Source of the DNA: Acidobacteriaceae bacterium
GTDB lineage: Bacteria; Acidobacteriota; Terriglobia; Terriglobales; Acidobacteriaceae
Direction: 5' to 3'
DNA: 32,076 bases
Assembly: GCA_013361705.1 (NCBI GenBank)
Contig: JABFXN010000341.1
Location: forward strand, 1-32,076
Both the position numbers and the translations under genes were made by a program. The notes below the pieces were generated by a model. It was not told where the DNA came from. It was given only the letters and a program-made list of their open reading frames with translations, and made no database searches. Every line of letters starts with the position of its first letter. Within the stretch, counting starts at the first letter, position 1. Positions 1-32,076 of this stretch are shown one piece after another.

Positions 1-140
1 TTCCGATCTGAAGCACGGCACTGTCCGCCGCATTAGGTGGACACCCACGGGTCATCGCCGACGTGTGTGCCAGATGATACTCCAATTTGGATGAGGAAAG
101 TTAAGTAGTCTGGAATCAGCGGATACCATTTGAGGCGATT

Positions 141-256
141 AGCGTATTTTCCCCCCTGCGAGCGTAATGTGAGGCTCCGCACCTATGGGCGTTTCCATAG
201 AGGAAAACGCCGCCGCGCGCCCTATCGGAATACCCGGCAGCAACGAGGAAACGGCT
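141..256. repeat. Family A palindromic repeat, degenerate copy 1
   Basis: This stretch aligns along its whole length with the better copies at 2511-2622, 13584-13695 and 18183-18299. Shared landmarks, in order, are a T-rich left end followed by a C run, CTATGGGCGTTT, GAAAACGCC, CGGAATACCC and CAGCAAC. The terminal inverted repeat has decayed, so this is probably an old copy. The rest of 1-417 shows no gene; the open frame across it on the minus strand follows the repeat and is not convincing. Confidence 0.65.
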
Positions 257-417
257 TGTAAGCCATTCAGGCAGTAGTGTTTGCCGTAATACAACCTGAT
301 GCTGTGTCAATTCAGCCGGTGCAGCCATCCTTTGGTTGTGAGCATTCAGTTACGGAACGGCAGTGAATCCCTTAGGCGCGAACAGGGCTCTGGTTTGGGC
401 ATCGTAAAATCGCGGGT

Positions 418-828
418 ATGGCCACAGGAGTGAAATCGGTGAGATTTGAAGGAGCGCACTGCGCGATTGCGCTGGAGCAACTTTCGGAATCGCTCATCGT
501 GATGCGGCTGAGCGGCACCGATACGGGAGAACTGCGGGACGCGCCCATCAAGACGCTTGACGAATGGCTGGCTGGGGCCAATGCGATCGAGTTCTACATT
601 GATGCCCGCAACGTGCGTGGCGCCTCAATTGACGTGAGCAGCGATTGGGCGGCGTGGTTCACGGCAAATCGCGCGCGATTCAAAACGATCACCATGCTCA
701 CCGGCACCAAGTTCATCCAGATCACGGCAGAGTTCGTGCGTCGCTTTGCCGGGTTGAATGGCATCATGTGGGTCTGCACAGACCCGGAAGTATTCGATCT
801 GGCATTGGAGCAGACGCAGAGGCCGTAG
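418..828 (+). CDS. Small STAS/SpoIIAA-like hypothetical protein
   Basis: This 136-residue protein has no signal peptide or membrane segment. It has alternating strand and helix character, with the pattern FYIDARNVRGA followed by a W-rich helix, then TMLTGTKFIQ and a C-terminal DPEVFDLAL. This resembles small STAS-fold or lipid-binding single-domain proteins of soil bacteria, but I cannot name a family with certainty. The start is uncertain. The ATG at 418 has no good ribosome binding site, whereas GTG at 439 (residue 8) sits 8 nt after AGGAG at 426-430 and may be the true start. It lies just outside the tRNA-Phe repeat at 847-960, so it belongs to the chromosomal flank rather than the island. 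Function is unknown. Confidence 0.6.
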   Translation: MATGVKSVRFEGAHCAIALEQLSESLIVMRLSGTDTGELRDAPIKTLDEWLAGANAIEFYIDARNVRGASIDVSSDWAAWFTANRARFKTITMLTGTKFIQITAEFVRRFAGLNGIMWVCTDPEVFDLALEQTQRP

Positions 829-846
829 GCGACAGTTGGGCCTGTG

Positions 847-960
847 CATGGCCGCGTTCAATATACGTCGCTACGCCCTTAAGAGCGCGGCCAAAGCTGC
901 TGCGTTTTCATCGGATGGTGACCAAGGACGGGATCGAACCGCCGACGCCGGCTTTTTCAG
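847..960. repeat. Displaced tRNA-Phe 3' end, candidate att site (left)
   Basis: Positions 916-960 match the complement of the 3' half of tRNA-Phe (acceptor, T arm, through the anticodon loop) at 5771-5815. The stretch from the T arm to the anticodon loop differs at one base in about 35. The preceding 847-915 also matches the sequence immediately 3' of the intact tRNA (5700-5770), including catggccgcg, tacgtcgctacg and ttttcatcgg. The two copies are therefore a direct repeat of about 115 bp around 4.7 kb, as left by site-specific integration into a tRNA gene. Homology stops at the anticodon loop, a common crossover position for tRNA integrases. Confidence 0.7.
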
Positions 961-1240
961 TCCACCCAGCCGATCAGGTCAAGTAGCACAGAATCAGCGT
1001 AGGCTTCTAGCAACGAATGACTTATCGGACCCGTTCTTTAGGACCATTTGGGCCGAATTAGGCCATTTTCGTCCCTACGATGTTCGGATATTGTTCGGAA
1101 GCATTTGGACGACTCGCACCTAACGCGTTCACAGGATTGCGGCCATGAACCCTTTCGCGAAGAAGCTTATATGCCGAAGGAAACTATACTCTTACATGGC
1201 CGATGCTTAAATCCATCCGGCGTAGACTGATTGCGAGAGC

Positions 1241-1465
1241 ATGGACTTTCGCCCATTCTGTCATCAAAGCAAGGAGCCGCGCGTCGTGTGTCCAACACAT
1301 GAAGAGATCGATAGTATTACTGAAGCTATTCGTCCGCTCAGGAAAGCGCCAGGACGACTCGCCGAAAGTTTTCAGCTAGGACAAGATGTATTCCTGAGCT
1401 GGACGGCAGCCCAAACGAGCGAAATCCGCAATCTGCTCGCAGGCTCCCTTGCATGCTACCGATGA
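1241..1465 (+). CDS. Possible small protein upstream of the toroid protein
   Basis: An open frame of 74 codons ends in TGA at 1463-1465. That stop overlaps the candidate ATG at 1462 of the next gene (ATGA), an arrangement typical of translational coupling. The product is hydrophilic and has no recognisable motif, signal peptide or membrane segment. Its start codon lacks a clear Shine-Dalgarno sequence. It could be a genuine leader gene of the cluster or simply an open frame; the coupling geometry is the only positive evidence. Confidence 0.3.
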   Translation: MDFRPFCHQSKEPRVVCPTHEEIDSITEAIRPLRKAPGRLAESFQLGQDVFLSWTAAQTSEIRNLLAGSLACYR

Positions 1466-2418
1466 GCGAAACGTCAGAAATTCGTCGCGCCGTTGAAAAG
1501 GGTGTTGCATACCTCGAATCAGTTCAGCTTCCCAGTGGTCAGATCCCGATCGACAAATGGCCCACTCGTGAGTTGAGCGGCAGCTGCGTTCCTGATGCGG
1601 CGGTTTTTCCAGCAGCTCTCGCCGCGCGCGCGTTGTCGGCTACATCATCGGCCGAGCGCGTCCACTCTCGCGCCATCGATTTCCTCCTGCGAGAAATGGA
1701 GCCTGACGGTCTGTGGTGTTATCCGTCGAGCGCAGGTCCGGACCATGGCTACGTTCCACTCGACACCGACGACACGGCGGTCGCATCTACGGCGCTTACG
1801 GCCGCCGGAAAACGGATACCGAACAATCGCGCCATTCTGCTGGCCCAACGCGAGCGCAATGGTCTCTTTCGAACTTGGATGCCGCGGTGGTGGCGTCATC
1901 CACGCAGGTACTATCGCTTCTTCCGGGACAGCCCTGCGGAAGTACGCGACGTCGACGCGGCGATCAACGCAAATATCGTCGTCTATCTCGGCGATTGCAA
2001 AGAGACTCGGCCGGCGATTGAGCACATGCTCGCAGTCCTGCGTGCGAATGGCGAAGAGATGTCCACCAAGTGGTACGTGAGCCGCTTCACCGTCTGGTAT
2101 TTCTTTTCGCACGCTCTACACAAGATCGCGCCGGAGGCAGGCGAGATGATTGTGCCGCGCATCGAAGCGACGGCGCCGATCAACGCGCTCGAGCTTGCGC
2201 TGGCATCATCAACGATGCTGCTGTGGAATCGCGTACCTGACGTCGGTCCCCTGATCGAGGCACAGCTCCCGTCCGGAGCCTGGCCGCGCGCCCCCTTCTA
2301 TCATCATGGCCGCAGGCGAATTGATTCTCAACCAACGCCGCCCTGGTGGGGCTCCGAGGCATTGACGACGGTGCTCGCGGTAGAAGCGTTGACACGCCGA
2401 CTGCTCGTCGAAGAGTGA
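1453..2418 (+). CDS. Alpha-alpha toroid protein with DxDD motif (squalene cyclase/prenyltransferase-like)
   Basis: The 321-residue protein shows repeats of the terpene cyclase/prenyltransferase toroid fold: VQLPSGQ (24-30), MEPDGLW (82-88) and AQLPSGAW (270-277), which are QW-like elements. It carries LDTDDTA (103-109), which matches the DxDDTA signature whose aspartate protonates substrates in class II terpene cyclases. A second acidic element, DVDAAINANIVVYLG (166-180), follows. Known class II cyclases have two toroid domains and at least about 500 residues, so this single-domain length is short and function cannot be assumed. There is no signal peptide. Translation may start at ATG 1453 or at ATG 1462, the latter overlapping the upstream stop. 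It faces a UbiA-type prenyltransferase and a GT4 enzyme, which suggests an isoprenoid product. Alternatively it may be a non-catalytic member of the superfamily. Confidence 0.7.
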   Translation: MLPMSETSEIRRAVEKGVAYLESVQLPSGQIPIDKWPTRELSGSCVPDAAVFPAALAARALSATSSAERVHSRAIDFLLREMEPDGLWCYPSSAGPDHGYVPLDTDDTAVASTALTAAGKRIPNNRAILLAQRERNGLFRTWMPRWWRHPRRYYRFFRDSPAEVRDVDAAINANIVVYLGDCKETRPAIEHMLAVLRANGEEMSTKWYVSRFTVWYFFSHALHKIAPEAGEMIVPRIEATAPINALELALASSTMLLWNRVPDVGPLIEAQLPSGAWPRAPFYHHGRRRIDSQPTPPWWGSEALTTVLAVEALTRRLLVEE

Positions 2419-2510
2419 CTTCTCCGGCCGCGCTATGATGCCGTCCTTTATGTCTGACGGGGGTTGCCATTCCGCCGGTACTCGCGAAGCACACTCTTTC
2501 GTGGACGACT

Positions 2511-2622
2511 AGAGCATTTTCCCTATGGGTGTAGTCCAGAGCATTCGCATCTATGGGCGTTTTTCGCAATGAAAACGCCGCTGCACAGCTTTCCGGGATA
2601 CCAACAACAGTGAAAATGCTCT
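2511..2622. repeat. Family A palindromic repeat, copy 2
   Basis: The ends AGAGCATTTT and AAAATGCTCT form a perfect terminal inverted repeat. An inner hairpin is formed by GGCGTTTTT and GAAAACGCC. It lies in the 343-bp gap between the convergent toroid and UbiA genes, where it could also act as a transcription barrier. No other feature is visible in 2419-2761. Confidence 0.8.
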
Positions 2623-2761
2623 AAGGTGGTGGGAATCAGCGCTCACCTGTTCTTGGGGTTTTCCCGGCTATCTGCTCGTGAACCGCCTACCTGCTTTCGA
2701 GCGTTCCGGGGTCGCGCTTTCAAATCCGGCCGCAGGTTTTGCGTCGAAGACCCGGGACAGG

Positions 2762-3832
2762 TCATGATGCCCGTGCGAGCTTCAAGGATGCTTTCAGGGC
2801 CGTTCGCGCAAGGTTCAACGTCGCATGCAAGGTTCGTGACACATTGGTAGGAAAGATCAAGAAGTGAACCCCGAGGACGACCCAATCACCGCGATGTCGT
2901 AGAGCCGATGCCACGAGGATCGCGATCGGCAGCAACACAATGTTGAGCTCAGTCGTCAGAAATAAAAAGTCAGGTTTCGGTGTAACGATCACGTGGCGGA
3001 AATGCCACCATCGGATGCGAAGCGCAACCAGAGGGACGTACGCGCCAACCGCCGCGACTGGCCACCAACTCCGCATCTCAACGAGCATTGCAGTGAATAC
3101 AAGCAATTCGGTCGGAAACGCAATCCACGTTCCAATGAGCATCGCAGATCGCGAATGCCGTGCGGCGAACGTCTGCGCACCAACGGCGCGATCAGCATCA
3201 ATATCGGTGAGCTGATGCCACAGGATCGCACGCATGCCGTTCGCGAGCGCCCAGGTTCCCACTATCACGATCCAGATGGAATTGTAAGGCCGTTGCGCTC
3301 CGCGAAACGCGAGGATCGCGGCCACCAGCGTCGGAAATAGATGTTCGCCGCTCGCGCAGGCAAGGATTCCCAGAAAGCCCCGTTTTTTCAGACGGAACGG
3401 TGGTAGAGAGTAAAGCGAAAAGGCCAGCCACACTGCGAGGTACAGCGATAGAAGGACGGCGTTGTGTCGCCAGCGTGAGGAGATTACCGCGAGGGCTCCC
3501 GCGCTGAGGATTATGAACGTTAGGCCGAGAAATGGCGAGCGGCCTGCGAGACGGTTTGGTTTCCCGGCGGCAAGATCGTCTTCGAGATCGGTCAGATCGT
3601 TGATCACACTGGCGTAGACCGCGGCCGAAACGGTTGCCATGAACGCCATGAGCGCCTCCCGCCAGATCGCGCTCACCGGCACGTCGAGCATCAGGGCCGT
3701 TGCGTAGAACGCCGCGAGGACTGGGATGACTTTGTACTCCCACCATTGGTGGGCGCGAATGATTCGCCACAGAGAGACAAGTGAGAGTCGCTCAACCGAC
3801 CGTTTCTTGACGACATGCGGGTTGTAGGCCAC
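2762..3832 (-). CDS. UbiA-family membrane prenyltransferase
   Basis: This polytopic membrane protein of 356 residues has roughly eight or nine hydrophobic segments. It carries both aspartate-rich UbiA motifs: NDLTDLEDD (78-86), the NDxxDxxxD prenyl-diphosphate/Mg2+ site, and DIDADR (210-215) preceded by HQLT. The basic segment GKPNRL after the first motif is also typical. Members move a prenyl group from a diphosphate onto an aromatic, quinone, sugar or other acceptor in the membrane; the acceptor here cannot be read from sequence. The start is GTG at 3830-3832, five bases after the glycosyltransferase stop, so the two are almost certainly co-transcribed. Its stop faces the toroid gene across a family A repeat. 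Decaprenylphosphoryl-ribose-type or bacteriochlorophyll/quinone-type roles are alternatives. Confidence 0.85.
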   Translation of the reverse strand: MAYNPHVVKKRSVERLSLVSLWRIIRAHQWWEYKVIPVLAAFYATALMLDVPVSAIWREALMAFMATVSAAVYASVINDLTDLEDDLAAGKPNRLAGRSPFLGLTFIILSAGALAVISSRWRHNAVLLSLYLAVWLAFSLYSLPPFRLKKRGFLGILACASGEHLFPTLVAAILAFRGAQRPYNSIWIVIVGTWALANGMRAILWHQLTDIDADRAVGAQTFAARHSRSAMLIGTWIAFPTELLVFTAMLVEMRSWWPVAAVGAYVPLVALRIRWWHFRHVIVTPKPDFLFLTTELNIVLLPIAILVASALRHRGDWVVLGVHFLIFPTNVSRTLHATLNLARTALKASLKLARAS

Positions 3833-3837
3833 TGGAT

Positions 3838-5109
3838 TTAATTCCGCAACTTTGTGGCTATGCCAGGCTGTAAGAGACTTGAGGGGTCTGACAAATCGAT
3901 CGATCCGGTTTGCAGCTCTCTCCTAGGAAGAGATGCGCCCAGTGAATCCACAACTCCCAACAGCTTGGCAGTGAAACAAGCAGCCGGATCGAGAGGCACC
4001 ATGGTTCTAACCGCAATTCCAGCAGCTTGACCGATCGATTTCCACTCGTCTCGCATAGCCCATGCTCGCTCCATGGCTTTGTCAAATTCGTCTACTTTCG
4101 CAGAGTCGGCTACGAATCCGGTGCGACTATCCTCTACAACTTCCGCAGTTCCGCCCTCATTTGTGACAATTCCAAACCGATCGCACATCATCGCTTCGAT
4201 AAGCGACAGTGGCAGCCCCTCGGTGCGTGACGCCAGAACCAGCGCGTGATGCCTCTTCCAGATGGAATCCACGTCGCTTGTAAAACCTGGAAAATCGACA
4301 TTCTTAAGGGCTAGATGTTCTGCAAGCCCGCGCAGAGCTTCGCTGTTTGGGCCCGAGCCGAAAAACGAAACTGACAAATTACGCGTTCTCCAGTGCGGTC
4401 GCGCCAATACCTGCAAAAGAATGTCCTGCCCCTTCTCGCCTGCATCCAGGCGTGCAACGCAAGCCAGTTTGATCGAATGGTCCTGAGTATCAGGCCAGGG
4501 CAGCGGAGATCCGGACACCAGAAAGGGATTACGCACGACTTCCGCATTCACGAGTGTTTCACCCATTTGAAATTCCGTGAGCCGGAGATTGTGCTGGGAG
4601 ACAAAATAACACCGCAAAGCAGCCTGAAAGGCAGAGCGCATCACGACGCGGCTCTTGTCCGAGGGCCAATAATAATCTGTCGCCCTATGTGAAATGATGA
4701 CGTACGGACAGCCGACAATACGGCAAAGATCGCCCAAAATGACCCCGTCGAAGTTTGCGCCTTGGGAAATCACTACTAAATCGGGATTAAGATTTGTTAG
4801 AAGAACACGCAGTATAGGTCCAATCGCTCTCAGTGCAGCAGTTTGGCGTGCCCCTCGAGTCAGCACCCCGGTTACTCGGTAGAGCGTCTTAGGCAAACGT
4901 ACTCTGCCGGGTAAGAAAAAGTGCCATAAGTCGTAAATATGACACCCCTGCGCGAGCAACCGACAGATCCGCGGGTGCTTCGGATCAACATCGTGTTTGA
5001 AGATACTTACAGAATGCCCGCCCTCGACCAATAGTGCCGCCGCTTCCGCCCACAACTCTTCGCTTCCACCCCACCCCGGATTGCTACAAAGGAAGACAAA
5101 ACGCAACAT
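3838..5109 (-). CDS. GT4-type glycosyltransferase
   Basis: The 423-residue cytosolic GT-B enzyme would transfer a sugar from a nucleotide donor. The N-terminal Rossmann domain begins LRFVFLCSNPGWGGSEELW (2-20), with the glycine-rich acceptor/donor loop GGSEE. The C-terminal domain has VARLDAGEKGQDILL (218-232), FFGSGPN (249-255) and EGLPLSLIE (297-305), the E-x7-E element of GT4 and related retaining enzymes, followed by NEGGTAEVV. The ATG at 5107-5109 is preceded by TAGGAG on the minus strand at good spacing. The prenyltransferase gene follows after five bases, so the pair may act on one product, for example a glycosylated prenyl lipid, though sugar and acceptor are unknown. A role in exopolysaccharide synthesis is the main alternative. 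Confidence 0.85.
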   Translation of the reverse strand: MLRFVFLCSNPGWGGSEELWAEAAALLVEGGHSVSIFKHDVDPKHPRICRLLAQGCHIYDLWHFFLPGRVRLPKTLYRVTGVLTRGARQTAALRAIGPILRVLLTNLNPDLVVISQGANFDGVILGDLCRIVGCPYVIISHRATDYYWPSDKSRVVMRSAFQAALRCYFVSQHNLRLTEFQMGETLVNAEVVRNPFLVSGSPLPWPDTQDHSIKLACVARLDAGEKGQDILLQVLARPHWRTRNLSVSFFGSGPNSEALRGLAEHLALKNVDFPGFTSDVDSIWKRHHALVLASRTEGLPLSLIEAMMCDRFGIVTNEGGTAEVVEDSRTGFVADSAKVDEFDKAMERAWAMRDEWKSIGQAAGIAVRTMVPLDPAACFTAKLLGVVDSLGASLPRRELQTGSIDLSDPSSLLQPGIATKLRN

Positions 5110-5545
5110 TGGCTCCTATTTGAGATTGCGACCAGTATCGATTAAGCCCAAGGCTTTCCAAGAGTAAATTCTCTTGGGATTGCGGTATCAAAGCTTTCAA
5201 GCCGGATCATTATGCACCATACCACTAGCCGTCGAAAATGATCCATCATGCGATCTGCTCCAATATCCAGCGCTGCTTGTAGCCGCGGAACGTGGAACAT
5301 CTTGCGTTTATTGCGTCGGTAAGGGCAATAATCTCGATGCCGCAGTACTTCCAGCGCTGCCGCAGCGCGGCGTCAGCGATCACGCGATCCTGGTTTTACC
5401 GCAGTCTTCCCTTGTGCCGTGGATGGCAAACTCCTGGAGCGTCATTCCGCTGCCAGTGCACCCGGAAAAAGTGTCTTCCACACTTCTGGTGATACTGCTC
5501 AGCCGGCATCGCGCTGGGTAGACTCCGGCCACCTCTGAATCTCCA
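5110..5545. other. Intergenic stretch without a recognised gene
   Basis: This is the upstream region of the glycosyltransferase (minus strand). A short inverted repeat, CCAAGAG and CTCTTGG, lies at about 5158-5178. Several short open frames exist on both strands, but none shows a family motif. One minus-strand stretch near 5400-5510 is broken by stops and could be the remains of a decayed gene, which I cannot identify. Confidence 0.4.
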
Positions 5546-5770
5546 TGGCGGCCAGGGACGAGATCGAACCGTCGACGGCTTGGCCTCTCATGGCCGCGTG
5601 CATACGTCGCTACCCTCTAAGAGCGTGTCCGAAGTACTTATATATTCATCGAGATGGTGGCCAGGGACGGGATCGAACCGCCGACGGCTGGGCCTTGTTC
5701 ATGGCCGCGTGCAAAACATACGTCGCTACGCTCTAAGAGCGCGACCGAAGTACCTGTATTTTCATCGGGA
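5546..5770. repeat. Two tandem decayed tRNA-Phe 3'-end units
   Basis: Units begin at 5546 and 5655, and the intact tRNA begins at 5771, giving a period of 109-116 bp. Each repeats the complement of the tRNA acceptor/T arm (GGCCAGGGACGGGATCGAAC in the second unit, with substitutions in the first). A degenerate anticodon arm that still reads GAA follows, then a shared spacer with catggccgcg, tacgtcgcta and ctctaagagcg. Neither unit retains a D arm or 5' acceptor strand, so they are not functional tRNAs. Confidence 0.75.
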
Positions 5771-5845
5771 TGGTGGCCAGGGACGGGATCGAACCGCCGA
5801 CGCCGGCCTTTTCAGGGCCGCGCTCTACCACTGAGCTACCTGGCC
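5771..5845 (-). tRNA. tRNA-Phe (GAA)
   Basis: Read on the minus strand, the gene folds as a complete cloverleaf. The acceptor is GGCCAGG with CCTGGCC, the D arm GCTC with GAGC, and the anticodon stem CGGCC with GGCCG around loop CTGAAAA (anticodon GAA). A 5-nt variable region is followed by T arm GGCGG with CCGTC around TTCGATC. An encoded A plus CCA follows at the 3' end. It decodes Phe codons. Its 3' half is duplicated three times nearby (916-960 and the units at 5546 and 5655), marking it as an integration site. Confidence 0.95.
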
Positions 5846-5952
5846 CTTCGTGGAGTGTCCTCAGTATAGCAATCCAAAGGCGGATGGGACAAACCTGCGG
5901 GCAACGGCAGTAGGGTATGCTGGGCCTGTTTCCACGAAAGGATTTCCCTCTG

Positions 5953-7485
5953 ATGAGATGCACACGAGTACTCGCGGCCCTCGCATGCCTTGCGATCACC
6001 GCTGCCGCGCAGACCGCGACCCAGACCCCTGGTGAATTGAAGGCCAGCCGCGCCCTGGCCGCTGCCGTGAAACAAGGTCCCCTCTCTGCACACGTCTTCC
6101 TGGCCAAGATGCCCAAGGGCAGCGACCTGCATGTCCACCTTTCCGGCGCGGTGTATGCCGAGACCTTCATCAAGGACGCTGTCGAAGACCACATTTGCAT
6201 CGACCCGAAGGCAAAAGCGTTCGCCAAGAACCCCACCGGTACCTGCGCCGACGGCCTGGTGCCAGCCGAGAACGTACTCAAAGACCAGACCCTCTACGAC
6301 AACCTCGTCAACGCCTTCTCCATGCGCTCGTTTGTGCCCTACGCCGGTTACAGCGGCCACGACCAGTTCTTCGCTACTTTCGGCCGCTTCGGCGGTCTCG
6401 ACCGCAAACAAGTCGGTGAATGGCTTGACGAGGTCGCTTCCCGTGCCGCCTCACAGAACGAGCAATATCTCGAGATCATGCACACGCCCGACTTCAGCGC
6501 CAGCGCTGCCCTGGGATACAAGCTTGGCTGGAGCGACGACCTCGAAGACCTGCGCCAGAAACTGCTCGACGGCGCCGTACGCGACAACGTCAAACGCGAC
6601 ATCGCGGAGATCGACAGCATCGAAGCCCGCCGCAACGAGATCGAACACTGCGGCACACCTTCCGCCACACCCGCCTGCGGCATGACGGTGCGCTTCATCT
6701 TTCAGGTGCTGCGTGCCTTCCCGCCGCAGCAGGTCTACGCACAGACCCTGCTTGGCTTTGAGCTGGCCTCGGCGGATCCACGCGTCGTCGGCATCAACTT
6801 CGTCCAGCCCGAAGACTCCTATATGTCGATGAGCGAGTACGACCGGCAGATGAAGTTCCTGCGGTTCCTCAAGACGAAGTACCCCAAGGTCCACCTCTCG
6901 CTGCATGCCGGAGAGCTCGCACCCGGCATCGTCCCGCCCGATGGGCTAAAGTTCCATATCCGTGAAGCTGTTGAGGTCGCCAGAGCCGAGCGCATCGGCC
7001 ACGGTGTCGATGTCATGTACGAGACCGATCCACACGCCTTGCTGAAGGAGATGGCCGCCAAACACGTGATGGTCGAGATCAATCTCACCAGCAACGACGG
7101 CATTCTCGGCATTACCGGCAATCATCATCCCCTGGCCAATTACCGTGCAGCCAAGGTTCCGGTCTCGCTTTCGACCGACGACGAAGGCGTTTCGCGCAGC
7201 GATCTCACCACCGAGTACACACGCGCCGCCATGGAGCAGAGCCTCACTTACATGGATCTCAAGAACATGGCGCGGACCGGCATCGAACATGGCTTTCTAC
7301 CCGGAGACACTCTATGGTCGGGCCCTGACGCCTGGGGCAAGCCGATTGCCGCCTGCGCCGCCCAGCCGCTGGGTGCTGACAAACCTACGGCCAAGTGCGC
7401 AGAGTTCCTGAAATCCAGTGAGAAAGCAACGCAGCAGTGGGAGCTGGAACGCCGCTTCCGCACCTTCGAGGCAGGTGTGCAATGA
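5953..7485 (+). CDS. Secreted adenosine deaminase-like enzyme
   Basis: The protein belongs to the metal-dependent amidohydrolase fold of adenosine deaminases, which convert adenosine or related purine nucleosides to inosine-type products. Visible signatures are DLHVHLSGA (metal-binding HxH at residues 60 and 62), SLHAGE, RIGHG and STDDEGVSRS, where the Asp pair completes the zinc site. At about 510 residues it is much longer than cytosolic enzymes of about 340 and closer to secreted ADGF-type members. The ATG at 5953 was chosen because AAGGA lies 10 nt upstream and it begins an ordinary signal peptide (hydrophobic core LAALACLAITAAAQ). An ATG at 5917 in frame would place 12 extra residues before it. 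A periplasmic or extracellular site suggests nucleoside scavenging. The membrane protein gene that follows overlaps by four bases. Confidence 0.85.
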   Translation: MRCTRVLAALACLAITAAAQTATQTPGELKASRALAAAVKQGPLSAHVFLAKMPKGSDLHVHLSGAVYAETFIKDAVEDHICIDPKAKAFAKNPTGTCADGLVPAENVLKDQTLYDNLVNAFSMRSFVPYAGYSGHDQFFATFGRFGGLDRKQVGEWLDEVASRAASQNEQYLEIMHTPDFSASAALGYKLGWSDDLEDLRQKLLDGAVRDNVKRDIAEIDSIEARRNEIEHCGTPSATPACGMTVRFIFQVLRAFPPQQVYAQTLLGFELASADPRVVGINFVQPEDSYMSMSEYDRQMKFLRFLKTKYPKVHLSLHAGELAPGIVPPDGLKFHIREAVEVARAERIGHGVDVMYETDPHALLKEMAAKHVMVEINLTSNDGILGITGNHHPLANYRAAKVPVSLSTDDEGVSRSDLTTEYTRAAMEQSLTYMDLKNMARTGIEHGFLPGDTLWSGPDAWGKPIAACAAQPLGADKPTAKCAEFLKSSEKATQQWELERRFRTFEAGVQ

Positions 7486-7793
7486 AGTCCGCTCTCATCG
7501 CCATCGGCGAGATGCTGCTGCTCTTCGTAGCAGCACTCATCGGTTTCGTCATGCATCCTTTCAACGTCGAGAAAATTCTTCGTACCGAAAACGGCGTGGT
7601 CCGTGTAATGGTCTATGACTGGATCATCGCCGCCGCCATTACCTGGGTCATCCTTCTGGCCGTCGAGTTCGGCATACGCCGGAACCGTAATGCCTGGCTC
7701 CGGCCAACCCTCTGCTTTGCCGTCGTGGTAGGACTGGGCCTTTTGTCACATCTCGGACTTAAGTCCACCGAAGTAGGTCTCTATCGCTTCTAA
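7482..7793 (+). CDS. Small membrane protein with three TM segments
   Basis: The product of 103 residues has about three hydrophobic segments: an N-terminal one (LLLFVAALIGFVMHPF), a central one (WIIAAAITWVILLAVEF) and one near the C terminus (CFAVVVGLGLLSHL). The ATG at 7482 overlaps the deaminase stop as ATGA, so the two are translationally coupled. A longer open frame starting at 7437 would run inside the deaminase gene and is unlikely. No family is recognised. Context hints at a role linked to nucleoside use or envelope function, but this is only positional. A strong terminator follows at 7832. Confidence 0.75.
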   Translation: MKSALIAIGEMLLLFVAALIGFVMHPFNVEKILRTENGVVRVMVYDWIIAAAITWVILLAVEFGIRRNRNAWLRPTLCFAVVVGLGLLSHLGLKSTEVGLYRF

Positions 7794-7831
7794 GCCTCAC
7801 CCTGTAAAAGACATAGCGAGAAATATCGCCG

Positions 7832-7860
7832 CCCCGGCTGTCAACCAGCCGGGGTTTCTT
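7832..7860 (+). terminator. Intrinsic terminator after the deaminase operon
   Basis: CCCCGGCTG and CAGCCGGGG form a perfect 9-bp stem around a 5-nt loop, followed by TTTCTTT. It ends the 5953-7793 transcript. Confidence 0.85.
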
Positions 7861-7992
7861 TCGTCATACACCGAAGTAATGTGCCTTTTTTCCGCAGGAA
7901 TGGAACGAGATTTGCATTGATTTCCTCTGGTTGCTCCTGTGAAGTTGTTCGTAAGGGGTCCGAACAATTCACGGGCCAAGCAGGACGGAACG

Positions 7993-8043
7993 ATGAGCCT
8001 GCAGATTCCAGGATCCCGAAGTGCGAGGTTTTATCTGGCATGA
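7993..8043 (+). CDS. Possible 16-codon upstream ORF of the phosphorylase
   Basis: ATG at 7993 follows GGA and opens a 16-codon frame ending in TGA at 8041-8043, which overlaps the phosphorylase ATG at 8040 as ATGA. The arrangement could couple translation, but the frame is very short and there is no conservation evidence. Confidence 0.2.
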   Translation: MSLQIPGSRSARFYLA

Positions 8044-9815
8044 CTCTGCAGGATGTTGCCGCTGAAGCGTTGAGAAATAGTCGTGTTGCCTACTTTTCCA
8101 TGGAAATCGCATTGGAGGTAGGATTGCCCACTTACTCGGGCGGTTTGGGTGTTCTGGCGGGAGATACGTTACGCTCCGCCGCGGACATGGGCGTTCCAAT
8201 GGTCGCTGTGACTCTGGCTCACCGCAAGGGTTACTTCCGTCAGATGCTCGATAGCGACGGCCGGCAGACCGAGGCTCCAATGCCGTGGTCGCCTGAAGGC
8301 CGTTTGCCCTCGGCCGACGCGGTTGCCGCCATCACCGTCCAGAACCGCGAGCTCCTGGTTCGCGCGTGGCGCTACGACGTCGTTGGTGTGACCGGGCATG
8401 TGATTCCGGTGCTGCTGCTCGATACTGACGTCGAACCGAATGACTCGTGGGATCGCACCTTTACCGACACCCTTTACGGTGGCGACAACTACTATCGTCT
8501 CTGCCAGGAAGCCGTACTCGGACTCGGCGGCATCGCTATGCTGCATGCTCTCGGCGTTCAGCCAGAGGTATTCCATATGAACGAGGGCCATGCGGCCCTG
8601 TTGACCACTGCTCTGCTGGAAGCCCGGCTGAACGGGCGTCCGTTGAGCACGGCTACCGATGAAGATGTCGAGGTGGTCAAGCAGCAATGTGTCTTTACGA
8701 CGCACACGCCCGTACCCGCGGGTCATGACCGCTTTGGCTACGACCAGATGCTCGCCATCCTCGGACAGGAGCGTGCCGGCCTCTACAGCCGTTTCGGTGG
8801 CATCCACGATGGGTTGCTGAACATGACATACCTGGCCCTTCGCTTCTCCCGTTACGTAAACGGTGTCGCAATGCAGCACGGCAAGGTTTCGCAGCAGATG
8901 TTTCCGGATACGCCGATCCACTACATCACCAACGGCGTACATGCGGGCACCTGGGTCTCGCCGGCCATGGCTGAACTCTTCGACCGGAAGTTGGATGGGT
9001 GGCGCGCCGACAACTACGCGCTGCGCGGCATCTACGGAGTCGAACCGCAGGAGATCGCAGCCGCACACGCCGTGAACAAGAAGCGGCTGGTCGAAACGGT
9101 AAAAGAACGCACCGGCGTCATCCTGCGTGAAGATGTCCTGACCCTGGGCTTTGCCCGACGCGCTGCCACCTACAAGCGCGCGACCCTTCTCTTCGAAGAC
9201 ACGCAGCGTCTGCTCCATATCGCTGAGGCGATCGGCGGCCTGCAGGTCGTCTACGCCGGCAAAGCACACCCCGCGGATGCTCCCGGCAAGGCGCTGATTC
9301 ACGAGGTCATCAGCGCGGCCCACGGCCTGAAGCAGAGCCCCATCCATGTCGTCTATCTCGAAAACTACGATATGAATCTGGGCGCGTTACTTACCTCCGG
9401 CGTGGACATCTGGCTAAATACACCCCGGCGTCCCTACGAGGCCAGCGGCACCAGCGGCATGAAGGCCACGCTCAACGGCGTACCCAATCTCAGCATCCTG
9501 GACGGATGGTGGATCGAAGGCTGCGCCGAGGGCTCGACCGGATGGGCTATCGAAGACGGCGTAAACGATGAAGAAGAAGCAATCTCGCTTTACGAAAAAC
9601 TGGAGAAGGCAGTAGGCCCAGCCTTCCTCGACAAGCAGAAGTGGGCAAAGATCATGCAGCACGCCATCGGCATCAACGGCGCCTTCTTCAATACGCAGCG
9701 TATGGTCGACCAGTACATCTGCCGGTCTTACCGCCTGGATCGTGCGACTCTGCAACCAGCCACTCTTGTTGCACCGATCGCCGAAGGCACTCTGGTAAGT
9801 GAGACCTCGATATAA
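8040..9815 (+). CDS. glgP: Alpha-glucan phosphorylase, short form
   Basis: This cytosolic GT35 enzyme releases glucose-1-phosphate from alpha-1,4-glucans (glycogen or maltodextrin) by phosphorolysis, using pyridoxal phosphate. Key elements are the N-terminal VAYFSMEIALEVGLPTYSGG, MNEGHAA, THTPVPAGHDRF, ITNGVHAGTW, and RRPYEASGTSGMKA with the PLP-binding lysine at about residue 475. From ATG 8040 the protein is 591 residues, matching the short bacterial/archaeal alpha-glucan phosphorylase subfamily rather than the form of about 800 residues. The frame stays open upstream to 7881, but homology begins at 8040, which is preceded by GAGG at 11 nt. No glycogen synthesis genes lie nearby, so it appears to be a stand-alone unit. 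Confidence 0.93.
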   Translation: MTLQDVAAEALRNSRVAYFSMEIALEVGLPTYSGGLGVLAGDTLRSAADMGVPMVAVTLAHRKGYFRQMLDSDGRQTEAPMPWSPEGRLPSADAVAAITVQNRELLVRAWRYDVVGVTGHVIPVLLLDTDVEPNDSWDRTFTDTLYGGDNYYRLCQEAVLGLGGIAMLHALGVQPEVFHMNEGHAALLTTALLEARLNGRPLSTATDEDVEVVKQQCVFTTHTPVPAGHDRFGYDQMLAILGQERAGLYSRFGGIHDGLLNMTYLALRFSRYVNGVAMQHGKVSQQMFPDTPIHYITNGVHAGTWVSPAMAELFDRKLDGWRADNYALRGIYGVEPQEIAAAHAVNKKRLVETVKERTGVILREDVLTLGFARRAATYKRATLLFEDTQRLLHIAEAIGGLQVVYAGKAHPADAPGKALIHEVISAAHGLKQSPIHVVYLENYDMNLGALLTSGVDIWLNTPRRPYEASGTSGMKATLNGVPNLSILDGWWIEGCAEGSTGWAIEDGVNDEEEAISLYEKLEKAVGPAFLDKQKWAKIMQHAIGINGAFFNTQRMVDQYICRSYRLDRATLQPATLVAPIAEGTLVSETSI

Positions 9816-9828
9816 CCCTGGACACGAA

Positions 9829-9876
9829 AAAAGACACGAAAAAGAGCCTGCAGCGGGATGCGAAACCGCTGCAGGC
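9829..9876 (-). terminator. Intrinsic terminator of the HEAT-repeat operon
   Basis: GCCTGCAGCGG (9846-9856) and CCGCTGCAGGC (9866-9876) form an 11-bp perfect stem. Read on the minus strand the stem is followed by TCTTTTTCGTGTCTTTTTT, so it terminates the minus-strand operon. On the plus strand it lacks a T tract but may still shield the convergent phosphorylase gene. Confidence 0.8.
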
Positions 9877-9896
9877 TGCGAGTGTTTCGAGGGTCC

Positions 9897-10910
9897 TCAG
9901 TTACTCCTGAGGAGCTTGGTCAGGTAGTCCAGCGCCTTTGGATCCTTCGACTGGCCGAGCCAGAAGATCGCCTGCTTGCGTACATCAGGATCCTTGTTGG
10001 TTTCTGCTACCTGGATCAGTTGAGCGGCTGCTTCGCCTTCCGGCAGCCGCGAGATCGCGAAGACCGCAGACCGGCGAATGCCTCGGTCCGGGTCATTCTG
10101 AACAATTTGACGAAGCTCCCCAGCGGCTCGTTTGCCGGCTTTCTGGGCCATCCAGAACTGGGCTTCTTTGCGGACGTGAGGCGAAGCATCGTTCTTTGCC
10201 ATCCAGATCAGTTCATCGATGGCTGCGGGATTTTCTTTACCAAGGGTTAGGTCGAAGGCGAGCTTGCCGCGCAGATGTTCATCCTGCTCGGCGCGTGTAA
10301 GCTGCAGCAATCCCTTGACGCCATCCTGCCCGCGATGCGCACCCAGCCAGAAGGCAGCCTTCTCGCGCACAAACGAATCGCCATTGGTTGCCATGGAAAT
10401 TAGAGTGCTGGTCGCCGCCGACGATTCATGCTGCGCGATCGCCATCACCGAAGCATCACGCACCTTGCGTTCCTGCGAGGCATTGTTGGCCAGCGATGTG
10501 AACTCGCGAATGCTCTCATCCTGAGAGACACCCTCAAGCCACACAAACTTCACACCGCCGGTATCCAGCTTGCGGTTAGGAGTCGCCAGGCGGATCTTCG
10601 TGACCGCGCCCTTCTCCATGCGCAACAGAACATTTACGTGGTCGAACTGCTGACGGTCGCTATCCCAGGAGCCGCCGTCCCGAGTGCCCTCAAGATAAAG
10701 CGTCTCACCATCGTTATCCGAAAAGTGTCCGAGTACGGGGATGGAATAACCTACCCACGCAATGCCATCTTTCGCCGCGGCGCTAAGCTCCGCGGGCAGA
10801 CCATGAGCGGCGTGCGCGTCGACCTGCACGCCGGTGACAACCGGTTGCTGGGCCGCAAGCGGCGCAACCAGCCCAAGTGAAACGACGAGGATGCGGAAGG
10901 CAGTTCTCAT
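9897..10910 (-). CDS. Secreted HEAT-repeat protein
   Basis: The 337-residue protein begins with a signal peptide (MRTAFRILVVSLGLVAPLAAQ), so it acts outside the cytoplasm. An N-terminal domain of about 120 residues of unknown type is followed by six or so HEAT-like helical repeats to the C terminus. Examples are VREKAAFWLGAHRG, VRKEAQFWMAQKAG, IRRSAVFAISRLPEG and VRKQAIFWLGQSKD. Such repeats usually bind other proteins. The ATG at 10908-10910 has AAGGAGA about 9 nt upstream on the minus strand. It is the last gene of the sigma/anti-sigma/HEAT cluster, 150 bp after its neighbour, with a strong hairpin between them. Its role is probably in the response controlled by that sigma factor; no enzymatic motif is visible. 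Confidence 0.85.
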   Translation of the reverse strand: MRTAFRILVVSLGLVAPLAAQQPVVTGVQVDAHAAHGLPAELSAAAKDGIAWVGYSIPVLGHFSDNDGETLYLEGTRDGGSWDSDRQQFDHVNVLLRMEKGAVTKIRLATPNRKLDTGGVKFVWLEGVSQDESIREFTSLANNASQERKVRDASVMAIAQHESSAATSTLISMATNGDSFVREKAAFWLGAHRGQDGVKGLLQLTRAEQDEHLRGKLAFDLTLGKENPAAIDELIWMAKNDASPHVRKEAQFWMAQKAGKRAAGELRQIVQNDPDRGIRRSAVFAISRLPEGEAAAQLIQVAETNKDPDVRKQAIFWLGQSKDPKALDYLTKLLRSN

Positions 10911-11011
10911 GGCCTTTGTCTCCTTGATACGAGAGTTTTCGTAAAAAGTTCTTAGGGTACGGGAAAAATCCCGAAAATCGATCCAATTCACTGGATGATG
11001 GATGGAATAAC

Positions 11012-11049
11012 CGCCTGTATCGTCCATTTCCGGACAGACGATACAGGCG
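11012..11049 (-). terminator. Intercistronic hairpin, possible partial terminator
   Basis: CGCCTGTATCGTC (11012-11024) and GACGATACAGGCG (11037-11049) pair over 13 bp with a 12-nt loop. Read on the minus strand it follows the TPR/HEAT gene and precedes GTTATTCC, so the T tract is weak. It may partly uncouple the last HEAT gene or stabilise the upstream mRNA. Confidence 0.5.
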
Positions 11050-11060
11050 AGTCAGGGTTA

Positions 11061-12083
11061 TTAGCGCAATAGCTCAAGCATGTAGTCTTGTGCGACCTTG
11101 TCGTTCATCAGGGCAAGCTGCGAGACGATCTGCCGCTTCAGGTCAAGATCCTTCTCACCCCGGGCAAGTTCCACTAGCTTCTGTGCATCGCCGGAGATAA
11201 ACATCGCAGATACCGCAGCTCGCTTCGTCTTCGGATCCGTGGACTGGCGATAGACATCTGCCAACGTATCGTTTGCTTTCTTGCCCTGGGTGATCGCAAG
11301 CGTTTGCATCGCCTGCCGCTGCAGCTCGGGATCCTGCTTGCCAAGCGCGATCTCCCGCAGCAGATTCTGGCACTCGGGTGACTTGTTCTGGCCCAGAACG
11401 AAGAGCGCCTGCCGTTTCACTGACTCTGGTTGATTTCCCTTCAGCAGGTCTCGAATCACCGGGATCGCTCGATTCGCATCCTGATTCATCAGCGAGTTCA
11501 GCGCAAGGATCTTCAGATCAGCATCGGGATCTCCCGTACTTTTGCGATCTCGCCTAAGGGTGTACGAGCCCTCTCCTGCCGGAACTGGCGGCATCGGAGG
11601 AACTGGCGGGATAGGACCGATCGCAAAGGTGTTCTCGTCGTCGCCACTGGACGATGATGAGGAAGAGGAGGAACTGGACGTGGATGTGCTCGTCCTGCCG
11701 TTCACCACTACGCGCACACGTCCGGTACCAATACCCAGGGCAGCACAATCCTTATTCCACGTAGACTTCCGATACTCATTCCGCAAGACACTGCAGGTCG
11801 CTGCCGAATCATCGCGCCGGCCCAGCTTGTTGAGGGCATAGGCCTTCCAGTAAAGCGCCGCCTCCGCTTTGGAGCCTTTGGCGGCAATGACTTTATCGAA
11901 CGAAACGAGAGCGTCCTGCCAGCGCTGCTCATTCATTGCCTTGGTTCCGGCAGTGTAGTCGTCTTCACCGGCCGGGGCGCCGGGCTCAGTGATAAAGATT
12001 GCGGGCTGTAGGGGACCAGCAGCAAGCGCAACGTGCGCGCAACCAGCGGATGCCAGACCTGCAAGTAAAATCCAGTGCTTCAT
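11061..12083 (-). CDS. Exported TPR plus HEAT-repeat protein with poly-Ser linker
   Basis: The 340-residue protein has an N-terminal export signal ending near ALAAG. A cysteine at residue 15 follows SAG, so a lipoprotein is possible but the lipobox is poor. Residues 40-110 hold TPR-like helices (AMNEQRWQDALVSFDKVI, ALYWKAYALNKLGRRDDS). An unstructured linker at 131-170 contains eleven consecutive serines (136-146) and a Pro-rich stretch (PIPPVPPMPPVP). From about 185 there are HEAT-like repeats such as VKRQALFVLGQNKSPE and LQRQAMQTLAITQGKK. The ATG at 12081-12083 has AAGGAG 8 nt upstream. It follows the anti-sigma gene by 52 bp, so it is likely co-transcribed. It is probably a protein-binding scaffold in the periplasm. 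Confidence 0.85.
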   Translation of the reverse strand: MKHWILLAGLASAGCAHVALAAGPLQPAIFITEPGAPAGEDDYTAGTKAMNEQRWQDALVSFDKVIAAKGSKAEAALYWKAYALNKLGRRDDSAATCSVLRNEYRKSTWNKDCAALGIGTGRVRVVVNGRTSTSTSSSSSSSSSSSGDDENTFAIGPIPPVPPMPPVPAGEGSYTLRRDRKSTGDPDADLKILALNSLMNQDANRAIPVIRDLLKGNQPESVKRQALFVLGQNKSPECQNLLREIALGKQDPELQRQAMQTLAITQGKKANDTLADVYRQSTDPKTKRAAVSAMFISGDAQKLVELARGEKDLDLKRQIVSQLALMNDKVAQDYMLELLR

Positions 12084-12135
12084 AAGTGCATCTCCTTTGT
12101 GACCAAAAAACTCGTTTCCTACTACTGCTTGTCGC

Positions 12136-12933
12136 TTACCTCGAAGAGCCGTGCTCATCGTTCTGGCGCAGCACACGCAGGTCCAGCAAAAGCCCGTCGG
12201 TATTCATCTCCAGCCGCAACTGCCAGGTGCTCTTCGGTGTCTCTGGCGCATGATCCAGACCGATGAGGACGCGTCCGAGGTTGTCGAGCACCACCGCCTC
12301 GGCGAGATCGCCGCGATCGCGCGCTGTCTGCGTATAGACAGCGTTCTTCAGCAGCAGATCGTGTGCCTGGGCGCGTGTCGCCTCATCCAGTGGGCCCTCT
12401 TCGTGGTTCACCGTGGTAAGCAGACGCTCGGCGGAGTCAAGATGCGCGGAGATCTGCGGATCATCAGACGGAACATCGGTCAGCGGACCATGGCCGTTGA
12501 TGGGGTGCGCCTGTTGATGCCGGCCCACAAGACTCTTCAACGCATCGGTCACCGAGGCACGCTGAGTCGCGACCTCCTGTGCTCCGCCTGTGTTCGGCAC
12601 ATGGTGCATGCGCAGACCAACAGCGACCATGATGACTGCCGCCGCAGCAAAGGCTCCTGCAGCCGGCCACATCCAGAGGGAGAACCACCGCTTCTTCTTT
12701 GGCGAAGCCTCCAGCACGGCCAGATTTCCGCGCAACCGCTGCCAGCTCAGCTCCATATCCACCGGCGTCCGCATTGGCACCGGCTCGGCCGAAAAGACAC
12801 GAAGAGTCTGTGCAACGGACTCGGCCAGCGTGGCGCACTCCGCGCACTGCTCGAGATGCTCACCAATCGAACGGGCCTCAGAGCTCTCGCCCATCTGGTA
12901 CGCAATCAGATCTTCTTCGCTGTAGTGCTTCAT
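12136..12933 (-). CDS. Membrane-bound zinc anti-sigma factor
   Basis: The 265-residue protein has the N-terminal zinc anti-sigma motif H-x3-C-x2-C (H26, C30, C33 in HLEQCAEC). One transmembrane segment (about 86-107, rich in Ala and Val after KKKRWFSLW) and a periplasmic C-terminal part of about 155 residues follow. Proteins of this class hold an ECF sigma factor inactive at the membrane until a signal triggers release. Its ATG overlaps the stop of the sigma gene by four bases (12930-12933), so the two are coupled and the pairing is secure. The periplasmic part has no recognisable domain; it is predicted helical (DSAERLLTTV, ARAQAHDLLL). The HEAT proteins encoded downstream are candidates for its partners, which is inference only. 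Confidence 0.9.
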   Translation of the reverse strand: MKHYSEEDLIAYQMGESSEARSIGEHLEQCAECATLAESVAQTLRVFSAEPVPMRTPVDMELSWQRLRGNLAVLEASPKKKRWFSLWMWPAAGAFAAAAVIMVAVGLRMHHVPNTGGAQEVATQRASVTDALKSLVGRHQQAHPINGHGPLTDVPSDDPQISAHLDSAERLLTTVNHEEGPLDEATRAQAHDLLLKNAVYTQTARDRGDLAEAVVLDNLGRVLIGLDHAPETPKSTWQLRLEMNTDGLLLDLRVLRQNDEHGSSR

Positions 12934-13508
12934 CGCATACCTCCTGCGACGGGTTCCAGGGCGCGCCGAAGCTTGGCGACGGCGCGAAAGACAGCCTGCT
13001 TGGCTGAGTTGACGGGAACGCCGAGCGCCTCGGCAATCTCCGCCATACCGACCTCTTCCATATGGCGCAGAGTGAAAGCAGTGCGCTCCATCGGGGTGAG
13101 GGATGCCATGGCGGCATGCCGCAGCGTAGCCGTCTCCATGTCCAGCAGCGCGCGCTCCGGACCGGCGCGGTGGCTGGCAACCTGCACGGTGCCCTCACCC
13201 ACCTCGTCGGAGACACGCGGCGCATAGACCGAAAGGTCCCGATTTCTGCGCTCTACCAGATTCATGGCCGTATTCATCGCTATCCTCGTCACCCAGGTCC
13301 CAAACGCGGCATCCTGCCGGAACTCCGGAAGTTTGTTGTAGGCGCGCAAAAAACTCTCCTGCGCCGCCTCTTCCGCATCGGCTTCGTTGCCGGTAATGCG
13401 GAATGAGATCCGGAAGACGGCAGCGTAGTGGCGGTCCATCAGAACGCGGTACGCGTCCCGGTCGCCGGCAACTACCCGCCGGATCGCCTCTTTTTCTGCC
13501 TTCTCCAT
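12930..13508 (-). CDS. ECF sigma-70 factor
   Basis: This 192-residue alternative sigma factor directs RNA polymerase to stress or envelope genes. Region sigma2 covers about residues 10-90, with the -10 recognition/core-binding stretch NEADAEEAAQESFLRAYNKL and TWVTRIAMNTAMNLV. Region sigma4 covers about 130-185, with the helix-turn-helix MAEIAEALGVPVNSAKQAVFRAVAKLR. The gene heads an operon with its anti-sigma factor and two HEAT-repeat proteins. AGAGG lies just upstream of the ATG. I could not identify an autoregulatory ECF-type promoter with confidence. A family A repeat lies about 75 bp upstream of the start. Confidence 0.93.
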   Translation of the reverse strand: MEKAEKEAIRRVVAGDRDAYRVLMDRHYAAVFRISFRITGNEADAEEAAQESFLRAYNKLPEFRQDAAFGTWVTRIAMNTAMNLVERRNRDLSVYAPRVSDEVGEGTVQVASHRAGPERALLDMETATLRHAAMASLTPMERTAFTLRHMEEVGMAEIAEALGVPVNSAKQAVFRAVAKLRRALEPVAGGMR

Positions 13509-13583
13509 TTCGCCTCTTTAGACAGGGGGATAGAGGTGCGGTTAGGTACGGTGTGAAAATTTTCTACCCAAACCGGCCCGATG

Positions 13584-13695
13584 GAGCATTTTCTCTGTGG
13601 GTGCAATGCAGGGCTTCCACATCTATGGGCGTTTTCCGCAATGAAAACGCCGCTCCAGACCGTTCCGGCATACCCAGAAACAGGGAAAACGCTCT
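13584..13695. repeat. Family A palindromic repeat, copy 3
   Basis: The ends GAGCATTTTCTCTG and CAGGGAAAACGCTC pair imperfectly as terminal inverted repeats. The inner hairpin GGCGTTTTC with GAAAACGCC is intact. It lies between the ECF sigma gene start and a gene remnant. Confidence 0.8.
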
Positions 13696-13738
13696 AGAGT
13701 CTTCTTATGCCAACCACCCTACAGCACTGAACGACTGA

Positions 13739-13978
13739 GATTCTTCCGTTCCCAGAACCTATGTCTCACATGACCTTTCGGATGGAGCCTGGCAATTCCT
13801 CGGCGACAGAATGGCAGATGGAGGCGGCCCAGTGATCTCCTGCTTCCACCACCCCATCGACCGTGACCCTTCCTTGAAGGAACTGGGAGACTTACCACTC
13901 GGCTGGTACGCAGTGCGCGATACCCCGACAGCGCCATGGCAGCGCTTCGAACATGGCCCTGACGAAAACCATAACTAA
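13739..13978 (+). pseudogene. 5'-truncated remnant of a small conserved protein (DLPLGW type)
   Basis: The frame from just after a stop at 13736-13738 to TAA at 13976-13978 reads about 79 codons and contains HDLSDGAWQFL, then DPSLKELGDLPLGWYAVR and APWQRFEHG. This pattern (HD-x-DGxWQF, DPSL, LPxGW, PW-R) looks like a small single-domain bacterial protein family that I recall without a reliable name. No start codon with a ribosome binding site exists before the conserved part. The first ATG in frame, at 13811, would delete the HDLSDGAWQF segment. The 5' end is therefore missing, with the family A repeat ending 43 bp upstream of this frame. An alternative is a short expressed 55-residue product from 13811. 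Confidence 0.5.
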
Positions 13979-14012
13979 GGTGTATCGACAAATTAGAGAT
14001 GACCCATGCACT

Positions 14013-14192
14013 GGGTGCCCCACATACGCGAAGCTTATGTGGGACATTCGAGCGGAGCTCGAACCTTATTTTTGTCATGTTTGTCGCTTCGCTCGGTAGT
14101 AGAAACGAAATCCCACGTTCCTACAAATCTCCGCAAAGCGTATCGAGCTACGCTCGATTATCCCAGGTAAGCTTCGCGTACCTGGGGCACCC
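14013..14192. repeat. Family B hairpin-rich element with 25-bp inverted repeats
   Basis: The left end (14013-14037, beginning GGGTGCCCCA) and right end (14168-14192, ending TGGGGCACCC) are inverted repeats differing at 2 of 25 positions. Inside are more palindromes: CCCACATA/TATGTGGG, TCGAGC/GCTCGA, ATCGAGC/GCTCGAT and CCAGGTA/TACCTGG. It starts about 20 bp after the tyrA stop and may also end that transcript. A second copy of the same end occurs at about 32016. It has no coding capacity and resembles a MITE. Confidence 0.75.
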
Positions 14193-14212
14193 GATATCCG
14201 AAGATTTATTCT

Positions 14213-15067
14213 TCACCGCGGTTCGCGAAACTTGTTCGCCCGCTGGAACTCTTCCCTTAGCTCAGGAGTGCGCAGATGCTCGCGCAGATGTTGCAGCCTT
14301 TGCTCCAGAGCCAGCAGCGAGTTCGCCAATGGCGCCGTATTCGTCATGGCGACATCGCGCCACATGCTGTACGGCGAGCTTCCCAGCCGCGTCATCTCCC
14401 GGAGAGCACGGCCACCGATGGCCCGCAGATCCGGGTCATCGCCGAACGTATCCTCCAGCAACGCTGACAACGCCGTCGACACCATCTGCGGCAGGTGTGA
14501 GACCCACGCCAGCAACTGATCGTGCCGTGCCGGCTCCAGGTCCATCACCTTGGTCCCGATCGCCGACATCCACTCACGCCACGCCGTCTCCTCCGCCGTC
14601 GACTCCGCATCGACCGGCGTGAAGATCCACACCGCTCCCTGATAGAGCCCTGCCTCCGCAATGGCGGCTCCGCCGGACTCCTTCCCGGCCATAGGATGTC
14701 CGGGCAGAAAGCGTGGTCCTGCAGAGCTGGGAAACAGCCTCTGAGCAACATCGGAGATCTGCACCTTGGTGCTTCCGGCGTCGGTTACAAGCTGGCCCGG
14801 CTTCAGCACCGGGGCCAGAATCGTCATCCAGTCCAGAATGGCGAGAACGGGCACGGCCAGCAACACGACATCGCTCTTCCGTGCAGCCTCCAACGCGGCC
14901 TCACGGGTGGAGGCAATCTCGTCGACCGCGCCGATCTCGTGGGCGATGAGCAACTCTGCAGGACTGAGATCGAAGCCGGTGATACGGCCGGAAAAACCCG
15001 CAGCCTTCAACGCCAATCCCGTGGAGGCGCCGATCAGCCCGGTTCCGACAATGAGAAGGGAGTTCAC
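14213..15067 (-). CDS. tyrA: Prephenate dehydrogenase
   Basis: TyrA oxidatively decarboxylates prephenate to 4-hydroxyphenylpyruvate with NAD(P)+, the committed step to tyrosine. Its 284 residues begin with a Rossmann nucleotide site (LIVGTGLIGAS, 5-15). Then come DVVLLAVP, VTDAGSTK (94-101), PGHPMAGKE (122-130, with the catalytic-type histidine H124) and HDQLLAWVSHLPQ in the helical dimerisation domain. No ACT domain is present at the C terminus, so tyrosine feedback through such a domain is not expected. The start codon is GTG at 15065-15067, directly abutting the TAA of iscX, so translation is likely coupled. The chorismate mutase it depends on is encoded in the 25-29 kb operon. Confidence 0.93.
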   Translation of the reverse strand: MNSLLIVGTGLIGASTGLALKAAGFSGRITGFDLSPAELLIAHEIGAVDEIASTREAALEAARKSDVVLLAVPVLAILDWMTILAPVLKPGQLVTDAGSTKVQISDVAQRLFPSSAGPRFLPGHPMAGKESGGAAIAEAGLYQGAVWIFTPVDAESTAEETAWREWMSAIGTKVMDLEPARHDQLLAWVSHLPQMVSTALSALLEDTFGDDPDLRAIGGRALREMTRLGSSPYSMWRDVAMTNTAPLANSLLALEQRLQHLREHLRTPELREEFQRANKFREPR

Positions 15068-15283
15068 TTACTGGGCGTCCTTGTACTCCTCATACCAGGC
15101 CATCTGGATCGCCTCCAGCAGACCCTCGGTCGATTTCATCGGATCTCCCACAAAATCGGGCAGCTCCGTGACGAATTTATGCAGATCCGTAAAACGGACG
15201 CTGAGAGGATCCAGGTCGGGAAACTTCTCCTGTAGCTGGATACCGATCTCTTCTGCGTCAGACCATTCGATTTCGCGAGGCAT
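15068..15283 (-). CDS. iscX: IscX-like Fe-S assembly protein
   Basis: The 71-residue acidic protein matches the IscX/YfhJ pattern: WSDAEEIGIQLQEKFPDLDP, then VRFTDLHKFVTELPDF, then LEAIQMAWYEEY. IscX binds the cysteine desulfurase IscS and iron and modulates Fe-S cluster assembly. The ATG at 15281-15283 has GGAGAG upstream. No other isc genes are in the window; instead it is directly followed by tyrA, with no spacer between its stop and the GTG start. The link to tyrosine synthesis is unexplained and may be only operonic. Confidence 0.9.
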   Translation of the reverse strand: MPREIEWSDAEEIGIQLQEKFPDLDPLSVRFTDLHKFVTELPDFVGDPMKSTEGLLEAIQMAWYEEYKDAQ

Positions 15284-15365
15284 GCATCACTCTCCAGCAG
15301 TAGTGTATCCGGCCCTTTACCGCAGGACGGGCAACCATCCTTCCCCTCACTCCCTCTACATAAAG

Positions 15366-15391
15366 TTTTCAACTTTTAACTTGCAACTTTT
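15366..15391. repeat. AACTT-type short dispersed repeat, copy 1
   Basis: The stretch TTCAACTTTTAACTTGCAAC and its flank recurs with one or two changes at 29868-29893. It overlaps the promoter proposed for the MerR gene. Confidence 0.45.
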
Positions 15392-15404
15392 CCGGGCCTA
15401 TAAT
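15376..15404 (+). promoter_or_regulatory. Sigma-70 type promoter of the MerR gene
   Basis: TTAACT (15376-15381) and TATAAT (15399-15404) are spaced 17 bp apart, 26 bp before the MerR-family start codon at 15431. The -10 box is a perfect consensus. Confidence 0.6.
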
Positions 15405-15430
15405 CAGTCCGATACGGGGAAGATTTAGCC

Positions 15431-15931
15431 ATGGCCCTGGGTGAAGCGCGAAAGAAGATGCCGGGAAAGCCGGACAAGATTCCGGACAAGCTGTACTTCC
15501 GCATCGGCGAGGTTGCGCGCCTGTGCGGCGTGCCGGCCTATGTCCTGCGTTTCTGGGAGAGCGAATTTCCCAACCTGAAACCCAATAAGGGCGGGACAGG
15601 CCAGCGCCTCTACCGCCGTCGCGATGTGGAGATGGCGCTGCGCATCAAGCAGCTCCTCTATGACGAGGGCTACACCATCGCCGGCGCCCGGCAGGCCTTC
15701 AAGACCGAGCAGCGCCAGAAGGATGCTCCGGCCACGCTCTTCCGCATCGAAGAGACCTCAGACCGAAGCAAAATGGAAGGTATCCGGCGCGAGGTCCGCT
15801 CCCTGGTGGAGATGCTCTCGCAGCCCCCGGGAGCCCCTCCAACGACCACCAAACGCCGCGCTTCCGGACGTAAAGCCTCGAAGAATCCTGAGGATTCAGG
15901 GAAACCCGACCCACCAGACCGTTTATTCTGA
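15431..15931 (+). CDS. MerR-family transcriptional regulator
   Basis: The 166-residue protein has the N-terminal MerR winged helix: [26 protein letters not shown] (about 21-46), a wing with [20 protein letters not shown], and the short helix [16 protein letters not shown]. The C-terminal part has a possible coiled coil ([17 protein letters not shown]) and a basic, Pro-rich disordered tail instead of a ligand-binding domain with cysteines, so it is not a classic metal sensor. The ligand is unknown. This RFWE-type MerR is common next to core genes in Acidobacteriota. The zinc-ribbon gene follows after six bases. Confidence 0.9.
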
Positions 15932-15937
15932 GAGACG

Positions 15938-16405
15938 ATGCAGGAATCTCACAAGCTATCGCAAGACGAGCGTCGCGAAATTCGCCGTCAGGCCGCGGCT
16001 GCGACCAGCATTCGGCGTATCCGCGAAGATGAACACGGCGTTCGCTGCCTCTTCTGCCCGGGAACATCGTTTCGCCGTTCCAAGCTGCGCACCAGCGATC
16101 TGCTGCACGTCCTTCTCCTCCGTTATCCCGTGCGCTGCCTGACCTGCAGCCAAAGGCAGTTCGCCAGCATTCCTGTCGCCGGCCTCTCCGTCCCCGCCAG
16201 CGTCCGTCACTCCCGCGCGCCCGGACCGAAGGAGACCTGGAAGAGCTGGACCAACGGATCGGCAGACGATCCTGCAACGCAGAAGTCGCAGACGCCGTCG
16301 TACGCTCCCTACACCACGGTGAAGGTCTCTCAGGAACAGAGCTCCAAGAAGGGCCCTGCCCCCAAAGCACCCAAGCGCCCCGAAGAAGACGACGCTATCT
16401 GGTAG
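15938..16405 (+). CDS. Zinc-ribbon hypothetical protein
   Basis: The 155-residue protein has two CxxC pairs, CLFC (C37, C40) and CLTC (C67, C70), spaced like a zinc ribbon and separated by FRRSKLRTSDLLHVLLLRYPVR. The C-terminal half is low-complexity, rich in Pro, Ser and Lys, and probably disordered. It is predicted soluble: the LLHVLLLRY stretch is too short for a membrane segment. It starts six bases after the MerR gene, with GAGAGA upstream, so co-transcription is likely. I do not know its function; nucleic-acid or protein binding through the ribbon is the usual expectation. Confidence 0.75.
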   Translation: MQESHKLSQDERREIRRQAAAATSIRRIREDEHGVRCLFCPGTSFRRSKLRTSDLLHVLLLRYPVRCLTCSQRQFASIPVAGLSVPASVRHSRAPGPKETWKSWTNGSADDPATQKSQTPSYAPYTTVKVSQEQSSKKGPAPKAPKRPEEDDAIW

Positions 16406-16485
16406 TGTGTGCCACTTTTCCACCGTTTCCACTTCCCTGTTCTCCTCTTGTGGATAAAGGCGGATCTGCTTTGTTATGAGGGCCA

Positions 16486-18099
16486 ATGGGCGCTCGCGAC
16501 ACCGACGGCAGGAGTTTGATGACACGCCCTAAGCTGCTTCGCTGGCTCCACTGGCTGAAACCGGGCGCCACGCATTCAGCTTTCTCCGCATCCCTGCTCC
16601 TTATGGCCGGCAGCGTGATGAGCAGCGGCGTTCTTGCTCTGATACGGCAGAAGCTCATCGCCCACCTCTTCGGCGCTACCAATGCCACAGATGCCTACAT
16701 CGGGGCCTTCGAGCTTCCCGACATGGTGTACTACTTCCTGATCGGGGGTGTCGCCTCTTCTACCTTCGTCAGCCTGCTCAGCGGCTACAGGGAACGCGGC
16801 GAAGAGGCCGAAGGCGACCGCGCCCTCTCCGTGATTCTGAACACCATGATCCTGGCGCTCGGCGCAGCCATTGTTGCCGCCGAGTTCTTTGCGCCGTGGT
16901 ACGTCTCGGTCAAGTTTCCGCACTTCGATGCTCCAACAGCCGCTCTATGCGTCAGCCTGACCCGCATCCTTCTGCCGGCACAGCTCTTCTTCTTTGCGGG
17001 CGGTGTCTTTGGTTCAAAGCTGATGGTGAGGAAGGTCTTTCTCTTCCAGGCGCTCACACCCAGCATCTACAACCTGGGCATTATCGGTGGGGCTCTTCTC
17101 CTGCACAGCCGCATCGGTGTGCACTCTCTGGCGGTCGGCGCTGTCGCGGGCGCTTTCTGTGGCATGTTTCTGCTCAATGTCTTCGGAGCGCAGCGGGAGG
17201 GCATGCGCTGGCGCCCTATACTCGACTTCCGCCACCCGGCCCTGTTGCAGTGGCTCAAGCTTGCGGCACCGCTCATGATCGGCCAGTCCCTTACGACCTG
17301 GGATCAATGGATCCGCACCTACTTCGCCTCTCAGGGAGTCGGTGATATTACCCGTCTGGCCTTTGCGAAACAGCTCTTCAACTCGCCGATGAACATCCTT
17401 GGGCCGGCGGCCGGAGCAGCTTCGCTTCCCTTCTTTGCATCGCTCTACAGCCAGGGCAAACTCGCGGAATTCGGTCAGGCCGTGAATCGCGCCGTCACCC
17501 GCCTGATGGCTGTCTCTCTGCTGGCCGCCGGATGGATGATCGCCCTGGCCGGCCCGCTGGTGGACGTCACCCTACGCGGCGGACGCATGGATGAAGCCAG
17601 TGCGCAGATGACAGCGTGGTTCTTCACCATCTTCTGTCTCTCGCTCTTTCTGTGGACCTCGCAGAATCTGTACGCGCGCGCATTTTTTGCCGCCGGCAAC
17701 ACATTCACTCCCATGCTCTCCGGCACGATCGTCACGGCGGTCTCCATGCCTGTGTACTGGCTGCTCTTTCATCGCCTGGGCGTTGAGGGTCTGGCGTGGG
17801 CTTCGAACGCCGGCATTCTGCTGCATACTGCTGCGCTGGTTGTGCTGCTCCAACGCAACAAGCTCACACCCGTTTCCGGCCTGGAGTTCGGCGAGCTGGG
17901 ACGAGCCCTCCTGGCCTCTGTCATCGGATGGGGAGCCATCGCCACCGGCTTGCACGCGCTGCCCGTATTGCAGGGCCACATTCAAAATCTTTCTGCAATT
18001 GCTGGAGCCAGTGTCCTATGGCTTGGTATCGTACTCGTTGTCCTGAAGGCAACGGGCTCTCGCCTGCCAGGACAGATTTTGGGAAGGCTTGCGCGATAA
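16486..18099 (+). CDS. murJ: Lipid II flippase MurJ/MviN
   Basis: This integral membrane protein of the MOP superfamily, 537 residues with about 14 hydrophobic segments, flips lipid II across the inner membrane for peptidoglycan synthesis. Family marks are the N-terminal SGVLALIRQKLIAHLFGAT, the AYIGAFELPDMVYYFLIGGVASSTFVSLL stretch (67-95) and PFFASLYSQGKLAEFGQAVNRAVTRL in the middle. There are two start candidates: ATG 16486 after GAGGG, and ATG 16519 (residue 12) after AGGAG, both with short spacing. The N-terminal 20-25 residues precede the first membrane helix in either case. It follows the zinc-ribbon gene by 80 bp. Confidence 0.92.
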   Translation: MGARDTDGRSLMTRPKLLRWLHWLKPGATHSAFSASLLLMAGSVMSSGVLALIRQKLIAHLFGATNATDAYIGAFELPDMVYYFLIGGVASSTFVSLLSGYRERGEEAEGDRALSVILNTMILALGAAIVAAEFFAPWYVSVKFPHFDAPTAALCVSLTRILLPAQLFFFAGGVFGSKLMVRKVFLFQALTPSIYNLGIIGGALLLHSRIGVHSLAVGAVAGAFCGMFLLNVFGAQREGMRWRPILDFRHPALLQWLKLAAPLMIGQSLTTWDQWIRTYFASQGVGDITRLAFAKQLFNSPMNILGPAAGAASLPFFASLYSQGKLAEFGQAVNRAVTRLMAVSLLAAGWMIALAGPLVDVTLRGGRMDEASAQMTAWFFTIFCLSLFLWTSQNLYARAFFAAGNTFTPMLSGTIVTAVSMPVYWLLFHRLGVEGLAWASNAGILLHTAALVVLLQRNKLTPVSGLEFGELGRALLASVIGWGAIATGLHALPVLQGHIQNLSAIAGASVLWLGIVLVVLKATGSRLPGQILGRLAR

Positions 18100-18101
18100 A
18101 A

Positions 18102-18134
18102 GCATTTTCCCGGTAGATGTGGGTCAATGTGCGT
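18102..18134. repeat. Partial family A repeat (left end only)
   Basis: AGCATTTTCCC followed by TAG, TGT and a degenerate remainder matches the first 30 or so bases of the full copy that starts at 18183. No right end is present. It directly follows the murJ stop. Confidence 0.45.
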
Positions 18135-18182
18135 CTCTGCGTCGCGCGCACTCGTCCTTATATCTTGATGGTGCTTTGCCTA

Positions 18183-18299
18183 TAGAGCATTTTCCCTGTA
18201 GGTGTAGTGCAGGGCTTCCGTATCTATGGGGCGTTTTCCGCGATGAAAACGCCACTGCACACCCCTTCCGGGATACCCAGCAACAGGGAAAATGCTCTA
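18183..18299. repeat. Family A palindromic repeat, copy 4 (best preserved)
   Basis: TAGAGCATTTTCCCTG and CAGGGAAAATGCTCTA form a perfect 16-bp terminal inverted repeat. GTGCAG and CTGCAC pair further in, and GGCGTTTT/AAAACGCC form the central hairpin. The element lies between murJ and the EAL gene and can fold along nearly its whole length. Confidence 0.85.
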
Positions 18300-18349
18300 G
18301 ATAGTTGATGTTGGTCTGCCGTTCCGTTTTTCGATGAGAGGTCTTACGG

Positions 18350-19939
18350 ATGAAGCCGGCGTCGAACACCAGAAAGATTGCCCTGGCGATCGTGCTCTGC
18401 TCGGTAGCGCTGCTGCTGCCGATCTGGGCATCACTGCAGTTGTCCTGGATACAAAGCGAACTCCACGAGCGGAATGACGGTTTCGGATATGTTCACGACG
18501 TCCTTCGCCGCGCGGAAAAGACCGCCGATCAGGTCTCCCATGCAGTCGAACGGATCAACTCCAGCCATCTTCCTCCTTGCTCCGCACAGGAACGGGATCT
18601 GATGCGCGACATTGACCTCGAGTCGGACTACACCCAGGCCGTCGGGCGCATTGCCAACGACGTCATCGTCTGCAGTTCTCTCGACAACCGTGAACTTATC
18701 TACCTGGACAAGCCCGGCCTGGTCACTGAGAACGGCGTAAAAGAGTACTTTCATGTCGTTCTGACTCGGAATAAGCATCCGTTGAATGTCTTTGCGAAAG
18801 ACGGCGTCGCGGTCATCACCGATCCTGACCTGCCTCTGGATGTCTCTCTGAACGATAACGACATCAGTCTCGCTCTGCTCGTTCCCTCGGCCGATGGCCA
18901 GCACGTCCTCGCCTCCCGAGGCGACCGGATCGATCCCCGCTGGGTGCGTTCGCTGCCGAAGGGTGAAGAGCGCACTTATAACAAGGATGGTTACATGGTC
19001 ATGGCGGCCCGCTCTTCCCGGTATGACCTCGCCGTCGTCGTAGCCTCTCCTCGAGAACGAATCGATCGCCGAGTGCGCCATTTTGCCCTGCTGTTTGTAC
19101 CGATTGGCGTGCTATGCGGCGTGAGTCTGATCTGGGCGACCATGTACCTGGCGCGGCTCCGCTCCTCCTTCGACAACCGTCTGAAGGCAGCGGTGCGCCG
19201 GCGCGAGTTCTATGTGGAGTATCAGCCGGTGGTCGACCTCAAATCCAGACGGTGGACCGGAGCGGAAGCGCTTGTCCGATGGAGAACCGACGATACGACC
19301 GTGCGCCCGGATCTCTTCATCCCCCTTGCCGAGGAACGTCATCTCATTCACCTGATCACCCAACAGGTCGTCTCGCTCATCGCCGAAGATCTGCCACGTC
19401 TCCTGAAGATTGATCCGTCCTTCCGGGTCGCGATCAACCTGTCTCCAGACGACCTGCGGATGCAGTCTACAGTCGAGATGCTGCGCTCGCTTCTGGCGCT
19501 GGAGGGTGTATGCCCGGGTAATCTGGAGGTCGAAGCGACTGAACGCGCCTTTGTCGAAGACCAAAAGATCAGCCATGTGCTCGAACAGATCCGCTCCCTC
19601 GGCATTCAGGTAGCCATTGACGATTTCGGCATTGGATATTCCAGCCTGTCACGCATCCATTCGTTCCGCTTCGACATTCTGAAGATCGACAAGACGTTCG
19701 TAGACACGATCGGGACCGAAGGCGTCGCCAGAGGTGTGATGCTGCCGATCATCGACATCGCCCGATCACTCGATCTGCATATCGTCGCGGAAGGCGTTGA
19801 GCGAGAAGAACAGGCGCGATTCCTGCAGGCTTACGGTATCGAGCGCGCCCAAGGATGGCTCTTTTCGGCCCCGCTTTCCGTGGCGGCTCTATCAAAAGAG
19901 CTTCGGGAACGATCGCAGGAAACGGTAGCCCTTAAATAA
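18350..19939 (+). CDS. CSS-motif EAL-domain c-di-GMP phosphodiesterase
   Basis: The 529-residue membrane enzyme is predicted to hydrolyse cyclic di-GMP to pGpG. It has an N-terminal TM helix (9-30), a periplasmic domain (31-240) and a second TM (about 245-268). The periplasmic domain carries the CSS motif (C108-S109-S110) and a partner cysteine at 77 (LPPCSAQ). The C-terminal EAL domain has EALVRW (306-311), NLSP (363-366), EVEATER (393-399), DDFGIGYSS (424-432), ILKID (443-447), AEGVE (480-484) and AQGWLFS (500-506), so the metal and catalytic residues look intact. In related PdeC-type enzymes of E. coli the CSS cysteines form a Dsb-controlled disulfide that tunes activity. There is no GGDEF domain. 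The gene appears monocistronic, between repeats and a bidirectional terminator. Confidence 0.93.
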   Translation: MKPASNTRKIALAIVLCSVALLLPIWASLQLSWIQSELHERNDGFGYVHDVLRRAEKTADQVSHAVERINSSHLPPCSAQERDLMRDIDLESDYTQAVGRIANDVIVCSSLDNRELIYLDKPGLVTENGVKEYFHVVLTRNKHPLNVFAKDGVAVITDPDLPLDVSLNDNDISLALLVPSADGQHVLASRGDRIDPRWVRSLPKGEERTYNKDGYMVMAARSSRYDLAVVVASPRERIDRRVRHFALLFVPIGVLCGVSLIWATMYLARLRSSFDNRLKAAVRRREFYVEYQPVVDLKSRRWTGAEALVRWRTDDTTVRPDLFIPLAEERHLIHLITQQVVSLIAEDLPRLLKIDPSFRVAINLSPDDLRMQSTVEMLRSLLALEGVCPGNLEVEATERAFVEDQKISHVLEQIRSLGIQVAIDDFGIGYSSLSRIHSFRFDILKIDKTFVDTIGTEGVARGVMLPIIDIARSLDLHIVAEGVEREEQARFLQAYGIERAQGWLFSAPLSVAALSKELRERSQETVALK

Positions 19940-19941
19940 TT

Positions 19942-19969
19942 AAGGGGCCACCCTCCAGGGTGGCCCCTT
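19942..19969. terminator. Bidirectional terminator between convergent genes
   Basis: AAGGGGCCACCCT and AGGGTGGCCCCTT form a near-continuous inverted repeat between the EAL gene (plus) and the beta-propeller operon (minus). Read on the minus strand it is followed by AATTATTTAA. Confidence 0.75.
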
Positions 19970-19982
19970 GCCTGATCCGCCA

Positions 19983-21569
19983 CTACTTCTTCAGACCGAA
20001 ACAGTAGAGCTTGCCATCGTAGGTTCCGGCATAAAGCTTTCCGTTCGAGATGGTGACATCCGTGAAGTGATTGAAGCCGGTGATCGTGTCACCGCTTGAC
20101 CACAGTTCCTTGCCTGTCTCTCCGTCCAGCACATAGACCGTCGCGTGGTTGGACTTCGCCGCACGAATGGTGGAGTCAAAATTCAGACCGATGTCAGGCC
20201 ACGCCTGCTGGGTGTTGTCACCGCTGCCATGGGTGATGATCAGACCGTTGGCAATGACCGGAGGTTCGCCGCGGAACATGTCGCGCGAGATCCATGCAGG
20301 TTCGAGCGAAAGCTTGCCTGCCTTGTCTGCCACCTTGAAGGCAGCGACACCGCCCTCTTTCGCTGCAGGCGTCTGCGTGATGGGGAACCTGGTTTGCTCC
20401 GGAGCAGCAGGGCCCCAGAACGGCACCACGACCCAGCGCGTACCGGCCTTGTCTTCCCACGAAGAGACAGCACCCCAGCTTCCCGCGTTCTGGAAGTCGG
20501 CGGCGAAGTTGCAGAACAACTCCGTGCGATAGAGCGGAGTGTGATGATCTGGCGTCCCGCCCAGGTTCTTCGGGTCGAGCAGATAGACCTTACACTCCTT
20601 ACCCGAAGCTGCCATCAGCTCCCGGCCCTTGTAGTGGAAGACGGTCGGCGTGTTGTTCGGATCGAGGTCGCGCTTGCGCAGCCAATCCCAGTTCGGCGGC
20701 GTAAACCAGTCCTTCGGATGCCAGTTACCGTCAGCCTGCAGCTCGAAGCCAACCACCGAGTTGCCGATCAGCGGATTCTTTGGGTCCGTGGTCACGTCGT
20801 AGATACCGTCACCGGTCGTTGTCCACACCGTGCCGTCATCGGTAATCACTGGTCCACGGCGTCCCCACAGGCCACCGCCGCCAGCGAAACCGACTGTCTT
20901 GTGTATAGCCTTGGTCTTCAGATCAACGGAGATGATGCCGCCGCGTCCGTGATAGTCGGCGAAGATCACCTGGTCCTTGTAGAGCTGCACACCAAACTTG
21001 TTGATGACGCCGGTTGCGATCGGGCCAAAGACCACGTCGCCGGTCGCTGCATCCAGGCCGACAACATTCCCCTTGCCGTCAACCATGTACACCGTGCGTT
21101 TTCCGGAAGAGTCTGCATCAGAGATTGCCGGAACACCCGTGGTGCCACCGGGCCCAAGGAAGTTCATGTGCCGCGGATCCGATGGTCCGCTCCGCTGCAT
21201 CCCCGGAGGTCCTTGCTGTTGCGGCGGCGCAGGCTCGAAGGTCTTGCGCCACACCTCCGCGCCAGTATCGGCGTCGAAGGCGTAGATCACATCCGAGACG
21301 CCCAGAACGTAGAGCATGTTCTTATCGCCGGAGGCAGTCTTCAGTCCGTGAATCGCCAGCGGCGTCATCAAGGCGTGCAGCGCATGCGGCTTCACGTCCG
21401 TCTGGGTCGACCACAGCAGCGTAAGGTCTTTGACATTGTCCTTGGTCAGGACGGTTTCGTCTTTGGCCCAACCGGAGCGGGCGTTATCGCCACCGTCCAT
21501 CGTCCAGTTCTGCGCAAGAGCGGCGCCACAACTCAAGGCGACGGCAGCGAGTGTGATGAGCTTCTTCAT
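19983..21569 (-). CDS. Secreted PQQ-type beta-propeller protein (paralogue 2)
   Basis: The 528-residue protein starts with a signal peptide (LITLAAVALSCGAALAQ) and is built of repeated blade motifs typical of quinoprotein/BamB-like propellers: YAFDADTGAEVWRKTF, VYMVDGKGNVVGLDAATGDVVFG, VYVLDGETGKELWSSG and LYAGTYDGKLYCFGLK. It closely parallels the upstream gene product: same beginning (WTMDGGDNARSGWAKD against WPSVGGNPQRDGWARN) and same ending. A Gln/Pro/Met/Gly-rich insertion (PPQQQGPPGMQRSG) sits between blades. No adjacent cytochrome or dehydrogenase partner is visible, so whether it binds PQQ is unknown; a scaffold role is possible. It follows the first paralogue by 24 bp. Confidence 0.85.
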   Translation of the reverse strand: MKKLITLAAVALSCGAALAQNWTMDGGDNARSGWAKDETVLTKDNVKDLTLLWSTQTDVKPHALHALMTPLAIHGLKTASGDKNMLYVLGVSDVIYAFDADTGAEVWRKTFEPAPPQQQGPPGMQRSGPSDPRHMNFLGPGGTTGVPAISDADSSGKRTVYMVDGKGNVVGLDAATGDVVFGPIATGVINKFGVQLYKDQVIFADYHGRGGIISVDLKTKAIHKTVGFAGGGGLWGRRGPVITDDGTVWTTTGDGIYDVTTDPKNPLIGNSVVGFELQADGNWHPKDWFTPPNWDWLRKRDLDPNNTPTVFHYKGRELMAASGKECKVYLLDPKNLGGTPDHHTPLYRTELFCNFAADFQNAGSWGAVSSWEDKAGTRWVVVPFWGPAAPEQTRFPITQTPAAKEGGVAAFKVADKAGKLSLEPAWISRDMFRGEPPVIANGLIITHGSGDNTQQAWPDIGLNFDSTIRAAKSNHATVYVLDGETGKELWSSGDTITGFNHFTDVTISNGKLYAGTYDGKLYCFGLKK

Positions 21570-21593
21570 ACTCTTATCTCCTCAAAGAGCGCA

Positions 21594-23204
21594 TTACCGC
21601 TCGGTCGGCACGCCAAAGGCGTACACGCTGTTGTCATGGGTCGAAACATAGGCTCGGCCATTGGCATAGCCAAGCTCGACATGCGAGAAGCTGGTGATCT
21701 GCGTTCCGCTGGACCATAGTTGCTTGCCGGTGGCGGCATCAAGCATGTACAGCGTCGCGGGCTTGGAAGCCTTTTCTACTTCAGCTACCGAATACGCCGA
21801 TCCATCTTTCTTCGCCAGACGCGGGCTCTCACCCGTCGAAAGCGCCATCACCAGACCGTTCGAGATCACCGGTCCGGCTGGTGAGACCAGGTCACGCGAG
21901 ACCCACTGCTGGACAAACGTGGGCTTACCGGCTTTCTCTTCGATCTTGAAGGCGATGATCGAACCGGTCGGAGCCGGGCCATTGGCGCCGGTCTTCGCTG
22001 CGGCCGCTCCGCGAATGGAGGCGTAGAGCCAGCGGGCATTACCGTTCGCTTCATCTTCCCAGGTCGCAAAGGTGCCATAGATACCGTTCCCACCAAAGTC
22101 AGTGTCCGGAGCAACGACAACGTCTGAAACCGCCAGCGGTGTCTTGTGGTCCGATCCTCCGAGCGAGTCACCATCCAGCAGATACAGCTTGCCGTCGCGT
22201 CCGCCGGCCACCAGAACGTCCTTACCCTTCCACTGGAAGAGCGCGGGCGTCACGCCGGCAACTGCAACGCCCTTCTTCAGCGCGGGCATCTTTGAGGAGG
22301 GCGTGAAGTAGTCCTTCACCTCAAGCGTCTTGGGATCGAGTGCTACGACCGTGTCGTTGTACGCACCCGCAACATCGCCCTTGCCCTCAGCGATCATGCC
22401 GTAGAGCATCCCCTTGGACCCAATAGTGACACCACCCGGGCCGGAGAATCCGCTGCCATTGGTCATGAACGAGGTCACGGCATACTCAGCCGGCTTCACC
22501 AGGGGCTTATCCGGCATATCCGGAAGGACCGGCGGCGTCAGCGTCGCGGCGTAGAGGCCGTTCGGTCCGGCGCAGCCATCGACGGTTGAGGCATAGATCA
22601 CGTTGTTGTTCGTGTTCAGGCCGCTGACCTTCGAGCCGGCGGGAACAAACTGCACTGGAGCAATGTACTTCGCATCGCCGTCCTGCTGGCGTGCAGCATG
22701 AAGCATGCCGTCGCTCGAGACCGCCCACACATACGGCTGCGGGCGCTGGAAGCCGCCGCCGCCAAAACCGCGGCGTCCCATGCTATTGCCCGGCATCACA
22801 ACTGATGCACTCTGGCCACCAGAGCACAGTACAGACGGGGTTCCGCTGGGCTTCGCATCGAACTTCGTCTCGAAGTACTTCTCACCGAGATCCGAATCGA
22901 TGGAGTAAAGGGCATTGCTGCTGCCGCCGACAAAAAGCAGCTCCTTGAAGCCGGCCCAGCCGATAAGGTTTGTCAGATCGATCGGCGTCGAAAGCGCATC
23001 CAAGCCTACAGCCGTATTCGGGAACTTGAACTTGTATAGGAGCTTCACCTGGCCCTTGGTGATGTTGTCCTTGCTCAGGTACTTGTCGTTACGGGCCCAG
23101 CCGTCGCGCTGCGGATTACCGCCGACGCTTGGCCAGTCTGCGGCCCATAGACTGGCGCATGCCGTGACAGCGATGCATGCCGACCAAAGAAATTTCCTAC
23201 GCAT
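21594..23204 (-). CDS. Secreted PQQ-type beta-propeller protein (paralogue 1)
   Basis: This 536-residue exported protein (signal peptide about residues 1-21, ending SLWA) has propeller blades such as LYSIDSDLGEKYF, DGKLYLLDGDSLGG, LYMLDAATGKQLWSSG and AYVSTHDNSVYAFGVP. A glycine/arginine-rich loop (GRRGFGGGGFQRPQ) occupies the region corresponding to the low-complexity insert in its paralogue. Cysteines in VLCSGG and VDGCAGP may form a disulfide. GGAGGGGAGG lies just upstream of the ATG at 23202-23204, a very strong ribosome binding site. The tandem duplication with a 24-bp gap implies one operon and perhaps a heteromeric complex. Activity is unknown. Confidence 0.85.
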   Translation of the reverse strand: MRRKFLWSACIAVTACASLWAADWPSVGGNPQRDGWARNDKYLSKDNITKGQVKLLYKFKFPNTAVGLDALSTPIDLTNLIGWAGFKELLFVGGSSNALYSIDSDLGEKYFETKFDAKPSGTPSVLCSGGQSASVVMPGNSMGRRGFGGGGFQRPQPYVWAVSSDGMLHAARQQDGDAKYIAPVQFVPAGSKVSGLNTNNNVIYASTVDGCAGPNGLYAATLTPPVLPDMPDKPLVKPAEYAVTSFMTNGSGFSGPGGVTIGSKGMLYGMIAEGKGDVAGAYNDTVVALDPKTLEVKDYFTPSSKMPALKKGVAVAGVTPALFQWKGKDVLVAGGRDGKLYLLDGDSLGGSDHKTPLAVSDVVVAPDTDFGGNGIYGTFATWEDEANGNARWLYASIRGAAAAKTGANGPAPTGSIIAFKIEEKAGKPTFVQQWVSRDLVSPAGPVISNGLVMALSTGESPRLAKKDGSAYSVAEVEKASKPATLYMLDAATGKQLWSSGTQITSFSHVELGYANGRAYVSTHDNSVYAFGVPTER

Positions 23205-23546
23205 GTGGAAGACCTCCCCTCCAGAATCCAGAGCACGCTGGACATTTGCTGCAGCGATAACAATACGGATAAATCGTGAAATTGTGGCGTCGAGACGGGT
23301 TCAGTAACGCAAATTTGAGACGTCTTAAGCCGATGACGTTAGACCACATCGAAAACACCGTTGTCAACGCCTCAAACGCATGTTTCCTTACACGCAACCC
23401 GCCAAACGGCGCAGCCCAAGTGAGACGAAAACAGAGCTCCAAAAGTCGCAAATCGGGGGAATTTCTACTCGAATACGGTGGGAGCCGTGGCCTTCAGGCC
23501 ACCCATCCGACGAACACACGGGATGAAACTCTTGACGACACACAAT
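23205..23546. other. Upstream region of the beta-propeller operon
   Basis: Apart from the ribosome binding site next to 23204 I see no convincing gene. A short inverted repeat (GTGGCC/GGCCAC) lies near 23487-23502. On the minus strand a TATTGT box with an A/T-rich neighbourhood about 60 bp before the start codon could be a -10 element, but no clear -35 accompanies it. Confidence 0.35.
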
Positions 23547-23570
23547 AAGACCCGCCATCCGGCGGGTCTT
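23547..23570 (-). terminator. Terminator of the second sigma operon
   Basis: AAGACCCGCC and GGCGGGTCTT form a perfect 10-bp stem with a 4-nt loop, 9 bp after the stop of the Spy-like gene. On the minus strand it continues into TATTGTGTG, a weak T tract. Confidence 0.75.
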
Positions 23571-23578
23571 GATCGAAG

Positions 23579-24160
23579 CTATTCGGTGGCCGCTTGCTGT
23601 CCGCGATGTGTCTCCAGCTTATGCCACTGATCGAGCGTGAGTTCGCGTCGGATGCCTAACAACATACGGGCGTTTGCCTTCTCCAGCTCGGCCCGGGCCT
23701 GCGCGACCCGGTCAATCTGAGACAGGATGCGGTTCTCATCGGGCTGCTCCGCCGAGACCAGAGGTCCCAGAGCGTCCTCTTCCTTCCGCAGCGAGCGGTA
23801 AAGGGTGGCCAGTGTGCCGCGATTGGCGTCCATAATCGCATCCATACGGGCCCGCTGTTCTTTTTGAATTCCGATCGACTCCGCAAACTTCTTATCGTCC
23901 CACCAGCGCCCTGGAGGACCTACCTGCAGACCTCCGTGCATCGTACTTATCGTTCCAGACGTGCTGCCGTTGTAAGGCGGAGGAGAATTACGCCGATCGG
24001 GAAAACCACCGCCGAAACCGCCGCCATTGCCCATCGGAGGCCGTCCGCCCATGCCACCGCCGCCGGGGCCGCCCGGCCGACCGGGGCCTTGCGCAAGAGC
24101 GGCCGAGCCACCAAGAAGGATGGCAAGCAGGGCCAAGGCGAGTTGGAATCGATACGTCAT
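23579..24160 (-). CDS. Spy/CpxP/ZraP-like periplasmic protein
   Basis: The 193-residue protein has a signal peptide (LALALLAILLGGSAALAQ) and a glycine/proline-rich segment (25-65). A helical domain follows with two L-x-x-Q type elements, IGIQKEQRARM (96-106) and LTLDQWHKL (174-182). The second fits the LTxxQ signature of Spy/CpxP/ZraP proteins, which act as periplasmic chaperones or stress-signal modulators. It lies 30 bp after the anti-sigma gene, making a sigma, anti-sigma and periplasmic sensor/chaperone set. The Gly-rich segment is an addition not seen in E. coli Spy. It may bind the anti-sigma factor or be a target gene of the sigma factor; both are inference. Confidence 0.8.
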   Translation of the reverse strand: MTYRFQLALALLAILLGGSAALAQGPGRPGGPGGGGMGGRPPMGNGGGFGGGFPDRRNSPPPYNGSTSGTISTMHGGLQVGPPGRWWDDKKFAESIGIQKEQRARMDAIMDANRGTLATLYRSLRKEEDALGPLVSAEQPDENRILSQIDRVAQARAELEKANARMLLGIRRELTLDQWHKLETHRGQQAATE

Positions 24161-24190
24161 TTGGCAAAGAAAAAAGAATAATAAAAGAGA

Positions 24191-24667
24191 TTAGCGCTTC
24201 GTTGTCCTGGCTTTGCCAGACTCGCTGGCAAAGGCCGCCTCGTGCTGGGCAGCGGGCTGCGCAATCTCCTGGTTGATAGCGGACATGAGTTCATTGTCTG
24301 CGGCAATCTGTTCCGCCGTAGGCACCGGTGACATATGTTGTACCGCCGCCTGCTGCGGTACATCGTTATCGCGGATCAGGAATGGCACGGCAACCGCAAT
24401 CGCAAGCACCGCGGCCATAGCCATACCCGCAGCCGGGCGGAAGGAAAGTCCCAGACGTTCGAAGAAGCCGGGCTGAGGCGTCGGCATTTCGGCCACGCGC
24501 TGGCGGCTCCAGTCCATGGATGCCTCGCGCAGCATGCCCATCGTCTCTTCTACCCGAGCCATCTCGTGACGGCAGTGTTCACACGAGTTCAGATGGGTTG
24601 CGGCAGTGCCGTCATCCAGTCCCAGCAGAAGATCGGTGAACTGTTCGTCTGTGAGGTGCTGGTTCAT
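24191..24667 (-). CDS. Anti-sigma factor with zinc-finger motif
   Basis: The 158-residue protein has the H-x3-C-x2-C motif (HLNSCEHC, about 25-32) in an N-terminal cytosolic domain. A single transmembrane segment (about 80-99, MAMAAVLAIAVAVPFLI) and a short periplasmic tail follow. It should sequester the ECF sigma factor encoded upstream, whose stop overlaps its ATG by four bases. The periplasmic part is only about 60 residues and Gln/Ala-rich, much smaller than in the 12136-12933 anti-sigma factor, so the two modules sense differently. Confidence 0.88.
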   Translation of the reverse strand: MNQHLTDEQFTDLLLGLDDGTAATHLNSCEHCRHEMARVEETMGMLREASMDWSRQRVAEMPTPQPGFFERLGLSFRPAAGMAMAAVLAIAVAVPFLIRDNDVPQQAAVQHMSPVPTAEQIAADNELMSAINQEIAQPAAQHEAAFASESGKARTTKR

Positions 24668-25269
24668 CGTGTACCTCCCAGTGTAGACGCGTTTGGACCA
24701 AGCTGTGCCCGAATGGCGGTGACAGCCCGGTGCAGGTGAGTCTTGACGGTATTGACCGGCATACCGGTTGCCTTCGCAATCTCCGCCAGATCCATCTCTT
24801 CCAGGAATCGCATGACGAAGACCGAACGCTGCCGTTCAGAGAGCGTCGCCAGGGCGGCATGCACCCCTTGGACGCGTTCCCGAGCGATCAGAGCGCTCTC
24901 CGGCGAGCTGGCGCGCGAACTGATCTGGTGCGACATGTCGGTGACGTCGGCGGCGGTCGCACGGAAGTTGCGCCAGAATTTGAACTTCTGGGTGCGGACA
25001 TGGTCACGCACCAGGTTGGTGGCAATCGACATCAGCCATGTCGAGACAGAGCAGTCGCCACGGAAGCTGGCCCGGTTGGCATACGCTTTGACGAAGCAGT
25101 CCTGCGTGATGGACTCAGCGAGGTCGGCGTCGTTGATGGAATAGGCTACGTAGCGGTAGACCTTGGCGCGATAGAGCCGAACGAGACCGTCAATGTCCTC
25201 AAGCTCGTGCGTGCGGGCCTCCTGCCGGGCGGCAAATGAGAGTATCGCGGTGCTGGCGGTAGCTGGCAT
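24664..25269 (-). CDS. ECF sigma-70 factor (second module)
   Basis: The 201-residue sigma factor has region sigma2 at about 27-100 (LVRLYRAKVYRYVAYSI, ITQDCFVKAYANRASF, VSTWLMSIATNLVRDHVR). Region sigma4 lies at about 140-190 (LSERQRSVFVMRFLEEMDL, then AEIAKATGMPVNTVKTHLHRA). About 20 extra N-terminal residues (SFAARQEARTHELED) precede sigma2. The ATG at 25267-25269 has no strong ribosome binding site, and the start could lie a few codons further in. It is followed by its anti-sigma gene and the Spy-like gene, ending at the 23547 terminator. The aromatic operon terminator separates it from the upstream genes. Confidence 0.92.
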   Translation of the reverse strand: MPATASTAILSFAARQEARTHELEDIDGLVRLYRAKVYRYVAYSINDADLAESITQDCFVKAYANRASFRGDCSVSTWLMSIATNLVRDHVRTQKFKFWRNFRATAADVTDMSHQISSRASSPESALIARERVQGVHAALATLSERQRSVFVMRFLEEMDLAEIAKATGMPVNTVKTHLHRAVTAIRAQLGPNASTLGGTR

Positions 25270-25332
25270 ACATCCATTTGGACGGGATTACGCCGGCGCA
25301 GAGTACATCGACCGTCATCAAAGCGAAGACTA

Positions 25333-25354
25333 AAGGGCCGCATTTGCGGCCCTT
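25333..25354 (-). terminator. Terminator of the aromatic amino acid operon
   Basis: AAGGGCCGCA and TGCGGCCCTT form a 10-bp stem. On the minus strand it is followed by TAGTCTTCG, about 75 bp after the DAHP synthase stop. Confidence 0.75.
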
Positions 25355-25428
25355 AGTTACCTTTGTACCGGATTTTGCTAAGGGCGTGTCACTCAATTGC
25401 TATCCGCTCGCAATTGAATTGCCGCTAC

Positions 25429-26445
25429 CTACAGCGTGCGCCCGACGATAGGGGCAAGCTGCTTGAGCTGGGCGTTCAGTTTCTTGAGCTGCTCCGGGAA
25501 CAGCGACTGGGCGCCATCGCTCATCGCCTTGTCCGGATTCGGGTGCATCTCCATCAGCAGACCGTCGGCCCCGGCAGCTACCGACGCCAGCGCCAGTGCC
25601 GGCACCAGGTCGCGCTTGCCGACACCATGCGATGGATCGCCGAAGACCGGCAGATGGGTCAGCTTCTTCAGCACCGGAATCGCCGAGATGTCCATGGTGT
25701 TGCGGGTATAGGTCTCGAAGGTACGGATACCGCGCTCGCACAGCATCAGGTCGTAGTTGCCGCCCGAGAGGATGTACTCGGCAGAGAGCAACACCTCTTC
25801 GATGGTGGCGGCGATACCGCGCTTCAGCAGGCATGCCTTGCGCACATGGCCAAGCTCTCGCAGCAGATTGAAGTTCTGCATATTGCGTGCGCCGATCTGA
25901 AAGACATCGATGTACGGCAGCATCGGCTCGATCTGCGAGATCTCCATCACCTCGGTGATCACCAGCAGGCCGTTCTTGTCCGCAGCTTCGCGCATGATCT
26001 TCAGCCCCTCGATGCCCATGCCTTGGAAGCTGTACGGCGAGCTACGCGGCTTGAACGCGCCACCACGCAGAAACTTGCAGCCGGACTCCGCCACCTGCTT
26101 TGCAGACAGATTGATCTGCTCCTTCGATTCCACGGAGCAGGGACCCGCCATCAGGACCACCTCTTCTCCGCCGACAACTACGCCGTTGGCGAACTTGATC
26201 TTCGTCCCTTCAGGACGGAAGTTGCGGCCGGCAAGCTTGTACGGCGAAGAGATGCGGTAGGCGTCCTGGACGCCCGGCAACACGGTGAACTCAGCCACAT
26301 CGAAAGCCTGGGGTGTGCCTACACCGGCGAGGATGGTCTGCGCCGCCCCGGTGGTGCGGTGGACGGCGAAACCAAGCTCCACCATGCGTTCGATGACTGA
26401 CTGGATATGTTCTTCGGCTGCTGCATCCTGCATTGCGACGATCAT
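25429..26445 (-). CDS. aroF: DAHP synthase, type I beta, with N-terminal regulatory domain
   Basis: The enzyme condenses phosphoenolpyruvate and erythrose-4-phosphate into DAHP, the entry step of the shikimate pathway. The barrel carries AGPCSVES (100-107, metal-ligand C103), FLRGGAFKPRSSPYSFQG (125-142), ITEVME, GARNMQNF, LLKRG and FGDPSHGVGKR. Residues 1-65 form a ferredoxin/ACT-like domain ahead of the barrel, as in Thermotoga-type DAHP synthases, where Tyr and Phe act as feedback inhibitors. Its 338 residues agree with that class. AAGGAAG precedes the ATG at 26443-26445. It is the last gene of the trpB-trpA-chorismate mutase operon, so a first-step enzyme shares control with branch enzymes. 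Confidence 0.93.
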   Translation of the reverse strand: MIVAMQDAAAEEHIQSVIERMVELGFAVHRTTGAAQTILAGVGTPQAFDVAEFTVLPGVQDAYRISSPYKLAGRNFRPEGTKIKFANGVVVGGEEVVLMAGPCSVESKEQINLSAKQVAESGCKFLRGGAFKPRSSPYSFQGMGIEGLKIMREAADKNGLLVITEVMEISQIEPMLPYIDVFQIGARNMQNFNLLRELGHVRKACLLKRGIAATIEEVLLSAEYILSGGNYDLMLCERGIRTFETYTRNTMDISAIPVLKKLTHLPVFGDPSHGVGKRDLVPALALASVAAGADGLLMEMHPNPDKAMSDGAQSLFPEQLKKLNAQLKQLAPIVGRTL

Positions 26446-26468
26446 TGCTGTCTTCCTTTTCGATCCTG

Positions 26469-26732
26469 CTAGTTGTCTTTCTTCTGGAGCGCTCGCATCA
26501 CGTCCACGATGCGCTCGTAAATCTTCTGAATCTCCGTGTCCGGCAACGGACCGGGATTACAACCCTTCACGTGATCAAAGACCTGTTGTTCGCGGCCCGG
26601 TTCGTATACGGGCATGGCCTGCTGCGCCTTTAACCGCCCGATGGCTTCTGCTGCTTCCGCCCTCTGACTGATAAGGCGAACAATCTGCTCGTCGAGCTCG
26701 TCAATGCGCTTGCGCCAGTCTGCTATTTCCAT
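26469..26732 (-). CDS. Chorismate mutase, AroQ class
   Basis: The all-helical protein of 87 residues matches AroQ-type chorismate mutases: WRKRIDELDEQIVRLISQRAEAAEAIGRLK at the start (Arg and Lys positions of helix 1) and EIQKIYERIVDVMRALQ at the end. It converts chorismate to prephenate, the common precursor of Phe and Tyr. There is no fused dehydratase or dehydrogenase, so it is a monofunctional form. AAGGAGAGG precedes the ATG. It lies 23 bp upstream of the DAHP synthase gene; some type I beta DAHP synthases act together with AroQ domains, so physical association is possible though unproven here. Confidence 0.92.
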   Translation of the reverse strand: MEIADWRKRIDELDEQIVRLISQRAEAAEAIGRLKAQQAMPVYEPGREQQVFDHVKGCNPGPLPDTEIQKIYERIVDVMRALQKKDN

Positions 26733-26776
26733 CCCTGATGCCTCTCCTTGTCGTTTCCTTTCATGGTATTCAGCTT

Positions 26777-27538
26777 CTATCTGCGCAGTCCTCGAACAAA
26801 CTCCGCCACTGCCGCCGGCGCCTCCTGCGGCGTGGATTTCTCGATGATGGCTACAATCGCCGACCCGATGACCGCCGCATCGGCGTACTCGCCTACCGTC
26901 CGCACATGCTCCGCGTTCGAGACGCCAAAGCCCAGGGCAATCGGTTTGTCGGTGAACTGACGAATCCGTTGCACCAGCTTTGAGGCATCATCGGAAAGAG
27001 TGGACGAGACACCGGTAATCCCCGTACGCGAGATGGCATAGAGGAAGCCCTCGGTATGCTCCGCAATAGCCTTCAGGCGATCATCGGGCGAGGTTGGCGC
27101 CGCCAGGAAGACCGGCGCGAGGCCATGCTTCTTCATGGCAGCCATGTATTCGGAGGCTTCTTCGACAATCATGTCGGTCAGCAGCACTCCGTCCGCGCCC
27201 GCCGCCTTTGCCGCTACACAAAAGGGCTCCATCCCCATGCGAAGGACAGGATTCAGATAACTGAACAGGATCAGACCCCCCTTCGGACGCTCGGCACGAA
27301 TCGCTTTGCAGAGAGTGAGCACGTCCGTCAGGCGAACACCGCGTCCCACAGCACGCTCCATCGCGCGCTGAATCACCGGGCCATCGGCCAGCGGATCGCT
27401 GAAAGGAACACCAAGCTCCAGTACATCGGCACCGGCATCGATCGCCGCGATGGCGATCTGCTTGGTCGTCTCCAGGTCGGGGTCGCCTGCAGTGAGGTAG
27501 ATCACCAGACCCGGTTTCTTCGGAAATTGAATCGGCAT
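26777..27538 (-). CDS. trpA: Tryptophan synthase alpha chain
   Basis: The 253-residue TIM-barrel subunit cleaves indole-3-glycerol phosphate to indole and glyceraldehyde-3-phosphate. The catalytic Glu and Asp are E41 and D52 in VLELGVPFSDPLADGP. Further family marks are LTAGDPD, LLTDMIVEE, ISRTGITG and GFGVSNAEH. Its ATG overlaps the trpB stop (TAATG), with AAGGGAG in the end of trpB acting as ribosome binding site. It works in an alpha2-beta2 complex with the upstream gene product. Confidence 0.97.
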   Translation of the reverse strand: MPIQFPKKPGLVIYLTAGDPDLETTKQIAIAAIDAGADVLELGVPFSDPLADGPVIQRAMERAVGRGVRLTDVLTLCKAIRAERPKGGLILFSYLNPVLRMGMEPFCVAAKAAGADGVLLTDMIVEEASEYMAAMKKHGLAPVFLAAPTSPDDRLKAIAEHTEGFLYAISRTGITGVSSTLSDDASKLVQRIRQFTDKPIALGFGVSNAEHVRTVGEYADAAVIGSAIVAIIEKSTPQEAPAAVAEFVRGLRR

Positions 27539-28758
27539 TATGCTCCGGCTCCCTTCAGCTCCATCTCGCGGGCCAGGATGCCCATGTCCTTGTCGCCACG
27601 GCCGCTTACATTGACGAGGATCACATCCGTCTTCGCCAGCTTCGGCGCCTGCTTGATCGCCTCGGCCACAGCATGCGCCGACTCCAACGCCGGCAGAATG
27701 CCTTCGGTCCGTGACAGCACCTTCACCGCATCCAGAGCTTCGGTATCGGTCGCCGAGGTATAGGTGGCGCGGCCCTGGTCGTGCAGCATGGCATGCTCGG
27801 GACCTACCGACGCGTAATCCAGCCCCGCCGAGACCGAGTGTGTCGTCGCGACCTGCCCTGCATCGTTCTGCAGAACATAGCTGTACGTTCCCTGCAGCAC
27901 GCCCGGCAGACCGCCGGAGAAGCGCGCCGCATGCTCACCCAGCGCCGTGCCGCGTCCACCAGCTTCGACACCGATCAGCCTTACATTCGGTTCGGGAATG
28001 AACTCATAGAAGGCTCCGATGGCATTCGAGCCGCCGCCGACGCAGGCGATCACCGCATTAGGCAGCTTGCCCTCGTGCTCCAGAATCTGCTGCTTCGCCT
28101 CGCGCGAGATCACGCGATGGAAGTCGCGCACCATCGTCGGATACGGATGCGCACCGAGCGCGGAACCAAGAATGTAAAACGTCGTGCGCACGTTCGTGAC
28201 CCAGTCGCGCATCGCCTCATTGATGGCGTCCTTTAGCGTCGCCGAGCCGGCGCCGACCCCGCGTACCTCCGCACCAAGAAGGCGCATGCGATAGACGTTC
28301 AGCTCCTGGCGGCGCATATCTTCTTCGCCCATGTAGATCACACACTCCATGCCGAAGAGAGCGCAGACCGTCGCCGTCGCCACGCCATGCTGTCCGGCGC
28401 CGGTCTCGGCGATGATGCGCTGTTTACCCATGCGCCTGGCCAACAGTGCCTGACCGAGAGCGTTATTGATCTTGTGCGCTCCGGTATGCAGCAGGTCTTC
28501 GCGCTTGAGGTAGATCTTCGCTCCCCCCAGGCTCTCCGACAGGCGTTTGGCGAAATAGAGCGGTGTCGGCCGCCCGACATAGTCCTTCAGAAGAGCCGCG
28601 AGCTCGCCTTGAAAGGCCTGGTCTTCGCGGACAGCGGCATAGGCGCGTTCCAGCTCCTGCAGGGCGGCCATCAGCGTCTCTGGCACGTAACGGCCGCCAT
28701 AAGCGCCGAAGCGGCCATTGCCGAGGGTACGGACGGGGTCGATGATGCTGTGTTCCAT
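27538..28758 (-). CDS. trpB: Tryptophan synthase beta chain
   Basis: The 406-residue PLP enzyme joins indole (channelled from TrpA) with serine to give tryptophan. The PLP lysine is K96 in [10 protein letters not shown]. Other marks are [39 protein letters not shown] for the phosphate and [14 protein letters not shown]. The ATG at 28756-28758 was chosen because AAAAGGAC lies about 10 nt upstream. An in-frame ATG at 28782 falls inside the terminator T tract and is unlikely to be used. The operon contains only trpB and trpA of the trp genes, so trpEGDCF must lie elsewhere. Expression is probably gated by the attenuator at 28781-28936. Confidence 0.97.
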
Positions 28759-28780
28759 CGGTGGAGTCCTTTTCTGGTGC

Positions 28781-28936
28781 AAAAAACAAACGCCGCGACC
28801 CTTAGGGTTCGCGGCTTCGGTTGGTATCTCGTCGTGTACTGCTGGTAGTGCTAGTCGTTCGACGCTAAACCGCCGGAGCCGCTACTGTGTACCAGTAGCG
28901 GAAGGTAAAGCTGAAAAACTGGCGGGAATGCGTCAT
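28781..28936 (-). promoter_or_regulatory. Transcription attenuator of the aromatic amino acid operon
   Basis: Read on the minus strand after the leader start, four segments can be seen. Segment 1 is CCGCTACTG (28893-28901). Segment 2 starts CAGTAGCGG (28879-28887) and pairs with 1 over 9 bp around a 5-nt loop. Its continuation GCGGCTCCGG (28873-28882) can instead pair at 9 of 10 positions with CCGAAGCCGC (28811-28820), segment 3. Segment 3 also forms the left arm of a terminator, GCCGCGAACCC with GGGTCGCGGC (28792-28815), followed by GTTTGTTTTTT. The 1:2 and 3:4 hairpins exclude the 2:3 antiterminator. A ribosome stalled on aromatic codons would cover segment 1 and allow 2:3. One that reaches the UAG would cover segment 2 and allow termination. 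Confidence 0.8.
28865..28936 (-). CDS. Leader peptide rich in Phe, Tyr and Trp
   Basis: A 23-codon frame from ATG (28934-28936) to TAG (28865-28867) contains [11 protein letters not shown] at residues 6-16: four Phe, two Tyr and one Trp in ten consecutive codons. The Tyr-Trp-Tyr codons lie within hairpin segment 1 and its loop. The stop lies just after segment 2, as in attenuation leaders. An in-frame ATG exists at 28951, and neither start has a good Shine-Dalgarno sequence. A possible promoter (TTGCCT, 18 bp, TATGGT) would place the 5' end only a few bases before 28936, so the transcript may be nearly leaderless. Its function would be sensing charged tRNA-Phe, tRNA-Tyr and tRNA-Trp, not making a stable peptide. 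Confidence 0.75.
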
Positions 28937-29086
28937 TGCACTTTTGACCATACACGGATTTCGCCGGTTGAGGCAACCAATTGGCCGGAATCCCGGATTT
29001 TTCTTTTCCTCCACTGGCAAACACTTCCCTCCCCCGCCTCTCTAACACCTGATGCATGCGCCAACTGGGCGCAGAAGGAGGACGTC

Positions 29087-29443
29087 ATGGTTCAAAAGAA
29101 CGTCACGAACTTCAGCAGATTCAGTTCCGCACTCATCTTGGCGGGTTTGCTCTCAGCTCCGTTTACGGCAGTCTCACAGGACCGCACCTACGAGGAGCAG
29201 CAGGCTCACGATCGCGCCAAAGCCTCGCAGGATGCCAGAGATAAACGTCACCACACCACGGCCAAAGTCGTAGGTGGTTCCGCAGTCGGCGGCGCCGTGT
29301 TGGGAGGAGTGATGGGTGGCGGTAAGGGAGCCGCGCTCGGAGCCGGCGTAGGCGCCGGTGGCGGCTATGTCGTTGACAAGATCCGCAAGAAGAAAGGCAC
29401 GGAGAAACGGGAGAAGGAATACAAGCAGACCGACCCACGGTAA
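29087..29443 (+). CDS. Secreted glycine-zipper protein
   Basis: The 118-residue protein has a signal peptide (SALILAGLLSAPFTAVSQ) and a charged segment (EEQQAHDRAKASQDARDKRHH). A glycine-zipper stretch, VVGGSAVGGAVLGGVMGGGK followed by GAALGAGVGAGGGYVVDKI, comes before a Lys-rich tail. Such zippers insert into or associate with membranes, often in the outer membrane or periplasm. The start at 29087 has a perfect AAGGAGG at about 6-7 nt; upstream frame extension has no support. It diverges from the aromatic operon. Its role is unknown; envelope integrity is a common guess for this type. Confidence 0.85.
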   Translation: MVQKNVTNFSRFSSALILAGLLSAPFTAVSQDRTYEEQQAHDRAKASQDARDKRHHTTAKVVGGSAVGGAVLGGVMGGGKGAALGAGVGAGGGYVVDKIRKKKGTEKREKEYKQTDPR

Positions 29444-29524
29444 CTACATTGGTGCCTCCGGTAACCGCACCAGAGTTCGCTTGAAACGGACCGTCTTTTG
29501 TGGCGTACTTGCCTGGCCTGGGCG

Positions 29525-29540
29525 CGGGTTTTTGAACCCG
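29525..29540 (+). terminator. Weak terminator-like hairpin
   Basis: CGGGTT and AACCCG pair over 6 bp around TTTG after the glycine-zipper gene. There is no T tract, so confidence is low. Confidence 0.3.
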
Positions 29541-29589
29541 TCGCCGCGCGTGCTGCATCTAGATATGCAGAAAGCTGGTGATGGTGATT

Positions 29590-29748
29590 ATGCTGCGAAA
29601 GACGGTTCTCGCTGCTGTAGTTGCCTTCGTTGGTATGGGCGGCGTGGCTTATGCCCGCACCCCGCAAGCGAAGGCTCGTGATCATACTCCGCGTGTGAAA
29701 GATCGGACGCCGCACGTCCGCGGCGCTCAACCCGGCCGCCGCGCGTAG
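29590..29748 (+). CDS. Very small secreted basic protein
   Basis: ATG at 29590 begins a 52-residue product with a signal peptide (RKTVLAAVVAFVGMGGVAYA). The short mature part is rich in Arg, His and Pro, with a near-repeat of DHTPRV and DRTPHV. ATG 29581 in the same frame is an alternative start; neither has a strong ribosome binding site. The coding signature (clean signal peptide, then a strong terminator at 29773) supports a real gene. The family is not recognised. Confidence 0.6.
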   Translation: MLRKTVLAAVVAFVGMGGVAYARTPQAKARDHTPRVKDRTPHVRGAQPGRRA

Positions 29749-29772
29749 AAGTTCTCTTTCCCTAAGCGAAAC

Positions 29773-29800
29773 GAAAGGACGCCCTTCGCGGCGTCCTTTC
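29773..29800 (+). terminator. Intrinsic terminator
   Basis: GAAAGGACGC and GCGTCCTTTC form a 10-bp stem with an 8-nt loop, followed by TCGTTCTC, after the small secreted protein gene. Confidence 0.75.
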
Positions 29801-29867
29801 TCGTTCTCAGCAATTCTTTTCTTGTCTTGAATGTGGCAAGGCACTTCTCTACCCATGCCGTACCTCT

Positions 29868-29893
29868 TCAACTTTCAACTTGCAACTTTTAAC
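29868..29893. repeat. AACTT-type short dispersed repeat, copy 2
   Basis: TTCAACTTTCAACTTGCAAC and its flank nearly match 15366-15391. It lies between the terminator at 29773 and the exporter stop. Confidence 0.45.
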
Positions 29894-29907
29894 GCGCCCA
29901 AAGCGCG

Positions 29908-31494
29908 CTAATGTCCCATCGCCTCCGGCGAAGGCTTCTGTTTCTTCGGTGGTAAACGCATCATCAGCGGCAACGGCGACAGCATCAGAATCACCACCGC
30001 CAGCACGAAGAAAGCATTCTTGTAGCTGAGCATCTGTGCCTGCCGCAGCATCTCCGAATAAGCGCGGCCCATTGCCATCTGTGTCGCCTGCGCCGCGGGC
30101 ATGCCGTGATCTCGCAGGATGGTGGCGAGTCTGCCGATGTAGTTCTCATACGCGGGCGATCCGGGCACCGTATTCATGGCAAGCTGCGCCTGGTGCGTCT
30201 GCGCGGTGCGTGCCAGGAACGTCGTTAGGAGTGCTGTACCCGCACTTCCGCCCAGGTTGCGGGCAAAGTTTGAGAGCGACGAGATCTGGTTCATCTTCGC
30301 CTGCGGCACACCCACATAGTTCAGTGTCGAGATAGGAATGAAGATGAACGGCAGGCCGATCACCTGCGCCATGCGCCATAGCGTCACGGTGCCGTAAGCC
30401 GCGTTCAGGTCCAGGCGGGTGAGGTTGTAGATACCAGCAGCTGTCGCCACATATCCCATAATGACGAGCGCACGCGGATCGATCTTGCCGAGCGATCTGC
30501 CCGCAACGGCCATGCCGACCATCATGACGAAGCCTGCGGGTGACAGCACCAGGCCCGCCCTCTCTGCCGTGTATCCCAATAGCACCTGCAGGTATTGCGG
30601 AATCAGGACCGTAGATCCGAAGAGCACCATGCCCAGCACAAGCTGTAGAAAGACAGCGGTACCGAAGTTGCGGTTCTTCAAAAGCTTCAGATCGACGATC
30701 GGGTCTGGATGCCTCCACTCCCACCACGCGAAAAACAGCAGCAACGCAGCCGCGGTGATTCCCGCCGCACGGATCATGGGGTCGGAGAACCAATCCTTCT
30801 CCTGGCCCTTATCGAGCGTGAACTCCAATAGACCAACGCCCAGCGCCACCAGGCCAAGCCCCATGAAGTCCACCGGTTGACGATGTGCCTCTTCCGCGCG
30901 CGCCTTCAGATACGGCGGGTCTTCCACCATCTGGTTTGAAAGCCAGAGCGAGAGCAGGCCGACTGGAATGTTGATGAAGAAGATCCAGTGCCAGTTGTAG
31001 TTGTCCGTAATCCACCCGCCGAGCGTGGGACCGATAGCCGGAGCAACCACTACCGCCATGCCATATACCGCAAAGGCCTGACCGCGCTTCTCCACCGGAA
31101 AGGTATCGGCGAGGATCGCCTGCTCCGACGGGGCCAGGCCACCTCCCCCAAGCCCCTGCAGCACGCGCGCCAGAATCAGGATCGGCATCGACGGTGCGAT
31201 GCCGCAGAGGAACGAGCACGCCGTGAACAGGATCACGCAGGCCATGTAGAAACGCTTACGTCCGAAGCGGTTGGAGAGCCAGCCCGAGATGGGCAGAATA
31301 ATGGCCGAGGCGACCAGGTAGCTGGTCAGCACCCATGTCGCCTCTTCCTGGCTGGCGCCGAGCGAACCGGCGATGTGCGGCAGAGCGACGTTCGCAATGG
31401 AGGTATCGAGCACCTCCATGAAGGTGGCCAGCGTGACCGTAAGAGCAATGGCCCAGGGATTGTGCCGGGGCTTCCAGTTGTGGTCGTACGACAT
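29908..31494 (-). CDS. DHA2-family MFS multidrug exporter (EmrB/QacA type)
   Basis: The 528-residue membrane protein has about 14 transmembrane segments and would export drugs or other small molecules using the proton gradient. Signatures are FMEVLDTSIANVALPHIAG in TM1 (motif D1-like), WLSNRFGRKRFY after TM2 (motif A), the ARVLQGLGGGGLAP stretch (motif B) and VVVAPAIGPTLGGWI in TM5 (motif C). The start ATG at 31492-31494 has no Shine-Dalgarno sequence. It is divergent from a MarR-family gene with two palindromic operators between them, a standard arrangement for drug-induced efflux. No membrane-fusion protein or outer-membrane partner gene is in the window, though Emr-type systems usually need them. 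Confidence 0.93.
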   Translation of the reverse strand: MSYDHNWKPRHNPWAIALTVTLATFMEVLDTSIANVALPHIAGSLGASQEEATWVLTSYLVASAIILPISGWLSNRFGRKRFYMACVILFTACSFLCGIAPSMPILILARVLQGLGGGGLAPSEQAILADTFPVEKRGQAFAVYGMAVVVAPAIGPTLGGWITDNYNWHWIFFINIPVGLLSLWLSNQMVEDPPYLKARAEEAHRQPVDFMGLGLVALGVGLLEFTLDKGQEKDWFSDPMIRAAGITAAALLLFFAWWEWRHPDPIVDLKLLKNRNFGTAVFLQLVLGMVLFGSTVLIPQYLQVLLGYTAERAGLVLSPAGFVMMVGMAVAGRSLGKIDPRALVIMGYVATAAGIYNLTRLDLNAAYGTVTLWRMAQVIGLPFIFIPISTLNYVGVPQAKMNQISSLSNFARNLGGSAGTALLTTFLARTAQTHQAQLAMNTVPGSPAYENYIGRLATILRDHGMPAAQATQMAMGRAYSEMLRQAQMLSYKNAFFVLAVVILMLSPLPLMMRLPPKKQKPSPEAMGH

Positions 31495-31500
31495 GATCGG

Positions 31501-31537
31501 ATATCAGCTAGCTGCGATAGAATATCAGCTAGCTGAT
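31501..31537. promoter_or_regulatory. Twin palindromic operator between exporter and MarR genes
   Basis: ATATCAGCTAGCTG occurs twice, at 31501-31514 and 31522-31535, with starts 21 bp apart (two helical turns). The right copy extends to a perfect 14-bp palindrome ATCAGCTAGCTGAT (31524-31537) that overlaps the marR-type start codon. TAGAAT at 31518-31523 between them could be the -10 box for the regulator. Binding would repress both divergent genes. Confidence 0.75.
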
Positions 31538-31994
31538 GATCGAAAGCGACAGGAATGCAGAAAAAACCTCCCGGAAACAGTCGGAGGCTCGCCGGACCCT
31601 CAAGCTGCTGAAGCGGCTGACGCTTGGCTTCCGCGCGCGGCTGGACGAAGATCTGCGGCCGCTGGGTATCACGCTGGCACAGCTCCGTGTGCTGCACGCT
31701 ATCAAATCAGAAGCCACAGCCAGCGGCGCCCAGGTGGCGCGCGAATGCAGCATCACTCCTCAAACCGCACATGGCCTGATTCTGCGCGCAGAGAAGAATG
31801 GCTGGATCGTTCGTCAGCAGGACGCAACCAATGAACGCCGGCGCATCGCTAGCCTCACGACAACCGGCGAAAAGCTGCTTCAGGATAGCGACGTGGTTGT
31901 GCAGAAGATCGAGATGGACCTGTGGGAGGGCGTAAAACGCTCAGATCTGAAAGCCATGAACGACCTGCTGGAGATGGCCGCAGACCGGCTGTAA
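31536..31994 (+). CDS. MarR-family regulator
   Basis: This dimeric winged-helix repressor of 152 residues has core helices LGFRARLDEDLRPLGITLAQLRVLHAI (30-56). The recognition helix region ARECSITPQTAHGLILRAEKNGWI follows, and then a wing with DATNERRRIASLTTTGEKLL. It likely represses itself and the divergent exporter and is released by a small-molecule ligand. The ATG at 31536 lies within the right operator palindrome. No ribosome binding site precedes it, and the candidate -10 box at 31518 implies a leaderless or near-leaderless mRNA. Confidence 0.92.
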   Translation: MIESDRNAEKTSRKQSEARRTLKLLKRLTLGFRARLDEDLRPLGITLAQLRVLHAIKSEATASGAQVARECSITPQTAHGLILRAEKNGWIVRQQDATNERRRIASLTTTGEKLLQDSDVVVQKIEMDLWEGVKRSDLKAMNDLLEMAADRL

Positions 31995-32013
31995 GGTCGA
32001 TACTCCCGATAAC

Positions 32014-32076
32014 CTGGGTGCCCCATATATATGCGCCGCGGGGTCCCCCGCGAACTCCGTTCGCTGGGGTGCAAGC
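32014..32076. repeat. Family B hairpin-rich element, second copy (cut by window end)
   Basis: It begins with CTGGGTGCCCCA, identical to the left end of the element at 14013. Different inner palindromes follow (CGCGGGG/CCCCGCG at about 32038-32053, and CGAAC/GTTCG). It starts 20 bp after the MarR gene stop. The right end is outside the window. Confidence 0.6.

Follow-up and report, generated by a model that had tools for sequence, protein, structure and literature searches.

The window examined here, a 32,076-nucleotide stretch of an Acidobacteriaceae genome, carries on its minus strand what is very probably a ribosome-mediated transcription attenuator, one responding to the pooled supply of phenylalanine, tyrosine and tryptophan. 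We infer that all three amino acids act as inputs. An earlier note on this DNA had proposed a mixed Phe/Tyr/Trp attenuator ahead of trpB, trpA, chorismate mutase and DAHP synthase; that reading is largely supported by our analysis, which also widens it to a larger family of leaders. The leader frame, its pairings and their co-variation, the gene context and the codon bias were all computed from the DNA.

The leader frame (28865-28936; this and all other parts of the element lie on the minus strand) has 23 codons and a stop and is conserved in relatives. Seven of ten consecutive codons at 28918-28889 are aromatic, as had been claimed, and no other ten-codon stretch in the six frames of the whole window has seven. 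We ruled out a chance origin of this frame, since an ATG frame 12-45 codons long never reached this count of aromatic codons in 20,000 dinucleotide shuffles of 28781-28951. Six aromatic codons in ten occur at just one other place in the window (24160-24195, minus strand, ANLFYYSFFFAK), directly upstream of a metal-resistance-domain frame (23579-24160) whose ATG they abut. The Tyr-Trp codons of the leader are spanned by a 9-bp hairpin, CCGCTACTG/CAGTAGCGG (28901-28879), whose inner helix, CCGCUACUG/CAGUAGCGG, covers the Tyr-Trp-Tyr codons; this hairpin, 1:2, is supported by folding and by covariation across 84 leaders. The stop codon (TAG, 28867-28865) lies 11 nt beyond its right arm. Region 2 (28860-28883) forms the left side of the antiterminator and region 3 (28810-28833), which overlaps the left arm of the terminator, its right side. 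Their duplex has a predicted energy of -27 kcal/mol, excludes both hairpins, and is also supported by the comparison of own and swapped partners described below. The intrinsic terminator (28781-28815) consists of a hairpin at 28815-28792 and a U-tract at 28791-28781, lies 23-57 nt upstream of the trpB ATG (28758), and is supported by its folding energy (-18.3 kcal/mol, z -4.2 against 200 shuffles) and by covariation. The earlier note had described the hairpin, the stop just past its right arm and the terminator where we find them, and had given the antiterminator as a pairing of 9 in 10 that proves to be longer.

The operon order reported in that note agrees with the domain hits. The first regulated gene (27538-28758) encodes a PALP-domain protein that precedes trpA and that we take to be TrpB, partly from knowledge of the family. 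It is followed by trpA (26777-27538, Trp_syntA domain), a type II chorismate mutase (26469-26732, CM_2 domain) and, about 2.4 kb from the leader, a DAHP synthase with a ferredoxin-like domain (25429-26445, DAHP_synth_1 and DAHP_snth_FXD). Upstream of the leader is a promoter-like pair of hexamers, TTGCCT (-35; 28971-28976) and, after an 18-nt spacer, TATGGT (-10; 28947-28952), the latter 10 nt 5' of the leader ATG. A simple consensus scan of the window, stricter than this pair allows, listed neither a promoter nor a terminator at the leader, a result that counts against the element; in our reading it arises because the terminator stem is bulged and the hexamers match at 8 of 12 positions where 9 were required.

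DNA searches found the leader in 14 of 61 genomes, its own included, with 96% identity in a relative of the same genus. The window's own genome carries a second leader with 82% identity over the frame (positions 1-177 of contig C16), which is cut by the contig end. Its counterpart in relatives precedes a shikimate-kinase-like gene, which we label AroK on the strength of motif knowledge and for which homologues were found by BLAST. Elsewhere in this genome (contig C6, upstream of 11122, minus strand) a second DAHP synthase stands directly behind what appears by eye to be a serine tRNA gene, and no aromatic leader was seen upstream of it. The earlier note did not have this second leader copy, nor two features described below: a start that looks leaderless or nearly so, and how seldom Trp codons occur ahead of operons that begin with chorismate mutase.

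To follow the element further we built a covariance model, R1, from 18 leaders; its sequence ends at the terminator and the 2:3 pairing is not modelled. At E up to 0.01, R1 matched 86 of 200 genomes of the family, in 35 of 79 genera; at E up to 0.001 it matched 108 of the 399 class genomes, the window's own included. In the phylum 36 of 396 genomes were matched, 35 of which belong to the same family. A second model, R2, built from 84 leaders, matched 122 of the 399 class genomes and 42 of the 396 phylum genomes (E up to 1e-4); among the latter 42 were six from one family outside the class and one from another. A scan of a genome collection with the hairpin core returned 28 records; judged by title, 11 are acidobacterial, and Pontibacter and Dokdonia are among the remaining 17.

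We read 141 loci: 100 matches from the family, 40 from the class, and the window. For the family, 107 of 110 matches were taken (two copies from the window's own genome and one partial minus-strand match were set aside), and 100 of these were fetched, leaving out the 7 weakest. The class loci comprised, among the matches listed, 31 outside the family and 9 more inside it. The second copy in the window's genome is not among the 141. The first downstream gene was DAHP synthase at 47 loci, chorismate mutase at 33, trpB at 31 and aroK at 24, with six unresolved. Three of these six have prephenate dehydratase within 350 nt; the others are a chorismate-mutase-like frame identified by eye, a contig end and a false match. 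The match at locus L196 (E 3e-6) was rejected as false and is still counted within the 141. Among 15 later loci, 11 were chorismate-mutase-first by BLAST. The order chorismate mutase, prephenate dehydratase, DAHP synthase was found by BLAST in 16 operons, which hold the Phe branch. This aromatic context counts in favour of an attenuator, given that R1 was built from the leader only and yet 135 of 141 loci have one of the four aromatic genes as the first gene found. The check in relatives proposed in the earlier note has been run and the element withstood it, with aromatic genes downstream, aromatic frames kept, and conserved pairings that are described below.

The leader frame is rich in codons for the products of the operons it precedes. 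Of the 2253 codons at positions 2-17, 893 (39.6%) are aromatic, against 60 of the 1687 (3.6%) that follow; the two alternative frames give 100 and 285 of 2256 (4.4% and 12.6%). The excess arises in part by choice because the frame was picked for aromatic content. Both synonymous codons are used (TTT 311, TTC 167, TAC 214, TAT 83). Within codons 1-17, all 141 leaders have Phe and 137 have Tyr; these counts, the aromatic shares and the folding results keep close relatives in. An F-x-[YF]-R-Y-W core is common to many leaders, and the peptides otherwise vary widely; R1 matches are partly selected for the RYW core and the terminator, because nearly all leaders in R1 have RYW and the model includes the terminator. 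Codon choice tracks operon type. Trp occurs within codons 1-17 in all 31 trpB leaders, 22 of 24 aroK leaders and 37 of 47 DAHP synthase leaders, against 6 of 33 chorismate-mutase-first leaders (Fisher 1e-13 over loci; by genus-by-class groups, 32/38 versus 1/10, p 2.6e-5). The rule was weaker in the 15 later loci, where, read by eye, 4 of the 11 chorismate-mutase-first leaders had Trp within codons 1-17.

The mutually exclusive pairings 1:2, 2:3 and 3:4 are conserved in evolution. A terminator hairpin with a T-rich tail is present in all 141 leaders (median -19.6 kcal/mol), partly by construction because R1 includes the terminator. We compared each leader's own pairing partners with partners swapped between leaders, using the 137 of 141 leaders that have distinct peptides. 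For 2:3 the own partner was the better one in 132 of 137 leaders, with a mean gain of 7.2 kcal/mol (Wilcoxon p 7e-24); for 1:2 this held for 114 of 137. Neither null control gave such a preference: 1:3 favoured the own partner in 66 of 137 leaders and 1:linker in 67. Relatedness stays in this swap test, but swapped partners that come from close relatives set it a higher bar. In a model-fitted alignment of 84 leaders, 12 of 20 pairs in hairpin 1 and the terminator had altered at both positions (172 cells; shuffles gave 58.9). The initial 18-leader alignment had five such pairs in the terminator and none in hairpin 1, and the 7-pair core of 2:3, which is mostly invariant there, showed covariation not above shuffles.

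We also calculated how a ribosome on the leader would affect folding, at equilibrium only, with an assumed footprint of 12 nt and with the start codon counted as codon 0. Before region 4 is made, predicted 2:3 pairing averages 0.65-0.70 with the ribosome at codons 10-14, drops below 0.3 once codon 20 is reached, and amounts to 0.04 for a ribosome on the stop codon. By the kind of codon at which the ribosome stalls, the means are 0.57 for Phe, 0.60 for Tyr, 0.52 for Trp and 0.36 for others. In this model the control codons are sited such that region 2 would be freed by stalling and covered once the ribosome sits on the stop codon. Two results weigh against the attenuator reading. Stalls at codons 2-9 are likewise predicted to give antitermination (0.58-0.61), and specificity would therefore rest only on where the aromatic codons are placed. 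Ribosome-free RNA has a mean 2:3 pairing of 0.49, about half, and termination on an untranslated leader would thus hinge on folding kinetics.

The 137 leaders further suggest that these frames may be leaderless or nearly so. A -10-like hexamer, sought in a band 5-14 nt before the ATG, was found in 102 of 137 leaders, 9-12 nt before the ATG in 82, and a promoter score of at least 8/12 was reached by 38% of leaders compared with 4.8% of base shuffles. An SD-like tetramer was seen in 8 of 137, a count made without a control. Position profiles put the strongest promoter signal in the trpB and aroK leaders; that of the DAHP synthase group is weak. The predicted start of the transcript would lie at, or a few nucleotides from, the AUG.

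From these elements we infer transcription start, stalling, termination and a response to each amino acid, in the following way. Transcription would begin at, or slightly upstream of, the AUG of a leader frame that lacks a Shine-Dalgarno site, and a ribosome would trail the polymerase along the leader. Were charged tRNA for Phe, Tyr or Trp to run short, the ribosome would stall at codons 7-16 and cover the left arm of hairpin 1:2; region 2 (GCGGCUC...) could then pair with region 3 (...GAAGCCGC), the terminator would be blocked and the operon transcribed. With all three plentiful the ribosome would reach the stop, region 2 would be covered or hairpin 1:2 would re-form and, with region 2 so occupied, terminator 3:4 would form and end transcription. 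In the window's genus the two copies would act on trpBA-chorismate mutase-DAHP synthase and on aroK. Other genera carry the element ahead of DAHP synthase on its own, or ahead of chorismate mutase-(prephenate dehydratase)-DAHP synthase, where the leaders mostly lack Trp codons.

Several other explanations of the same leader have to be weighed. It may be a true attenuator in which one or two amino acids are effective and the rest are carried along, a possibility to which we give some weight while thinking it unlikely. The aroR leader of Corynebacterium glutamicum offers a precedent, since according to the excerpted review it has Phe-Tyr-Phe, yet transcription rises on Phe limitation and Tyr availability is without effect (PMC11802643), and in the window's leader the last Tyr (codon 16) and the early Phe codons (7 and 8) have a lower predicted effect (0.34 and 0.43). 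Idle Trp codons are, however, awkward to reconcile with the presence of Trp in every trpB leader and its absence from 27 of 33 chorismate-mutase-first leaders, and the near-universal Phe and Tyr (141 and 137 of 141 leaders, within codons 1-17) likewise speak against passengers. It is improbable that the released leader RNA or peptide acts in trans as well, in the manner of rnTrpL and peTrpL of Sinorhizobium meliloti; what suggests it is the predicted start at or near the AUG, the same layout as that described for S. meliloti trpL in the portion of the source available (PMC7298713).

We regard as highly improbable a sensing arrest peptide of the TnaC kind, which would stall on binding a free aromatic amino acid or chorismate rather than on a shortage of charged tRNA. 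The F-x-[YF]-R-Y-W core that recurs in many leaders could be read as its signature, but apart from their aromatic share the peptides vary widely, the conserved VAA.A after the core coincides with hairpin letters (GUAGCGGC), and an arrest caused by plenty would turn biosynthetic genes on when they are unneeded. There is scarcely any probability, in our judgement, that only the terminator matters, with the short frame a by-product and control lying elsewhere, in a repressor or in enzyme feedback. The consensus scan does list no promoter at the leader, and a survey of four genomes over some 0.9 kb ahead of trpE and of the second DAHP synthase turned up no aromatic leader, so that other controls do exist; against this stand the conserved frame, the matched 2:3 partners and the aromatic gene context. 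The attenuator responsive to charged-tRNA supply is the reading that we retain.

R1 found no match in 114 of the 200 family genomes. Complete genomes of the family that have DAHP synthase but no model match are G026, G028, G030, G031, G061, G067, G085, G090, G107 and G111. Ten complete family genomes without a model match, chosen from those listed, contributed 18 DAHP synthase loci, and within 1.2 kb upstream of these there was no short ATG or GTG frame with at least 6 aromatic codons in 12. This search and that over 0.9 kb are blind to leaders that head longer operons. Some genera may have lost the element, replaced it or moved it.

Taken more broadly, the attenuator may be one member of an RNA regulon of the Acidobacteriota, a proposal to which we give roughly even chances. 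A single attenuator design without a ribosome-binding site would be set by its codons: Phe, Tyr and Trp as an OR-input for DAHP synthase, aroK and trpBA, mostly Phe and Tyr for chorismate mutase-prephenate dehydratase, and possibly Cys before cysteine synthase, with a shortage of any one amino acid sufficient for release. Locus L238 (G882:C10:230915-231100, minus strand) has a like-designed leader, MTRKLYYCHYWCACTFASP..., with Cys at codons 8, 12 and 14, and precedes frames that by eye resemble cysteine synthase and then cystathionine gamma-synthase; it comes from one of the six genomes noted above for a family outside the class and is perhaps a cysteine attenuator built on the same plan. Locus L241 (G656:C1:1725204-1725368) comes from a different acidobacterial family, in a genome of 2.3 Mb; its leader, MNTGRQYFYFYYFYLK, is very short and stands before DAHP synthase and a frame that by eye is EPSP-synthase-like, with apparently two hairpins in tandem.

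If this is right, a single RNA design, with no regulatory protein, would link the aromatic pathway at its entry, in its middle and at its branches to the three end products. The natural codon variants before different operons offer a ready test of whether control codons match products, and the same set also probes how leaderless leader frames are coupled to transcription. Predicted acidobacterial attenuators were almost all without an associated function in what we saw of a 2010 paper (PMC2965389), and the present element would supply a likely one for this phylum.

None of 4227 Rfam families, Trp_leader included, matched the window's leader (E up to 5) or nine relatives, and with no covariance-model match we ruled out an element known to Rfam; the T-box riboswitch likewise had no Rfam match in the window's leader or the nine relatives. 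The earlier note knew of no described three-amino-acid aromatic attenuator in Acidobacteriota, and this held in our search, in which no aromatic attenuator from the phylum appeared among the matches listed from open-access full-text literature, subscription papers lying outside it. Among the closest known systems, the enteric trp, pheA and pheST leaders have control codons, exclusive 1:2, 2:3 and 3:4 pairings and an intrinsic terminator, but answer to one amino acid each where three are proposed here. Several amino acids do feed one attenuator in the ilvGMEDA and thr leaders of enterobacteria, where they are the branched-chain amino acids or Thr and Ile rather than aromatic ones. Attenuation of trp, pheA and pheST is covered in the excerpted review (PMC11802643). 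The same excerpt describes the C. glutamicum aroR leader, which stands before the aroF (DAHP synthase) operon (Neshat et al. 2014, via review PMC11802643) and, compared by description only, resembles our element in the ribosome-mediated attenuation of a DAHP synthase operon through aromatic codons. It differs in its Phe-Tyr-Phe codons and response to Phe, in its phylum, and in that the excerpt mentions neither Trp codons nor a family across trpB, aroK and chorismate mutase operons. In S. meliloti the small RNA rnTrpL starts with the AUG of trpL, so that transcript 5' end and leader AUG coincide, a likeness that is only predicted here; that leader, as described in the portion seen, has Trp codons and stands before trpE(G) (PMC7298713). 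The uORFC-13-1 motif shares an upstream frame and a terminator before aroF/DAHP synthase but differs, in the part of its description available, in having at least one Phe codon noted, a ribosome-binding site, and an occurrence in Acholeplasma and unassigned environmental sequences (PMC8632094). Trp-type leaders have been described in Shewanella, with aroF and aroH named as candidates, in the text seen (PMC2659441; cf. PMC1262725), and another partly available source lists leader genes in Acidobacteria among other phyla, with no aromatic attenuator mentioned in that part (PMC4833913). The proposed mechanism is classical ribosome-mediated attenuation, of a known kind. What is new, as far as our literature searches show, is the proposed input from three amino acids, the spread over four kinds of operon, the rule on codons and the occurrence in this phylum.
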